A DNA stretch of 54,607 bases. Source: Candidatus Peregrinibacteria bacterium (GTDB lineage Bacteria > Patescibacteriota > Gracilibacteria > Peribacterales > Peribacteraceae). The notes beneath the pieces are model-generated. The model did no database searches. It saw only the letters and a program-made list of their open reading frames with translations, and was not told the origin of the DNA. Each line of letters begins with the position of its first letter. Within the stretch, counting starts at the first letter, position 1. Shown piece by piece: positions 1 through 54,607 of the stretch. The stretch covers positions 1 to 54,607 of the forward strand of contig JACPXZ010000003.1 in the NCBI GenBank assembly GCA_016196225.1, read 5' to 3'. A program made the translations under genes and the position numbers.

Positions 1-134
1 GTACTGATTTTTCGACAGTATCCCGGGCTGATATCAAGCGTGTGCAGCACGAGCTGAACGACCGCCCACGGAAAGTGCTAGGATGGAGGAAACCGAACGA
101 GGTTTTTAATCAACTCGTTGCGTTAAAAAGTTGA
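1..134 (+). CDS. IS30-family transposase, C-terminal fragment (cut by window edge)
   Basis: The reading frame beginning at base 3 runs in from the left edge and stops at TGA 132-134. It encodes about 43 residues ending in HELNDRPRKVLGWRKPNEVF followed by NQLVALKS. The pattern 'LN.RPRK.LG(Y/W)..P.EVF' is the hallmark C-terminal end of IS30-type DDE transposases. Only the tail is present, so it cannot be judged whether the full gene is intact. The terminal inverted repeat should lie shortly after the stop but cannot be defined without the left end of the element. Confidence 0.85.
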   Translation, partial: TDFSTVSRADIKRVQHELNDRPRKVLGWRKPNEVFNQLVALKS

Positions 135-246
135 ATCCAAGAACCAAAAAGAACCAAAAAGTTTCGCTCCTGTGATTGCTCTTTGGATCAGCTTACCTCC
201 GTAGCTCCGCTGCAAAAATGGCCTCCTCCAACCTGCGCAGCAGGTT

Positions 247-285
247 GCCCCCCGAAGCTTCAACGGAGCGTAGGGGGGCTTTAAT
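247..285 (+). terminator. Possible rho-independent terminator after the transposase
   Basis: GCCCCCC (247-253) pairs with GGGGGGC (273-279) across a 19-base loop and is followed by TTTAATT. The long loop and short, interrupted T-run make it a weak candidate. It sits about 110 bp past the transposase stop. Confidence 0.35.
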
Positions 286-514
286 TATAAAATAAATACT
301 GCTGCTTCGGTTGGCAGGCCACCACCGCACCGCATTTTTGCGGACGCTCCGCTCCGGAGAAGCTGAAACCGCTCACAATCAGGGGAGCGATGGATAACGG
401 ACGGGAATGGCGCGCCACAGGGGGGTGAAGGGGAAGCCCTGCTTTTCGTGTCGACGAACCAGACCCGAATCCCTGGAGGGTCTTATAGAGGAGACCGCAG
501 GGCGGGCGGAGTAA

Positions 515-573
515 GTTCTGGCGCGCCGGCATTTTTATGCCACCTTTGTCGCCGGACAAAGGTGGCATAAAAA
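515..573 (+). repeat. Palindromic repeat, copy 1 (19-bp perfect hairpin)
   Basis: Starts with GTTCTGGCGCGCCGGC. Then TTTTTATGCCACCTTTGTC (532-550) pairs perfectly with 555-573 across the loop GCCG. A related copy lies inverted at 54521-54576, just after ftsZ. Within the stem the two copies differ by a compensatory change (CACCTTTG/CAAAGGTG here, CACTTTTG/CAAAAGTG there), so pairing is kept. No T-run follows the hairpin on either strand, so it is not a standard terminator. Confidence 0.8.
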
Positions 574-652
574 AGAACACTAGTGAACTTATGGAAAACT
601 TTTCAAATAGTCATCACAAGAGAGGTTGCACATATCTGCAAGATCAATTTGA

Positions 653-681
653 TTGAACTTAACGTTCACTCTTCGTAGAGT
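653..681 (+). promoter_or_regulatory. Predicted sigma70-type promoter for the DHH phosphoesterase gene
   Basis: TTGAAC (653-658), a 17-base spacer, then TAGAGT (676-681). The ATG at 698 would then have a leader of about 9-10 bases. This supports ATG 698 over the TTG at 653, which would sit inside the -35 element. Confidence 0.5.
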
Positions 682-697
682 GACTGATCCTTCCCCC

Positions 698-1729
698 ATG
701 TTTTTTCCTCGCGATGACCTTACCAAGGCTAAAGATATTCTCCAACATGCGCATCATGTTTTCTGTATTTGTCATCGGGGACCTGATGGTGATGCCATAG
801 GATCATTATTAGGGATGGGACTTTTTATTGAGAATGCCCTTCAAAAAAACGTGACGTTTCATTGCTCGGATGATGTTCCGGATATGTTTTTGTTTTTACC
901 GGGAGCAGAGCGCATTCAGGGTGTTCCCGCAGTGACGGTGAATGACGCCATCGTATTTTTGGATTGTGCAGAGCCAAAACTGACAGAGATGCATGAGACA
1001 AACCCGCAGTTTTTTGACGGGAGTATTCCATCCATTAATATCGATCATCACCCGTCCAATCCATTGTTCGGATCGGTCAATTTTGTGATACCGGATGCGT
1101 CATCTGCCTGTGAAATTATCGTGCATCTCGCAGATGCATTTTCGTGGTCGTTTACTCCGAATATTGCCACATGTTTACTCACGGGGATGTATACCGATAC
1201 GGGTGGACTTTTGCATAGTAACACCTCGTCTCAGGTGTACCGTACGGTGGCGCGATTACTGCGTGAAGGCGGACGACATCAGTGCATGGTGCAAACGATC
1301 TTCCGGACGGTGAAGATCTGCACACTCAAACTTTGGGGACGAGTACTCGAGAATATTGTGGTAACGGAGGACGGAGGAGCGGTTGCGGCGGTGCGACAGG
1401 GGGATTTTAAAGCGGCAGGAGCAAAATATAGCGATCTCACCAACGCCATTGATTACGTCAATGCTGTGCCGGGAATGCGTTTTTCTCTTATTCTTTCCGA
1501 ACGAGATGGCAAGGTAAAAGGATCACTGCGTACGCTTTGTGATGATATTGATGTGAGCGCGATGGCGAGTCGTTTTGGTGGCGGAGGACATCGCAAAGCG
1601 GCAGGATTTTCTGTTGTTGGTAATCTTAAGCAAGAACTACGCTGGACGGTGGTTCCTCACTCTTCCGATCACGACGGAGTCGGAGGAGGGGGACTTGCTT
1701 CTTCTCCGGGTTGCCCTGACGATTCTTGA
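698..1729 (+). CDS. nrnA: DHH/DHHA1 phosphoesterase, NrnA-like (nanoRNase / pAp phosphatase)
   Basis: 343 residues from ATG 698. The DHH-domain motifs are in order: HRGPDGDAIGS, then FLDCAEP, then INIDHHPSN (the DHH triad) and TDTGGLLHSNT. The C-terminal DHHA1 domain carries SRFGGGGHRKAAGF, the substrate-binding GGGH motif. Family members hydrolyse 2-5 nt RNA fragments and/or 3'-phosphoadenosine 5'-phosphate in the cytosol using Mn2+, completing RNA turnover. The last 61 bases overlap tail-to-tail with the VirB4-like gene on the other strand, and the final ~20 Gly/Ser-rich residues look like read-out into that overlap. An in-frame TTG at 653 would add 15 residues but lies in the predicted promoter. 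Whether RNA or pAp is the main substrate cannot be told. Confidence 0.85.
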   Translation: MFFPRDDLTKAKDILQHAHHVFCICHRGPDGDAIGSLLGMGLFIENALQKNVTFHCSDDVPDMFLFLPGAERIQGVPAVTVNDAIVFLDCAEPKLTEMHETNPQFFDGSIPSINIDHHPSNPLFGSVNFVIPDASSACEIIVHLADAFSWSFTPNIATCLLTGMYTDTGGLLHSNTSSQVYRTVARLLREGGRHQCMVQTIFRTVKICTLKLWGRVLENIVVTEDGGAVAAVRQGDFKAAGAKYSDLTNAIDYVNAVPGMRFSLILSERDGKVKGSLRTLCDDIDVSAMASRFGGGGHRKAAGFSVVGNLKQELRWTVVPHSSDHDGVGGGGLASSPGCPDDS

Positions 1730-3768
1730 GGTTGTTGCGGGGATTCCTGTTGCAGGGAGATGGTTTCTGCCGCCGCTGCTGTTGGCGGAGGTGCGGCCTG
1801 CGAAGGTGGAGCGGCATTCTTTGCTTTATCGTTTTCCCGTATCTGTGCCTGTTTGGCGAGTATTTCCTCCGGCTTGGTCGTGATAAGACGCGCCTCTTCG
1901 GGACCTGCAATAATTTGCAATGCCACGTGTTTGTATCCGGCAAACAAAATACCTTGTCCCACATCGCAGTTGAGAAGGACCATTTTTTCTCCTTCGGTGA
2001 GGAAAAAGAGATGCTGAAGGTTGTCGATCGTGGTTGGAGATTGCTTCATGAGGAGTTGCATGGCGGAGTTGGTGAGAATGGGTTTTCCGTAACGCGATTC
2101 GACAAAGTCATCGACGTCCTGTGTGATGGTGGTGATGCCAAGATAATATTTACGTGCACGTTTTACGATGCCAAAGAGGAAGCGAGCGGAGTCTTCGTGT
2201 TGCATAAGGTTCCATGCTTCATCAATGACCAGGATACGTTTGCGCATGTCTGTGCGAACGCGATTCCAGATAAAGTTGAGAGCAATATAAATCGCAATCG
2301 GTCGCAATTGTTCTTCAAGATCGCGTATTTGGAAGACGATCATACGATTATCCAGTTTTACATTTGTCGGTTGATCAAAGAGTCCCGCAAAACTTCCTGT
2401 GGTGTATTTTTGCAATGTTTTTGCCATGTTTTCTCCACCTTCGGTGGTGAGGAGAACATCAACGAGATTTCCGAGTGTTGGCGGTTCGATGGCACCGGGA
2501 TCAGGGGACTGGAGGGTGATGCCTTTGAGAGCATACGTATCAATGATGGCTTTATCGAGAATGCCCTCTTCGGACGGTGTGAGATTGCCGATCATCAGTG
2601 TGAGAAGTCCTTGGACGGCAATAATCGCCGATCGAAGCACTTCTCCCGGTGCCGCATCCTCTCCCCGAATGGCTTTGGGGAGATCAAAGGGATTGATACG
2701 AAATGCGCTTTGAATGGATAGAGGAATGAACGACCCATCAACGGCCTTACAAAGATCCGTGTATTCATTTTCCGGGTCAATGATAAGAATGTCGGTGCCA
2801 AGCATCAGGTATCGCAGGAGTTCCAATTTTGCCGTGAAGGATTTTCCGGCGCCGGATGTGGCGAATATATTGGTGTTGGCATTGGGAAGATCGAATCGGT
2901 CAAAAATCACCAACGTATCGTTGTGACGGTTGATACCATAGAGGATACCGTGGTCGTCGGTAAACGACGCACTGGAGAATGGAAAACTTGCCGCCAAGGG
3001 AGACGTATTCATGTTGCGGTTTATCTCCAGTTCATCAAAACAAAGGGGAAGGGTGCTGTTCCATCCATGCTCCATTTGAAACATTGCGGGTTTGGTGAGG
3101 ACGAGTTTTCCCCCAAGAATGGATTCGATATCCGTTTGGATCTTTTTAAGCTCTTTATCATCTTGGCCGTAGATGGTGATATACATCCCGAATTGGAACA
3201 GTTTTTCTTCGCCGCGCGTCAGGAGATCTCTCAATTCTTCCGCATCTTGGAGAGCCGCCTCGAGCGCGGGATCGCGGACGATCCCACGCTGTTCGAGCAT
3301 GCGGATGGACGACCGTAATTCCGCCACTTTTGTGCGGAGCATTTTCATGATGGCCTTGTTGCTGGTGGGATAGATAAAGTGCGCGATATCCAGCTTGGTG
3401 CTGAAGTTGATGAGTTGGGAGATCCAGTTTGGAAAGATAAAGTTTGGCCAGTTATAGACAAATAATGTTCGGGTATAGAGATCGTTCAAAAGGAGTTCTT
3501 TCGGCTGAATTTCCATTCCAGATGGCGCAATGAGGTCCAGCATTTTTTGCACACCCTCTTCGTAGTAATGAATTTCCGTTTTTTCGATTTCCGTATCGGC
3601 TGCTCCCTTTTTTAAGGACGGCTTAAAAACAGATTTGCGATGCAGACCAAGAAGTCTGTCCAGTGCTTGCAGGAAGATATTTTGTTGAAATATCGAAACG
3701 CGTTTTGTCTTGCCGGGAGGTGCCGGAGAGCTCGTCGCAGGCGACTGAAGGGGTTTTTGTATATCCAT
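1669..3768 (-). CDS. VirB4/TraC-like type IV secretion ATPase
   Basis: 699 residues. The N-terminal half (about 1-290) is the VirB4/TraC-type domain. Walker A is ATSGAGKSFT (303-312), followed by LIIDPENEY; Walker B is RILVIDEAWNLM (511-522). The last ~60 residues are rich in Pro, Gln, Ala and Glu and are probably disordered. VirB4 proteins power pilus assembly and substrate transfer at the cytoplasmic face of type IV secretion machines. In Patescibacteria such genes often occur without a complete conjugation locus, and none is present here. The gene lies 48 bp after a coiled-coil lipoprotein gene in the same direction, so the two are probably co-transcribed. Its 3' end overlaps the DHH gene by 61 bp. 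A VirB2-like small protein is at 40790-41143. Confidence 0.85.
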   Translation of the reverse strand: MDIQKPLQSPATSSPAPPGKTKRVSIFQQNIFLQALDRLLGLHRKSVFKPSLKKGAADTEIEKTEIHYYEEGVQKMLDLIAPSGMEIQPKELLLNDLYTRTLFVYNWPNFIFPNWISQLINFSTKLDIAHFIYPTSNKAIMKMLRTKVAELRSSIRMLEQRGIVRDPALEAALQDAEELRDLLTRGEEKLFQFGMYITIYGQDDKELKKIQTDIESILGGKLVLTKPAMFQMEHGWNSTLPLCFDELEINRNMNTSPLAASFPFSSASFTDDHGILYGINRHNDTLVIFDRFDLPNANTNIFATSGAGKSFTAKLELLRYLMLGTDILIIDPENEYTDLCKAVDGSFIPLSIQSAFRINPFDLPKAIRGEDAAPGEVLRSAIIAVQGLLTLMIGNLTPSEEGILDKAIIDTYALKGITLQSPDPGAIEPPTLGNLVDVLLTTEGGENMAKTLQKYTTGSFAGLFDQPTNVKLDNRMIVFQIRDLEEQLRPIAIYIALNFIWNRVRTDMRKRILVIDEAWNLMQHEDSARFLFGIVKRARKYYLGITTITQDVDDFVESRYGKPILTNSAMQLLMKQSPTTIDNLQHLFFLTEGEKMVLLNCDVGQGILFAGYKHVALQIIAGPEEARLITTKPEEILAKQAQIRENDKAKNAAPPSQAAPPPTAAAAETISLQQESPQQPQESSGQPGEEASPPPPTPS

Positions 3769-3816
3769 AAAATCTCTTTATTCTATCAGAAAACACCTTT
3801 TTAAGCAATATTCCTC

Positions 3817-4611
3817 TTATCGCAGTAGCCCCCGTCGTTTGGTGGTTTTGAAAATCTCAAGATCGTCCATACCGGGTAATTCTTTTACGGATAGTCCCGC
3901 GATAAGGATTTCGCGGTTTTCCCGCAGGGCAAGAAGGCGTTTTTGGCTTATTTCTATCATTTTGGACAACAGGTCATTCATGTTGTCAGCTTCGTTTTTC
4001 TTCGATTCGATGTCCGCAAGCTCCCGTTGGAGCAACAAGAGATGTTCCTGAATGATACTTGCTTCCGCAAATTGATCATCCTTCATTGCCTTGTTCTGTC
4101 TTTTTTGCTCTTCACCGAGTTTTTTCCTCATGGAACTGAAATTTTTTCCTGTTTCATCAAGCAATGTTTCGAGCAGGTTTTTTTGAATAAGGGCTTCGGA
4201 TAGAGTCTGTTCCATATGATCGATGTAGGTATTCAGTGTGTCCGCACGGGAAGAGCTGCGATTAAGGAGGTCGGGAATATTGATTTGTATCGCAATACCT
4301 AGTTGCTCGAGTGAAGCTTGTGCTCCTCGTGCGGGGAGAGACCGTTCGTAGAGCAAGTGTGCCTGTTGCATGATGCCCATGAGAACAGGATGGGATGGAG
4401 AAACATCCAGAATATGTGCCAGGTGCAGTGTCGCCAATACTCCCAAAGTGGCAGTGGGTCGTATCAGTGTATTAATGAGTGACTCCGATCCAAGCAATAT
4501 TGTTGTATGGATTGCTTTAAAGGGTCCAAGGGGTGGTGGAGAAACATGACGATTGGGAGTACATCCTGTAAGGAGCACAAAGAAGATGAATATTGAGGGA
4601 AGAGGACGCAT
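3817..4611 (-). CDS. Coiled-coil lipoprotein, partner of the VirB4-like ATPase
   Basis: 264 residues from the ATG at 4611. The N-terminus MRPLPSIFIFFVLLTGC is a lipoprotein signal peptide with lipobox LTGC, so Cys17 should be lipidated. After an alpha-helical middle segment there is a long Lys/Glu/Gln/Leu-rich coiled coil over roughly residues 125-240. An upstream in-frame Met (4710) would add 33 residues before the signal peptide and would lie upstream of the predicted promoter, so it was not used. The lipoprotein precedes virB4 by 48 bp, suggesting an envelope-side component of the same apparatus, comparable in position to VirB7/TraV-type lipoproteins. No sequence family is recognised, so that role is inference only. 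Confidence 0.75.
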   Translation of the reverse strand: MRPLPSIFIFFVLLTGCTPNRHVSPPPLGPFKAIHTTILLGSESLINTLIRPTATLGVLATLHLAHILDVSPSHPVLMGIMQQAHLLYERSLPARGAQASLEQLGIAIQINIPDLLNRSSSRADTLNTYIDHMEQTLSEALIQKNLLETLLDETGKNFSSMRKKLGEEQKRQNKAMKDDQFAEASIIQEHLLLLQRELADIESKKNEADNMNDLLSKMIEISQKRLLALRENREILIAGLSVKELPGMDDLEIFKTTKRRGLLR

Positions 4612-4638
4612 CACGATATTATATCCTAATGAGTATGG

Positions 4639-4667
4639 ATTGTATATGAAGATAAAATTGTGTTCAA
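4639..4667 (-). promoter_or_regulatory. Predicted promoter of the lipoprotein-VirB4 operon
   Basis: Read on the minus strand: TTGAAC (4667-4662), a 17-base spacer, TACAAT (4644-4639). The start codon at 4611 lies about 20 bases past the expected transcription start, with AGGA in between. It is the only good match in the divergent region shared with argS. Confidence 0.5.
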
Positions 4668-4784
4668 AACATGAGAACAATTTTTGAGCAAGATCAAATT
4701 TTGTTTTCAACTTTTCTCATTGCCGTTCATGCGTATATTTAGCGGTACTTATTGAGTATTACTTTTGTTCACCTGTTGTATACA

Positions 4785-6482
4785 ATGTATGAACATCTGA
4801 CGAAAGCGGCAAAGGATGCCCTCAGCAAGCAGTTTGGAGTCGTTCCTGATGTTGTTTGGGAATACACGCAGGGGCCGGATAGGGGAGATGTGTCCACATG
4901 TATTGCGTTACAGATTGCAAAGAATGTAAAGAGTTCGCCACGTGCCGTCGCGGAGGTAGTGGAAGAAGCCCTGAAGGGTCTAAAGGGGGTGGAGCGTACA
5001 GAGATCGCGGGTTCGGGTTACGTGAATGTATGGTTAACGCCGGATGAACTCCTTAAGGGTCTTATCCAGACGCGTACGGCGTGTACGGCGAAAGTGAAGA
5101 GAAAGAAGGAAGCACCGATTATCATTGATTATTGTGGACCAAATATTGCGAAACCTTTGGGGATTCATCATATCTTGAGTCATGTTGTCGGTCAGGCGAT
5201 GATCAATCTGTATCGACATGGAGGTTATAACGTTATTGGGTGGAGCTATCCAGGAGACTGGGGAACACAATTTGGAAAATTGTTTGTGGCGTATGAAAAA
5301 TGGGGGAGTAAAAAGCCGGTAATAAAATATTCAGTTGATGAACTTCTTTCCTTATATGTTCGTTTTCACCAGGAGGCAGAGGAAAATCCTTCTTTGGAGG
5401 ATGATGCTCGTAAGGTATTTGCAAAGATGGAAGCAGGAGACAAAACACTAAGAACATTTTGGCGCGAAGTTGTCGAGATTTCTCGGAAAGACTTGGAGAA
5501 ACTCTATGCACGTCTACAGATTCACGTGGATATTGAGACTGGAGAGAGTTTTTATGAGGAAAAAATGAATCCTATTCTTGAGGAAGGACAAAAGAAAGGA
5601 GTGGTAACTCGTGGTGAAGGAGGAGCGCTCATTGTCGAATTTTCTGCAGAGAAGAATTTACCTCCGATGATGCTTAAAAAAAGTGATGGATCGACATTAT
5701 ATGCGACACGCGATCTTGCCATGGTACGTTACCGATTGGATGAATATGATCCGAAAGCGCTCTATTACGTTGTTGATGTCGCTCAGAGTTTGCATTTTCA
5801 ACAATTGGAAGCCGCATGCGAATTATTTGGATGGAAAATGCCGGCATTTGAGCATGTGTATTTCGGTCGTATGCGTTTTGCTGATGCTTCCATGAGTACG
5901 CGGAAGGGGACCGTCATTCGATTGGAAGATGCTCTCGATGAGGGGGTACGTCGTGCCGCAGAAATTATCCGGGAACGGGGAGAAGGTATTCAGACGGATG
6001 CCCCCGAAGTACTTGCAGAGATGATGGGAATCGGAGCGTTAGTGTACGGAATTCTCAGTCAAAACCGGAAGATGGACATTATCTTCGATTGGAACAAGAT
6101 GCTGAGCTTTGAGGGCAACAGTGCTCCATATTTACAGTACACGCATGCGCGATCGCGGTCCGTACTCCGCAAAGCGAATCAGAAGAATATCGTCAATTTT
6201 CCTACGGTGGATCGACTGAGTGCGAGTGAGCGAAAACTCATTGGGACACTACTGCAGTTTGCACTGATATTGGATGAAGCATGTGTAACGCATATGCCGC
6301 ACAAGCTTGCACATTATCTCTATGCCCTTTGTCAGGACTACAACGCTTTTTATAACGCCGAACCGATCTTGCAGGCAGCCGAACCCTCTCGCACGTTGCG
6401 TTTGAGTCTTACCGCATGCGCCGCTGATGTTTTAAAGACCGGAGCAGAGCTCCTCACTCTTCGTGTTCCTGATCGTATGTAA
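4785..6482 (+). CDS. argS: Arginyl-tRNA synthetase
   Basis: 565 residues from ATG 4785. Class I synthetase that charges tRNA-Arg in the cytosol. The N-terminal Arg-S domain contains EIAGSGYVNVWLT. The HIGH-type signature reads PNIAKPLGIHHILSH, with HHIL in place of HVGH. The KMSKS loop reads MSTRKGTVI, the lysine-less form usual in ArgRS. The C-terminal DALR anticodon-binding domain begins near NSAPYLQYTHARSRS. Length matches the family. A TTG start 33 bases upstream is possible but would add residues not expected at the N-terminus. The next gene starts 16 bp after the stop, so the two may be co-transcribed. Confidence 0.95.
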   Translation: MYEHLTKAAKDALSKQFGVVPDVVWEYTQGPDRGDVSTCIALQIAKNVKSSPRAVAEVVEEALKGLKGVERTEIAGSGYVNVWLTPDELLKGLIQTRTACTAKVKRKKEAPIIIDYCGPNIAKPLGIHHILSHVVGQAMINLYRHGGYNVIGWSYPGDWGTQFGKLFVAYEKWGSKKPVIKYSVDELLSLYVRFHQEAEENPSLEDDARKVFAKMEAGDKTLRTFWREVVEISRKDLEKLYARLQIHVDIETGESFYEEKMNPILEEGQKKGVVTRGEGGALIVEFSAEKNLPPMMLKKSDGSTLYATRDLAMVRYRLDEYDPKALYYVVDVAQSLHFQQLEAACELFGWKMPAFEHVYFGRMRFADASMSTRKGTVIRLEDALDEGVRRAAEIIRERGEGIQTDAPEVLAEMMGIGALVYGILSQNRKMDIIFDWNKMLSFEGNSAPYLQYTHARSRSVLRKANQKNIVNFPTVDRLSASERKLIGTLLQFALILDEACVTHMPHKLAHYLYALCQDYNAFYNAEPILQAAEPSRTLRLSLTACAADVLKTGAELLTLRVPDRM

Positions 6483-6498
6483 TTTTAATACGCCTATT

Positions 6499-7926
6499 AT
6501 GAATCACTATCGTTCCACTCGTCGCTCTGGAGTCTCTGTCCGACCATTTCTTGCATTTTTGCTCATTGCGTCTTTTGGGATTCTTTTTGCCGGGTGCACT
6601 CCGGATACAGTGGAGCCGTCTGAGGAGTTTACATTTACGGCGCAGGACGTGTCGAAGTTAATGGAATTGGCCGGTGAAAAAGAAAAAGAAGATTTGACCA
6701 CCGATGAAGAATTAGGAGATATCCGGTTGGACCTTCCGGAGATGGAGGAGGAAGAAGTGGTATTGGATGTATCGATGACCGATACCTATGCCGCGATCCG
6801 ATCCGGACCGCTTACGTCCGGTGATGATGTGTATCGCGTCACAAATGAATTTTTGAATGTGCGCGCAGAACCGCGCGTGACATCGGCCACAGTGAGGAAA
6901 CTTGTGCGCGGAGATATTGTTCATCTTCAGGAATTTATTGATGCGGCATGGGCAAAGGTACGCATGATTGATGAAAAAACTGAAGGATATGTTGCACAGC
7001 GGTACATTGCCAAATTGGTCAGTGAGGATCGTCTTGCATTGGAAAAAGAAGCATTAAAAGGGACGTATTTCGTCGATTTTAGTTTTTTGAACGTACGTAA
7101 GGATCCCGATGCCGAAAGTGAAAAGATTGGAGAGCTCCCGGGACAGGCATTGGTGAAGCCGTTGAGTATGGATGGGGTCTGGGCAAGAATCCCGTTTGAG
7201 GGACGTGAGGGATATGTTGCTACCCAATACCTCTCCCCATTTTTGCCGAATTATTTAGTTCGTCAGGATACATTTCACCTTCCGGTTCTTTTGTATCCCG
7301 TGGACGAAGAGGGAGTGAGTGGAGCATTGGCCAGACATATCGACCGCTTTGTACAGGAAGGCATGCATGTGCTGACGATAAGGGATTTTTACGATTTACT
7401 CCTTGCTCAAGAGGATCGTGATGTACGTGTTTCTCCTAGTAGCCTCATTATCGGGATTACGGGGTTGAATGATAAAAATATTGGAGAAGTCTCGGATGTT
7501 TTGAACAGCAGCCGGGTGACCGTGACGTTTTTTGTACAGACGGACCGCATCGGTCTTCGTGGTGTTACCGAGAAAAATATCCTTACGCTGCTTGCGAATG
7601 GTCATGATATAGAGTCGGCCGGCCATACCGGGGATGATCTCCGTTCTCTCACCAATGCCCAGCTTCAACTCGAACTTCGTCAAAGTCGACAAATACTCGA
7701 AGCAATGACCAAGAGAACAGTCAGTGCAGTCGCCTATCCGCGTGGGGGAGTGAACAGCCGTGTTGCAGAGCAAGCAGAAGCGGTAGGGTATCTGTTGGGC
7801 GTGGGGATGGCACCGGATAAAATGTTCACACGGGATCAGTTGCTGCGCATCCCAAGTTTTATCGTCACGCCATCAACAAGCGGCGATGATGTGATGACAT
7901 TGGTGCGGGGAGAAGGGGATTTGTAG
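6499..7926 (+). CDS. Lipoprotein with two SH3b domains and a degenerate NodB-like deacetylase domain
   Basis: 475 residues. The signal peptide ends in ILFAGC (lipobox), so the protein is surface-anchored. Two bacterial SH3 repeats follow, each with the LNVR signature: FLNVRAEP...EGYVAQRYI, then FLNVRKDP...EGYVATQYL. SH3b domains usually bind cell-wall peptides. The C-terminal half has the fold pattern of a polysaccharide deacetylase: VTVTFFVQT, NGHDIESAGHTGDDL, AYPRGG. The TFDDG metal/base motif is replaced by ITGLNDKN, and the SHxxxHPDL histidine pair reads SAGHTGDDL, so the usual Asp-His-His metal site appears lost. It is best read as a wall-binding protein with an inactive or altered NodB fold. 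The ATG at 6499 was chosen because the signal peptide starts just after it. Confidence 0.8.
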   Translation: MNHYRSTRRSGVSVRPFLAFLLIASFGILFAGCTPDTVEPSEEFTFTAQDVSKLMELAGEKEKEDLTTDEELGDIRLDLPEMEEEEVVLDVSMTDTYAAIRSGPLTSGDDVYRVTNEFLNVRAEPRVTSATVRKLVRGDIVHLQEFIDAAWAKVRMIDEKTEGYVAQRYIAKLVSEDRLALEKEALKGTYFVDFSFLNVRKDPDAESEKIGELPGQALVKPLSMDGVWARIPFEGREGYVATQYLSPFLPNYLVRQDTFHLPVLLYPVDEEGVSGALARHIDRFVQEGMHVLTIRDFYDLLLAQEDRDVRVSPSSLIIGITGLNDKNIGEVSDVLNSSRVTVTFFVQTDRIGLRGVTEKNILTLLANGHDIESAGHTGDDLRSLTNAQLQLELRQSRQILEAMTKRTVSAVAYPRGGVNSRVAEQAEAVGYLLGVGMAPDKMFTRDQLLRIPSFIVTPSTSGDDVMTLVRGEGDL

Positions 7927-7938
7927 ACAGAGTAGATC

Positions 7939-8250
7939 TTACTTTAAAAGTTTTTGGAATTGTTCCATAAATCCATTTTGCTGGAGTTGTTTCAGGATTG
8001 CTCCCTGGTTTTGGCCGGTGATGGCCGCTGCTTGTCGTGCGGCCTGCTCAATGATCTGATTCATAAAGTTCCCTCCGTGGGCGTAGATGTACCAGAGGAG
8101 CCAGATCGTGATTGCGAGGGGAATGAGACCGAGGAAACTGTGCACATAACTTCCCCACATCCGTATGCGATCCCGGTGATCCATTCGCTTGAGATAGAAG
8201 AGGATTTCGTCCAGTTTATCGCCCGTGTTTTTGGGGGGTTGTTCCTTCAT
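7939..8250 (-). CDS. Small single-pass membrane protein, last gene of the murF operon
   Basis: 103 residues from ATG 8250, seven bases after the FemAB stop codon. Polar N-terminus with KLDEILFYLKRMDHRDR, one strong membrane segment (VHSFLGLIPLAITIWLLWYI), then a Gln/Ala-rich amphipathic tail (QAARQAAAITGQNQGAIL). No family is recognised. Its place directly after murF, the aminotransferase and FemAB suggests a membrane adaptor for the peptidoglycan module. A longer frame reaches upstream to 8367 but would overlap the end of FemAB extensively. Confidence 0.65.
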   Translation of the reverse strand: MKEQPPKNTGDKLDEILFYLKRMDHRDRIRMWGSYVHSFLGLIPLAITIWLLWYIYAHGGNFMNQIIEQAARQAAAITGQNQGAILKQLQQNGFMEQFQKLLK

Positions 8251-8257
8251 AGAACGT

Positions 8258-9256
8258 TTAGAATCCGCGTTTCCATTTTCGCAGAAGCTCGAAGCTTTTG
8301 GTGAAATAGTAGCGTGCGGACAGGGGAATATCCATGCATGGAGTAAGTTCGAGGAGTTCTCCCCCAAATCCGGTTTTAAATGTCGTTACCCCTGCAAAGG
8401 GATGTTTTTTAGCGTTGGATGGCGAAATCCCCCAAAAATTATAGATATGATCGCCCCGTATGAGAGCATCTTGAATAGCTCTCCATTGTAAGAGATAACT
8501 TGCGGGGATTTTTGAATATTCAAAAGAACTCGCACCATGGTGGTAGCTGGTCTCTCCGCCAAAGTGCATGTGAATGGAAGCGGCAATAGGTTTATGTTGA
8601 TATGTTGCGACATATAATGTGCAATGTTCCGGAGCAAATTTTGAAAACTGAGTCTGAAAGAATGCGTCGGTATATGGGGTGAAGTGGTGGCGTTTGTGGG
8701 TTTGTTGGTGGAGGCGTAAAAAGACATCGATATCCGGCGATTTGTGGATGGTCACTCCTTCTTTCTCGGCGCGACGAATAAGATTCCGGGTTGTTGCGCG
8801 CATGCCTTTGAAAATTTCTTCCTCTGTTTTTCCTTCGAGGTTGAGGAACCAGATATGCTCGGCAAGGAGATGCATCGGAGACCTTGTTGCTCCCGGAATT
8901 TCCAACTTTTGTTCTTTTGGCCAGAATGGACTTATCCGAATAAAAGAACATCCCTTTTTTTTCGCAATCTTTTTTAGCTCCTCTACAAGCGATCTGATGT
9001 CTGATGTCTGATATCTGATATTTGATATAACTGGTCCATACTGGACCATCATGTGCCTTCCACGACGTGCAGGCACGATTATTGCTTGGCAAATCCCCAC
9101 GATCTTCTCTTCATCTCGAAGTTCCAGCCGAATCGGTTCTTGCCCGATCTCTCGGTATACCTCTCCCATCGTCCAGGATTGGAGGAAGGGGGACCAGGGT
9201 TGAGCGATCAGGAAGTGATCCCAATCGGCGGGATTATTTGCTGATTGAATGATCAT
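8258..9256 (-). CDS. FemAB/FemX-type peptidyltransferase (peptidoglycan cross-bridge)
   Basis: 332 residues. FemAB-family GNAT-fold proteins add amino acids from aminoacyl-tRNA to the stem peptide of lipid II or its UDP precursor at the membrane face. Family-like stretches are PFLQSWTMGEVYREIGQ near the N-terminus, FKGMRATTRNLIRRAEKEGV in the centre, and the second acyltransferase half with YHHGASSFEYSKIPASYLLQW and YNFWGI. The ATG overlaps the aminotransferase stop by 4 bp (ATGA), so the two are translationally coupled. Codons for NIRYQTSDIRS near residue 80 coincide with a run of short tandem DNA repeats (8992-9029), which looks like an insertion tolerated in a loop. The amino acid added is unknown. 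Confidence 0.85.
   Translation of the reverse strand: MIIQSANNPADWDHFLIAQPWSPFLQSWTMGEVYREIGQEPIRLELRDEEKIVGICQAIIVPARRGRHMMVQYGPVISNIRYQTSDIRSLVEELKKIAKKKGCSFIRISPFWPKEQKLEIPGATRSPMHLLAEHIWFLNLEGKTEEEIFKGMRATTRNLIRRAEKEGVTIHKSPDIDVFLRLHQQTHKRHHFTPYTDAFFQTQFSKFAPEHCTLYVATYQHKPIAASIHMHFGGETSYHHGASSFEYSKIPASYLLQWRAIQDALIRGDHIYNFWGISPSNAKKHPFAGVTTFKTGFGGELLELTPCMDIPLSARYYFTKSFELLRKWKRGF
8992..9029 (-). repeat. Short tandem repeat inside the FemAB gene
   Basis: Near-tandem 7-8 base units (TCTGATG, TCTGATA, TTTGATA on the plus strand) encode YQTSDIRS in frame. This is the same style of insertion as in murF, tsaD, murE and the ribF kinase, although the unit sequence differs. Confidence 0.7.
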
Positions 9257-10392
9257 AGGAGGTGTGTGAGGAGAGAAGAGAGATTTTTTGCTTGCTTTAG
9301 CGACATGGTGGGATGGGTGGGGAGGTTGAGGATACCGGGACAGTTTTCCCAGCCGTCCGAGAGATGAATATTGCGGCGCTTAAGTTTTTTTCGTATCTCA
9401 TCTGCATTGTTTACAAAAATAGGGAATTTTTGTAAGGGCATATGTTCCGTGATACGCGATGGAAACTTCCAGCCATTTTTTTGTGCTTCTTTTAAATAAA
9501 ACTCCGTCAGCATGCGGCGGTGGTCATTTTTTTCATGAAGTCTTTTGTAGTCAAAGAGAGCAAGAGCTGCGCAGGCGTTGGGAATTTTGAAGAGTCTGGG
9601 ATCCATGGAACCATTCTTTTCTTTTTGCGACACAATCGGTACAAGTCCGCCGAGGATTTGTGCACATTTAAGGAGGACCTTCCCGATACCGATACGGTAG
9701 AGCGGGCGGGCTAAGCTATAGATCAGGGGATAGCAAAGGAGGCGTTTAATAAAGAGCAGGGGGCGATGTTCGGCAGACATCTCGATCTCTTTAAGTTTGG
9801 TAGAAATTTCTGGATTCCGCGAAAGAATTGCCCCTCCGCTGATACCAGATATCGCCTTATCGCGGCCGAAGCTGAAGAATGCGAAATCTGCTTCGCAAGT
9901 TTCGGGGATGACGTGCGCGCAGTCTTCGATCAGGTGAATATCGTATTGTTCACAAAGAGATTGTAAGGCAGTGGTATCGGATGGAATGCCAAACGTATGT
10001 TGGCAAATGATCGCGCGAGTCGTATTCGAAATTTGATCTTCCGTACTCTGTATATTCAGGTTCAGCGTGTTCAGATCGATATCTGCGTAGACCGTTACGC
10101 CCTTAGCCGCTTTGATTGCATTCAGGACAACAATGCATGTGTATCTCTGGACGATGACTTCGTCTCCTTTGCGGAGGTTCAGTGCGGTGAGGAGGGCAAG
10201 GAATGCTTCGCGTCCGGAGGAGAAGAGGAACACGTCGCCATGGAGTTTTTTTGATAACTCGGCGCGGAGCAGTTCGGATTCGGGACCGCGGCGCCACTTC
10301 CACGGAGTGAAGAAAAGTTTGAACGTTTGTAAAAGATATGCGGTATCGACATGGGGTGCAAAGAGATGATGGATGGGGGAGAAAAGGTTCAT
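9253..10392 (-). CDS. DegT/DnrJ/EryC1/StrS-family PLP aminotransferase
   Basis: 379 residues from ATG 10392, which overlaps the murF stop by 4 bp. The fold-type I aminotransferase pattern includes FLFSSGREAFLALLTAL (cofactor phosphate-binding helix), GDEVIVQRYTC, HTFGIPSD, LIEDCAH (Asp to the pyridine nitrogen) and SFGRDKAISGISGG, where Lys is the expected Schiff-base lysine. These enzymes usually aminate keto-sugars such as UDP-linked sugars. Its place between murF and femAB, with overlaps on both sides, ties it to wall-precursor or bridge synthesis. The substrate, whether an amino sugar or a non-sugar, cannot be told. An in-frame upstream start at 10437 would overlap murF more deeply and was not chosen. 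Confidence 0.85.
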   Translation of the reverse strand: MNLFSPIHHLFAPHVDTAYLLQTFKLFFTPWKWRRGPESELLRAELSKKLHGDVFLFSSGREAFLALLTALNLRKGDEVIVQRYTCIVVLNAIKAAKGVTVYADIDLNTLNLNIQSTEDQISNTTRAIICQHTFGIPSDTTALQSLCEQYDIHLIEDCAHVIPETCEADFAFFSFGRDKAISGISGGAILSRNPEISTKLKEIEMSAEHRPLLFIKRLLCYPLIYSLARPLYRIGIGKVLLKCAQILGGLVPIVSQKEKNGSMDPRLFKIPNACAALALFDYKRLHEKNDHRRMLTEFYLKEAQKNGWKFPSRITEHMPLQKFPIFVNNADEIRKKLKRRNIHLSDGWENCPGILNLPTHPTMSLKQAKNLSSLLTHLL

Positions 10393-11852
10393 GGGAGGAT
10401 GTTCTGAATAATGGTATCGGACATTCTCCCAATGCAAACGAGGAGTGCTCCTTGTGGGACAGGGGGAGGGGTTTTTGAATATATTTCCACCCGTCTTCCC
10501 TCCCCAAATTTTCCATACCCTCGTTGAAACATTTTTGCGTGACGTTTGTTCAGAAAGATCACCCGGTCGAATACCGGATTGGCGGTCTCCCCTAGTTGTT
10601 CATGAATCAGGGAATCCTCATTACCAAGTTCGATAATGCCGGGAGTCATCAAGACCTTATGTTTTTGTGGCTGACTTTTAGCCCATTGTATAGCGGCATG
10701 AAAGCTCTCGGGGCTGACATTATGAGTATCATCGAGGATAGTGATTCCGGATTCCACTCGCATAGAGAACGTATGGGGTGGGGGAGTGAAGGAGTTACAT
10801 TTTTCTTCGATTGTTTTTTCGGATAAACCAAAATGTTTGGCGACGGCAACGGCAAGTGCAATACTGGAAAATGGTATTTGGGGTTGCACGAGCGTCATGG
10901 GACATTTTGTTTTTTCTTTCAGTTGCTCTACGAACGGTGTTGTTGCATTGATAAACGCATGTCCATTTTCCGGTAGCGCTTCGCAGAGTTCTCCTTTGGC
11001 ATCTGCGATTTCCTGCTCGGATCCAAATAATCCAAGATGTTGTTTGCCGATGCAGGTGATGATGCCGATCGTGGGTTGGACAATGTCGCATAAGGTTCGG
11101 ATTTCACCTTTGCGGTATGCCCCCATCTCCACAATGAGTAATTTTACATTTTGCATTTTGCATTTTGCATTTTTTATCAACCACTGTGCCACTCCCATCT
11201 CGGTATTCACGTATGCGGGGGTTACGAGAGGATGAAAATCGCTAAGAATATGAGCGAGGAGTGTTTTGGTGGTTGTTTTACCCACGCTTCCCGTGATCCC
11301 AATGACCGTAAGATCGGGATACTCGGCACGGAGCGCTCGTGCTTCCTCAAGCGTATGGCACTTGAGCATGTGGTCGACGGGCAGCCACAGCAGCCAAGTC
11401 AGTAATAGGAAGAAGGGTTGGAGGAGGGGGAGGAGAATAAGAAGAATATCGAATGTCGAGTAGTGAATGTAGAGGGATAGTGCAGCAGTGAGGAGCAACG
11501 AAGTGGTTGCAAGTGTGATGGCTTTGGATGTCCAGACGGGGTATTTTTGTTTTTTAACGGTGATTTGAAGAATATTTAATGCAGTGAGGAGAATGAGAGA
11601 AGCCAAAATGGAGAATGTACCAGCCGTCGCCAAGGCTATGGCCGGCAAGAAATGGAGAATGTAGGAGATTGCAAAAGATGAGAGGATGATTGTTGGGCGG
11701 AGGATTCCGAAGAGTGGTCGAAGTATTCCCTCTGCGCGGAGATGTTCACGGAGACGATCAATTCTCCATTCCTTGAGTTGCCAAAGGTGCGTGAACGTAA
11801 GGAGAGGTGAAATGCCCGCTGCAATGGTGAGGGCGATCAGCAATTGATCCAT
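10389..11852 (-). CDS. murF: MurF-type ligase with an added N-terminal membrane domain
   Basis: 487 residues. The first ~135 contain several hydrophobic helices (for example AISYILHFLPAIALATAGTF and LLLTAALSLYIHYSTFDILL) in place of the usual soluble MurF N-terminal domain. The Mur ligase core follows: GITGSVGKTTTK (ATP loop), YVNTEMGVA, IVEMGAYRKGEI, ITCIGKQHLGLFGS, ILDDTHNVSPESF and the C-terminal domain. It should add D-Ala-D-Ala to the UDP-MurNAc tripeptide, here tethered to the membrane. NAKCKMQNVK in the central domain is encoded by a TTTTGCA tandem repeat (11141-11176). It heads an operon with the aminotransferase, FemAB and a small membrane protein, all closely overlapped. Confidence 0.85.
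   Translation of the reverse strand: MDQLLIALTIAAGISPLLTFTHLWQLKEWRIDRLREHLRAEGILRPLFGILRPTIILSSFAISYILHFLPAIALATAGTFSILASLILLTALNILQITVKKQKYPVWTSKAITLATTSLLLTAALSLYIHYSTFDILLILLPLLQPFFLLLTWLLWLPVDHMLKCHTLEEARALRAEYPDLTVIGITGSVGKTTTKTLLAHILSDFHPLVTPAYVNTEMGVAQWLIKNAKCKMQNVKLLIVEMGAYRKGEIRTLCDIVQPTIGIITCIGKQHLGLFGSEQEIADAKGELCEALPENGHAFINATTPFVEQLKEKTKCPMTLVQPQIPFSSIALAVAVAKHFGLSEKTIEEKCNSFTPPPHTFSMRVESGITILDDTHNVSPESFHAAIQWAKSQPQKHKVLMTPGIIELGNEDSLIHEQLGETANPVFDRVIFLNKRHAKMFQRGYGKFGEGRRVEIYSKTPPPVPQGALLVCIGRMSDTIIQNILP
11141..11176 (-). repeat. Short tandem repeat inside murF
   Basis: ATTTTACA then three ATTTTGC units on the plus strand encode NAKCKMQNVK in frame within the central ligase domain. 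The period is 7-8 bases. The reading frame is preserved and conserved motifs lie on both sides. Confidence 0.8.
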
Positions 11853-11862
11853 ATTTCTATTA

Positions 11863-11891
11863 TTGTGCGGAATGGGTAACAGTGCTATACT
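11863..11891 (+). promoter_or_regulatory. Predicted promoter of the calcium-repeat protein gene
   Basis: TTGTGC (11863-11868), a 17-base spacer, TATACT (11886-11891). Transcription would start near 11898, giving a leader of about 20 bases before ATG 11918. It lies in the divergent gap beside the murF start. Confidence 0.5.
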
Positions 11892-11917
11892 GGGATGATT
11901 TTTTCCATAAAAACTAT

Positions 11918-12322
11918 ATGAATGGACGTCTTACAAACATTTTACTTCTTTTGGCCATTGTGGTTTCGGCCGTGTTCCTTGGGAAGGTGCTTCTCGAGGA
12001 GGTGCGGGTCCCTGCCTATCTCACCTCTCCTCCTCCTCCTCCTCCAATGCCCGAATCCGAGATCTGCGACGATGGAATCGATAATGACCTGGATGGTCTG
12101 ATTGACATGGAAGACGAGGATTGTTGGCCTCCGGAGCCTCCTCCTCCTATGCCCGAGCCGGAGATTTGTGACGATGGTATCGATAATGACCAGGATGGCC
12201 TGATTGACATGGAAGATGATGATTGCTGGGCTCCAGAGCCCGAGATTTGTGACGATGGGATCGATAATGATCTGGATGGCCTGATTGATATGGAAGACGA
12301 GGATTGCTGGTCCGCCCCATAA
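11918..12322 (+). CDS. Membrane-anchored protein with three MopE-like Ca-binding repeats
   Basis: 134 residues from ATG 11918. One N-terminal membrane segment (ILLLLAIVVSAVFLGKVLL) is followed by a Pro-rich linker and three near-identical 23-residue repeats of the type EICDDGIDNDLDGLID followed by MEDEDCW, separated by Pro-rich spacers. The DxDxDG-like acidic loop bounded by two cysteines is the 'putative metal-binding motif' of MopE-like proteins and resembles dockerin/EF-hand calcium loops. The protein is probably exported, with the repeats outside binding Ca2+ and each closed by a disulfide. The Ser/Thr kinase gene follows 52 bp later. An upstream start at 11882 would place 12 extra residues before the membrane anchor. 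Confidence 0.8.
   Translation: MNGRLTNILLLLAIVVSAVFLGKVLLEEVRVPAYLTSPPPPPPMPESEICDDGIDNDLDGLIDMEDEDCWPPEPPPPMPEPEICDDGIDNDQDGLIDMEDDDCWAPEPEICDDGIDNDLDGLIDMEDEDCWSAP
12059..12310 (+). repeat. Three tandem 69-bp coding repeats (CDDGIDND type)
   Basis: Units at 12059-12127, 12161-12229 and 12242-12310, each encoding 23 residues, with spacers of 33 and 12 bp. The units are nearly identical at protein level and highly similar in DNA, suggesting recent duplication or gene conversion. Confidence 0.9.
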
Positions 12323-12350
12323 GTACTGGACATATTAATAAAAAGTAATA

Positions 12351-12392
12351 AAATAACACTTCCATTCGTATATCATGATGGAAGTGTTATTT
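12351..12392 (+). promoter_or_regulatory. 15-bp perfect hairpin covering the kinase start codon
   Basis: AAATAACACTTCCAT (12351-12365) pairs without mismatch with ATGGAAGTGTTATTT (12378-12392). The 12-base loop ends with the first ATG (12375) and the second ATG (12378) begins the right arm. In mRNA this would bury the initiation site, and there is no Shine-Dalgarno sequence upstream. It could be a translational switch, or an attenuator after the upstream gene, although no clean T-run follows. Confidence 0.6.
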
Positions 12393-13943
12393 GATTCTCT
12401 TTATCGGGATCTTGGAGAGACCCAAGACTGGGTCCCGGGTTCTCCGGACATTCTTCGTGCTGCCGATGGATCGAAGATCAGTTGTTTGCAGATTCTCCAT
12501 AAAACAAAAAACAGTATTGTACGAGTGGTCAATCATGAGGCATTTGAGCAACCTCTGATCGGAAAATTTTACAATGGCGATATGTCCGATCAGGAGGCGA
12601 TGCAACGATTTCGTCATGAAGGGGAGATATTATCCATGCTCCAAGGGGAATACACGCCATCGTTTCGTGGATGGGGGGAATATACGGGACGTCCATATCT
12701 CCTCATGGACCATATTCCGGGTGTTTCCCTTCAGGCGCTGATCACCGCCGCAAATGGGCGGGGATTACCGTCATCTATTGTACGACGCGTAAGTACAGAG
12801 CTCTCTGCCGCATTGGCCTTTATTCACGAGGCAGGTGTTGTCCATCGTGATATCAAGCCGGGGAATGTGATTCTTCGTGATGATGGCGGGCTTTCGGTCA
12901 TTGATTTTGGCCTCGCCAGTCGTCGGCGGGGGCACGAATTACGTCTGACACATGAGGGGCAAACAATGGGCACGCCTCGGTACCTTGCACCAGAATCTTT
13001 GTTCATGGGGATTCGAAATGCGCCTCCTGCGTCGGATATCTATAGTTTGGGACTCGTTATCTCAGAACTGACGACCGGCCGTCATCCCATGAGTGATGAT
13101 CAAGTCTATGCACTTCGAGGGGGATATGTTGGTCTGATCGATTATACCGCGCTTTGCCAGAAGGGAGTTCAAGAGGTAGCCAAAAATGATCCAGCTTTGG
13201 GATTGTTACTGAGACAGATGTTTGATGCCGATATTGCCAAAAGACCAACAGCAACAGAGCTTGTGAAAGAATTATCGGGAGTGACGTTGGAGCAGTATCG
13301 TACGCAGGCGCCGAAACATCGGTTGCTCCCTTGGAGAAAACCGCATCTCAAAGAAAGCGCATCTTTGCCGTCGATTTTTGGACAGACGGAACAAGAAGCG
13401 GCGCATGCGATGTGGGTGGCGATTGAAGATGTTGTGCGTCGATCGCGCCGAAGATGTTTGATGACGCTTGGTGGAATTGGAGCTGTTTTGGGGATCGGAG
13501 GGCTGGCATCGGCGGTTGTGTTTTGTACACATGAAGAAGAAAAAGAACATCCAAATCTGCCATTTCATCCTTTTGATCGGATAGGGAAGAGGCCGGAGGA
13601 GGGTGTGGAATTTGCGACGCGGGATGGGGAGTCTTGTGTGTGGATGTTCCGTTTATCGAGGGAAGAATTACTGGGATTAGGAATCCAAGGAGAAGTACCG
13701 AATGAACTCGTGTGCACACTCTTTTATCGTGAGAATACATCTTTCTTATTTATACCGGGAAAGGGGGTTCATCCTCTTGGATCAACGACGCAGGAAGATG
13801 TTGCCAGAATGCTCCAAGCATTTCCCGTTATGGATGGTCCGATCAGTATTCCACCCGGATTCCCGGGGAGTGAAGCATCATGGCGATCAACAGTGAACGG
13901 CCGATTAAAAATGTTGCAAGATCAGAAACGTTTCCCACAGTGA
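12375..13943 (+). CDS. Membrane-anchored Ser/Thr protein kinase (PknB-like)
   Basis: 522 residues. The kinase domain spans about 35-300: ATP-site Lys64 in LIGKFY, Glu in RHEGEIL, catalytic loop HRDIKPGN (157-164), DFG at 177-179, GTPRYLAPES activation-segment end, SDIYSLG. All catalytic residues are present, so it should be active. A basic juxtamembrane stretch (RRSRRR) precedes a membrane helix at about 362-384 and an outside domain of about 135 residues with no recognised PASTA repeats. That domain may sense an envelope signal. The start codons sit in a perfect hairpin (12351-12392). The two genes just before and after do not reveal its substrates. Confidence 0.9.
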   Translation: MMEVLFDSLYRDLGETQDWVPGSPDILRAADGSKISCLQILHKTKNSIVRVVNHEAFEQPLIGKFYNGDMSDQEAMQRFRHEGEILSMLQGEYTPSFRGWGEYTGRPYLLMDHIPGVSLQALITAANGRGLPSSIVRRVSTELSAALAFIHEAGVVHRDIKPGNVILRDDGGLSVIDFGLASRRRGHELRLTHEGQTMGTPRYLAPESLFMGIRNAPPASDIYSLGLVISELTTGRHPMSDDQVYALRGGYVGLIDYTALCQKGVQEVAKNDPALGLLLRQMFDADIAKRPTATELVKELSGVTLEQYRTQAPKHRLLPWRKPHLKESASLPSIFGQTEQEAAHAMWVAIEDVVRRSRRRCLMTLGGIGAVLGIGGLASAVVFCTHEEEKEHPNLPFHPFDRIGKRPEEGVEFATRDGESCVWMFRLSREELLGLGIQGEVPNELVCTLFYRENTSFLFIPGKGVHPLGSTTQEDVARMLQAFPVMDGPISIPPGFPGSEASWRSTVNGRLKMLQDQKRFPQ

Positions 13944-13944
13944 G

Positions 13945-13985
13945 GGTACCTCCCCCTTAGGGGGAGGACGAAGGAGGGGGGGGTG
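13945..13985. repeat. G/C-rich palindromic repeat, intergenic copy
   Basis: GGTACCTCCCCCTTAGGGGG followed by AGGACGAAGGAGGGGGGG. The same module recurs at 14500-14541 inside the next gene. It belongs to the CCCTC/GAGGG palindrome family found about ten times in the window. Confidence 0.8.
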
Positions 13986-13987
13986 AA

Positions 13988-14740
13988 TCAGAGCAACCTT
14001 TTATGAATAATGTCCGCAATTTCTTTTGCTTTATCCTTATGCACTCGATGCCGCACATTTGAGTATGTATAAAAATGGCTTCCCTTAATTTGCTCATGCA
14101 TATATTGGCCATCCGCAAGGGGAGTCATCCCGTCATCCTCTCCCCAAAAGATATCGGTGGGAACACGTATGTTTTTTAAGAGAGGGCGGAGATCTTCTTT
14201 GCACACATTGATCATCGTCTGGCGCATGATCGCAGATGCCTGTTCGTAATCATGGACGCGGAAGAGTTTGTAGAGGAGCCTCTTCCCGATGGGTTGGAGA
14301 TAGCGCATGCCGGGAAGAGAGAGGAACAGTTTGCCGGTCTTTGCGAGGGTGAGACCAAAGGCGCGTTTGATATGACGGGGATGCCTGATGCCTGCAGCGG
14401 CACAGAGGAAGAGGTGATCGATATGGAGATTGTTTTGGGCAGCAAGTTTAATCGCAATCCGTCCACCGTGAGAATGTCCAAGGAGGGCGAAAGATTGGGG
14501 GGGTACCTCCCCCTGAGGGGGAGGATGAAGGAGGGGGGGTAAGTTTCGTTTTATCCACTCCATCACCCACTCCGCATAATCATCCGTCGTCCACGGCTTC
14601 TCCGGTTCAGGCTCCTTCCCAAATCCAGGAAGGTCGGGAGTGAGGATTTGGATATCAGAATCCTTAAGGGCTTCTTTTAATTCATCAAACGAATGATGAT
14701 CCGCTCCCCATCCATGCAAACACAAAAGAATCGGTTTCAT
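13988..14740 (-). CDS. Alpha/beta hydrolase
   Basis: 250 residues. The fold and triad are clear: oxyanion-region HGWGADHHS, nucleophile elbow GHSHGG (Ser), acid in WGEDDGMTP (Asp), and histidine near NVRHRVHKD. Family members are esterases, C-C hydrolases or related enzymes. The substrate is not evident and no helpful neighbour exists. Just before the nucleophile elbow, PPLLHPPPQGEVPPQS is encoded by a G/C-rich palindromic repeat (14500-14541), apparently an in-frame insertion between the strand-4 region and the elbow. Cytosolic, with no signal peptide. Confidence 0.85.
   Translation of the reverse strand: MKPILLCLHGWGADHHSFDELKEALKDSDIQILTPDLPGFGKEPEPEKPWTTDDYAEWVMEWIKRNLPPLLHPPPQGEVPPQSFALLGHSHGGRIAIKLAAQNNLHIDHLFLCAAAGIRHPRHIKRAFGLTLAKTGKLFLSLPGMRYLQPIGKRLLYKLFRVHDYEQASAIMRQTMINVCKEDLRPLLKNIRVPTDIFWGEDDGMTPLADGQYMHEQIKGSHFYTYSNVRHRVHKDKAKEIADIIHKRLL
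14500..14541 (-). repeat. G/C-rich palindromic repeat inside the hydrolase gene
   Basis: GGGGTACCTCCCCCTGAGGG continuing to GGAGGATGAAGGAGGGGGGG. It is nearly the same as the intergenic copy at 13945-13985 and is read through in frame. Confidence 0.85.
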
Positions 14741-14769
14741 GGCAGCATTATACCGTTTGTGGTATATAT

Positions 14770-15513
14770 ATGCTTACCTTGTTAATTTCTTTTATCTTCG
14801 GGAGCGTTTTTGCCGTGAGTCTCATGTCGCTCACGGGTGTTTTTCTGTTGTCCCTCCATCAAGCCTTTTTACGGAAGGCACTCCTTACCCTTGTGAGCTT
14901 TGCGGTGGGTGCTCTCTTTGCCAATGTTTTTTTGCATATCCTTCCTGAAATTGTTGAGACGACCGACAATCTTCATACTGCGTTTGGTTTTGTGCTTCTG
15001 GGTATTGTCTTCTCATTTGCGATCGAGAAATTCATTCACTGGCATCACTGTCACACCCTCGAGTGCGAGCATGCCCATCCGCTGGGGATCATGATGCTCG
15101 TTGGTGACGGCGTGCACAATTTTATGGATGGTATGTTGATTGCGACGACGTATCTTGTGGATATCCAATTAGGAATCGCGACGACCATTGCAGTGATTTT
15201 GCATGAAATCCCGCAGGAGATCGGAGATTTTGCCGTGTTGCTCCACAGTGGTTTTAGCCGCAGCCGCGCACTTTATTGGAATTTTGCCTCCGCACTTACG
15301 GCTTTTCTCGGAGCGGTAGCGGTCCTTGGACTTGAGGTGTCCATTCACGGAATCGAAGAAGTGCTCCTGCCGATTGTCGCGGGGAACTTCCTCTATATTG
15401 CAGGGAGTGACCTCATCCCGGAACTCCACAAAGGGTCGAGATCCACCAATGCGATTTTGCAGCTCGTTGCAATGATTGCCGGTATCGTCCTGATGTACGG
15501 CATTAGCGCTTGA
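14770..15513 (+). CDS. ZIP-family divalent metal transporter
   Basis: 247 residues, mostly membrane helices. The ZIP signature helices are both present: GDGVHNFMDGMLIA (helix IV) and HEIPQEIGDFAVLL (helix V), whose His, Asn, Asp and Glu residues form the binuclear metal site. The loop before helix IV is His-rich (HWHHCHTLECEHAH), as usual in ZIP proteins. Imports Zn2+, Fe2+ or Mn2+ across the inner membrane; specificity cannot be read. The stop codon overlaps the -35 element of the next gene's promoter. Confidence 0.9.
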   Translation: MLTLLISFIFGSVFAVSLMSLTGVFLLSLHQAFLRKALLTLVSFAVGALFANVFLHILPEIVETTDNLHTAFGFVLLGIVFSFAIEKFIHWHHCHTLECEHAHPLGIMMLVGDGVHNFMDGMLIATTYLVDIQLGIATTIAVILHEIPQEIGDFAVLLHSGFSRSRALYWNFASALTAFLGAVAVLGLEVSIHGIEEVLLPIVAGNFLYIAGSDLIPELHKGSRSTNAILQLVAMIAGIVLMYGISA

Positions 15514-15537
15514 CATAAATGAATTTATATATACTAT
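15510..15537 (+). promoter_or_regulatory. Predicted promoter giving a nearly leaderless transcript
   Basis: Perfect TTGACA (15510-15515) overlapping the ZIP stop, a 16-base spacer, TACTAT (15532-15537). The ATG at 15544 is only 6 bases further, so the mRNA would begin at or next to the start codon. Confidence 0.5.
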
Positions 15538-15543
15538 AACCTT

Positions 15544-16428
15544 ATGAGCGAAAGGTTGCCGATCCAGTGTTCTGGACATCATGTGAGCGACGATTTTGGC
15601 AAATGGGGTCCTGAACGCTGTGCTCTTACAGCTCCGCAGAAACGACGATTTTCAGATTATGGGACGGGGATTACCATTCCTCGAGATGGAATAGAAGAAC
15701 CTCTCATTGGAAAGTATTCCCGAGGTATCGTTGATCTGAATCGCGAACCGGGTAGTCCGACACTTTTCCCCAAGCAGGATTTTGAAAGACCGACTCCAAA
15801 TGACATCTGGCTTCCTGGCCAGGGACTTACCGAAGAAGAACGGGGAGAGGTAATGAGAGACGTGTATCGTCCGTACCACGATGACCTTATGCAGAGAGTG
15901 AAACAATTCAAACGTCCCGGCGTTGTAGTTGCATGGGATAACACTGCCCACTACGAGATTAGCAATGCTGCGACCGGCGAAAAAGAAATGATGCCTCCAT
16001 TTATCCTTTCGAACAGAGGAACACGTGACAGTACGGATATGACTGACATGGCCGAGCTTGATGCGCGAAAGGAGAGCATTCGAACGACTACATGTGATCC
16101 GCGCTTCCTCACAGAGTTTGCGATCGAACTCCGAAAATCTCTCAAACAGTACGGCCTACCCGACGAAGTATTTTTTAATCGTGTCTACAAGGGTGGTTAT
16201 ATCGGTGAACATTACAATACGAGGCGCCATCCGGAGTTGAATGTTGATCAAACGGTAGAATCCTTCCAAATTGAATACGACACAATACTCACGCATGATC
16301 AGGAAACACTGAAAGCGGATCCATCTGCTATGGAAAAACTTTGTATCGCGGCTGAGCGGGCGCTATTCAACGCGTATGTGAACCTGCTCACCTGGAATGT
16401 TGGTGTGAATACTACAACGAAGGAGTAG
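15544..16428 (+). CDS. N-formylglutamate amidohydrolase-like protein (FGase family)
   Basis: 294 residues. The FGase pattern is visible in order: VDLNREPGS, YRPYHDDL, VVVAWDNTAHYE (at the position of the usual DCHSM metal motif), TCDPRF, NRVYKGGYIGEHYN, and SFQIEYDTILTHDQE near the end. Known members hydrolyse N-formyl-L-glutamate in histidine breakdown, but the family also contains other zinc amidohydrolases. No histidine-utilisation genes are nearby. The change from DCHS to DNTAH may alter metal binding or specificity. The gene appears to have its own promoter with almost no leader. Confidence 0.7.
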   Translation: MSERLPIQCSGHHVSDDFGKWGPERCALTAPQKRRFSDYGTGITIPRDGIEEPLIGKYSRGIVDLNREPGSPTLFPKQDFERPTPNDIWLPGQGLTEEERGEVMRDVYRPYHDDLMQRVKQFKRPGVVVAWDNTAHYEISNAATGEKEMMPPFILSNRGTRDSTDMTDMAELDARKESIRTTTCDPRFLTEFAIELRKSLKQYGLPDEVFFNRVYKGGYIGEHYNTRRHPELNVDQTVESFQIEYDTILTHDQETLKADPSAMEKLCIAAERALFNAYVNLLTWNVGVNTTTKE

Positions 16429-16459
16429 ACGATTATTTGCCGTCAATAGTAAGGGCGGA

Positions 16460-16535
16460 TGGTGTCACGGGCTGGGATTGAACCAGCGACCTCGGGCTTA
16501 TGAGTCCCGCGCTCTGCCAACTGAGCTACCGTGAC
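16460..16535 (-). tRNA. tRNA-Met (CAT)
   Basis: Cloverleaf on the minus strand. Acceptor GTCACGG pairs with CCGTGAC, the D arm has GCTCAGTTGGCAGAGC, the anticodon loop is CTCATAA with anticodon CAT, the T arm has GGTTCAATCC, and CCA is encoded (16462-16460). The first pair is G-C, so it is not an initiator tRNA. It is either elongator Met or the lysidine-modified Ile-AUA tRNA; sequence alone does not settle which. Confidence 0.9.
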
Positions 16536-16591
16536 ATGTAAAACCTACCTCAATTATGCTCTATGCTTTCATTCAAGCCAAGACTGTTCCC

Positions 16592-16807
16592 TTAAACAAC
16601 TACTACCTCCTCCAAGCGCGCTATTCTCTGTTCATGGTCGTTGGTCTTTTTGGTCAGTTTTTTATCGACGTTCACGAGGACATCCAATACACGATCAATG
16701 TCCTCATGCACCTTTTTGAACTGCTCATTCACCTTGCTGAACTGCTCATTCATTGCTTGTTCCAATCTTTGCACATCAGCCTTCGTTGCAGATGAAGTAT
16801 CATCCAT
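16592..16807 (-). CDS. Small coiled-coil protein
   Basis: 71 residues from ATG 16807: MDDTSSATKADVQRLEQAMN, then heptad-patterned EQFSKVNEQFKKVHEDIDRV and LDVLVNVDKKLTKK, ending REARLEEVVVV-like (RIARLEEVVVV). Almost entirely predicted helix with regular hydrophobic spacing. Such short 'DVQRLEQAMNEQF' coiled coils are common small proteins of unknown role. It is divergent from the next gene, with 64 bp between start codons. Confidence 0.6.
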   Translation of the reverse strand: MDDTSSATKADVQRLEQAMNEQFSKVNEQFKKVHEDIDRVLDVLVNVDKKLTKKTNDHEQRIARLEEVVVV

Positions 16808-16871
16808 TGGTATTGATAATATGATTTCTTTTCTGGAAGACAAGATTAAGTGTGATATACTTCCCCTTCCT

Positions 16872-17516
16872 ATGAAGATTGATAAGTATGGGATCGATAC
16901 CGATGATCTCCCCGTCCTCACGTTGAATGAGGTGCGGGAGCAGGTGCGAAGTGGTCAGGAGCGGGTGATCTGGTGGTGGATCCAGGCAACCACCGACATG
17001 ACGCGAAAAAATATTCTGAATACTCTCCGTGAGTTTACCGAGCGGGAATTTATTGTCATGGATAACAACAAGAATCCCATTGCCCGCTTGAAAGAGCCCA
17101 CCCCCCCTCCATTTGCGGATGTATTATCTCCCGTTTGGGCAGGGTGTGCGAAGAGTATGCACGATATTCGCAATCGCAGTAATCTCTTGCTGCAACATGC
17201 CGAACAACATGAGACGGATATTTCGTTTTTTATTTCGACGTGTCTTCTTGATATAGAACGTGTCATTCAGCACGCGCGCAATCAGCTGGAGGTGACGCTC
17301 TATCGTCAGTATATCGGTGACATCGTTATGGATGAAGAACAGATTGATATGTATATGCACTATGCCCAGAACGCATTTTTATCTCCGGAATATGCTCTTT
17401 ATGTATTGGAGCAGTCGTTTCGTATATTGATGCAGCGCAAACAACAGGGGAACTCATCATCGATGCGCCAACTGCCGGACGTTGATGAGTGCCAAGGCGG
17501 CGAAGAGGACATTTAA
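16872..17516 (+). CDS. Hypothetical protein, helical
   Basis: 214 residues from ATG 16872. A -10-like TATACT at 16856-16861 lies exactly 10 bases upstream, suggesting a near-leaderless start. ATG 16821 would add 17 residues. The protein begins MKIDKYGIDTDDLPVLTLNE and contains WWWIQATTDMTRKNIL, then a long helical part (residues ~90-190) rich in His, Gln and Met. No domain is recognised, and no signal peptide or membrane segment is seen. Its last 60 bases overlap tail-to-tail with the membrane-protein gene on the other strand. Confidence 0.6.
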   Translation: MKIDKYGIDTDDLPVLTLNEVREQVRSGQERVIWWWIQATTDMTRKNILNTLREFTEREFIVMDNNKNPIARLKEPTPPPFADVLSPVWAGCAKSMHDIRNRSNLLLQHAEQHETDISFFISTCLLDIERVIQHARNQLEVTLYRQYIGDIVMDEEQIDMYMHYAQNAFLSPEYALYVLEQSFRILMQRKQQGNSSSMRQLPDVDECQGGEEDI

Positions 17517-17963
17517 TCCGACGAATACCCAATCACGCATAAGGAAGCTGAAGACCGCGATCACCATGCTCCCGATCATGAGGGCCATCTCTCGCTTAAG
17601 AGTCCCGGACTCCATCGCAAATCCAATGCCGAGGAGGGCGAGACCCACGACGAAGATCGCGGTCGTGTAATCCTGGAAGAGTGATAATGACCAGCCGACG
17701 AGCGCAATCCCGCCGACGGCGAGGATCGGCGTGTCGTAGGTATCGGGTACTCTAAGGAGCATGCAAAGGGTGGAGAGCGCGATAAAGATCTGGAGGATGA
17801 GGAAGAAGATCGGGCCTCCGGTCAGGTATCCGACGAGTGCGTAGAGGAACATGTAGGCATTCCCGATCGCGAAGAGGATGTTTTTTGCTCTCTGGTCTGT
17901 GTTGGCGACGCCCGCAACCAGAAGCGCGGATCCAAGGACGCCAATCAGCAGGCGGTAATCCAT
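17457..17963 (-). CDS. Six-helix membrane protein
   Basis: 168 residues, about six hydrophobic helices with very short loops (for example LLIGVLGSALLVAGVANT, FFLILQIFIALSTLCMLL, VFVGLNVLFAALALINV). No family is recognised with confidence. It follows hppA by 31 bp in the same direction, so it is probably in the VIT1-hppA operon. Its 3' end overlaps the neighbouring plus-strand gene by 60 bp. Confidence 0.65.
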   Translation of the reverse strand: MDYRLLIGVLGSALLVAGVANTDQRAKNILFAIGNAYMFLYALVGYLTGGPIFFLILQIFIALSTLCMLLRVPDTYDTPILAVGGIALVGWSLSLFQDYTTAIFVVGLALLGIGFAMESGTLKREMALMIGSMVIAVFSFLMRDWVFVGLNVLFAALALINVRQLAHR

Positions 17964-17994
17964 CCAGGGGATGATAACACCGGACAGTTCCTTT

Positions 17995-20130
17995 TCAAAT
18001 GAAGAGCGAGGCGAGAGCGAGCGTGAGGGTGGAGAAGAGTTTGATCAGCACATGCAGGCTCGGACCGGCGGTATCCTTGAAGGGGTCGCCGACGGTGTCA
18101 CCCGTGACGGCAGCCTGATGGGCGGGACTGCGTTTGCCGCCGTGAGCGCCCGATTCGATAAATTTCTTTGCATTGTCCCACGCTCCGCCGGCGTTGTTGA
18201 GGTAAGCGGCCATGAGGACGCCGACGATGGTGCCGACCATGAGCAGACCCGCGACTGCTTCCGCACGGAAGATCAGTCCGACCACAATCGGGGACGCGAC
18301 AGCGACAACGCCGGGCAGGATCATCTCACGGAGAGCGGAAGCCGTTGCGATATCGACGGCGGCCGCGTAGTCGGGTTCTGACGTGCCATTCATAATCCCC
18401 TTATTCTCCCGGAATTGTTTGCGGACTTCTTCCACAATGACACTTGCGGCGCGGCCAACCGCGCGGATGGCGAGAGAGGTGAAGAAGAAGATGGTCATTG
18501 CCCCGAGGAATGCACCGATAAAGACGCGCATATCGGCGAGGTTGACGACGGAGAGATGCGCTTCTTCCATATATGCCGAAAAGAGGAGGAAGGCGGCGAG
18601 GGCTGCGGAACCGACGGCATAGCCCTTGGTGAGCGCCTTTGTCGTATTACCGGCTGCATCGAGCTCATCCGTTACTTCGCGCATCTTGTCCGAAGATTTG
18701 CTCATCTCGACGATCCCGCCGGCATTGTCGGTGATCGGCCCAAACATATCCATGGCCAGCACGTAGCCAACGACGGCCAACATCCCCATGGTGGCCACCG
18801 CTGTGCCGTAAAGTCCCCCTGCGGGAATGTTGGTCTGGGATCCCAAGGTGTATGACGCAAAAAGTGCCGCACATACGGAAATAACCGTAAGGGCAGTGCT
18901 CTCCATACCGATAGCGGTCCCTGCGATGATGTTCGTTGCGTGACCGGTCTTGGATGCATTGGCGATCGCCTGGACCGGATAATGGTTTTTACCGGTGTAG
19001 TAGTCGGTGATGTAGACGAAGGCGATGCTTGTGAGAATACCGGTGAGTCCCGCAAAGAAGAACCAGAGCGACGCATTCCCTGTTTGTACAAAGTTGAGCA
19101 GTCCGGCAGTATCGCCTCTCAATGTGTATTGATTCCAGTTGAGGAGATAGTTTGCACATACAAAGAGGGCAATGGCGGTGAGGATGGCTGTCACCCAAAA
19201 ACCACGTGTCATGGTCTTCATGGGAGTTTCTCCATGTTTTGCTTTTACCGAGTACACGCCGACGATGGATGAGATAAGCCCAAACGCACGGAAAACAAGC
19301 GGGAAGAGGATTCCTTTAATGCCGAGTGTCGGGTAAAGCACGGCTCCGAGGATCATCGCTCCGATGTTCTCCGCAGAGATGGATTCGAAGAGATCGGCGC
19401 CGCGACCGGCACAGTCACCGACATTGTCTCCGACGAGATCGGCAATCACGGCGGGATTACGCGGATCGTCTTCGGGGATGCCTGCCTCGATCTTGCCGAC
19501 AAGATCTGCGCCCACATCGGCCGCCTTGGTGTAAATCCCTCCGCCGAGTTGCGCGAAGAGCGCCACGAACGAGGCGCCAAATCCATAGCCGATAATAAGT
19601 GCCGGAATACGATGAGCATCCTCGAGAGAAATCCCCATTCCGTATCGGTAAAAAAGGTAAAGACCGCTGATCCCGAGTAAACTCAGTGCGGTGATGACAA
19701 TGGCGGATACCGCTCCTCCACGGAGAGCCATCTGGAGTGCAGCATTGAGTCCGTGCTCGGCCGAGGCGGCAGTTTTTAAGTTGGCTTTTGTTGCAACAAT
19801 CATACTCACGATCCCGGAGAGACCCGAAAAGAACGCGCCCAAAAGGAAGGCGAGAGCCACTTGCCACCCGTAGGTCCATCCTCCCGATGCACCGGTGAGT
19901 CCATACATGAAGAGCATCCCTACTGCGAGGATGACAGAAAGCCAGGTGATTGTCCGGTATTGTCGATCAACGAAGGCACGAGCACCGACAGAAATCGCGT
20001 GCGCGACTTTTCGCATGGCGGGCGTGCCATCGGGAGCAGCTTGAACTTGTGTCCAGAAGACAAGGCTATAGAGGAGTCCGAGGACCCCAAAAACCGGAGC
20101 AAAGACTTCCAGGAACAAGAGAGAATCCAT
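17995..20130 (-). CDS. hppA: Membrane-bound proton-pumping pyrophosphatase, K+-independent type
   Basis: 711 residues from ATG 20130, with about 16 membrane helices. It hydrolyses cytosolic PPi and pumps H+ out. The PPi-binding signature DVGADLVGK (205-213) and DNVGDCAGRGADLFES are intact, as are DNAGGIVEM and DTVGDPFKDTAGPS near the C-terminus. In GNTTKALTKGY the residue after NTT is Lys (about 498). Established work on the family links Lys here to K+-independent enzymes and Ala to K+-dependent ones. It sits between a VIT1-like carrier and a small membrane protein. A PPi-type phosphofructokinase is encoded at 28202-29287, which fits a PPi-based energy economy. An upstream in-frame start at 20196 would add 22 unneeded residues. 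Confidence 0.95.
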   Translation of the reverse strand: MDSLLFLEVFAPVFGVLGLLYSLVFWTQVQAAPDGTPAMRKVAHAISVGARAFVDRQYRTITWLSVILAVGMLFMYGLTGASGGWTYGWQVALAFLLGAFFSGLSGIVSMIVATKANLKTAASAEHGLNAALQMALRGGAVSAIVITALSLLGISGLYLFYRYGMGISLEDAHRIPALIIGYGFGASFVALFAQLGGGIYTKAADVGADLVGKIEAGIPEDDPRNPAVIADLVGDNVGDCAGRGADLFESISAENIGAMILGAVLYPTLGIKGILFPLVFRAFGLISSIVGVYSVKAKHGETPMKTMTRGFWVTAILTAIALFVCANYLLNWNQYTLRGDTAGLLNFVQTGNASLWFFFAGLTGILTSIAFVYITDYYTGKNHYPVQAIANASKTGHATNIIAGTAIGMESTALTVISVCAALFASYTLGSQTNIPAGGLYGTAVATMGMLAVVGYVLAMDMFGPITDNAGGIVEMSKSSDKMREVTDELDAAGNTTKALTKGYAVGSAALAAFLLFSAYMEEAHLSVVNLADMRVFIGAFLGAMTIFFFTSLAIRAVGRAASVIVEEVRKQFRENKGIMNGTSEPDYAAAVDIATASALREMILPGVVAVASPIVVGLIFRAEAVAGLLMVGTIVGVLMAAYLNNAGGAWDNAKKFIESGAHGGKRSPAHQAAVTGDTVGDPFKDTAGPSLHVLIKLFSTLTLALASLFI

Positions 20131-20182
20131 AGGTATATTGAAAGTGTACGGAAAGTTTATTTTAGGCGAAAAAAAAGTCAAC

Positions 20183-20902
20183 TTAAAGCGCAACACCGAC
20201 CCACCCTTTCAGTGCGACGCCGATGATGTACGCGACGAAGGCTCCGATGGCCCCGATGCTCAAAATTTCGAGAGGTCCACGGAAAAGTCGCTCTTTGGTC
20301 ACGATACTCCGCGTAAGTCCGAGAATGGTAAGGGCAATGCCGGTGGATATCATGGCGACCATGAAACGATGTTGTGGTGCGACCCCAAAGAGATAGGGGA
20401 GGAGGGGAATGCTCCCAAAAATGACGAATGATACAAACGTAATCATTCCATGAACGAGGGGTTTATCGAACATGTTGGGAGCCATTTGATGTTCCACCCA
20501 CATCATCGTATCGACCCATACCTTTTTGTTCGATGTGATAGTGGTGACTGCTCGATGGAGAGTCTCTCCACGGAATCCCCGCCGATGAAACGCCTCTCGG
20601 ATTTCCTCTGTTTCTTCTTTGGGGTCATCCTCGATTTCTCGCAATTCTTCCTTGCGAATCCGTTTGTACTGATCGCGCTCCGAACGGAGGGATAGGTATG
20701 CCCCTGTTCCCATCGAGGTGCCGTCCGCGAGGAGATTGGCGAGTCCCAGAATAATGATGACGGCAGAAGGGAGGCTGGCTCCCACCGAACCTGCGACGAC
20801 CGCGAATGTCGTTACGATACCGTCACTCCCTCCATAGACGATGTTGTGAATAAAAGGACCCAATCGATGCCCATGAGCTTCGTCGGTGTGGGAGAGGGAC
20901 AT
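20183..20902 (-). CDS. VIT1/CCC1-family iron/manganese transporter
   Basis: 239 residues from ATG 20902. Signature helices are present: [20 protein letters not shown] near the N-terminus and [19 protein letters not shown] in helix 2, followed by the acidic cytosolic segment [20 protein letters not shown] that binds metal in VIT1, and two C-terminal helices. Members move Fe2+ or Mn2+ out of the cytosol, usually by H+ antiport. Being 52 bp upstream of the proton-pumping PPase in the same operon makes proton-coupled metal export a reasonable inference. It is divergent from the cupredoxin gene. Confidence 0.85.
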
Positions 20903-20948
20903 TGCAAAGGTATTGTAACACGAGATATGGATGCAGTAGGATGGGTTC

Positions 20949-21368
20949 ATGAAACGAGTTCTGTTCTCCGTGTTCATCATGTCGCTTCTTCTCGGCGCCT
21001 GCCAATCGGTTCCTCCGGCACCGGTGGTGCCTCCTCAAGCGAAAGAACTTCCACAAGGTACGCAAACAATACCGGGTAAACCGCCCGTCTCTTCCCGTAT
21101 CATTGATATCACGACGCGCAACTGGGCGTTTTCGCCGGCAAATATTTCTGTAAAAAAAGGGGAGAAGGTAACTCTTCGACTGACCGGGGAGAGTGGAGTA
21201 CATGGCTTTGCCGTTCCGGAACTTTCGATCAATAAAACGATACGGCCCGGGGAGACTGTTACGGTGGATCTCCCGACGGATGCGGCGGGTTCGTATCGAT
21301 TCTTTTGTTCTGTCCCGTGCGGTCAGGGGCATATTGATATGAAAGGGGAGATTAAAGTGGAAGAATAA
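20949..21368 (+). CDS. CuA-type cupredoxin lipoprotein (COX2-like domain)
   Basis: 139 residues. Lipoprotein signal peptide with lipobox LGAC (Cys18), a Pro-rich linker, and one cupredoxin domain. Ligands: His in [11 protein letters not shown], then [12 protein letters not shown], matching the C-x3-C-x3-H-x2-M CuA centre of cytochrome oxidase subunit II and N2O reductase. No oxidase subunit I or haem-protein gene is nearby, and Patescibacteria usually lack full respiratory chains. A copper-storage, copper-delivery or electron-shuttle role at the cell surface is therefore more likely than a terminal oxidase. The start follows from the signal peptide. Confidence 0.85.
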
Positions 21369-21369
21369 G

Positions 21370-21527
21370 GGAACCACTGAAAAACACGTCACACTGAGTG
21401 ATTCCACAAAATTTTTCTATGATCCTTCGATACAATTTTTCGCTCTATAGAGCGAAAAATCACTCAGGATGACGTAGGAATAATTTTGTGGAATTGTATC
21501 GAAGTGCAGTCGTTTTTCAGTGGTTCC
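21370..21527. repeat. 158-bp nested inverted repeat (MITE-like)
   Basis: Outer arms GGAACCACTGAAAAAC (21370-21385) and its exact complement at 21512-21527. Inner paired segments include ATTCCACAAAATT against AATTTTGTGGAAT, and a central ATTTTTCGCTC/GAGCGAAAAAT hairpin. It contains CTCAGGATGAC, the core of the repeats at 43315 and 47255. It fills the gap between two plus-strand genes. No open frame. Confidence 0.85.
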
Positions 21528-21544
21528 TAAGATAGAATACCGGT

Positions 21545-22540
21545 ATGCATCGGATTATTGCTTTTGTTCTGGCGGCGAGTCCCCGGACCGGGGGTCGGGA
21601 AGAAATGATCGAAATAAAATCCCTTCAGAGCGCCCCGCATTATCTGTCATCCTCTGTTCCTCCGCAGTACATCAAGGGGAAAGAGGGAGAATGTCTGATT
21701 AAGGCATATCCGCCGAATGTGCTTCTCGTCGAGGCATCGCGAACGGTGGAGAATGTGTTTTCCAGCGCTGCATTCGAAGCCAAGGAGGAATTGCTCACCG
21801 CATGTCATACGATTGTCGAAAAGCGGCGGGGGAGCGAACAGTTGCGTGAGGAATATGCCATTGCCGTTGTCGATCAATATAAAGGCGACCCGGAGGAGTT
21901 TTTGGTACATGGATCGCAAATCGCCAGTTTTTTGAAATCCGAGCGATTACCGCTTGATCCCGCGGAGGTTTCTCATACTCTGGAGAGTCAACTGAAGTAT
22001 GCGAAAGATGATCTGGTGATTGTGGACTGGGACGGAGCATTTGTCTTTGATCCATCGGGCGATGTGCAGTCTGTTGTAGAATTACTTCAGTTGGCCAATC
22101 TTCAATTATTGCAGTATCGCGTGCTCGATAGCGAACTCGATCGCCGTCTTGCGCGGGCCAATAAGTTGGTGCAGGGACGCAAGCGACACTGGCTCTGGGA
22201 TCGTGAACTTTCCAAATCCTTTGAGGAGGCGATTCGTCTGCGTGCACGGTCCATTGCGGATTTTGACGCGCTGGAGCGCGAAGTTAAACTCATCGGGGAT
22301 TGGTATTCGGCGCGTTTGTATGGGCTTGCGACAAAAAAATTCCGCCTCTCGCAGTGGCGTGAATCCATTAAGGAAAAATTGGATTCTCTTGAGGACATTT
22401 ACTCTATTATTTCAGAAAACTTTAGCGTCACCAAACTCCACTTCCTCGAGATGGTGCAGATTTTGCTGTTCTTTGTCTTACAGGTGGGATGGTTTGTATT
22501 GATCGTTCTTGAATTTAAAATATTCCTTCGGGAGATCTAA
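21545..22540 (+). CDS. Hypothetical protein with C-terminal membrane anchor, RMD1/DUF155-like layout
   Basis: 331 residues. Mostly helical and charged. A C-terminal membrane helix (QILLFFVLQVGWFVLIVLEF) is preceded by a long helical region (ARLYGLATKKFRLSQWRESI and KEKLDSLEDIYSIISENFSV). The layout, with DLVIVDWDGAFVFDP in the middle, a helical bundle, LE..Y spacing and a terminal TM, resembles the RMD1/YagE (DUF155) family, but similarity by eye is weak. It starts an operon with dsbB (6 bp gap) and a His-rich exported protein, so an envelope redox link is possible. Confidence 0.5.
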   Translation: MHRIIAFVLAASPRTGGREEMIEIKSLQSAPHYLSSSVPPQYIKGKEGECLIKAYPPNVLLVEASRTVENVFSSAAFEAKEELLTACHTIVEKRRGSEQLREEYAIAVVDQYKGDPEEFLVHGSQIASFLKSERLPLDPAEVSHTLESQLKYAKDDLVIVDWDGAFVFDPSGDVQSVVELLQLANLQLLQYRVLDSELDRRLARANKLVQGRKRHWLWDRELSKSFEEAIRLRARSIADFDALEREVKLIGDWYSARLYGLATKKFRLSQWRESIKEKLDSLEDIYSIISENFSVTKLHFLEMVQILLFFVLQVGWFVLIVLEFKIFLREI

Positions 22541-22546
22541 ATTGCT

Positions 22547-23128
22547 ATGATATCCATCATGGAAGCATGGACGCCGTACCTTGTTGATATTCTTGCCCCC
22601 GTTGCGGTGGGGGGATGGGTGGTGTCGTTTCTGCTTTTCGCGGTTCTTCTCAAAGAATTGGTGATGCATGAACGATGTTCTTTGTTGTTCAGCCGGATCG
22701 GGAACATCGGTCTGGCGTTGATGTTTGTGGCGACGTTGGGGGCGGCGCTTGGGAGTCTCTTCTTCTCGGAGATCGCGCTCTGGCCTCCGTGCAAGCTTTG
22801 CTGGTTTCAGCGGGCGTTTCTGTATCCGCAGGTATTTATCTTGGGATTGGCGCTTTGGGAGAAGGACGCCAAGGCCAGTCGATATGTGTTGATTCTCAGT
22901 CTTGTGGGTGCGGTCATTGCGATGATCCATTATACCGAGCAGATACAGGCGATCCTTAATCCGGTCGTATTTGATCCCATGATTCCCTGCGATATGACGG
23001 GTGTATCGTGTCGTGCAACGGAGTTCCTCTACTATGGTTTTGTCACGATTCCCTTCTTATCATTGTCCGTGTTTCTTCTGAACATTGCGCTCTCGTTGAT
23101 TGTTCTTCGTTGCGCGAAAAAGTCATGA
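22547..23128 (+). CDS. dsbB: Disulfide bond formation protein B (DsbB/BdbC)
   Basis: 193 residues with four to five membrane helices. The first redox pair is in WPPCKLCWFQR (the CxxC that passes electrons to quinone). The second pair is in IPCDMTGVSCRATEF (outside loop, reoxidises the DsbA partner). Both match the family. A DsbA/thioredoxin partner is not encoded next to it. Instead a His-rich exported protein follows with a 4-bp overlap. Oxidation by DsbB would suit exported cysteine proteins here such as the MopE-like repeats. Met 22559 is an alternative start. Confidence 0.9.
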   Translation: MISIMEAWTPYLVDILAPVAVGGWVVSFLLFAVLLKELVMHERCSLLFSRIGNIGLALMFVATLGAALGSLFFSEIALWPPCKLCWFQRAFLYPQVFILGLALWEKDAKASRYVLILSLVGAVIAMIHYTEQIQAILNPVVFDPMIPCDMTGVSCRATEFLYYGFVTIPFLSLSVFLLNIALSLIVLRCAKKS

Positions 23129-23706
23129 AGTGTCGCATTCTTGTCGCAAGCGGCCTTGTTCTTTTCGCGGCAGTTCTTGCATGGACCTGGTGGCCAAAGG
23201 AATTTATTAAAAACCCCGATCCCAATCATACCCACGCGGATGTTGCGGTATGGGTTGATGGGAAGAAGATTGATTTTTCTCTTGAGAAGTATATGTCGGG
23301 ACTGGAGGAGAAAGGAGACGATCATGATCATATCCATTTACACGATTACTTGCATCTGCATGATGGTGTGGGACATGTTATTCACCGACACAAACCGGGT
23401 TTGAGCCTTCAGGAATTCTTCGATTCGCTTGGATTCGAATTTAAAGAACCGACGCGTTGGCGGATGTTTGTGAATACGATCGAACACGAATTTGACCTCA
23501 ATTATGTTTTTAATGACACGGATTATATTCTCCTGAGCAATGCTGCCGGCAGCGCAGAGGTTCTGGATCAACTGGAACAAATGACTCGGGATGCCTGTTT
23601 GTATTCGCGGACCTGCCCGTGGCGTGGCGAACCACCGGCCGAGAATTGCATCGCAGACCCCAGCGTACCGTGTGTCGCTCCGGAAGAGACATGGCTTTGG
23701 CCATGA
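23125..23706 (+). CDS. Exported His-rich metal-binding protein coupled to dsbB
   Basis: 193 residues, ATG overlapping the dsbB stop (ATGA). An N-terminal signal/anchor helix (ILVASGLVLFAAVLAWTWW) is followed by HTHADVAVWVDGKKIDFS, the very His-rich stretch DDHDHIHLHDYLHLHDGVGH with VIHRHK after it, then SLQEFFDSLGFEF. Four C-terminal cysteines (DACLYSRTCP, ENC, VPCVAP) are candidates for disulfides made by the DsbB pathway. It probably binds Zn, Cu or Fe outside the membrane. It is not a recognised named family. Confidence 0.7.
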   Translation: MKCRILVASGLVLFAAVLAWTWWPKEFIKNPDPNHTHADVAVWVDGKKIDFSLEKYMSGLEEKGDDHDHIHLHDYLHLHDGVGHVIHRHKPGLSLQEFFDSLGFEFKEPTRWRMFVNTIEHEFDLNYVFNDTDYILLSNAAGSAEVLDQLEQMTRDACLYSRTCPWRGEPPAENCIADPSVPCVAPEETWLWP

Positions 23707-23727
23707 TATTGGATAGGCTTAAGTTAT

Positions 23728-23870
23728 TCCCTCTCCCGAGGGGAGAGGGCCAGGGAGAGGGGGTAGATGAATATTCCTTATTCAGCGGAACTATTTGACC
23801 CCCTCTCCTTCCTCCTTCGCTAAAGCTACGGCGGACAGGTAATCCTCCCCCCAAGGGGGAGGAAATCCTT
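23728..23870. repeat. Cluster of G/C-rich palindromic repeats, intergenic
   Basis: Two modules: CCCTCTCCCGAGGGGAGAGGG (about 23739-23759, shown here only as the core CCCTC/GAGGG palindrome) with the trailing CCAGGGAGAGGGGG, and 23799-23870 with CCCCCTCTCCTTCCTCCTTC, GCTAAAGCTACGGCGGACAG and CCTCCCCCCAAGGGGGAGG. The motif GCTACGGCGGACAGG recurs at 27040-27054 next to the split tRNA-Leu. TGAATATTCCTTA between the modules recurs at 43420 and, inverted, at 47313. Confidence 0.8.
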
Positions 23871-23889
23871 CACAGAGGATTTTTGTTAT

Positions 23890-23895
23890 ATAATA
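23890..23895 (+). promoter_or_regulatory. -10 element (TATAAT) of grpE
   Basis: A perfect TATAAT 10 bases before ATG 23906, implying a leader of only a few bases. The -35 region falls at the edge of the repeat cluster and shows no good match. The same 10-base spacing is seen at 16856-16872. Confidence 0.45.
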
Positions 23896-23905
23896 ACTCG
23901 GACAT

Positions 23906-24403
23906 ATGACGACCAAGCCCCCAACAAAAAAAGAGCTTGAGATCGAGCTCAGTCGGCTGAAGGAGATGGCGGCCCGCGCGCAGGCGGATCTTCAGAATGC
24001 CAAAGACCGGTTGCAGCGGGAGGCCGAAGAATTCCGTCGCTACGCGGCGGAAGGGGTCATGCGGCGACTCCTCCCCACAATTGATAACTTTCAGCGGGCG
24101 ATCAAACATGTCCCGGATGATCTTAAGAATAATGAATGGGCGAAGGGGGTCGTCGCCATGGAACAGGAATTACTTCGGCAGTTAAACGAAGCAGGACTTA
24201 AACGGATGGAATCATTGGGAAACATCGTCGATCCCACGAAGCACGAGGTGCTGATGACGGGTCCGGGGGAAGAGGGGAAGGTGATTGAAGTGTTTGAAGA
24301 AGGATATATGTTGCATGATAAGATATTGCGGATTGCTAAGGTAAAAGTGGGAGGCTTTGCACCCACCGACCAAACTCCTCCCCCCGTTCCTCAAAATTCT
24401 TAA
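23906..24403 (+). CDS. grpE: GrpE nucleotide exchange factor
   Basis: 165 residues. Long N-terminal helix (KKELEIELSRLKEMAARAQA, continuing DLQNAKDRLQREAEEFRRYA) forming the GrpE dimer coiled coil, then LLPTIDNFQRAIKHVP and the beta-wing end with VDPTKHEVLM and VIEVFEEGYMLHDKILRIAKVKV. It releases ADP from DnaK. No dnaK or dnaJ lies beside it, so the chaperone operon is split in this genome. Its 3' end overlaps murD (opposite strand) by 68 bp. Confidence 0.95.
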   Translation: MTTKPPTKKELEIELSRLKEMAARAQADLQNAKDRLQREAEEFRRYAAEGVMRRLLPTIDNFQRAIKHVPDDLKNNEWAKGVVAMEQELLRQLNEAGLKRMESLGNIVDPTKHEVLMTGPGEEGKVIEVFEEGYMLHDKILRIAKVKVGGFAPTDQTPPPVPQNS

Positions 24404-25601
24404 ACATGTCGTAGCTCGGGGCGGCAGGGGAAAGAAGGACAATGGGTTTTTGGAAGTTATTGGTTGAAAAGCGAAAGGCGGTTTGCACGACTTCTTTCAG
24501 TGTTTTTACTTCTGTGATCGTTCCGGAAAATTTTGCGTTCGTAAGAGCTTTATGAATGCGGGGGGTCGTTTCGCCAAGGAGGACGATATGTTGAATGTCT
24601 GTATCCGCAATACGTTTGGCAAGTTCCGAATAATCAAATCCGCGATTCTGTCCGCCGAGAATAATGGTATGGATGCGATTGCCAAGAGCATCAATCGCCG
24701 CCATCGTGGCATTGGGGTTAGTCGCGATTGAGTCATTCACCCATTCGATGTCACGGGATATTTCAATGGATTGCAGGCGATGGGGAAGCGGCGTAAAGGT
24801 CTTGATCGCGGCAATGGCGTTTGCTTTGGGGATATCCAGATATTCAGCGACCTTCCAAGCGGCTGCGATGTTACTCAAGTTATGAGTGCCAATAAGCCGC
24901 GTATCGATGATTGCAATTGGAGCGTCATCGGATGTGAATGGAATCTTTTTTCCGGGTGACAGGGACGCGATTCTTTTGGCTTCATCGTATATCGCATTAA
25001 AGAAGACGACATTATTTTTGGTTTGGAATGCGGCGATGTTCCTTTTTGCCTTTTTATATGCCTCCAAAGAGCCATGGTAATCGAGATGTTCCGGGAAGAA
25101 GCTTGTAATGACGGCGATCGGAGGGCTCACGGTCAGATCCATGAGTTGATAGCTGCTCATTTCCATGACGAATATTTTGGATGCGCGTGCTTCGTTAATA
25201 TGGGAAATCGCAGGGTCGCCAATATTGCCAATAAGTGAGACATCTTTACCGGATTTTTTAAGAATATGGGCAATGAGACTGGAGGTGGTGCTTTTGCCTT
25301 TGGAACCAGTGACGCCGATCACAAGAGCCTTCGAATCACGGATCGTATCCAAAAAAATTTGAGTGGAGTTTGTAATTTTTGTTTGAACGGAATGAAATTC
25401 TGGTTGAGGCGGAATCCCCGGGGATTTAATAATGACATCGAATTGATCCAGACCTTTTAGATAATCCGGTCCATCTTTTTGATCTCGAATGGAGATTGTT
25501 GCGGTTGGTGCGTATTGCTTCAGCGCTTGCTCTGCTGCCTTTCCTTCGCGCCCGTATCCAAGAATACAAACCTTTTTGTTGTTGAGTTCACGTATGCGCA
25601 T
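24336..25601 (-). CDS. murD: UDP-MurNAc-L-Ala:glutamate ligase (MurD; probably MurD2 type, L-Glu)
   Basis: 421 residues from ATG 25601. N-terminal Rossmann-like domain KVCILGYGREGKAAEQAL, ATP loop GVTGSKGKSTTS, EMSSYQL, FFPEHLDYHGS, LIGTHNLSNIAAA, WVNDSIATNPNATMAAI, and C-terminal domain with LLSPAAPSYDMFKNFEERGE. It adds glutamate to UDP-MurNAc-L-Ala. The gene overlaps the murL stop by 14 bp. In Xanthomonas, murL partners murD2, which uses L-Glu (established). That pairing, not the residues, is the basis for calling this one MurD2. An alternative start is 25622. The 3' end overlaps grpE tail-to-tail. Confidence 0.9.
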   Translation of the reverse strand: MRIRELNNKKVCILGYGREGKAAEQALKQYAPTATISIRDQKDGPDYLKGLDQFDVIIKSPGIPPQPEFHSVQTKITNSTQIFLDTIRDSKALVIGVTGSKGKSTTSSLIAHILKKSGKDVSLIGNIGDPAISHINEARASKIFVMEMSSYQLMDLTVSPPIAVITSFFPEHLDYHGSLEAYKKAKRNIAAFQTKNNVVFFNAIYDEAKRIASLSPGKKIPFTSDDAPIAIIDTRLIGTHNLSNIAAAWKVAEYLDIPKANAIAAIKTFTPLPHRLQSIEISRDIEWVNDSIATNPNATMAAIDALGNRIHTIILGGQNRGFDYSELAKRIADTDIQHIVLLGETTPRIHKALTNAKFSGTITEVKTLKEVVQTAFRFSTNNFQKPIVLLSPAAPSYDMFKNFEERGEEFGRWVQSLPLLP

Positions 25602-26835
25602 AGATGGGGAGAGAAAAGCCATTTTTCTCTGCGAGGCGGAACGCTTCACGTGTTTCTTCCGGAGTCCCGACGCATTCAAATGGTTTGCATCCTTCGAGTC
25701 CGAGGAGTTGACGGTAGATGGGGATGAGGTCTTTTTTTTCAAAGAGGTTTTCGCCAAAGATTTCCAAAACCCTTTCTTTGGGGAGATAGGCAGCGTAGAG
25801 AGCAAAGACGAAGGCACATTTGGGGCACTGGTTACACCAAAGTTTCTGTTCCCCCCTCACCCTACCCCTCTCCCCCCCATGGGGGAAGAGGGGGGAGATT
25901 ATTTTCCAGTTTTTGTTGCAACTGGTTGTGTAGTGGAAGTACTGGGGATGCTTTGCAAATTCTTTGACAATCTCTAGTTCTGTCATGTGCCGGACCGGAC
26001 TCCAATATTTCAGGTTCGAATCGATGAATGTACGAATGTACTCCTGAAAAATGTGCTCGAACTCTTCACTTTTACTCCATTGATGGTTCACCTTCGTGCC
26101 GAGATATTCGACATTCCCTTCGTTTGCGCTTTTTTCGCAGCTCATGGCGATCTGATCAAATCCGTAGAGCTCTGCGATGACGGTGCAAAGGCATGAAAGG
26201 TAACACGTGATCGGGACGTGACCGTTTAGTGCTCCTTGTTCATTTAGGTCAAATAATTGTGGATCAAGCGTGCGTTCGACCGTCAGGAGTGGCAGATCGG
26301 CAACGGTCGCGATTTCGGTAATCACGGGATGTGATCCCATCCGGAAGAGGGTGGGTTTTTGTTCCCGCAGCATTTCGAGGGTCACGATGGAATCTTTGCC
26401 ACCCCCGATGGGAAGAAGAATGTTCCCTCTCCCTTTTAAGGGAGAGGGCGAGGGTGAGGGTTGCGGAGAAACAACTCTTTTTTCGCTGACCGGAAAATTC
26501 ACCAATCCCTTTCCGTCCATCTTATTCTTATACCAAAACTCCCCCAACCCCTTCTCGTATACCGTGTTCCAAAACCGTGCCTGCGTCTCGTTCAATGTTC
26601 CCGATCGAATCTCAATGGTCTTCGGGCAGAAAGTTTTGTAATAACTAATACCACCGATTAAATGAAGTGCAAACAAGGCAGCATCAATATTTTTAGCCGC
26701 ACCCGTTCTCGGGTGCGGTACAGCGAGATTTTCGATGAATCTGATCCCATCATCCAGTGCATATCGAAGCTCAATCTGGCCCTCTACAGGGTCGAAGGAA
26801 TAAGAATCAAAGATGAAGGTGGAGTAGGACTTCAT
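25588..26835 (-). CDS. murL: MurL: UDP-MurNAc-L-Ala-L-Glu epimerase, with two in-frame repeat insertions
   Basis: 415 residues from ATG 26835. Starts STFIFDSYSFDPVEGQIELR, as MurL does, then HLIGGISYYKTFCP, LPIGGGKDSIVTLEML (144-149 GGGKDS, a PP-loop-like ATP site), HVPITCYLSCLCTVIAELYG, MSCEKSANEGN and WCNQCPKCAFVFALYAAYL. MurL uses ATP to epimerise the terminal L-Glu to D-Glu after MurD2 ligation. Two stretches with repeat-encoded sequence, SPQPSPSPSPLKGRG (about 123-137) and SPLFPHGGERGRVRGEQ (about 314-330), interrupt it without shifting the frame. A longer upstream frame runs into the tRNA-Leu genes and is not real. Overlap with murD indicates coupled translation. Confidence 0.85.
   Translation of the reverse strand: MKSYSTFIFDSYSFDPVEGQIELRYALDDGIRFIENLAVPHPRTGAAKNIDAALFALHLIGGISYYKTFCPKTIEIRSGTLNETQARFWNTVYEKGLGEFWYKNKMDGKGLVNFPVSEKRVVSPQPSPSPSPLKGRGNILLPIGGGKDSIVTLEMLREQKPTLFRMGSHPVITEIATVADLPLLTVERTLDPQLFDLNEQGALNGHVPITCYLSCLCTVIAELYGFDQIAMSCEKSANEGNVEYLGTKVNHQWSKSEEFEHIFQEYIRTFIDSNLKYWSPVRHMTELEIVKEFAKHPQYFHYTTSCNKNWKIISPLFPHGGERGRVRGEQKLWCNQCPKCAFVFALYAAYLPKERVLEIFGENLFEKKDLIPIYRQLLGLEGCKPFECVGTPEETREAFRLAEKNGFSLPIYAHT
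25850..25899 (-). repeat. G/C-rich palindromic repeat inside murL (C-terminal insertion)
   Basis: CCCCCCTCACCCTACCCCTC followed by TCCCCCCCATGGGGGAAGAG and GGGGGAG. Encodes SPLFPHGGERGRVRGEQ in frame between conserved MurL segments. Confidence 0.85.
26424..26461 (-). repeat. G/C-rich palindromic repeat inside murL (before the ATP loop)
   Basis: CCCTCTCCCTTTTAAGGGAG continuing AGGGCGAGGGTGAGGG. Encodes SPQPSPSPSPLKGRG in frame just before LLPIGGGKDS. Confidence 0.85.
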
Positions 26836-26857
26836 TGGTGAGTACACTATATCGTAA

Positions 26858-26881
26858 GCCGGGGTGGCGGAATTGGTAGAC
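26858..26881 (+). pseudogene. 5' part of an interrupted tRNA-Leu
   Basis: GCCGGGGTGGCGGAATTGGTAGAC carries the acceptor and D-arm of a class II tRNA-Leu. Its acceptor GCCGGGG can pair with CCTCGGC of the 3' part ending at 27110 (six Watson-Crick pairs and one G-U). It is followed by CTGCCTGCCGGAG and not by an anticodon arm. Confidence 0.7.
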
Positions 26882-26902
26882 CTGCCTGCCGGAGTGCTCG
26901 TT

Positions 26903-26987
26903 GCCATGGTGGCGGAACTGGTATACGCGCGCGACTCAAAATCGCGTCCCGCAAGGGTTGTGGGTTCGAGTCCCACCCATGGCACCA
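26903..26987 (+). tRNA. tRNA-Leu (CAA), intact
   Basis: Acceptor GCCATGG pairs with CCATGGC. D arm GCGGAACTGGTATACGC, anticodon loop CTCAAAA with CAA at 26937-26939, long variable arm (CCCGCAAGGG), T arm GTGGGTTCGAGTCCCAC and encoded CCA. Class II cloverleaf of 85 bases. It lies between the two parts of another tRNA-Leu and is flanked by CCTGCCTGC (26881-26889) and its complement GCAGGCAGG (26998-27006). Confidence 0.95.
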
Positions 26988-27051
26988 AATTAGGCACGCA
27001 GGCAGGCGCGCATCCACCTTCGCTCTTCCACTGGAAGAGCTACGGCGGACA

Positions 27052-27110
27052 GGCGACTCAAAATCGTGTGCCGCAAGGCATTGAGGGTTCGATTCCCTCC
27101 CTCGGCACCA
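27052..27110 (+). pseudogene. 3' part of the interrupted tRNA-Leu (CAA)
   Basis: GGCGACTCAAAATCGTGTGC gives the anticodon arm (CAA at 27059-27061), followed by a long variable arm (TGCCGCAAGGCA), T arm GAGGGTTCGATTCCCTC, acceptor strand CCTCGGC and encoded CCA. No matching 5' acceptor lies directly upstream; the match is at 26858. The bases just before it (GCTACGGCGGACAG) belong to a dispersed repeat. Whether a mature tRNA can form is unknown. Confidence 0.7.
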
Positions 27111-27133
27111 TTGATGCTCCGATCACTTTCAAT

Positions 27134-28141
27134 TTATCCCCCATACACGTAAACGAATTCCTGCAAGCGTGCTTTTTTAAAAAATTGGTTTTCCGGTTCT
27201 ATCCATAGAGCCTCCTCGTAGGCGTCGAGTGCTTCTTGGTGTCGGTGGAGAGTCGCAAGGATGCATCCTTTCCCGTAATAGACGTATGCATCGAGAGGTT
27301 GATCATGTGTTGCAATATTGAATGCCTCAAGGGCGGCATCCGGAAGCGTGTTTTTAAAGGCATAACCCGTCGATGCAAGCAATGCCCTATGTTGTCCATA
27401 ATCGGGTGGGCTGATATGCATATACATGGGGTCTGCTAAAGTCCATGAGCGGTTACGTTTGCGGAAGGACTCGGACGTGAGTTGAACGGTGAGACCTTGC
27501 GAAGTAGGTTTGTCGCGGTGCTCCACCAGATCGCTGACGGAGAAACCCTCGAGATCATGATCGGTGATTTCGCAGTTGTTTTGGGGGTTCAGCATGTCCC
27601 ACCAGTAGAGTTCCCGATCCGATGGTACGAGCAAGAGGAGTGCATGACGGTGAACGGTTGCTTGCAGGTGTTTGATATTGAGTTCGGTGAGAAGTGCACT
27701 GCCTAACATGGAGGCGCCCGTGCAATTTAAAGTTTCGTTTAGTTTGATGGAAAGCGGTCGATAGGCTTCATTATTTCGGGGATAGAGGCTGATCATGAGT
27801 TGAATACAGCGTGCTATGCGTTTTTCTTCGGTTATCAATGTATCGGGGTGAGATTTTTCAAGCATGGCGAGCATCTGTTTACGAGCATCGATACGGAGTG
27901 CATCCATCAGCCGCTCATTGGGAGAAGGGGTATATGCGGGTGTAGAGATTTTTGTGGAGACGGAACGTATGCCCATCTCTTCGAGCAGGCGTCTTTTGCC
28001 TTGTCGGAACATATCAAGACTACGATCAAACTTTTTTTGCGGATCATCCGGCATATCGAGTAGATTCTCATCAGTGCGAACGTGTGTGCCCAGGGTCGCT
28101 TGCCAGACAAGGGAAAATTGTTCTTCGCCGGGTGTTGCCAT
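27134..28141 (-). CDS. Transglutaminase-like protein with C-terminal TPR
   Basis: 335 residues from ATG 28141. The central part (about 130-200) has the layout of a transglutaminase-like/SirB1-type cysteine-protease fold: LNCTGASMLGSALLTEL (Cys), HRHALLLLVPS (His), WWDMLNPQNN (Asp). These could form a Cys-His-Asp triad. The last ~80 residues form two TPR-like helix pairs (AALEAFNIATHDQPLDAYVY and YGKGCILATLHRHQEALDAY). It is cytosolic as far as can be seen. Substrate unknown. An in-frame upstream start at 28198 would add 19 residues close to the pfk stop. Confidence 0.65.
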   Translation of the reverse strand: MATPGEEQFSLVWQATLGTHVRTDENLLDMPDDPQKKFDRSLDMFRQGKRRLLEEMGIRSVSTKISTPAYTPSPNERLMDALRIDARKQMLAMLEKSHPDTLITEEKRIARCIQLMISLYPRNNEAYRPLSIKLNETLNCTGASMLGSALLTELNIKHLQATVHRHALLLLVPSDRELYWWDMLNPQNNCEITDHDLEGFSVSDLVEHRDKPTSQGLTVQLTSESFRKRNRSWTLADPMYMHISPPDYGQHRALLASTGYAFKNTLPDAALEAFNIATHDQPLDAYVYYGKGCILATLHRHQEALDAYEEALWIEPENQFFKKARLQEFVYVYGG

Positions 28142-28201
28142 AAGAATGGTATTATAATTTATTTTTATATTTATGCAATATTTTTCGGAGGGCGACAATG
28201 A

Positions 28202-29287
28202 CTATTGTATCGCAGGTCTTTCCCGCATGATGTTGGGCGGGAGAGTCCATTTGCGCATGGTACTAGGGTCATAGTGATCGGCTGTCACACGGCGTCCGCC
28301 GTGGACATTCTCGAGAGGGACAGCGGTGACTTCGTTCCCGCGAAGGGAGACCATATGTCCGTATTTTTTTTGATGAGCGAGCAGGCCGGCCATTGCACCT
28401 AGTTCTGCTGCAAAAATACCATCGGATGCAAGAGGAGGACCATTGCGGACGGAATATCCTGAGACTTGAACCTCGGTTGGCAGCCCCGTTTCCTTTTTGA
28501 TGATTTGGAGAAGGGTGCGGGCGGCGTCTTCTTTGTGAGGGTGTCCAAAGGCATCTGCCTCGCCGGCATTTTTTATGTATCCTTCGGCAATGGCAATCAC
28601 GACATATTGTTGTTCGGAGTAGATGTGTCGTACTTGCTCTGCAATGCGTTCGATAGGAATAGGGAATTCGGGAATAAGGGTGATATCGGCACCGCCAAAA
28701 TACCCGCCGTAGAGGGTGATCCATCCGGCATCGCGTCCCATAATCTCCACACCGGCAACGCGCTTCATTGCTTTGGCATCGGTGCGCATGCGGATAATGT
28801 GGTGTGCCGCTTCGTTGTATGCGGTCTCAAATCCAAACGTCTTGTCCGTGTCTGTGACATCATTATCGATTGTTTTTGGGACACCAATCATATTGAGAAC
28901 GGCGTGTTTATGAAGCTCTGCCGCTTGTCCGAGCGTGTCATCTCCGCCGATGGCAATGACACTGTCGAGGCCATAACCGTCTGCGGTCTTGCGGACTTGG
29001 TCATACTGCACAGGTGTTATTTTGGTACGCGAACTCCCGAGGATCGTCCCCGGTTTTCGCAGCAGACTCTGGAGCCGATCGCGGGTGAAGGACTGGAATT
29101 CGACGATGGGTTTTTGCTCGAGCATCCCTGCCCACCCTTCTGCGATACCGATCACGCGGTGACCGTGTTCTGCGAGCACGTTGATGGCACCGTAAATGAC
29201 GGCATTTAAGCCCGGCGCGATACCTCCTCCAGTGAAAATCCCCACTGTCTGTTTATCCGGTGAGCGATCGGGAGTGATGCGCTCCAT
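28202..29287 (-). CDS. Phosphofructokinase, probably PPi-dependent
   Basis: 361 residues of the PFK-A family. GGGIAPGLNAVI at the N-terminus, GSSRTK, AIGGDDTLGQAAE (GGDD 114-117), GVPKTIDNDVTDTD (Lys138), EIMGRDAGWITLYGG, and a C-terminal half with QVSGYSVRNGPP. In this family ATP enzymes have GGDG and GxTIDND with Gly, whereas PPi-dependent enzymes have Asp and Lys at these two places (established from mutagenesis in the family). Both Asp and Lys are present here, so it should convert Fru-6-P with PPi, reversibly. This fits the H+-PPase at 17995-20130. It is divergent from the CADD-like gene. Confidence 0.85.
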   Translation of the reverse strand: MERITPDRSPDKQTVGIFTGGGIAPGLNAVIYGAINVLAEHGHRVIGIAEGWAGMLEQKPIVEFQSFTRDRLQSLLRKPGTILGSSRTKITPVQYDQVRKTADGYGLDSVIAIGGDDTLGQAAELHKHAVLNMIGVPKTIDNDVTDTDKTFGFETAYNEAAHHIIRMRTDAKAMKRVAGVEIMGRDAGWITLYGGYFGGADITLIPEFPIPIERIAEQVRHIYSEQQYVVIAIAEGYIKNAGEADAFGHPHKEDAARTLLQIIKKETGLPTEVQVSGYSVRNGPPLASDGIFAAELGAMAGLLAHQKKYGHMVSLRGNEVTAVPLENVHGGRRVTADHYDPSTMRKWTLPPNIMRERPAIQ

Positions 29288-29352
29288 GGAGAATGAATTC
29301 TAGTATGCTTTGTTTGTTATGCAATATGAGTATAGGATTTGCATACTTTCCT

Positions 29353-30003
29353 ATGGCGATTTCACTCTCACATCTCGATACCCTTATTAAGGAACATAGT
29401 CTCCTTAAACATCCTTTCTATGTTCGTTGGACGCGAGGGGAGCTGACGCTTGAGGATCTTAGGGTGTATGCGAAGGAGTATTACCACTTGGTAAAGCGGA
29501 TACCGGGGATCGTCGCGCGGGTACGGGATCGGATACCGGAGCAGTACGGGGAGCGATTCCAAAAACTGGCGGACGATAATCACAAGGAAGAACTCGAGCA
29601 CATCGGTCTATGGGAACGTTTTGCGCGGAGTCTCGGCGTTCCCGTCGAAGAATTACAGTCGTATATCCCTTCGAAGAAAACACAAGAACATGTTGCAACG
29701 ATGGAACATCTTGCGGAGAGAAGTTTTGGCGATGGAGTGGTGGCCATGTATTCGTTAGAACTGGATCTTCCGGCGATTGCAGAGACCAAAAAGAAGGGAC
29801 TTGCGGAGTTCTATGGATTAACCAATGAAGATGCGCACTGTTACTTTGACGAGCACATGGGAGAGGAAAAGCACTTACGGGTTTGGCGGGAGGTTTCGGT
29901 GAACGGCAATCGTGGGCGAGAGACGGCCAAGAAGTGTCTCGTTGCTCAGTACGGCATCCTCGATGCCGTGCAAAAGTTGCGAGGACTTACCGCTCACTGC
30001 TAG
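29353..30003 (+). CDS. CADD/TenA/PqqC-like haem-oxygenase-fold iron enzyme
   Basis: 216 residues from ATG 29353. All-helical. Likely di-metal ligands: EEYYHLVKRIPG, NHKEELEHIGLWERFA, MYSLELDLPAIAE and YFDEHMGEEKHLRVW (H..E..H). The layout and length fit the CADD/HDO branch of the PqqC-TenA fold. In Chlamydia CADD makes p-aminobenzoate by a self-sacrificing reaction (established for that protein); extending that role to this one is inference. It precedes glutamate dehydrogenase by 9 bp and thioredoxin reductase after that, forming one operon. Two earlier in-frame Mets (29293, 29326) exist but read as non-coding leader. Confidence 0.7.
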   Translation: MAISLSHLDTLIKEHSLLKHPFYVRWTRGELTLEDLRVYAKEYYHLVKRIPGIVARVRDRIPEQYGERFQKLADDNHKEELEHIGLWERFARSLGVPVEELQSYIPSKKTQEHVATMEHLAERSFGDGVVAMYSLELDLPAIAETKKKGLAEFYGLTNEDAHCYFDEHMGEEKHLRVWREVSVNGNRGRETAKKCLVAQYGILDAVQKLRGLTAHC

Positions 30004-30012
30004 GATCGGCTT

Positions 30013-31299
30013 GTGACTTTGTCTACCCCATTCACGCGATTTCAAAAAACATTGGGGACGGTTGTGCAGCAATTAAAATTAAGCAAAGCCGAAATGAAAA
30101 TGTTGCAAGAGCCGCAACATATTCATCGATCGAATATTTCGATCAAGAACGATCATGGAAAAAAGGTGACCTTTCCGGCATTCCGTGTGCAATTTAATAA
30201 CGCGCGTGGTCCCTATAAGGGAGGGATTCGCTTTCATCCTGCGGCCGATGAAGAAGAAGTGAAGGCGCTGGCGGCGCTGATGGCAATCAAGACTGCGGTG
30301 GTGGATATTCCGTTCGGCGGGAGCAAGGGGGGGATTCAGTGTGATCCGAAAAAATTCAGCCGTCGGGAGTTGCAGGAAGTGTCACGTGCGTACGCACGGA
30401 CATTCAAAGAACATCTCGGGGCGGATCTGGATTGTCCGGCTCCGGATGTCAATACAACGCCGGATATCATGGCATGGATGCGCGATGAATATGAAAAGCA
30501 AACCCATACCTATGCGCCCGCGATGATCACGGGCAAGCCTCTTGCCTATGGAGGGATGCTCGGGCGAGATCTCGCAACCGCTCGCGGGGGTTTTTTTGTT
30601 CTGGAAGAGATGATTCTGCGCGATGCCTTGGATCCGAAGGAACTTCGGGTTGCTATTCAGGGATTTGGGAATGCAGGGGCAAACATGGCGCTCTTTCTCC
30701 ATCGCGCGGGATATATGGTTGTTGCGGTCTCGGATTCGCAGGGAGGGATTTACTCTGCAGAAGGGATCGATCCGTTCCGGATCCAGAAATATAAGCAGCG
30801 GACGGGTTCGGTGATAGGGGAGTATTGCAAAGGGTCGGTATGCGATATCAAGAAGATGAAACTCGATCATGTCCGGCGGGTGACAAACCAAGAGCTTCTG
30901 GAACTTCCTTGTGATATTTTGATTCCCGCCGCACTCGATAACGCGATCACCGGGAAGAACGCATCCAACGTGCAGGCCAAATATGTTTTGGAGTTGGCGA
31001 ACGGACCGGTGAGTCCGGAGGCGGACAAGATTTTTGCAAAGCGCGGTATTCAGGTCATCCCCGATGTTTTGGCCAATGCGGGCGGAGTAGTCGTGAGTTA
31101 TTTTGAGTGGTCACAGGGGAGATCGGGACGTCTCTGGACATTAGATCAGAGCAAAGCTGATCTCAAGCGTATTATGCTCGAGGCGTTTACCGAGGTCCGC
31201 CGGGAAGCGCGTCGCACCAATGCGACCTATCGAGAGGCAGCGTTCGCTGTTGGGATCAAAAGAATTGTAGAGGCCATGAAAGTACGTGGTTGGGTATAA
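30013..31299 (+). CDS. gdhA: Glutamate dehydrogenase (Glu/Leu/Phe/Val family)
   Basis: 428 residues from GTG 30013, with AGGA seven bases upstream overlapping the previous stop. Substrate motifs KGGIRFHPAADEEEVKALAA and PFGGSKGGIQCDP (catalytic Lys), CPAPDVNTTPDIMAWM, and the NAD(P) domain with IQGFGNAGANMALFLH. The C-terminus has DVLANAGGVVVSYFEWSQ, typical of the family. It interconverts glutamate and 2-oxoglutarate plus ammonia. Coenzyme preference cannot be read with confidence. It is in an operon with the CADD-like enzyme and trxB. Confidence 0.95.
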   Translation: MTLSTPFTRFQKTLGTVVQQLKLSKAEMKMLQEPQHIHRSNISIKNDHGKKVTFPAFRVQFNNARGPYKGGIRFHPAADEEEVKALAALMAIKTAVVDIPFGGSKGGIQCDPKKFSRRELQEVSRAYARTFKEHLGADLDCPAPDVNTTPDIMAWMRDEYEKQTHTYAPAMITGKPLAYGGMLGRDLATARGGFFVLEEMILRDALDPKELRVAIQGFGNAGANMALFLHRAGYMVVAVSDSQGGIYSAEGIDPFRIQKYKQRTGSVIGEYCKGSVCDIKKMKLDHVRRVTNQELLELPCDILIPAALDNAITGKNASNVQAKYVLELANGPVSPEADKIFAKRGIQVIPDVLANAGGVVVSYFEWSQGRSGRLWTLDQSKADLKRIMLEAFTEVRREARRTNATYREAAFAVGIKRIVEAMKVRGWV

Positions 31300-31308
31300 C
31301 ATATATGT

Positions 31309-32229
31309 ATGGTTGATGTCATCATTATTGGGTTGGGCTGCGCGGGATATACGGCGGCGATTTACTGTGCGCGATACAAACTCTCAACGTTGATTATTGG
31401 AGATAAAGAGGGAGGGACGGGAATGGCGGCTGCCGAAGTGGGAGATTGGCCGGGGACGCAGTTCATTACGGGGCCGGAGCTCATGGAGAATTTTAAGGCT
31501 CACGCACTCACGTTTGAGTCAGTCACGCACAAATTGGCGCGGGTAGAGGAGATCACAAAGACCGCAGATGGATTTTCGGTGGCATTACAGGGCGGGGAGA
31601 CGGTTGCGGGACGGACGATTATTCTCACAACCGGAACCAAACATCGCTTGCTCGGTGTCCCGGGAGAGAAAGAATTTTCGGGGAAGGGAGTTACCTATTG
31701 TGCCACCTGCGATGCATTTTTCTTTAAAGGAAAAGATGTGGCGGTGATCGGGGGAGGCGATGCGGCCGTAGAGGGAGCGGCCATTGCGGCGCAAGTCGCG
31801 CGGACGGTTTATCTGATTCATCGTCGAAAGGAATTCCGCGCAGAGCCGTATTGGGTGGATCGTGTGAGAGCGCGCGATAATGTTCGATCAGTATTAGAAC
31901 GTCAGGTGGTGGAAATTATTGGAGACAAAAAGGTGACCGGTGTACGACTGGATAAACCATGGGATGGGTCGGATACGATTACTCTTGACGGAGTTTTTGT
32001 GGAGATCGGGGCGGATCCGGATTCGGGACTGGCAAAGAGTGTAGGATGTGCGCTCGATGAGCGGGGGTTTGTGAAGGTGGATGCGGGCATGAGCACGAGT
32101 GTTCCGGGGATCTTTGCCGCGGGAGATCTTACCAATGCGAGCAATTACTTCGCCCAGTTTGTGACGGCCGCCGGTGAAGGGGGGGTTGCTGCAAATAGTG
32201 TCTTTCACTATTTACATTCAGGACATTAG
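31309..32229 (+). CDS. trxB: Thioredoxin reductase
   Basis: 306 residues. FAD-binding GLGCAGYTAAIYCARY, NAD(P)H-domain GGGDAAVEGA with HRRKEFRAE, redox pair CATCDAFFF, and C-terminal FAD motif GIFAAGDLTNA. The His-Arg-Arg pattern suits NADPH. It reduces thioredoxin or a thioredoxin-like partner in the cytosol. It lies 9 bp after gdhA. Its last 12 bases overlap the HTTM-protein gene on the other strand. Confidence 0.95.
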   Translation: MVDVIIIGLGCAGYTAAIYCARYKLSTLIIGDKEGGTGMAAAEVGDWPGTQFITGPELMENFKAHALTFESVTHKLARVEEITKTADGFSVALQGGETVAGRTIILTTGTKHRLLGVPGEKEFSGKGVTYCATCDAFFFKGKDVAVIGGGDAAVEGAAIAAQVARTVYLIHRRKEFRAEPYWVDRVRARDNVRSVLERQVVEIIGDKKVTGVRLDKPWDGSDTITLDGVFVEIGADPDSGLAKSVGCALDERGFVKVDAGMSTSVPGIFAAGDLTNASNYFAQFVTAAGEGGVAANSVFHYLHSGH

Positions 32230-33069
32230 ACTTTTCTCAATACTTTTTGTGAAGGAATGTTCCGCAGGGAACATGGCCAAGATCCAGATCGACATCATCA
32301 TCGGGGTAAAGAGGATGACGGGGAGCGAGAGCTCGAGGAGAAGGTGAAAGAGAATGCCGACGAACGCAATCCAGGGGTGTCTGCATGCCAAAAATAGTCC
32401 GATCGTAAAGGCAAACATGGTCATGATGATTCCTATCATGGGGATCCAAAGAAGATGGTGTTGCAGAAGGAGTGAGATCAATGGGCCAAAGATGGCACTA
32501 TGGCTTAGGTCCGCAAACTCCGGTGTCGCACTCCAGCGCCAAAACCAATCCGGATTGGTTTTGTTTAATGCCGAAAAGAAATAGAGAAAACTTGTTTGGA
32601 GCAAGATCAGGAACTGTCCTGTCAGGAGAAATTCTTCATTTTGCCATGCACGAAATGCCGATGGGGAGAGGGCACGCCGTATATTGCAGGCATCGAGTGA
32701 AAAGAATCGTTCGGTGGGAGAAAGCGTAAGGAAAAAAGTGATGAAGAGGGCGAATGCATAATGGTTATGATAGGTGGATGCGGAGTGAAAGAAGAGGGGG
32801 ATAGAGAGGATGGCGAGCATGTTTTGAGAGAACCGCGTATGCCAACCAATACCAACCAATATCGCGAAGAGGAGGTAAAGGAAAGACAGGACGATGATGA
32901 GGGATGGGGGGATAAAGGTGAATGGAGTAAGGAGGGGGTGATAAGGGAGAGCGGGGAGAGACCATTCGTCCCATGTCCAAATAATAATATAAAGAGCAAA
33001 GGAAATTTGAACCGGTGTCCAAAGAATGCGAAAAATACTTATGCCAAGAGCGGGGCCTTTGGCGATCAA
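32218..33069 (-). CDS. HTTM-domain membrane protein (vitamin K carboxylase-like)
   Basis: 283 residues, many membrane helices. HTTM traits: early FRILWTPVQISFALYI, LFAILVGIGWHTRFSQNML, SPTERFFSLD, and the signature-like LQTSFLYFFSALNKTNPDWF. HTTM domains are found in vitamin K-dependent gamma-carboxylases and in many bacterial proteins of unknown function. It starts with TTG that overlaps the stop of the small upstream gene (TTGA), so the two are coupled. The carboxylase active-site lysine cannot be judged by eye. Bacterial HTTM proteins are often partnered by a small membrane protein, as here. Confidence 0.75.
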   Translation of the reverse strand: MIAKGPALGISIFRILWTPVQISFALYIIIWTWDEWSLPALPYHPLLTPFTFIPPSLIIVLSFLYLLFAILVGIGWHTRFSQNMLAILSIPLFFHSASTYHNHYAFALFITFFLTLSPTERFFSLDACNIRRALSPSAFRAWQNEEFLLTGQFLILLQTSFLYFFSALNKTNPDWFWRWSATPEFADLSHSAIFGPLISLLLQHHLLWIPMIGIIMTMFAFTIGLFLACRHPWIAFVGILFHLLLELSLPVILFTPMMMSIWILAMFPAEHSFTKSIEKSLMS

Positions 33070-33401
33070 GGATAGCGGGAGAAGAGAGGAATGCAGCGAA
33101 TATCCACGCGTCCGCTCGGATGAGTTGTCCGAAGGATCTGCGTGAGACCTTTTGCGTAAAGGGGAATCACTTCCAGATAGGTGCGGTTGGTGAAGACGGA
33201 GGCGGGGATCCTCCGGTAGGAATGTGGAGGAGGAGGAATGGGTTTTTCGCCATCAAATGCCGTTATAGCACAGGTGACGATGGGGTCCGAGAAAGGGTGC
33301 ATGGTGAAAAAGTTACGATCTTCCTGCCATAATCCCCGCAGTCCCAGCAGCGTATTCAGAATGATCAAAAAGCCGATCAGAAAGTTCTTGCGTAGAGACA
33401 A
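33066..33401 (-). CDS. Small membrane-anchored partner of the HTTM protein
   Basis: 111 residues. TTG start at 33401, N-terminal membrane helix (FLIGFLIILNTLLGLRGLW), then an outside part with FFTMHPFSDPIVTCAITAFD and YLEVIPLYAKGLTQILRT. The 4-bp overlap with the HTTM gene implies joint function. The pairing of an HTTM protein with a short single-span protein is the only functional hint. Confidence 0.6.
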   Translation of the reverse strand: MSLRKNFLIGFLIILNTLLGLRGLWQEDRNFFTMHPFSDPIVTCAITAFDGEKPIPPPPHSYRRIPASVFTNRTYLEVIPLYAKGLTQILRTTHPSGRVDIRCIPLFSRYP

Positions 33402-33424
33402 TACATCCGTATGCTACTCTTGCT

Positions 33425-33616
33425 ATGCCACGAGGGAAACGAACGGTATTTATGATGCAGTGCTCCGCCTGCAGTCGGCGGAATGGGACCGTGCGTCTCC
33501 ATCGGCAAAACAACAAAGGAGTGGGTTGGAAGGATTTTAAAAAAACGAATAAATACTGTGGAAAATGCCGTAAAAAAGTGATTGTGAAATTAAAGGAGGA
33601 AAGACACTCCACATAA
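33425..33616 (+). CDS. rpmG: Ribosomal protein bL33
   Basis: 63 residues. Basic, with two CxxC knuckles: MQCSACSRRNGT and KYCGKCRKKVIVKLK. This is the zinc-ribbon layout of the Cys-containing bL33 form, with the expected N-terminal MPRGKRT. About ten residues longer than usual, mostly between the two knuckles. It is a 50S subunit protein. It lies 23 bp from the divergent small membrane gene and 15 bp before the Nudix gene. Confidence 0.75.
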   Translation: MPRGKRTVFMMQCSACSRRNGTVRLHRQNNKGVGWKDFKKTNKYCGKCRKKVIVKLKEERHST

Positions 33617-33631
33617 GAGTATTCTCACGGT

Positions 33632-34123
33632 GTGCCGAAAGAAGTATATCGATCTGCCGCGTCCATTCTCATACTCCGTCCGATATCGGTTTGTGCTCCG
33701 AAGGGATGTGGGACAAGGTACCAGGTTTTATTGCTCAATAAACCCCGCAAGCGTGATAATTGGCAGCTCCCGCAAGGAGGCGTTGAAGGAAAAGAATCTA
33801 CGATCGATGCCGCATTGCGTGAGCTCAAGGAAGAAGCCGGGATTGATGGGATACATGTGCTCAAAAAAAGTAAATGTGTGTATCAATACGATTTTCCCGC
33901 GTCGTATCGTCGTATCCGTCCGGATCATGTCTGTGGTCAGCGGATTGAATATGTGTTGGCATTGGCACCAGCAGATTGCGTGGTACGGGTAGACGATCAC
34001 GAAATTGTCGGGCATGTCTGGGTGCTTCCCGAAGAGATTTCCCGGTATGTAAAACGAAAGGAATATCGTGATTTTGTGAAGAAGCTTGTACGGGAGGCGG
34101 CCTCCTGTGTTCCTCTCGATTGA
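33632..34123 (+). CDS. Nudix hydrolase, RppH-like
   Basis: 163 residues from GTG 33632. A perfect Nudix box: GGVEGKESTIDAALRELKEE followed by AGI. The preceding NWQLPQGG matches RNA pyrophosphohydrolase/Ap4A hydrolase types. It cleaves nucleoside diphosphate-linked substrates with Mg2+. Substrate choice is not certain. Its stop overlaps the recF ATG (TGATG), so the genes are coupled. Confidence 0.85.
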   Translation: MPKEVYRSAASILILRPISVCAPKGCGTRYQVLLLNKPRKRDNWQLPQGGVEGKESTIDAALRELKEEAGIDGIHVLKKSKCVYQYDFPASYRRIRPDHVCGQRIEYVLALAPADCVVRVDDHEIVGHVWVLPEEISRYVKRKEYRDFVKKLVREAASCVPLD

Positions 34124-35295
34124 TGCGTATTCAGGCTCTCACTTTAGAGAACTTTCGAACGTACGAACGTCTTACCCTTGATCTTACTCAAGGTGATACA
34201 CATCTCTTTATCGGACCAAATGGAGCCGGGAAAACCAATCTCCTAGAAAGCATTTCGGTGTTATCCGGCGCGCGGTCTTTTTTGGGTGTGGAGGATGATC
34301 ATGTTCTCCAGTGGGGGAAGAGTTTTTTTCGAGTCAGAGGAGTGATGAAGTCGAAGGAGGGCGAATCGTCCGGCGAGGTGGTTGAAGAATTTTTGCCGAG
34401 GAGGCGTAAAGCGTATTTTATGAACGATGCGCCGGTCCGTCTACGAGGTTTTGTAGGTACCTTCCCGACAGTGTCATTTTTGCCCCAGGATCTTGATCTT
34501 TTAACCGGGTCGCCGGGACTTCGTCGACGATTTCTGGATCGAGTGCTGTGTCAAACATCTCCTGAGTATCTTCAGCACTATATTGCCTATGCCCGTTGTC
34601 TTAAGCAGCGTAATGCCTTGTTACGGAGGATGGCAACATTTCCCTCCCCCTTAGAATTAACGACGTGGGATCAACAAATGAGTTCTCATGCATGTGCTAT
34701 CACTCTTTCCCGCCTTGCGCTCATTCAATCTCTCAATGATATGCTACAAATAAAACTGAACGAACTTGGTCTTTTGTGTGATAGCGCGTCCATTGCGTAT
34801 CAACGACAGAGCACGACACAGACGTACGAGGATCTCATACAGGAATTCCAAACGCTTTTACAAAATTCCCGTGAACGCGATCTTCAATTGCGGACAACGG
34901 GCGTTGGACCGCATCGTGACGATTGGATGATCGAGGTCTCTGGACGACCGGTGGATACGTGGATGTCCCGTGGCGAGCAGCGCGTGTGTATTGTGGCGCT
35001 CTTTTTGCTCCAGGCGGAATATATGAACAGCGTGCGTGGAGAGCGACCGGTGATTCTTTTGGACGATGTCTTCTCCGAATTGGATGCTCTACACCAACAG
35101 TCGATTTGTGAACATCTTCGTGATCATCAAATTCTCATTACAAGCACGCATCCTTCTCCCACATTTGCGGATGGATGGTTAACGTGGACGGTAGAACGTG
35201 GAATTATCCGATCAGTTGAGAATGCGCATGCAATGCACCATATATCGCCAGTGCCAGGGCATCAGCGGCATCATCGGGTCTTGGAGGGGACGTAA
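34123..35295 (+). CDS. recF: RecF recombination protein
   Basis: 390 residues. N-terminal LENFRTYERLTLDL, Walker A GPNGAGKTNLLES, FLPQDLDLLTGSPGLRRRFL, ABC-like signature MSRGEQRVCIVALFL, Walker B PVILLDDVFSELD, ITSTHPSP. It binds ss/dsDNA junctions in gap repair and helps load RecA. The usual dnaA-dnaN-recF-gyrB order is absent. The last 92 bases overlap ruvC on the other strand, so about 30 C-terminal residues (SVENAHAMHHISPVPG onward) are antisense to ruvC and probably not structured. Confidence 0.95.
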   Translation: MRIQALTLENFRTYERLTLDLTQGDTHLFIGPNGAGKTNLLESISVLSGARSFLGVEDDHVLQWGKSFFRVRGVMKSKEGESSGEVVEEFLPRRRKAYFMNDAPVRLRGFVGTFPTVSFLPQDLDLLTGSPGLRRRFLDRVLCQTSPEYLQHYIAYARCLKQRNALLRRMATFPSPLELTTWDQQMSSHACAITLSRLALIQSLNDMLQIKLNELGLLCDSASIAYQRQSTTQTYEDLIQEFQTLLQNSRERDLQLRTTGVGPHRDDWMIEVSGRPVDTWMSRGEQRVCIVALFLLQAEYMNSVRGERPVILLDDVFSELDALHQQSICEHLRDHQILITSTHPSPTFADGWLTWTVERGIIRSVENAHAMHHISPVPGHQRHHRVLEGT

Positions 35296-35692
35296 GTCCC
35301 AGTAGTTGTTGCACCATTTTCTGCATTTGGAGTTTATCTGCTTTTCCGTCGCCGGTAATGGCTGATTTGAGTGCAAGCGGGGCGGGTTCGAGGATGGAAA
35401 TATCATGTTCTTGGAGCGTGCAAAGAATGACCCCCCGGGCATGAGAGACGTCGATGGCGGTACGCGTATTTGTCGAAAAAAAAAGTTTCTCGACGACGGC
35501 CAATGGTTGGGAATGTTTTTGAAGGTAGGCGGAAAGATCAGATCGCAGTTCTTGCAGGCGATGGGGGAGATCTTGACGTGGGGATGTTTCTATGGTGAGC
35601 CACTCTATAACGCGGAGTGCGGTAGGACTCTCCGCAGAGAGAAGACCAAGTCCCGTACGGTGGAGGCCGGGATCAATACCAAGGATGTGCAC
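35204..35692 (-). CDS. ruvC: RuvC Holliday junction resolvase
   Basis: 162 residues. Catalytic acids in GIDPGLHRTG (Asp7), VVEKLFFSTN (Glu), and PDDAADALALAI (Asp pair). Middle helix NTRTAIDVSHARGVIL matches. It nicks four-way junctions symmetrically with Mg2+. No ruvA or ruvB nearby. Its 3' end overlaps recF by 92 bp, so two recombination genes face each other tail-to-tail. Confidence 0.95.
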   Translation of the reverse strand: MHILGIDPGLHRTGLGLLSAESPTALRVIEWLTIETSPRQDLPHRLQELRSDLSAYLQKHSQPLAVVEKLFFSTNTRTAIDVSHARGVILCTLQEHDISILEPAPLALKSAITGDGKADKLQMQKMVQQLLGLTSPPRPDDAADALALAIYGALHAHSQLIG

Positions 35693-35715
35693 AAGACCGC
35701 ATTGTACGCTATAAT
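35688..35715 (+). promoter_or_regulatory. Predicted promoter of the secreted protein gene at 35730
   Basis: TGCACA (35688-35693), a 16-base spacer, perfect TATAAT (35710-35715). The start codon follows 14 bases later, giving a leader of about 7-8 bases. It overlaps the start of the divergent ruvC. Confidence 0.45.
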
Positions 35716-35729
35716 GAGTAGATTTACTT

Positions 35730-36857
35730 ATGTTGCAGTGCCATCGTCATATTGTGGCTGTTCCACCGGTATTGTTGCTACTCATGATATCTCTTTGGGG
35801 AGTGGGGTATGACACGGATCTTCGGGGGGATGTGCGCCCCGATAAAGTGATATTTGGAGGAGAAGGGCTTGAGCATACTTCTATCGGAGAATCTGTTCTC
35901 ACCAGTTGGTCCGGGTTCTTTTTTGCCAAAGAGTCCGATGGCAATCTCTCTGTTGCCGCGCTTTCCAGTCCTGTATCGATAAAGACAACATCCGGTACGG
36001 TTCTTGTACCGATTGGATGGCAGTGGCGGACAGATGGAGATTTGAGCCGTATACCGCGACATTTTTTGGAACGCAGTCTCAAGGAGATCGTCACATATTC
36101 TTCCGTGACGGTCCCCGGTGCGTTTGCAACGCCGGATTCGTGGCTCGTGGCATCGCTCCATCCGCTCATGGCGGATCAGGTATGGGTCATGGAGGATCCA
36201 GAGGGGGTATCTGATGCGGATCATATGAGTCGACTGATGAGGTTCCCTCAATCGGATACTCTTCCCGATGCGTTCGCACCCTTTACGGTAGAGCGATGGG
36301 GGATAGAAGTGCGGGAATTTTTAGAAGGCGCAGAGGATCCATCTCTATTCCTGAATCAATTGGTTCCGCATGTTGCAGGGATGATTCGGTGGTTTATGGA
36401 ACAGGGATATCCGGAGCGCTCCGCACGATACCGGGAGGCAATCGAGAACACCGCAGGCGGGTTTAGAATGTTTTTGTCGGAGGAGTCGAAGATGGTTCTT
36501 GAGGAGCTGCGATCAGACGAAGAACCGGTATTGGATGATCATGCTGTGGAACAACCTATAGAACCTTTGGAGCCTACCTCATCCATACCTTTTGATCCCG
36601 ACACCATAAAGCAACAGGCATATGTGATGCTTCGGGATATGGGAGCACTCTTTACGATCAATACCGAAATTGTTCCGATATCTTTCACCAGTGCAGAAGT
36701 TCACGCGGTGGTGTTTGGGGATCATGTATTTGATTTTGTTCTTGATACTGATCAAAAGGTTCTTGATGGAATGTCGATGGATGGGAAGGTGATGGCGTAT
36801 CCAATAAGCATAGAAGAATTTAAAAGGTGGTTGAAAGGGGTGAGTGAGCACGAATAA
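35730..36857 (+). CDS. Hypothetical exported protein
   Basis: 375 residues. The N-terminal hydrophobic stretch VPPVLLLLMISLWGVGY is a signal peptide or anchor. The rest is acidic, with an Asp/Glu/Pro-rich linker around residues 255-290 dividing an N-terminal domain from a short C-terminal one (ending EFKRWLKGVSEHE). No family is recognised. The following gene also encodes a small exported protein, 64 bp later, which may be a partner. Confidence 0.65.
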   Translation: MLQCHRHIVAVPPVLLLLMISLWGVGYDTDLRGDVRPDKVIFGGEGLEHTSIGESVLTSWSGFFFAKESDGNLSVAALSSPVSIKTTSGTVLVPIGWQWRTDGDLSRIPRHFLERSLKEIVTYSSVTVPGAFATPDSWLVASLHPLMADQVWVMEDPEGVSDADHMSRLMRFPQSDTLPDAFAPFTVERWGIEVREFLEGAEDPSLFLNQLVPHVAGMIRWFMEQGYPERSARYREAIENTAGGFRMFLSEESKMVLEELRSDEEPVLDDHAVEQPIEPLEPTSSIPFDPDTIKQQAYVMLRDMGALFTINTEIVPISFTSAEVHAVVFGDHVFDFVLDTDQKVLDGMSMDGKVMAYPISIEEFKRWLKGVSEHE

Positions 36858-36921
36858 GCTCTATTGCATCCGCAGTTTCTCCTCTAGGATGGTTGGGTAA
36901 TTCTTTTCTCCTATCTTCTCT

Positions 36922-37413
36922 ATGTGGACCACATTCTTTTTTGCAGCAATACTTCTTATGACGCCTACGGTGTCACTTGGGCAGGAGGCAGATGTAGAAA
37001 TTTCTACCGAAGTTGATGTTGAGGTACGCAATCTTGGTCAAACGATTAAGGCTAACTGTGAAGGGCTTTCGGGACTTAAGCGGGTTGTTTGTCTTCGGGA
37101 AACAAAGCAAAAAGATGCGAAATCACAGGCCCGTGGAAAGAGTGTCCGTGGCCGGGAGCGTGCGGCAAAGGCTTTTGAATCTTTTGAGGGTGCGCGTGGG
37201 GTGAGACTAAAGGATGTCGGTGCGGGCAAGGTGAAGCAGAAGGTGCGGACGTCGATACCAACGATGGGAGGGAAGGTGCAGAAAATGACGAGTGATGAGC
37301 GGCGGATCCTCAAGGGGAAGATGAACGTAGAGAAGATCGAAGATCTTAAGAGTCGTGAAGGGCTGCGGCGGGCAAAGGTGGAGAGTTTGAAGAAGCGGGT
37401 TCATACGCGATAA
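36922..37413 (+). CDS. Small basic exported protein
   Basis: 163 residues. Clear signal peptide (FFFAAILLMTPTVSLGQEA, cleavage after SLG or GQEA). The mature part has two cysteines (ANCEGLSGLKRVVCLRE) suited to one disulfide, then is strongly basic (KQKDAKSQARGKSVRGRERA and similar) and helical to the end. No family recognised. It could bind an acidic surface polymer or DNA outside the cell; this is a guess from charge only. Confidence 0.65.
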   Translation: MWTTFFFAAILLMTPTVSLGQEADVEISTEVDVEVRNLGQTIKANCEGLSGLKRVVCLRETKQKDAKSQARGKSVRGRERAAKAFESFEGARGVRLKDVGAGKVKQKVRTSIPTMGGKVQKMTSDERRILKGKMNVEKIEDLKSREGLRRAKVESLKKRVHTR

Positions 37414-37420
37414 GGTTTTT

Positions 37421-37455
37421 TCCCTCTCCTGAGGGGTGCGGTTAGGGTGAGGGGA
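37421..37455. repeat. G/C-rich palindromic repeat, intergenic
   Basis: CCCTCTCCTGAGGGGTGCGG followed by TTAGGGTGAGGGG. Same family as the copies at 23728, 25850 and 47869. It fills much of the 92-bp gap before the DAHP synthase gene. Confidence 0.75.
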
Positions 37456-37505
37456 TATGGGGAATTATTGACAAAACTATTTCCCATATTACCATCTTTA
37501 TCTTT

Positions 37506-38534
37506 ATGATTATCAAACTTGGTTCTGGTCATACCGCCGAGCATGTCGATGCCGTTTGCAGGTTAGCGGAGGCCGAGGGGCTTAAACCGGTGGTGGAATA
37601 TGGATCGCTGATCACCGTGATTTGTTTTATCGGTACCTTCAATGGTCGTTATCAGGCGATCATGGACCAAGTCCGAACGATGGATGGCGTAGATGAAGTG
37701 ATCAAAGTCTCCGCCCCCTACAAGCTCGCAAGTTGGTTAGAACATCGTGAGCGTACGGTGGTCGATATCGGGAATAATATCCGTGTTGGAGGACAGGAGG
37801 TTGCTCTCATCGCAGGACCATGCGCCGTTGAGAGCGCCGAGCGTCTTGATGATATTGCCCGCGATGTTCGTGCGGCGGGAGCGACGATTCTGCGGGGAGG
37901 GGCCTTTAAACCACGGACAAGTCCGTATTCCTTTCGTGGAGGAGGGGAAGAGGCGCTCAAGATTCTACGGGATACCGGTCTTAAATATGGAATGGCGACC
38001 GTCACGGAGGTCATGGATACCCGTCAGGTTCCGTTAGTAGAGAGGTATGCGGATATGTTCCAGATCGGTGCGCGGAATATGCAGAATTTCAACTTATTGG
38101 ATGAAGTGGGGGGTACAAATAAGCCTGTGCTCCTTAAACGCGGCATGAGCGCGACGATCGAGGATCTCCTCATGTCTGCGGAATACGTCCTCGCGCGTGG
38201 CAATCGGAGTGTCGTTCTCTGTGAACGCGGAATCCGAACCTTTGAGACGTCGACGCGGAATACGTTTGATGTGAGCGCGGTCCCGAATCTCCATGAAAAG
38301 ACGCATCTGCCCGTTATCGTGGATCCAAGTCACGCGACGGGTCGTCCCGAACTCATCCCCTCGATGGCCCTTGCCGGCATCGCGGCCGGTGCCGATGGGG
38401 TTCATATCGAAGTGCATAATGCGCCGAAAGAAGCGCTCTCTGACGGGCCACAGGCTCTCCTCCCTGCGCAATATCGGGAGCTTGTCACCCAGATGCGGCG
38501 GGTGGCGGAGGCAGTGGGGAGGGTGATAAAGTGA
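37506..38534 (+). CDS. aroF: DAHP synthase (type I-beta, with N-terminal ACT-like domain)
   Basis: 342 residues. Residues 1-75 form a ferredoxin/ACT-like regulatory domain as in the Thermotoga enzyme. The barrel follows with ALIAGPCAVESAERL (metal Cys), LRGGAFKPRTSPYSFRG, QIGARNMQNF, LLKRGMSATIEDLL, LCERGIRTFE, VIVDPSHATGRPELIP (metal His) and DGVHIEVHNAP. It condenses PEP and erythrose 4-phosphate, the first step to aromatic amino acids. The N-terminal domain in this type gives feedback control by aromatic products. No other shikimate genes are near, and a tRNA-Ile gene begins 7 bp after it. Confidence 0.95.
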   Translation: MIIKLGSGHTAEHVDAVCRLAEAEGLKPVVEYGSLITVICFIGTFNGRYQAIMDQVRTMDGVDEVIKVSAPYKLASWLEHRERTVVDIGNNIRVGGQEVALIAGPCAVESAERLDDIARDVRAAGATILRGGAFKPRTSPYSFRGGGEEALKILRDTGLKYGMATVTEVMDTRQVPLVERYADMFQIGARNMQNFNLLDEVGGTNKPVLLKRGMSATIEDLLMSAEYVLARGNRSVVLCERGIRTFETSTRNTFDVSAVPNLHEKTHLPVIVDPSHATGRPELIPSMALAGIAAGADGVHIEVHNAPKEALSDGPQALLPAQYRELVTQMRRVAEAVGRVIK

Positions 38535-38541
38535 GTGAGTG

Positions 38542-38619
38542 GGGCGATTAGCTCAGCCTGGTTAGAGCGCGACACTGATAATGTCGAGGTCAATGGTTCA
38601 AATCCATTATCGCCCACCA
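38542..38619 (+). tRNA. tRNA-Ile (GAT)
   Basis: Acceptor GGGCGAT pairs with ATCGCCC. D arm TAGCTCAGCCTGGTTAGAGC, anticodon loop with GAT in CTGATAA, T arm AATGGTTCAAATCCATT, encoded CCA. Starts 7 bp after the DAHP synthase stop and may share its transcript. Confidence 0.95.
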
Positions 38620-38654
38620 AAAAAAGAGACCTGCCCAATAAAAGGCAAGTCTCT
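38619..38654 (-). terminator. Rho-independent terminator of the minus-strand helical-protein gene
   Basis: On the minus strand AGAGACTTGCC (38654-38644) pairs with GGCAGGTCTCT (38635-38625), one non-canonical pair, and is followed directly by a run of seven T. It lies about 18-50 bp after the stop at 38672. In the other direction it abuts the 3' end of tRNA-Ile, where the T-run is weaker (GTTTG). Confidence 0.75.
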
Positions 38655-38671
38655 GTTTGCAGATTCGTCTG

Positions 38672-39124
38672 TCATTTCGATTTCTTCAGGCTAGTCGTAA
38701 GACCCTGCACGCTGCCGTTGAGCATCTCTCTCTGCGCAGAAATGTCGGTCAAGAGCAGTTGGAATGCCTCTGTCTTTGTGAAATTCGCATCCCTGTAGGC
38801 CTGGAGAATGGTGGCGCGTCGTTCGGCCCTCAACTTGGCGAGTGCTCGGTGTTGATCCTTGAACACCGTATCGGATTGCACTGCGACGAGAATGCGGACG
38901 AGGGTATTCACCACACGGGCGATGTCTCCTCCTGCGTCGTCGAGTATACCCGTTGCGGCATCGATGATCTTACGGAATGATCCCATGTTGTCGTTGTAGA
39001 GTTCCCTGAGGAGGTTGGACATATGATCGCTATCCACATCCTCACCGGAAACCAGGAACATCACTTGCTCGAGCAGAGCCGACGGTCGGCCACTTTGTAA
39101 AAGATCGGTGAGCTCTCTTGGCAT
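38672..39124 (-). CDS. Hypothetical all-helical cytosolic protein with strong expression signals
   Basis: 150 residues. Start supported by AAGGAG six bases upstream, the clearest Shine-Dalgarno sequence in the window, plus a promoter at 39189-39216 and a terminator at 38619-38654, so it is a single-gene unit. The protein is helical and charged: ELTDLLQSGRPSALLEQVMF, DVDSDHMSNLLRELYNDNMG, AKLRAERRATILQAYRDANF. No membrane segment, signal peptide or recognised family. The good signals suggest high expression. Confidence 0.75.
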   Translation of the reverse strand: MPRELTDLLQSGRPSALLEQVMFLVSGEDVDSDHMSNLLRELYNDNMGSFRKIIDAATGILDDAGGDIARVVNTLVRILVAVQSDTVFKDQHRALAKLRAERRATILQAYRDANFTKTEAFQLLLTDISAQREMLNGSVQGLTTSLKKSK

Positions 39125-39130
39125 ACGGTT

Positions 39131-39152
39131 CTCCTTATCCGGGCTTAAGCCC
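39131..39152 (-). promoter_or_regulatory. Strong Shine-Dalgarno and adjacent palindrome in the leader
   Basis: AAGGAG (complement of 39131-39136) lies 6 bases before the ATG at 39124. The 12-bp palindrome GGGCTTAAGCCC (39141-39152) lies just upstream and could form a small hairpin or bind a regulator. Confidence 0.6.
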
Positions 39153-39188
39153 TAAAATGGACTGACGCGGAACAACAAACTTGCATGA

Positions 39189-39216
39189 AGTATATAAATA
39201 TTGTGATATAAATCAA
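39189..39216 (-). promoter_or_regulatory. Predicted sigma70-type promoter
   Basis: On the minus strand TTGATT (39216-39211), a 16-base spacer, TATACT (39194-39189), in an A/T-rich gap. Leader of about 55-60 bases to ATG 39124. Confidence 0.6.
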
Positions 39217-39255
39217 TAGGAAATGACCCGACTTCGCGCCGCTTTGCCTCGGTTT

Positions 39256-40182
39256 TTATTTATATATTTCCGTCACGCTCTTCCCCCGTTCATGATGCCC
39301 GATGACTTTGGCAAGGAGGGGGGCGATGGGGAGGATGGTGAGATTGCGGAGAGACCCTTTTTTGACGGGAATACTGTCCGAAATGACAATTTCTTTAAAT
39401 TTGGCATCCCGCAAGCGTTCGATTGCCTTGTCAGAAAAGAACGGATGGGTGGCGGCAACGTAGACGTCCTTATGGGCGCCGCGTTTTTCGAGCGCGCGTT
39501 TGGCGGAAAGGATCGAGCCTGCCGTATCGATCATATCGTCATAGAGAATGCACATGCGGCCGGCGACATCGCCGACTACCTCCAGCACTTCTGCTTTATT
39601 GTGGGCAGAGCGGACCTTGTGCATGATCGCGAGATCGGTCCCCAGGGCGTCCGCAAATATTTTTGCCTGTTTTGCACCACCGGCATCGGGTGACACAACG
39701 ATGGGATTCTTAAGATTTTTTTTGCGGAAATAATCGACAAAGATCGGACGTGCATCGAGGACATCGACGGGGATGGTAAAAAATCCCTGAATCTGGTCGG
39801 AGTGGAGATTCAACGTAATGACATGGTCGGCACCGGATTCTTCAAGGAGATGGGCGATGAGTTTGGAGGAGATCGGTTCACGCGGGGAGGAAACCCGGTC
39901 CTGTCGGGCGTAGGGGAAGCTGGGGAGGATCACATGGACGCTCTTGGCAAAGCCGAGGTTGGCAGCCTGACACATCAAAAAGAGTTCTATAAGCGATTCG
40001 TCAGGTGAGCAGCCGGGAGCCTGGAGAAGATAGACGTCTTTGCCACGGACGGATTCCTCGTACTTTACATAGCATTCCCCACAAGAGAAGCGTTTGACGG
40101 TTATTTTGCCAAGCGGTATTCCAAGTTCTCCGGAAAGCGCCTTTGCGAGGGCCGGGTGAGATGATCCTGTAAAGAGATGCAT
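39256..40182 (-). CDS. prs: Ribose-phosphate pyrophosphokinase (PRPP synthetase)
   Basis: 308 residues. N-terminal HLFTGSSHPALAKAL, RFSCGECYVKYEESVRGKDV, ILPSFPYARQDRVSSPREPI (ATP loop), LNLHSDQIQGFF (metal His-Asp), VDVLDARPIF, VVSPDAGGAKQA, and the PRPP-binding CILYDDMIDTAGS. It makes PRPP from ribose 5-phosphate and ATP for nucleotide synthesis and salvage. Length is typical. Single gene. Confidence 0.95.
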   Translation of the reverse strand: MHLFTGSSHPALAKALSGELGIPLGKITVKRFSCGECYVKYEESVRGKDVYLLQAPGCSPDESLIELFLMCQAANLGFAKSVHVILPSFPYARQDRVSSPREPISSKLIAHLLEESGADHVITLNLHSDQIQGFFTIPVDVLDARPIFVDYFRKKNLKNPIVVSPDAGGAKQAKIFADALGTDLAIMHKVRSAHNKAEVLEVVGDVAGRMCILYDDMIDTAGSILSAKRALEKRGAHKDVYVAATHPFFSDKAIERLRDAKFKEIVISDSIPVKKGSLRNLTILPIAPLLAKVIGHHERGKSVTEIYK

Positions 40183-40202
40183 ATTCGCTTATAGTATAGC
40201 AG

Positions 40203-40742
40203 ATGCACGTTCGACTCTCCACGTGTCGTGGGATGGCGGTTCTCGAAGAGGGGACGCAGGATTTCTGCGGGTGGATCCACGGGATTCTCCTTCATCCCGA
40301 AACGGGGAAGGTCGAAGGATTTTCTGTTGGGGGAGGAGGGCGAGAGGGGTTTCTATCACGGGACGACGTAGTACGGTGGGGGAAGTGTGTTTGGGTTCGT
40401 TCGGTCCACGTACTCGGTCCACTGGAAGATATCGTGCGTTTGCGGACCATTGCGGGGGATTCACGGCATATCCTTGGGCAGAGGATACGGACCGAGAGTG
40501 GGAGGAATCTCGGCAAATGCGCCGATGTACAGTTTTCGACCGGTAGCTTCGAGCTCGAGTGGATTTTTCCACGCAAGCTCTTTTTATTTTGGGGGACGGC
40601 GCTTCCGCGGAGTGAGATTATCGAAGTAACGTCGGCGGCTATTATTGTGCGTGATCCGATCGTTCCAAAAAAAGAAAAGATCATGTCGCCCAAGGATTCC
40701 GTTCGATTGGAGGAACTGGTGGAAGTACCGAAGCCGTCATAA
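40203..40742 (+). CDS. PRC-barrel domain protein
   Basis: 179 residues from ATG 40203. Two beta-rich halves with PRC-barrel features: GWIHGILLHPETGKVEGFSV, then VGQ-like HILGQRIRTESGRNLGKCAD and RSEIIEVTSAAIIVRDPIV, where the last is the usual end of the barrel. PRC-barrel proteins bind partners such as RNA-maturation (RimM-like) or division proteins. A specific role cannot be named. A bidirectional terminator follows at once. Confidence 0.65.
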   Translation: MHVRLSTCRGMAVLEEGTQDFCGWIHGILLHPETGKVEGFSVGGGGREGFLSRDDVVRWGKCVWVRSVHVLGPLEDIVRLRTIAGDSRHILGQRIRTESGRNLGKCADVQFSTGSFELEWIFPRKLFLFWGTALPRSEIIEVTSAAIIVRDPIVPKKEKIMSPKDSVRLEELVEVPKPS

Positions 40743-40743
40743 T

Positions 40744-40772
40744 AAAAAGCCCCCATCTCTGGGGGCCTTTTG
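40744..40772. terminator. Bidirectional rho-independent terminator
   Basis: GCCCCC (40749-40754) pairs with GGGGGC (40761-40766) across ATCTCT. AAAAA lies before the hairpin and CTTTTG after it, so it reads as a terminator for the PRC-barrel gene on the plus strand and for the VirB2-like gene on the minus strand. Confidence 0.85.
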
Positions 40773-40789
40773 AAAAACGAAGGAGAGAA

Positions 40790-41143
40790 TTAGTTGATCG
40801 CGTTCGTGACGAACAGAATGATGGCCTTGGCCAGAAGGACCAACACAAGACCAATGATTGCATAAAAGATCCCTTTCTTTGCCTTTTCCTTTGCCTCCTC
40901 TTCCCCTTGTGAGAGCACGAGACGAAAACCTGCGACGACGATGGCGACGACCATCAACAGTCCAAGAAAGTTCACCACGGTATTGAGGACGCTGGTAACG
41001 GCACCGCGGAGATCCCCTGAAGAAGCGCCGGGAACGTTGGGAATACCACCAATGTCACTTGCAAGGGCAGAGGACACCCCGACCATACTCATCACTGCTG
41101 ATGAGGAGAACGAGAGGAAAAAACGTTGCAGAGATGCTTTCAT
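40790..41143 (-). CDS. VirB2/TrbC-like pilin-type protein
   Basis: 117 residues from ATG 41143. Signal peptide ending SSALASD, a Gly/Pro-rich exported stretch (IGGIPNVPGASSGDLRG), membrane helix 1 (VVNFLGLLMVVAIVVAGFRL), a charged cytosolic loop (SQGEEEAKEKAKKG), and helix 2 (IFYAIIGLVLVLLAKAIILF). This two-helix layout with a short basic loop is the VirB2/TrbC pilin pattern. A VirB4-like ATPase is encoded 37 kb away, so parts of one apparatus may be scattered. Terminates at the hairpin 40744-40772. Confidence 0.75.
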   Translation of the reverse strand: MKASLQRFFLSFSSSAVMSMVGVSSALASDIGGIPNVPGASSGDLRGAVTSVLNTVVNFLGLLMVVAIVVAGFRLVLSQGEEEAKEKAKKGIFYAIIGLVLVLLAKAIILFVTNAIN

Positions 41144-41273
41144 GAGAAGGTGGGGAAAGGAAAGAAGTAATTCATAGTCTATGATGCGTTGATTGTTTGC
41201 TCTGTGCAAGAGGGGGGAGAGGATGAGTAAAAGGAATTGGATTGACGAATATATTTCAACATGTTTTATTCAC

Positions 41274-41870
41274 CTAATCTGGTTCTTCTTCTTCAATCTC
41301 TCCGATAAAACCCGCGGCGACGAGCAGGAGCGCAGGCAACGAAAACCAAAGATCCTGATTAAGGACCATCACCTCGAGGAGTTTACTTTGTGCCATGAGA
41401 GGGGAGAGGGAGGGGGTGAGAGCTAACGTTGAGGAGAGGAGGGGAGCGTTGGCAATAAAGGTGAGGAGAGTCGAGAGGAGTAGGCCTGCGGTCGCAAATC
41501 CAAAAAGACCAGTGAGGATGGTATTGAGAACAGAGCCCGTCTCGCGGGTATAGCGAATCTCGAATCCTCCGCGAACGGTGAGGAAAATGATGGCAATGAC
41601 GAAGAGAAGGAGTTTGAACGTTGCGAGGAGTGTCGGATCAACGGAAATACCCACGACATTAAAGAGCGGTGTTGATTGGGAGGTGAGACGGAGGAGGACA
41701 TTCCCGATCCCCTGAACTGTGAGGACGGCGATGTAGATCGCGATGATGATCTTAATGGACTCATGCTTCCCCACGATAAAACTATAAGCCGTGATGATGG
41801 CAAAGAAGACGATAACGAAGAGATCCCAAGTGAGGGCGAGTTCCATGGGGGAGGGAGAATCAATGGCCAT
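41274..41870 (-). CDS. Multi-span membrane protein next to tsaD
   Basis: 198 residues. About four to five membrane helices (DLFVIVFFAIITAYSFIVG, TFKLLLFVIAIIFLTVRGGF, GLFGFATAGLLLSTLLTFIA, SLPALLLVAAGFIGEI), acidic C-terminus EIEEEEPD. The first half faintly recalls CvpA-like proteins, but no family is assigned. Start overlaps the tsaD stop by one base (TAATG). The VirB2-like gene is 130 bp downstream in the same direction, so an assembly or membrane-scaffold role is possible. Confidence 0.6.
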   Translation of the reverse strand: MAIDSPSPMELALTWDLFVIVFFAIITAYSFIVGKHESIKIIIAIYIAVLTVQGIGNVLLRLTSQSTPLFNVVGISVDPTLLATFKLLLFVIAIIFLTVRGGFEIRYTRETGSVLNTILTGLFGFATAGLLLSTLLTFIANAPLLSSTLALTPSLSPLMAQSKLLEVMVLNQDLWFSLPALLLVAAGFIGEIEEEEPD

Positions 41871-42835
41871 TATGCTACTTTCTCCGTCATAAAGAAACCT
41901 GCTGCCGCAATCATGGCGGCATTGTCGGTGCAGTAGGCAAGGGAGAGGGGGAAGCGTGCAGGCACATCGGGAATTGTTTGTGTCAGGAGTGTTCGCAAAT
42001 GCGCGTTGGCCGAGACGCCGCCGACAATGTGGATTTCGCGTATATCGGGATATTGTTTGAGGGCTTTTTGAATGCGATCAACCAGGTGTCGACAGATTGC
42101 GTGTTGGTATGATGCTGCGACGTCGCGGAGCGCCAGGGGTTCCTCGCTTTGTAGAAGATACTTAAGGGCGGTTTTAAGGCCGGAAAAACTAAAATCCAAT
42201 GTGGGTTTTGCCTTGAGAGGGAGGGGGAATTCGTAGGCATGATCGTTTCCATGTTCAGCCGCTTTTTGAATGGAGGGACCGCCGGGGTACGTAAGACTGA
42301 GGAGACTTGCTCCTTTATCAAATGCTTCACCTGCCGCATCATCGCGGGTTTGGCCAAGGAGGATTCCTTTGATGTGAGATTCCCGATACCACAGTTCTGT
42401 ATGTCCGCCGGAAACCGAGAGTGCAAGGAGGGGAAAACAATCTGTTGTCTGTTGTCTCATGTCTGTTGTCTGCAAAAAGGTGGAAGAAAGGTGTCCGAGG
42501 GTGTGATGCACGCCGATCAGCGGTTTTTTCCACACCGATGCAAGGATCCTTGCGGTCGTGGTCCCGACAAGGAGAGATCCGAGGAGCCCGGGCCCCTTGG
42601 TCACCGCAATGGCATCGATATGTTTGGGTGTGATATGAGCGTCAGTCAGTGCCTGCGTAATAACCGGCAGGATACATTCCACCTGCCTGCGGGCGGCGGA
42701 TTCGGGGATCACGCCACCCAAGTGTTCAAATGCTTCCTTGGAGGTTGCAATGATATTGCTCAATACCGAGGTACCGTTTTCCACGATAGAGGCAGCGGTT
42801 TCGTCACACGATGTTTCAATGCCAAGAACAAGCAT
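41870..42835 (-). CDS. tsaD: TsaD: tRNA threonylcarbamoyladenosine synthase subunit
   Basis: 321 residues from ATG 42835. VLGIETSCDETAASIV at the N-terminus, metal-site histidines in GVHHTLGHL, LSVSGGHTELWY, DDAAGEAFDKGA, DFSFSGLKTA, VGGVSANAHLR, and CTDNAAMIAAAG at the end. It transfers the threonylcarbamoyl group to A37 of ANN-decoding tRNAs with TsaB/TsaE, not encoded here. LQTTDMRQQTTDC, just after the metal-site segment, is encoded by tandem repeats (42440-42474) and appears inserted. Confidence 0.95.
   Translation of the reverse strand: MLVLGIETSCDETAASIVENGTSVLSNIIATSKEAFEHLGGVIPESAARRQVECILPVITQALTDAHITPKHIDAIAVTKGPGLLGSLLVGTTTARILASVWKKPLIGVHHTLGHLSSTFLQTTDMRQQTTDCFPLLALSVSGGHTELWYRESHIKGILLGQTRDDAAGEAFDKGASLLSLTYPGGPSIQKAAEHGNDHAYEFPLPLKAKPTLDFSFSGLKTALKYLLQSEEPLALRDVAASYQHAICRHLVDRIQKALKQYPDIREIHIVGGVSANAHLRTLLTQTIPDVPARFPLSLAYCTDNAAMIAAAGFFMTEKVA
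42440..42474 (-). repeat. Short tandem repeat inside tsaD
   Basis: TCTGTTG/TCTCATG/TCTGTTG units in tandem on the plus strand, encoding LQTTDMRQQTTDC in frame between conserved TsaD motifs. Confidence 0.8.
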
Positions 42836-42856
42836 AGCTGGTAGCATTGTACTTCA

Positions 42857-44008
42857 ATGAAGAACACGCCGAATGTTCTCTTTATCACGAGGAAATGGCA
42901 TGGGTGGGGGGGGATGCAGCAGCTATCCAAAGATTTATGGCAATGCATGGAGAATGAATATGAAAAGTGCGCAGTTCTCTGTGTATTGCCAAAACTACGG
43001 TGGTGGGTAGGGAGAGATGTCCATCTCGGTGATGCCGCTCTTGTGCCGATCGGGTGGGCACTTAAAAAGTTGGGTGCCGCTCGGGTGACGGTTACGGTCT
43101 GTGGTCTTGATGTGATTTGGAGTCCGCAATGGTATCAGTGGATTCTTAAAAAAACGCTGCCCTCGATGAACCATGTGGTATGTATCAGCAATGCTACGGC
43201 GGAGGAAGTTCGGAGGAGAGGAGTACCGGAGAAAAAAATATCGGTGATACCGTGTGGAATTTGGGAAAAATCCGAAGTCCATCCTTCAGTCTCGAGTAAA
43301 AACATACACACACATGTCATCCTGAGGTGCATTGCGAATTTTTTTATGATGCTTCGAGGCTCGGCTAACGCCTCGCACCTCAGCATGACATGCAGCAATG
43401 CCTCGAAGGATCATGGTAATGAATATTCCTTAATTCAAAATCCCATTCTCCTGACCGTTGGTCGGTTGGTGAAGCGTAAGGGGCATGTGTGGTTTGTTGA
43501 GAATGTGCTGCCGTTTCTGGTTCTAAAATATTCGAGATTGGAATATTGGATTATTGGAGAGGGGCCAGAGCGAAAGAGGATCGAATCTATTATTCGAAAA
43601 TATAGACTGGAGTCGCACGTCAGATTACTGGGGTCGGTTTCGGATCGTCTTCGGGAAGAGTATTACCGGAAGGCAGATATCTTCGTCATGCCGAATATTC
43701 CTATTCGAGGAGATATGGAAGGGTTTGGGATTGCCTGTATCGAAGCAAGCAGCAGAGGTGTGTCGGTGGTCGCAGCACGATTAGAAGGGTTACAGGATGC
43801 GGTGATCGAAGGAGAGACCGGTGTATTTTTTGAATCAGGGAATGGTGAGGATTGTATGACTGCAATTCAACGTATTCTTAAAGCACCCCCCCCATTGGGG
43901 GGGGATACAGGGGGGGGGAGTAGAGAGATTATTAAACAAGAAACACTACGGCACTTCTCCTGGCCCCGTCTCTTCCAACGATATCGCGATGAAGTCTTTC
44001 GCTTCTAG
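42857..44008 (+). CDS. GT4-type glycosyltransferase with in-frame repeat insertions
   Basis: 383 residues. GT-B fold: N-terminal VLFITRKWHGWGGMQQLSKD, HVVCISNATAEEVRRRGVP, then ILLTVGRLVKRKGH, WIIGEGPERKRIE, FVMPNIPIRGDMEGFGIACI with EASS (the ExxxxxxxE catalytic/sugar-nucleotide motif) in the C-terminal domain. Residues about 146-194 (from KNIHTHVILRC to NEYSLIQN) are encoded by a dispersed palindromic repeat (43312-43432), exactly at the interdomain joint. A second repeat encodes APPPLGGDTGGGS (43884-43920). First gene of an operon with a second GT4, a GT-C-like protein and lgt. Confidence 0.85.
   Translation: MKNTPNVLFITRKWHGWGGMQQLSKDLWQCMENEYEKCAVLCVLPKLRWWVGRDVHLGDAALVPIGWALKKLGAARVTVTVCGLDVIWSPQWYQWILKKTLPSMNHVVCISNATAEEVRRRGVPEKKISVIPCGIWEKSEVHPSVSSKNIHTHVILRCIANFFMMLRGSANASHLSMTCSNASKDHGNEYSLIQNPILLTVGRLVKRKGHVWFVENVLPFLVLKYSRLEYWIIGEGPERKRIESIIRKYRLESHVRLLGSVSDRLREEYYRKADIFVMPNIPIRGDMEGFGIACIEASSRGVSVVAARLEGLQDAVIEGETGVFFESGNGEDCMTAIQRILKAPPPLGGDTGGGSREIIKQETLRHFSWPRLFQRYRDEVFRF
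43312..43432 (+). repeat. CTCAG-type palindromic repeat inside the first glycosyltransferase gene
   Basis: TGTCATCCTGAGGTGC (43315-43330) pairs with GCACCTCAGCATGACA (43375-43390), one mismatch. Between and after are GATGCTTCGAGGC and TGAATATTCCTTA. A second copy lies at 47255-47376. This copy is read through in frame for about 40 codons. Confidence 0.9.
43884..43920 (+). repeat. G/C-rich palindromic repeat inside the first glycosyltransferase gene
   Basis: CACCCCCCCCATTGGGGGGG followed by GATACAGGGGGGGGG. Encodes APPPLGGDTGGGS in frame near the C-terminus. Confidence 0.85.
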
Positions 44009-44999
44009 TACTGTGGGGGTTGTGAGCTTTGACTACGATCCGCCGAGAGGCGGGTTGGGACGAGCGATAAAAGAGATGGTCAACGTATTACAAGAGAAAG
44101 GGATGAACATTCTTGTTCGGCAAACATGGTGCAGAATACCTTTTTTCCTTCAACATTGGATCCGTGAGAACAATATTCGGACGCTGATGCTGCCGGTGGG
44201 TCCCGGTGGGTTATTTTTGTTCCGAAGACCAAAAAACGTTCGATTAATTGTCATTTGTTACCATACCTACTGGCAGCAGTGCAGGTTGGTACCGGGGGAA
44301 CAGTGGAAGAGACTATTTGTTCCGTTTGAACATCGTACGTTGAGAATGGCAGATCAGATTTTTTGTTACTGCAGGGATACAGAGCGGGTGTTGAAAGAGG
44401 AGTATGGATTAAAGAATGTGAAGTTGATGAGACAGATTTTGGATATTGAGCAATTGAGAGAATCACCTTTTGTCGACCCCCTCCCCTTCATCCCCTCCCG
44501 CCGGGAGGGGTACCCCCGCCGGGGGAGGGAAAATATTCTCTGTTTATATATTGGCCGGAAGGACCGGCGCAAAGGGTTTCATGTTCTTATGGAGGCATGG
44601 AAAAAAGTGAAGAAGAATATTCCACATGCGGAACTTTGTTGTGTTACTCAAGGAGATATGTCCGATCACGAACTTCGTTCATTGATGAGTACCGCAGATC
44701 TCATCGTCGTTCCCTCGTATCTTGAGGGATTCGGTCTTGTGGCAGCGCAAGCGATGTGTGCGGGGAAGACTGTGCTTGGATGCGATAGCGACGGATTGCG
44801 TTCGCTTATTGGTCACGGTGAAACCGGGTGGCTTGTACCGCCGGGGAATGCAAAAGCTCTTCACGATGCCTGGGTGATGCTTCTTAAACATAATATTCTT
44901 CGAGAGCGTTTAGGATTAGGAGCTTCGATATTCATGCATGAGAAGTTCAACCGTTCGATCGCAGAGAACGAACTCGTGGTAGAATGTGGGACGCAATGA
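43989..44999 (+). CDS. GT4-type glycosyltransferase
   Basis: 336 residues, overlapping the previous gene by 20 bp. N-terminal VVSFDYDPPRGGLGRAIKEM, IFCYCRDTERVLKEEYG, C-terminal domain CLYIGRKDRRKGFHVLMEAW, LIVVPSYLEGFGLVAAQAM (E-G-F-G with the ExxxxxxxE-type glutamates replaced at the second place), CDSDGLRSLIGHGETGWLVP. FVDPLPFIPSRREGYPRRGR between the domains is repeat-encoded (44476-44530). Probably acts on a lipid-linked glycan at the inner face of the membrane, together with the downstream GT-C-like protein. Confidence 0.8.
   Translation: MKSFASSTVGVVSFDYDPPRGGLGRAIKEMVNVLQEKGMNILVRQTWCRIPFFLQHWIRENNIRTLMLPVGPGGLFLFRRPKNVRLIVICYHTYWQQCRLVPGEQWKRLFVPFEHRTLRMADQIFCYCRDTERVLKEEYGLKNVKLMRQILDIEQLRESPFVDPLPFIPSRREGYPRRGRENILCLYIGRKDRRKGFHVLMEAWKKVKKNIPHAELCCVTQGDMSDHELRSLMSTADLIVVPSYLEGFGLVAAQAMCAGKTVLGCDSDGLRSLIGHGETGWLVPPGNAKALHDAWVMLLKHNILRERLGLGASIFMHEKFNRSIAENELVVECGTQ
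44476..44530 (+). repeat. G/C-rich palindromic repeat inside the second glycosyltransferase gene
   Basis: CCCCCTCCCCTTCATCCCCT, CCCGCCGGGAGGGG, then CCCCCGCCGGGGGAGGG. Encodes DPLPFIPSRREGYPRRG in frame at the interdomain joint, the same structural place as the insertion in the preceding gene. Confidence 0.85.
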
Positions 45000-46459
45000 A
45001 GGCGCGAACTCACCATGACATCATTCTTTGGATTATTGGTTTCATTTTCTTTTTACTTCTCCTCCTCAAATTTACCATTCCACTCCTGCGTTTCGGATCA
45101 GTCCCTCTTGGGTACGATGCGGGGATCTATCGGTATCTTTTTGTACACTATGAAAATGTTTTCCCCTTTGTTCCACAGCTTCCTGATTGGGCCAAGGAAC
45201 ATCCTCCCGGTTTATTTTTCCTCTCTACCCTTCTTTTGCAAACAGGAATACCGGTAGAGTGGCTTACCGGTTGGTTGTGGAATGTGTTTGTGGTGGGACT
45301 CGGATGCGTACTTTCGTGGATCATTGGGAAGAGGTGGGGGGCCGGTGTCGGTGTAGCGACACTTCTTTGTTTTTCACTTTCGCAAGCCTACTATGACGGA
45401 TTTGTGGTGATGTATTGGAAGACCTGCGTGGCTCTTCTCCTCATGGCGCTGACATTTCATTTTTTGGAACGTCGATCATGGTGGGCGCCGGTGACGATTG
45501 CGGCGGTTCTTATGACACATCATCAGACGGGATTACTCCTCATACTGGTTCTTGGTACGTGGTTTGTGCGGTGGTTCCGTCGTGAACTTGTTGTGCGTGA
45601 AGTTTTGCGGGGTATTCGTATCTTTAAGAAAAAAGGGTATCTTCGTTTTGAATATGTTTCTCTTGGATTGGCGGTCATCGGTCTTGCGCTTTTTTATTAC
45701 ATTCCCGTCATTCAAGAGGCGATATTCCGTCACATACCAAAACTTCTTGAAGGGTGGGACGCTCCCGGAGGGAGTTTCCCGGAGCCGTCATTCTACATTC
45801 GATTGACCGGAATACTTCTCCTTTTTGGGATCGCCGGATTTGTGAGGAGTTTAAAAGAAGAGAGAGGGAGTCTTTGGCAGATAGCGGTTTTGTGGAGCGC
45901 GGTTTTCGTTGTCTTTCACCTCATGTTCTACCGGCGGTTTTACTTACAACTGGATTTCTTCTTGTTGCCGTTTGCGGGATTGTTTCTTTGGTGGGCGTGG
46001 CATCGATTTTCTAACATACATATCCGTGTGCTGCTTGTTGCGCTGGTATTGCTCCAGGGGGTGGTGTCGTTTCGTGCCGCATGGCAGCGGATTCCCAACG
46101 TGGATGCTGCAACCTTTCATGTCATACGATCGCTTCCCTCCGGACTTCCGCACGACGCGACGATCATTGCATTAGAGGATCAGACAGCGATTCTATTGCG
46201 TGGTTGGCTCCCGTTCCATCATGTCGGTGGGCCGGGACTTTTTGAACTTTCCTGGAGTGAGGAGGAATGGGAGAATTTTTTGTTGGGGAGTCCTGCAGAA
46301 CGGCGGCCGTATTTTGAACGACTGAAGGATCCGACATTTTTCTTTATCTCCCCGTACTTCCGGTCATACTACGGAGAACGTGCGGAAACATTTCTGCGCG
46401 ATCCGTGCCTCGAACGTACGGAGCATCCGTACCTTATGTATTCCATTTGTTTCCCATGA
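44996..46459 (+). CDS. Multi-span GT-C-like membrane glycosyltransferase
   Basis: 487 residues from ATG 44996, overlapping the previous stop by 4 bp. About ten membrane helices. The first outside loop has VPLGYDAGIYRYLF with an Asp at the place of the catalytic Asp in GT-C (ArnT/PMT-like) enzymes, followed by DWAKEHPPGLFFLSTLLLQT. The C-terminal part (SLPSGLPHDATIIALEDQTA) is soluble, as in such enzymes. It would transfer sugars from a polyprenyl carrier on the outer face. Acceptor and donor unknown. Context with two GT4 genes supports a surface-glycan locus. Confidence 0.7.
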   Translation: MKARTHHDIILWIIGFIFFLLLLLKFTIPLLRFGSVPLGYDAGIYRYLFVHYENVFPFVPQLPDWAKEHPPGLFFLSTLLLQTGIPVEWLTGWLWNVFVVGLGCVLSWIIGKRWGAGVGVATLLCFSLSQAYYDGFVVMYWKTCVALLLMALTFHFLERRSWWAPVTIAAVLMTHHQTGLLLILVLGTWFVRWFRRELVVREVLRGIRIFKKKGYLRFEYVSLGLAVIGLALFYYIPVIQEAIFRHIPKLLEGWDAPGGSFPEPSFYIRLTGILLLFGIAGFVRSLKEERGSLWQIAVLWSAVFVVFHLMFYRRFYLQLDFFLLPFAGLFLWWAWHRFSNIHIRVLLVALVLLQGVVSFRAAWQRIPNVDAATFHVIRSLPSGLPHDATIIALEDQTAILLRGWLPFHHVGGPGLFELSWSEEEWENFLLGSPAERRPYFERLKDPTFFFISPYFRSYYGERAETFLRDPCLERTEHPYLMYSICFP

Positions 46460-47265
46460 TCACATTTTTTTCTTCTCGCACCGTTGCTCTTACATTTTTG
46501 GGATTCCCCGTTCATTGGTACGGACTCCTCTACCTTGCGGGGTTTTTACTCGGGTTCTGGATGGTGCAGAAATTGCAGAAATATCGATCTCTCACATTGT
46601 CGCGGGATGAATGGGGCAATATCCTTTCGGCTGCGGTGATCGGAGTGATCCTTGGCGGGAGGTTGGGCTTTGTCTTTTTTTATCAACCAACATATTTTTT
46701 GGAAAATCCTCATAAAATTTTCGCATTGTGGGAGGGGGGGATGTCATCGCACGGTGGATTTATTGGGGTGACCGCTGCCCTTCTTGTGGCCCTGCGTCAT
46801 CAGCGTGCAAATATTCTTCGGATTGCGGATATTATTGTTATTCCCGTGGCAATCGGTCTCGCACTCGGGCGGTTTGGTAATTTTATCAACATGGAACTCT
46901 ATGGGACGGTTACGGATCTCCAGTGGGGGATCGCTATTCCGGGAGTGGAAGGATTACGGCATCCCACATTTTTCTATGCGATGGGTAAAGATATGTTTAT
47001 TGCTCTTCTATGTTTTTTGCATCTCCGCGCCACGTCGGTCGCGACCGACGTGGCGGGACGGACCTGTTCCTTATTCTTGATCCTGTATGGGATTCTCCGG
47101 TTTTTGATCGAATATGTTCGGGTTCAGGAATACTCGCTGATCGATACGGGAGTATTGCTCTTAAGTCGGGGGCAGCTCCTCACTTTTGGCATTCTATTAG
47201 CGGGGGTGTGGTTGTGGGGAAAAACGAGGGTAAATCCGACGAAGCATTCCTCCATGTCATGCTGA
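46456..47265 (+). CDS. lgt: Prolipoprotein diacylglyceryl transferase
   Basis: 269 residues from ATG 46456, overlapping the previous stop by 4 bp. Membrane enzyme that lipidates the lipobox cysteine, and thus serves the lipoproteins at 3817, 6499 and 20949. Motifs: FPVHWYGLLYLAGFLLG, GGRLGFVFFY, WEGGMSSHGGFIGV, and the Lgt signature GRFGNFINMELYG, then HPTFFYAMGKD. LRATSVATDVAGR in a loop is encoded by a 28-bp perfect palindrome (47028-47055). The C-terminal TKHSSMSC comes from the repeat starting at 47255, which also supplies the stop codon. Confidence 0.95.
   Translation: MITFFSSRTVALTFLGFPVHWYGLLYLAGFLLGFWMVQKLQKYRSLTLSRDEWGNILSAAVIGVILGGRLGFVFFYQPTYFLENPHKIFALWEGGMSSHGGFIGVTAALLVALRHQRANILRIADIIVIPVAIGLALGRFGNFINMELYGTVTDLQWGIAIPGVEGLRHPTFFYAMGKDMFIALLCFLHLRATSVATDVAGRTCSLFLILYGILRFLIEYVRVQEYSLIDTGVLLLSRGQLLTFGILLAGVWLWGKTRVNPTKHSSMSC
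47028..47055 (+). repeat. 28-bp perfect palindrome inside lgt
   Basis: Centre GTCGCGAC at 47038-47045; all 14 base pairs match. Half-site CGCCACGTCGGTCG. Encodes ATSVATDVAG in frame. It is longer than expected by chance and falls in a loop between two membrane helices. Confidence 0.9.
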
Positions 47266-47376
47266 GGTGCGAGTCCTGAGCACAGCGAAGGACGAGCCTC
47301 GAAGCATCATAAAAGGAATATTCATTATATGACCCTTCGAGGCTCCTCACTGCGTTCGTCGCACCTCAGGGTGACA
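47255..47376. repeat. CTCAG-type palindromic repeat between lgt and rnhB
   Basis: TGTCATGCTGAGGTGCGA (47255-47272) pairs with TCGCACCTCAGGGTGACA (47359-47376), one or two mismatches. Inside are GAGCCTCGAAGCATCATAAA, AAGGAATATTCATTA and CCCTTCGAGGCTC. Both flanking genes end inside it, so it provides the stop codons of lgt and rnhB and separates the convergent transcripts. Confidence 0.9.
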
Positions 47377-48015
47377 TGTAGGTGTGTGTTTTTTGTTTTC
47401 GTATTTGGTTAGGAACGTTCTCCGATGTATCGCACATAAACCGTATTTTTCAATTGCCGCAAAATGTGATGCGGTTCCGTATCCCTTATGGATCTCAAAT
47501 CCATACTGCGGGAATTCTTTTGCATAATCTCTCATCATGCGATCCCGGCTCACTTTGGCAATGATCGAGGCGGCTGAAATGCAGACTTCGGATGAATCCC
47601 CCCGAATAATTTTGCTATTGGGGTAATTGAACCAAAAGCGATCACGCCCATCCATGAGGACGTAGGTTGGCTTCATAGATTTTTCGATCATGCTGACAGC
47701 ATCGTCGATGGCATGCTGAGTCGCTTCGAGGATGCCGTGAGTATCGATAAACATCGCATCGGCCATTCCTATGCCGTAGACACAGTGTGCGGTGATCCAC
47801 TGGAATGAGATTTCACGTTCCTGCGGTGACATTGTTTTACTGTCACGGACGATGACAGGAAATGCGGACCCCCTCTCTCCTTCGTCAGGCTCAGGACAGG
47901 CTCTAACCCTCTCCCCGTGGGAGAGGGGAAAATAACAAGCACCGACGACAACGGGTCCCGCGAGCGCTCCTCGTCCTGCTTCGTCCACGCCGACGATGCA
48001 GACGGTTTGAGTCAT
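47347..48015 (-). CDS. rnhB: Ribonuclease HII
   Basis: 222 residues from ATG 48015, overlapping the murE stop by 4 bp. GVDEAGRGALAGPVVVGA (DEAGRGxxxGP, catalytic Asp-Glu), VRDSKTMSPQERE, LMDGRDRFW (Asp), IIRGDSSEVCISAASIIAKV, and the ending HKGYGTASHFAAIEKYGLCAIHRRTF. It removes RNA from DNA hybrids. SHGERVRACPEPDEGERGSA, between the first strand and DSK, is repeat-encoded (47869-47930). The last nine residues CHPEVRRTQ come from the CTCAG repeat. Confidence 0.95.
   Translation of the reverse strand: MTQTVCIVGVDEAGRGALAGPVVVGACYFPLSHGERVRACPEPDEGERGSAFPVIVRDSKTMSPQEREISFQWITAHCVYGIGMADAMFIDTHGILEATQHAIDDAVSMIEKSMKPTYVLMDGRDRFWFNYPNSKIIRGDSSEVCISAASIIAKVSRDRMMRDYAKEFPQYGFEIHKGYGTASHFAAIEKYGLCAIHRRTFLTKYENKKHTPTCHPEVRRTQ
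47869..47930 (-). repeat. G/C-rich palindromic repeat inside rnhB
   Basis: CCCCCTCTCTCCTTCGTCAG, GCTCAGGACAGGCTC, CCCTCTCCCCGTGGGAGAGG. Encodes SHGERVRACPEPDEGERGSA in frame. Confidence 0.85.
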
Positions 48016-49136
48016 AACATTCCTCTTACAATTTCCCGCTCGTTCCAGGGGATTTGTCCCTGTGCGGTCCACATGGTCGTATCCGATCCTTTGCCGCAGA
48101 GAATCACCGTGTCGCCGGGGTGCGTTTGGGAAAGAATGAATCGAATGGCTTCTCGTCGATCGGGAATGCGGTGAGCTTTGCATTGCGATTGATCGATCCC
48201 TGTCCAGACTTCATCAATAATTTTTTCGGGATTTTCGGTATAGGGATCTTCGTTGGTGACGACGACAACGTCCGCGTATTCACCGCAGATTTTCCCGACT
48301 TGCGGACGCTTTTCCTTCATGCGGTCGCCGCAGCTCCCCGTAAGGACAAGCAGACGTTTTCCTGGTTCGGATAGAGCGCGGGCCGCAGAGAGAGTTTTTT
48401 GATAGGCGACGGGAGTAACCGTAAAATCGATGAATACCGAGAATGGTTCCTTCTGGATCTGCTCCATTCGGCCGGGGATCCCTGTAAATGTTTTGAGCGC
48501 TTCTATTGCGGTATTGCGTGGAATACCTATGGCTTCTGTGCAGGCAATGGCGATGTTGGCATTTTCTTGATTGAATGTTCCCGGAATGAGCAATTCGATA
48601 TTCGGTATTCTGTGTTCGACATTCTTAATACATGTGCCGCTTTTTCTCATCATCTCAAATATCTTTTCCTTGTCCCTCCGGTACTGCTCCATCGTCCCGT
48701 GGTAATCAAGATGTTCAGGAGTGATGTTCGTGATCGCTGCGACCTGAGGCCAAGTAAAGTTAAGCCGGCCCTGTGCGAGTCCATGGGAGGAATATTCAAG
48801 AACAGCGTGCGTACATCCTGCACGGACAGAGTCACGGAGAAATTTTTGAATATGGAATGGGGAAGGGGATGTCTTCTGCGTTGCGTTCCCATACGCGTTA
48901 TTACCAATTTTGAATACAGCGGTGGATAGTGCTCCATGTTTGATTCCTGCATATTCCAAAATCGCAGAAACCATCCCCACGGTCGTTGTTTTTCCGTCCG
49001 TGCCGGTGATGCCGATGATCGTGAGATGGCGCGCGGGGAATCCGTAAAGTAGTGCTGCAAGGATTGCCTTACCTTTATGCCACCCAAGGCGAAGGGGATG
49101 ACGGTTAGGGATGAGCTTGCGAACGAAACTTAGCAT
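48012..49136 (-). CDS. murE: MurE-type ligase lacking the N-terminal domain
   Basis: 374 residues from ATG 49136, about 100 shorter than usual because the UDP-binding N-terminal domain is missing; only a basic start (VRKLIPNRHPLRLGWHKGKA) precedes the core. GITGTDGKTTTVGM (ATP loop), LEYSSHGLAQGR, ITNITPEHLDYHG, TFNQENANIAIA, VFIDFTVTPVAYQKTL, LTGSCGDRMKEKRP. The substrate motif that reads DNPR in diaminopimelate enzymes is EDPYTENP here, so the third amino acid is probably not meso-DAP by the usual contact. NVEHRIPNIELLIPG is encoded by tandem repeats (48592-48625). It is coupled to the ribF kinase and rnhB. Confidence 0.85.
   Translation of the reverse strand: MLSFVRKLIPNRHPLRLGWHKGKAILAALLYGFPARHLTIIGITGTDGKTTTVGMVSAILEYAGIKHGALSTAVFKIGNNAYGNATQKTSPSPFHIQKFLRDSVRAGCTHAVLEYSSHGLAQGRLNFTWPQVAAITNITPEHLDYHGTMEQYRRDKEKIFEMMRKSGTCIKNVEHRIPNIELLIPGTFNQENANIAIACTEAIGIPRNTAIEALKTFTGIPGRMEQIQKEPFSVFIDFTVTPVAYQKTLSAARALSEPGKRLLVLTGSCGDRMKEKRPQVGKICGEYADVVVVTNEDPYTENPEKIIDEVWTGIDQSQCKAHRIPDRREAIRFILSQTHPGDTVILCGKGSDTTMWTAQGQIPWNEREIVRGML
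48592..48625 (-). repeat. Short tandem repeat inside murE
   Basis: ATTCGAT/ATTCGGT/ATTCTGTG/TTCGACATTC near-tandem units on the plus strand, encoding NVEHRIPNIEL in frame in the central domain. Confidence 0.65.
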
Positions 49137-49501
49137 GTTTTGAGGATAGCACGTGCCTCGGCAATATCGCGTTGGATTTGTTTTTGGAGTTCCTCTACGG
49201 ATGAAAAATCCTGCACCTCGCGCAGTTTTTGGATAATTTCGACGGTGAGCGAGTCGAGAGTGGCCGTAGGAGCGATATCGAGGAAGTGTACTTCGCATGA
49301 TGAAGTGTCTTTGAACACAGGCCGTGGTCCATAGTGCAAGACAGCTTTTAGCTCCCAGCTTTCAGGTTTCAGCTGACATCTGCACGCATATATCCCAGGC
49401 TCCAATTCTTTTGGAACCTGTTCCAGATTCAAATTCATTGTCGGGGTCCCGATGCGGTTCCCCCGGCCGGATCCTTTGATGATGCTCGCGGTAAATTGCA
49501 T
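49130..49501 (-). CDS. Stand-alone riboflavin kinase (RibF C-terminal domain)
   Basis: 123 residues. GRGNRIGTPTMNLNL (flavin/ATP PTxN motif), EPGIYACRCQL, AVLHYGPRPVF, SCEVHFLDI, VEIIQKLREVQDFSSVEELQ and IQRDIAEARAIL. It phosphorylates riboflavin to FMN. The usual N-terminal FMN adenylyltransferase domain is absent, so FAD must be made by another protein or imported. LKPESWELKA in the middle is encoded by a tandem repeat (49343-49375). The stop overlaps the murE start by 7 bp. Confidence 0.9.
   Translation of the reverse strand: MQFTASIIKGSGRGNRIGTPTMNLNLEQVPKELEPGIYACRCQLKPESWELKAVLHYGPRPVFKDTSSCEVHFLDIAPTATLDSLTVEIIQKLREVQDFSSVEELQKQIQRDIAEARAILKTC
49343..49375 (-). repeat. Short tandem repeat inside the riboflavin kinase gene
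   Basis: CAGCTTTTAGCTCCCAGCTT then TCAGGTTTCAGCTGA: near-tandem 7-8 base units built on CAGCTTT/CAGGTTT, encoding QLKPESWELKA in frame. Confidence 0.65.
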
Positions 49502-49531
49502 GGAGCCAGTATAGATAGTATTCTACCTGCT

Positions 49532-50227
49532 ATGGGTAAGTTATCTCCTTCAGAGAACCAACATCATAATGTGCCGGGTTCGCGCGGGGGATCGGGGCGT
49601 GGGATCAATATATCGGTCATTCCCGAAAAACGACATGAGGGGTTTCATGTGTGGTCATGCAATCGCACGCCCGAGATGCTTATGCGCAAGATGCTTATTC
49701 GTGCCATTGGTTTGGAGGGGAAGCATGCTCTTCCCCTATCGGCCTTGGAGGATCTCTTTGGTGAAACAGGGGTATCCGATTGGACGGACTTGTATGATCC
49801 TGATGCCGTCATTTGGCTCTGTGGCAAAGGGGATAAGGAGCATGTTGCCAAAGCTCGTGACTATGCGGTGGAGCATTGGGTAGAGGAATTGAGCGATACG
49901 CGTTGGACGATCAATTCATTGCTCTATCGGCGGTATTTCCCTGTGGCTGCAGAAGATGACGATAGAGAATTTCTTCGACAGGCAATGATGTTTTTTCAGA
50001 CAAATTCTCCACAGGCTGCCGTGCAGACACTCTTAACGGAGAAGTATAAAAACGAATTACTCTGGGTTAAACCGTTAAAAGATACCGTCCGTCGGAAATT
50101 GCTCACGGTTCTTGGGTGTGCAAGACCGGTTTCTATCGGTTATAAAGAAGAGGGTCCATTGGTAGATATGTTAAAAGAACATGAGATGCGCATTGTTTCC
50201 GGTATTGTTCACGAACGCTCTCGTTAG
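49532..50227 (+). CDS. Hypothetical protein
   Basis: 231 residues from ATG 49532, 30 bp from the divergent riboflavin kinase start. Polar N-terminal 30 residues, then VIPEKRHEGFHVWSCNRTPE, DLFGETGVSDWTDLYDPDAV and helical regions such as DREFLRQAMMFFQTNSPQAA. No signal peptide, membrane segment or known family. The stop overlaps the 3' end of the glycogen-synthase-like gene by 4 bp on the other strand. Confidence 0.6.
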   Translation: MGKLSPSENQHHNVPGSRGGSGRGINISVIPEKRHEGFHVWSCNRTPEMLMRKMLIRAIGLEGKHALPLSALEDLFGETGVSDWTDLYDPDAVIWLCGKGDKEHVAKARDYAVEHWVEELSDTRWTINSLLYRRYFPVAAEDDDREFLRQAMMFFQTNSPQAAVQTLLTEKYKNELLWVKPLKDTVRRKLLTVLGCARPVSIGYKEEGPLVDMLKEHEMRIVSGIVHERSR

Positions 50228-50817
50228 AAATGTGTCTCCATGCAATGACGCTGGATCGTCCGCCAATCAAACGGGAGCTTGAATGTTTCGCATGCCCGCA
50301 CAATAGCGGCAAACGCATGCCATGGGTTGATCTTTTGGAAGAGGAACGCATTGCCGCTCTCCTGGACCGGGTCGTAGCTGTGCAGTAAGGATCCGACGTG
50401 ATCGGGTGCAATGGGTATGGTTCCCTGCTCAAGACAAAGGGATAATTCTTTCGAACCGGTGGGATCTGTGCAAAAAAGAGCAATATCTCCCCCTCGTACC
50501 ATTTGTATGAGCGACTCCTCTGTATCGGGGATAATGGCGATATGTTCGGGATACTTTTGGTGGAGTGTCGTCAAGAGTGCCCCAATGTTTGCACTCCCGC
50601 GTCCACGGATGAGAAGGGCAATATCGAGAGCCAGGAGCCCCGGAAGCATTTCCCGAAGGAGGGTCTCGCCGGTCTCTTCTCGTACCTCTTGCGGGAGAAT
50701 CATGAATGGCCGACGGGGTTCTTGTACCCAATGAAGCTCGTGTGCCAGAGCTCCTTTGGCACGGGCTTTTTGCTCGAAGGAGAGGGGGCTTTTAAGAGGG
50801 GAGGACGGGGAGATCAT
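50224..50817 (-). CDS. Half glycogen/starch synthase-like protein (GT5 C-terminal domain only)
   Basis: 197 residues from ATG 50817. It corresponds to the C-terminal GT-B domain of glycogen synthase: FEQKARAKGALAHELHWVQE (like the KxxLQxxLGL segment), LLREMLPGLLALDIALLIRG, HIAIIPDTEESLIQMVRGGD, then HVGSLLHSYDPVQESGNAFL and the C-terminal WRTIQRHCM. The N-terminal ADP-glucose synthase domain is missing and the EPCGL catalytic motif reads TDPTGSKEL, so it is unlikely to be a synthase by itself. It could bind glycan or be a regulatory remnant. Met 50859 is another possible start. Confidence 0.65.
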   Translation of the reverse strand: MISPSSPLKSPLSFEQKARAKGALAHELHWVQEPRRPFMILPQEVREETGETLLREMLPGLLALDIALLIRGRGSANIGALLTTLHQKYPEHIAIIPDTEESLIQMVRGGDIALFCTDPTGSKELSLCLEQGTIPIAPDHVGSLLHSYDPVQESGNAFLFQKINPWHAFAAIVRACETFKLPFDWRTIQRHCMETHF

Positions 50818-50888
50818 AGGATGTGTATGTATCCAAACATTATAGCGTAAAATGTTCATATTGTCATGTCTCATTTGGCAAGTCACCT

Positions 50889-51782
50889 ATGAAACATTTT
50901 GTTCTCATCGACGGTCATCACTTGATGTACAGAGCGTACTGGGCGATTCCGCGGACACTAAAAACATCGACAGGAGAACAGGTGAACATGATTTTTGGCG
51001 TCGCGTCCATGCTCCTTTCTATACTCAAAAAAGAAGAACCGGATGCGATATTATTTTGCATGGATGCAGGGGGAGAGACATTCCGTCATGGGGAATGTGC
51101 TTCCTATAAGGAAGGGCGAGCGGAGACTCCGGAGGATTTTTATGTGCAGATTCCGCGCGTTTTTGAGATGCTTGATCGGTGGGGGATACGACAGGTATCC
51201 GATCCGCAATTTGAGGCGGATGATTTTTTGTGTACGTATGCGCTCGCCGGAAAAAAGGCGGGGATGCGGGTATCCGTTATCACGGGAGATCGTGACGCAC
51301 TGCAGCTTGTACAGGAAGGGGTAACCATGATCATTCCCCATAAGGGATACAACGAAGCGGAATATTTGGATGCGGAGAATGTCTGGAAAAAATACGGTGT
51401 GCGACCGGATCAAATCCCGGCCTTCAAGGGTCTGACCGGAGATCCGTCCGATAACCTTCCGGGAGTAAAGGGGATCGGCCCTAAGACTGCGGCAACATTG
51501 TTGCAGGAGTATGCGTCTCTTGAGAATATTTACGAGCATTTGAATGACCTTCCAAAGGGGGTAAAAGAAAAATTAGTTCAGGATCGTGAGCAGGCATTCT
51601 TTTGTCAAAAAATGTCGCGATTGGTTTGTGATATTCCTCTTCCTATCCCTCTTGTAGATTTGGAATGTAAGGGATTATCCACGAAAAAGATCATAGATTT
51701 TTTTGAGGAATTGGAGTTTACCCTGCTCATGAGGCGACTGCGTAATCTTCAGTTGGAGGAACAAATGCCGCTTTTTGGATAA
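50889..51782 (+). CDS. Stand-alone 5'-3' exonuclease (PolA N-terminal type)
   Basis: 297 residues from ATG 50889. LIDGHHLMYRAYWAIP, CMDAGGETFRHG, YKEGRAETPEDF, FEADDFLCTYA (metal acids), ITGDRDALQLV, and the H3TH DNA-binding GDPSDNLPGVKGIGPKTAA. These are the flap/5'-nuclease features of PolA residues 1-300. No polymerase domain follows; the protein ends with QLEEQMPLFG. It removes RNA primers and flaps, working with a separate polymerase. It is divergent from the glycogen-synthase-like gene. Confidence 0.9.
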   Translation: MKHFVLIDGHHLMYRAYWAIPRTLKTSTGEQVNMIFGVASMLLSILKKEEPDAILFCMDAGGETFRHGECASYKEGRAETPEDFYVQIPRVFEMLDRWGIRQVSDPQFEADDFLCTYALAGKKAGMRVSVITGDRDALQLVQEGVTMIIPHKGYNEAEYLDAENVWKKYGVRPDQIPAFKGLTGDPSDNLPGVKGIGPKTAATLLQEYASLENIYEHLNDLPKGVKEKLVQDREQAFFCQKMSRLVCDIPLPIPLVDLECKGLSTKKIIDFFEELEFTLLMRRLRNLQLEEQMPLFG

Positions 51783-51993
51783 CGTACTACTTTATTACTC
51801 ATTCTTTTTTCAGCGTTCTTTTGTCGAAGTATATTTGCCAAAAATGTTTTTTGGATGCAATATAGTATGGATATATTTTTTGTTCTTAGTAACCCTTGTT
51901 GTATACCAAACGTATTCATAAGATTCTTGCATGCTTCTTCGATGATCTCATACACTGCCCGTTGATCTCTTCCCATTTCTTCTTCTTATTATT
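51783..51993. other. A/T-rich gap before ftsA
   Basis: 211 bp rich in T on the plus strand, ending with a pyrimidine tract (CATTTCTTCTTCTTATTATT) directly before the ftsA ATG. There is no purine-rich Shine-Dalgarno sequence. Several -10-like words (TATAGT, TATATT) occur near 51860-51880, but no clear -35. A 75-codon minus-strand frame reaching into the exonuclease gene is possible but unsupported. Confidence 0.5.
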
Positions 51994-53226
51994 ATGCCCC
52001 GAGAACGAGTCGTTGCGAGTCTGGATATTGGAAGTGCAAAAATACGGACGATTGTTGCCATCGTGGATGGGGGAGAAAACCATGCGATCCCCAATGTTAT
52101 CGGTGTGGGCTTATCCCCGTCACTCGGGATCCGCAAGGGGCATGTGATTGATGTGGAGGAACTCATTCATAACATCATTGCGTCGTTGGAGGATGCAGAG
52201 CGTATGGCAGGCGTTCCGGTAAATCATGTGTTTGTCGGGATCAATGGTGCGCATATTGAGTCTTTTGACAGTCGGGGGGTGATTGCGATCTCCGGTCCGG
52301 AGATCAGTCCGGAGGATGTTGCAAGAGTGTTAGAGGCGGCACAGGCCGTGAGCATCCCCGCTAATCGTCGGATTTTGCATATCGAACCGAAGGCGTATTC
52401 GGTGGATGAGCAACGGGGGATAAAGAATCCTGTCGGAATGACCGGGATACGCTTGGAAGTGGAGGCGCATATCATCACCGGTCAGGTCCAGCATGTGAAA
52501 AATCTCGAGAAGTGCATTGATCAGGCGGGAGTGGATATTGATGCGCTGATCCCCGCGACAATCGCGACAGCCGAAGCGGTGCTGACCCGGCGACAGAAGG
52601 AAATCGGAGTCGTGGTGATCGATATCGGAGCCGGATGTACCAGTGTTGCGGTGTTTGAGGAGGGGACCGTGCTTCATTCGGTTTTTCTGCCGGTGGGGGG
52701 AGAAAGCGTGACGAATGACATTGCCATTGGTCTCCGGACATCGGTTGATACGGCCGAACGTCTCAAGATTGAGTATGGGTCGGTCCTGCCCCAAGAGGTT
52801 GGTGAGCGGGAGATGATCGATTTGAGCGCTATCAGCAAGGTGGATACCCAGACGGTCAGTAAGCGCTACATGGCCGAAATTATGGAAGCGCGTTACCACG
52901 AAATTTTTTCTTTGGTGAAGGAAGAGTTAAACCGTATCGGGCGTTCGGGGATGCTCCCGGCGGGAGCGGTGCTGACTGGTGCGGCAGTCAAAGCTCCCGG
53001 CGTGCTCGATATCGCGCGCGATACGTTGGGGCTCCCGGTGCAGATGGGGTTCCCGGAGGGTGTAGGAGGAGTGATCGAAAAAGTCGATGATCCTGCGTAT
53101 GCGACTGCCTTAGGAGCGCTTGTGTGGGGAGTGCGGGAAGGAGGGCAGGCGGGATCCACCGGTGTGGTTCAACTCAAGCGGGCTGCACTGCAGGTTGGAT
53201 CGTGGTTTAAGAGTCTTCTTCCGTAA
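51994..53226 (+). CDS. ftsA: FtsA cell division actin homologue
   Basis: 410 residues. Actin-fold phosphate motifs ASLDIGSAKIRTIVA and VVIDIGAGCTSVAVF, the SHS2/1C domain with VNHVFVGINGAHIESF, adenosine motif AVLTGAAVKAPGVLDIA, and a C-terminal amphipathic helix (LKRAALQVGSWFKSLLP) that binds the membrane. It tethers FtsZ. The start is preceded by a pyrimidine tract and not a Shine-Dalgarno sequence. ftsZ starts 43 bp downstream, so the pair forms the usual division operon without ftsQ. Confidence 0.95.
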   Translation: MPRERVVASLDIGSAKIRTIVAIVDGGENHAIPNVIGVGLSPSLGIRKGHVIDVEELIHNIIASLEDAERMAGVPVNHVFVGINGAHIESFDSRGVIAISGPEISPEDVARVLEAAQAVSIPANRRILHIEPKAYSVDEQRGIKNPVGMTGIRLEVEAHIITGQVQHVKNLEKCIDQAGVDIDALIPATIATAEAVLTRRQKEIGVVVIDIGAGCTSVAVFEEGTVLHSVFLPVGGESVTNDIAIGLRTSVDTAERLKIEYGSVLPQEVGEREMIDLSAISKVDTQTVSKRYMAEIMEARYHEIFSLVKEELNRIGRSGMLPAGAVLTGAAVKAPGVLDIARDTLGLPVQMGFPEGVGGVIEKVDDPAYATALGALVWGVREGGQAGSTGVVQLKRAALQVGSWFKSLLP

Positions 53227-53269
53227 TTTTTCCATATTTTTTCATTTCTTCTTTTTTCCCCTTTCTCCC

Positions 53270-54508
53270 ATGTCCGATACGTTCCGAAATTTGTTCTCCG
53301 GCAAGACCAGTAACTCCTCCAATCACGATAGCAGTGCCAATGGATCTCCTCTGCACGCGATGCGCTCGCAGGAAGTGCGTCCGGACATGGCGCCCGGTGC
53401 AGTGCTCCGTGTCCTTGGTGCGGGTGGCGGAGGATGCAATGCATTGCAGCGTATGGTGAAAGGGAATGTTCAGGGTGTCGAGTTTGTGGCGGTAAATACA
53501 GATATTCAGGCGCTTTATCATAATAACGCTTCACGAAAGATTACGATCGGACGGGGGACAACCCGTGGGCTCGGGGCGGGCGCCAATCCGTCTATTGGTA
53601 AGAAGGCCGCGGAAGAGAGTACCGAAGAGATCAAGGCAAATATTGAGGGGACGGATATGCTCTTCATCACGGCGGGGCTCGGAGGGGGGACGGGGAGCGG
53701 GGGGGTTCCGATTATTGCAGAACTTGCCCGCAGTATGGGGATCCTTACCGTTGGCGTGGTCACGATGCCTTTCGCATTTGAGGGGGCAAAACGGCGCAAA
53801 AATGCAGAGGAGGCGCTCGAGAATCTTAAGGGAAAGGTGGATACGCTCATCAAGATCCCGAATGACAAGATTTTGTCACTCATTGATAAGACCACTCCGC
53901 TTACCGAGGCGTTCCAGGTCGTCGATGAGGTCTTACAGCATGCGATTGAGGGGATCTCAAGCTTGATTACCCAGCATGGACTCGTCAACGTCGACTTTGC
54001 GGATGTCAAAGCAATCATGCAGGATGCGGGGACGGCGCTCATGGGAATCGGGTATGGGACCGGGGATAGCCGGGCAGCCGAGGCGGCGCGGGCGGCAGTG
54101 GATAGCCCGCTCCTTGATACCCGGATCGATGGTGCAAAAGGAATCCTTTTCAATATTACGGGTGGCAATGATCTCTCGATGTTCGAGGTCGATGAGGCGG
54201 CGCGGATTATCACGGAGAGCGCCGATCCTGATGCCAATATCATCTTTGGAGCGGTCATCGATGATAACTTTACCGGGCAGGTGAAAGTGACGGTGGTGGC
54301 AACGGGATTTGCGCGCGAAGAGAAGACTCCGGTATCCGCATCCCTTGTGCAGAAGCACTTGGGAGCTCAACGGCTTACGTCAGTTGGAAGCCAAAAAGAT
54401 GGAGAGGAGCGAAGCGTCATCAGTGATGCGCTCTTCCGGTCAACGTCACTGGATCTCAGCGAAGAGGAATTGGAGGTCCCGGCGTTTATGAGGAAGAAAG
54501 TGGGGTAA
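53270..54508 (+). CDS. ftsZ: FtsZ cell division tubulin homologue
   Basis: 412 residues from ATG 53270. About 40 N-terminal residues (rich in Ser, Asn) precede the core, longer than usual. Core: VLGAGGGGCNALQRM, VAVNTDIQAL, GLGGGTGSGGVP (tubulin signature at 138-144), MPFAFEGAKR, NDKILSLIDKTTPL, and T7 loop NVDFADVKAIM. The C-terminal peptide LEVPAFMRKKVG, which binds FtsA, is conserved. GTPase that forms the division ring. The region 42 bases before ATG is again pyrimidine-rich (CCCCTTTCTCCC). A longer frame overlapping ftsA is not used. Confidence 0.95.
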   Translation: MSDTFRNLFSGKTSNSSNHDSSANGSPLHAMRSQEVRPDMAPGAVLRVLGAGGGGCNALQRMVKGNVQGVEFVAVNTDIQALYHNNASRKITIGRGTTRGLGAGANPSIGKKAAEESTEEIKANIEGTDMLFITAGLGGGTGSGGVPIIAELARSMGILTVGVVTMPFAFEGAKRRKNAEEALENLKGKVDTLIKIPNDKILSLIDKTTPLTEAFQVVDEVLQHAIEGISSLITQHGLVNVDFADVKAIMQDAGTALMGIGYGTGDSRAAEAARAAVDSPLLDTRIDGAKGILFNITGGNDLSMFEVDEAARIITESADPDANIIFGAVIDDNFTGQVKVTVVATGFAREEKTPVSASLVQKHLGAQRLTSVGSQKDGEERSVISDALFRSTSLDLSEEELEVPAFMRKKVG

Positions 54509-54520
54509 GTAGCGTTCAGC

Positions 54521-54576
54521 TTTTGCCACTTTTGTCCGGCGACAAAAGTGGCGCAAAAACGCCGGCGCGCCAGAAC
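54521..54576 (-). repeat. Palindromic repeat, copy 2 (inverted relative to copy 1)
   Basis: GCCACTTTTGTC (54525-54536) pairs with GACAAAAGTGGC (54541-54552) across CGGC. Reading the minus strand gives GTTCTGGCGCGCCGGCGTTT followed by TTGCGCCAC, matching the repeat at 515-573 with compensatory stem changes. Starts 12 bp after the ftsZ stop. No T-run follows on the plus strand. Confidence 0.8.
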
Positions 54577-54607
54577 ACACTCAGCGGCCCTATGCCGACT
54601 TCGCCGA

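Follow-up and report, generated by a model that had tools for sequence, protein, structure and literature searches.

A tRNA-Leu(CAA) gene nested in an older tRNA-Leu(CAA) gene, a probable stage of tRNA gene replacement in place

Here, we describe a complete tRNA-Leu(CAA) gene lying within a second, broken tRNA-Leu(CAA) gene. The window (the whole 54,607-nucleotide stretch analysed) is contig C3 of a draft Candidatus Peregrinibacteria genome (G000; 1.085 Mb, 38 contigs, completeness 97.7%). The outer gene is of an old type, spans 26858-27110, and is cut by two clean insertions (Table 1). The first (26881-27006, 126 bp) consists of a palindrome, CCTGCCTGCCG / GCAGGCAGG, that is split around a complete and different tRNA-Leu(CAA) gene at its centre, and the second (27013-27053, 41 bp) lies in the anticodon stem of the outer gene; their insertion points are GGTAGA^CGCG and GCGCA^CGACTC. 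The right end of the second insert, GCTACGGCGGACAGG at 27039-27053, recurs in the window at 23825-23839 and is also found in relatives.

Table 1. Features of the nested tRNA-Leu(CAA) locus and its neighbouring gene (window coordinates)
Feature	Position	Strand	Remark
Outer tRNA-Leu(CAA), 5' part	26858..26880	+	GCCGGGG acceptor strand and D-arm up to GGTAGA; same site broken in relatives
Left palindrome arm CCTGCCTGCCG + GAGTGCTCGTT	26881..26902	+	
Inner complete new-type tRNA-Leu(CAA), GCCATGG...CCATGGCACCA	26903..26987	+	The genome's only complete CAA gene
AATTA + right palindrome arm GGCAC-GCAGGCAGG	26988..27006	+	Confined to nested tRNA-Leu loci
CGCGCA, outer-gene piece stranded between the inserts	27007..27012	+	3' strand of D-stem and start of anticodon stem
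Second insert, dispersed palindromic repeat TCCACCTTCGCTCTTCCACTGGAAGAGCTACGGCGGACAGG	27013..27053	+	
Outer tRNA-Leu(CAA), 3' part	27054..27110	+	Anticodon arm from CGACTC to CCTCGGC-ACCA
Neighbouring gene, murL-like	25588..26835	-	Conserved beside the tRNA-Leu(CAA) locus in relatives

The initial annotation, made from this DNA alone, had recognised an outer tRNA-Leu(CAA) around a complete inner one, and both genes are real. Joined without the inserts, the outer pieces give 86 nt, of which 84 are identical to the uninterrupted CAA gene of a relative (G008) without any indel, a match that for this reason is not due to chance. The seven acceptor pairs it had counted all form (7/7, one of them G-U), and the break does lie away from the site used by group I introns, at the two points given above. 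It had seen a single interruption of about 170 bp: the gene is indeed split, but by two inserts, and while both outer parts are present, the 3' part begins at 27054 rather than 27052, with 27007-27012 belonging to the outer gene as well. Save for the inserts, the outer gene is structurally sound here and in one other nested relative (G219), so that the case for its death rests on the inserts and on its fate in relatives.

The inner gene is detected by both ARAGORN and Rfam, neither of which detects the outer one; at the gathering threshold, Rfam finds three tRNAs in the window and nothing else. Annotators should thus be aware that a broken outer tRNA gene may go unseen by these programs while the gene inside it looks ordinary. 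Among the 43 tRNA matches of the genome there is exactly one complete gene for each of the five tRNA-Leu anticodons, and the sole complete CAA gene is the inner one, which is probably the working tRNA-Leu(CAA). By eye, no -10-like sequence is seen in the stretch leading from the outer 5' part to the inner gene, and a promoter scan gave no site anywhere in the region in either direction. Because that scan is blank throughout, expression of the inner gene from the outer gene's promoter is something that we infer.

What is found at this locus in relatives? The adjacent gene (Table 1), whose product we take to resemble MurL, lies near the CAA gene in nearly all relatives compared, whether their CAA locus is simple, nested or reduced to the new gene (G010 and G201, examined in short DNA stretches alone, gave no murL-like match). 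A simple old-type CAA gene (GCCGGAG/GCCGGGG acceptor) is found in G003, G006, G007, G008, G012, G015 and G016, a nested CAA gene at the murL-linked locus in G000, G013, G219 and G212, and the new type alone (GCCATGG) in G002, G004, G009, G011, G014 and G021. The two types are separate lineages, with all five inner CAA genes closer to the GCCATGG type and all four readable outer genes closer to the GCCGGAG type. Different states also occur within single genera: in g14 the gene is uninterrupted in G186-G188 and nested in G013; in g3 it is nested in G201, and in G002 the new gene stands alone and is identical to the inner gene of G201. Genus g54 holds three stages of the series at once, with uninterrupted genes in G211, G214 and G215, a nest with a decayed outer gene in G212, and in G213 the new gene alone beside a broken outer 5' remnant resembling that of G212. 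The simplest reading of this series, drawn from living relatives rather than a reconstructed tree, would be that an old gene became nested, the outer gene decayed, and the new gene was left alone.

Relatives were searched in three ways: a DNA search covered 40 genomes, a pattern for the left arm was run on 353 genomes from the class, and a gapped pattern was run on 74 from the family. These gave nine further loci with a tRNA-Leu nested in a tRNA-Leu in eight relatives, counts that are lower bounds because the patterns were exact or nearly so. Four are CAA nests (G013, G201, G212:C12, G219), three are CAG nests (G002, G003, G212:C17) and two are UAG nests (G192, G221); the palindrome arms of G013 and G201 differ from those of the other nests. 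Inner and outer anticodons are the same in seven of the seven nested loci whose outer anticodon can be read. All nine inner genes are intact. Among the outer genes, that of G013 has lost its CCA, that of G201 has an acceptor mismatch, those of G003, G212:C17 and G221 carry extra palindromes (at the acceptor-D junction, within the T-arm or within the anticodon loop), and those of G192 and G212:C12 are nearly lost. In G221 (L148, G221:C9), the palindrome TCCGCCTAGGCGGA replaces the anticodon loop of an outer tRNA-Leu(UAG) whose variable region carries another palindrome.

These loci also bear on whether an assembly or binning artefact joined two tRNA-Leu genes. The draft state of the genome, in 38 contigs, would allow for such a join, but the inserts are exact to the nucleotide and like arrangements stand at the nine other loci in eight other genomes, one of which has only 5 contigs. 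Since independent assemblies share the arrangement, it is not an error peculiar to this one, and we give an artefact practically no credence.

Here, we propose that the nested locus is one stage of in-place tRNA gene replacement and that the outer gene is a young pseudogene, a reading that we consider very likely. As read from the DNA, the locus is made of two clean and precise inserts, a palindrome at a tRNA loop and a tRNA at the palindrome's centre, and its relatives present two tRNA lineages, a series of states, and decay of the outer gene. The outer gene has the marks of a tRNA pseudogene, being an interrupted (and in relatives decaying) counterpart of a functional gene for which an intact substitute is present. 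One of the two options of the initial annotation, that the outer gene is dead and was replaced by the inner one, is thereby supported: syntenic relatives are uninterrupted, nested or hold the inner type alone, and the outer gene decays while the inner stays intact. The uninterrupted outer gene that it proposed looking for in relatives exists at the syntenic locus. What it missed was the second insertion, the palindrome as the point of insertion, and the wider family described below.

How might such a replacement proceed? In the sequence of events that we favour, a palindrome would have interrupted the ancestral tRNA-Leu(CAA) where the D-loop ends. Into the palindrome's centre would have come, in the same orientation, a complete tRNA-Leu(CAA) from a different lineage, with a second dispersed palindrome also breaking the anticodon stem. 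Owing to the palindrome in the D-loop, the locus may have broken or been cut by nucleases more readily, with repair bringing in the complete gene, either by illegitimate repair at the palindrome or by homing of a tRNA-carrying cassette. Transcription of the inner tRNA would probably start at the promoter of the old gene, with ordinary tRNA processing releasing its 5' and 3' ends. The survivors would be those loci in which a functional gene with an unchanged anticodon stayed under that promoter, which would explain both the orientation and the matching anticodon. In other lineages, the outer gene would go on decaying until the inner gene alone remained. Single-copy tRNA genes are usually thought to be stable, and here one appears to be caught while a gene of another lineage takes over its locus; states before, during and after the exchange are present in living relatives. 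The exchange seems to be of a recurring kind, in which an important gene is replaced where it stands, and to be tied to the invasion of tRNA genes by palindromic repeats.

The other option of the initial annotation was that both tRNAs are made, the insert being an intron that holds a tRNA and the outer halves being joined by unusual splicing. The structurally perfect outer genes of G000 and G219, with their compensated differences, would suit this, as would a predicted RNA fold in which the palindrome arms and the outer acceptor pair (z = -3.6). The compensated differences, however, already separate the uninterrupted gene of G008 from those of G007 and G016 and so need not postdate the insertion, and pairing of the arms is not maintained in relatives. 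Splicing would take two introns, Rfam shows none, and the tRNA splicing endonuclease (PF01974) and the RtcB ligase (PF01139) were not found in the 97.7% complete genome, whereas control genomes were positive. With neither enzyme found and the outer genes of relatives decaying, several by breaks that removal of the insert could not mend, splicing of the outer tRNA is unlikely; we rejected it as the main reading, and that both tRNAs are made seems very improbable.

Known types of tRNA intron were rejected as well. Group I introns of bacterial tRNA-Leu and protein-spliced (BHB) introns likewise interrupt a tRNA-Leu gene, but here the inserts lie outside the anticodon loop (in the D-loop/D-stem and the anticodon stem), Rfam matches no catalytic core, and the splicing endonuclease and ligase that a BHB intron would use are those not found in the genome. 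Two smaller candidates concern the arms. The arm stem folds in G000, but since its pairing is weaker in G212:C17 and G002 it is not under clear selection, and we do not regard it as a functional RNA signal. A supposed middle tRNA remnant between the arms (GCCGAAGTG...CACTTNGGCAC) is explained equally well by a 9-bp inverted repeat.

Turning to the palindromes themselves, CCTGCCTGCCGGCAGGCAGG is a dispersed 20-nt palindrome with seven exact copies in G000 and up to 13 in relatives; it is present in 13 of 40 genomes and its reversed-sequence control in none, and its many near-identical genomic copies place it among the dispersed palindromic repeats. The palindrome sites considered number 55 and come from 13 genomes. 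At least eight of them fall within an incomplete copy of a tRNA whose intact gene is adjacent (three Thr and one each of Phe, Gly, Ile, Leu and Trp), against two comparable matches at 275 random positions, and a ninth site is in a tRNA-Gln fragment of G000. Each of the nine falls at the T-loop, D-loop, anticodon loop or 7/8 junction, and at the Phe and Ile sites of G011 a GIY-YIG gene lies between the intact tRNA and the fragment. Four of the five GIY-YIG genes of G000 adjoin a tRNA gene (Leu-UAG, Gly, Glu and Gln), the exception being the one of 600 aa. A sample of 31 small GIY-YIG ORFs combined those of G000 with the best-scoring ones from 25 genomes; 14 of them have a tRNA on their own strand no more than 500 nt away. 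Both the loop bias and this linkage are to be read as coming from modest samples of one class, with shared ancestry uncorrected.

Could ordinary decay account for all of this? Chance tandem duplication of a tRNA gene, chance palindromes in the redundant copy and pseudogene loss would require no dedicated process. Such duplications are common, the palindromes are dispersed repeats, and broken 5' and 3' partial copies are frequent here beside intact tRNA genes. Tandem duplication alone, however, does not place a complete gene within another copy, and the inner and outer genes are of different lineages. Moreover, the sites in partial tRNA copies, each in a loop, are far above the small share of the genome that tRNAs occupy, and one nucleotide is hit recurrently in several phyla. 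We regard ordinary decay as rather unlikely.

That recurrence comes from a scan of GTDB contigs in which the 5' half of a tRNA-Leu had to precede the palindrome; it gave 56 stretches (CPR groups, Nitrospirae, Bacteroidetes, Ignavibacteria and Endomicrobiales) broken at the same nucleotide, GGTAGA^CGCG. An ORF of about 80 aa of the GIY-YIG type follows the tRNA-Leu fragment and palindrome in about 30 of 63 matches (a script counted 32, of which two were false when read by eye), and Pfam PF01541 matched all four of the proteins tested. Where the ORF follows, an intact tRNA-Leu of any anticodon is commonly found about 290-330 nt from the fragment; 13 of the 63 matches end at a contig or locus boundary, and many others are without the ORF and have the intact tRNA 35-125 nt away. 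L117, L105, L073, L083 and about 26 further loci, in several phyla, form elements of about 300 bp in the order tRNA-Leu 5' part, palindrome, GIY-YIG ORF of about 80 aa and intact tRNA-Leu. Proteins linked to tRNA-Leu in this way include one of 86 aa at L117 and one from Salinimicrobium.

A more specific form of in-place replacement, concerning the delivery step, is that a mobile cassette with its own complete tRNA-Leu homes into tRNA-Leu genes, destroying and replacing the host gene in one step. The flanking tRNA-Leu sequence would serve as homology, and the cuts may come from the tRNA-linked GIY-YIG nucleases. In several genera, CAA, CAG and UAG genes alike are broken at one nucleotide by the same arms, the right arm GGCAC-GCAGGCAGG occurs at nested tRNA-Leu loci alone, the GIY-YIG elements of several phyla share the palindrome and the D-loop site, and GIY-YIG genes of G000, other than that of 600 aa, adjoin tRNA genes. 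Against this, the nested loci carry no nuclease gene, the second nested group (G013, G201) has other arms, and the three CAG nests may represent one inherited event. In addition, inner and outer anticodons always match, for which a free mover would need strong selection or conversion. A search for a dispersed element consisting of the nested arms without a tRNA found none, and the parental state, a complete tRNA-Leu with an empty palindrome in its D-loop, was likewise not found. We hold delivery by a homing cassette tentatively, as less likely than not.

Equally tentative is a broader proposal, that these loci belong to a tRNA-invading mobile family whose palindromes enter tRNA hairpin loops and in which a complete copy restores or replaces the host gene, often together with a GIY-YIG gene; in Peribacteria-like genomes the tRNA would be cargo inside the palindrome and foreign genes would be exchanged in place. 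In the open-access literature searched, we found no description of nested tRNA genes of this kind or of tRNA-linked palindrome/GIY-YIG elements. Palindromes in tRNA loops, displaced tRNA fragments and adjacent small GIY-YIG genes in several phyla point to mobile DNA that targets tRNA genes and whose class seems not to have been described.

This family can be set against known systems. In phage T4, SegB lies in the tRNA region. Tested against the tRNA-linked GIY-YIG homing endonucleases such as SegB, the split-palindrome site is similar in that its relatives carry a GIY-YIG gene of about 80 aa beside tRNA-Leu, with the palindrome and the D-loop nucleotide in common. The first insert, by contrast, holds just the tRNA and its arms and no GIY-YIG ORF, such an ORF being present at the roughly 30 related loci. 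SegB is a phage homing endonuclease (PMC13096335), whereas the present elements are in cellular bacteria of several phyla and leave a palindrome-bearing tRNA fragment.

REP/BIME, Rickettsia palindromic elements and fungal mitochondrial double-hairpin elements insert inside genes and RNA loops, and the short scattered palindromes described here resemble them in this respect. The difference is that here the palindromes occupy loops in tRNA copies that are broken and have an intact copy next to them, and that one palindrome encloses a complete tRNA gene. Genomic islands at tRNA genes share the tRNA target, the displaced fragment and the restored complete gene. Here, however, no integrase lies between the gene fragments, neither insert (126 bp and 41 bp) has room for one, the break is in the D-loop, and the replacement gene stands amid the old one; an integrase-type island was rejected.

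Several minor observations concern the palindromes and duplicated tRNAs. At L109 and L116 a palindrome is inserted into the centre of another palindrome, the former, in Saccharibacteria, being one other insertion at the central position of the palindrome that the inner tRNA gene occupies here, and at L081 one tRNA-Leu fragment has two palindrome copies. At G000:C37:30900-31330 (L143, L288), a tRNA-Gln 5' fragment (TGGGGAG) has the 20-nt palindrome at position 7/8 and is followed 3' by an intact tRNA-Gln and then a GIY-YIG ORF, an arrangement like that of the tRNA-Leu elements. In L267 (G211) and L268 (G215), a duplication at tRNA-Leu(GAG) takes in about 150 bp upstream of the tRNA and, it seems, the tail of the adjoining gene as well; the GIY-YIG element lies between the two copies. 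Contigs C4, C6 and C18 of G000 (L315-L318) carry Y1 (IS200/REP-type) transposase genes and remnants, which could move palindromes. Finally, one Uhrbacteria locus and two from Bacteroidetes (L065, L097, L101) have additional 3' halves of tRNA-Leu, which lie downstream of the intact copy.
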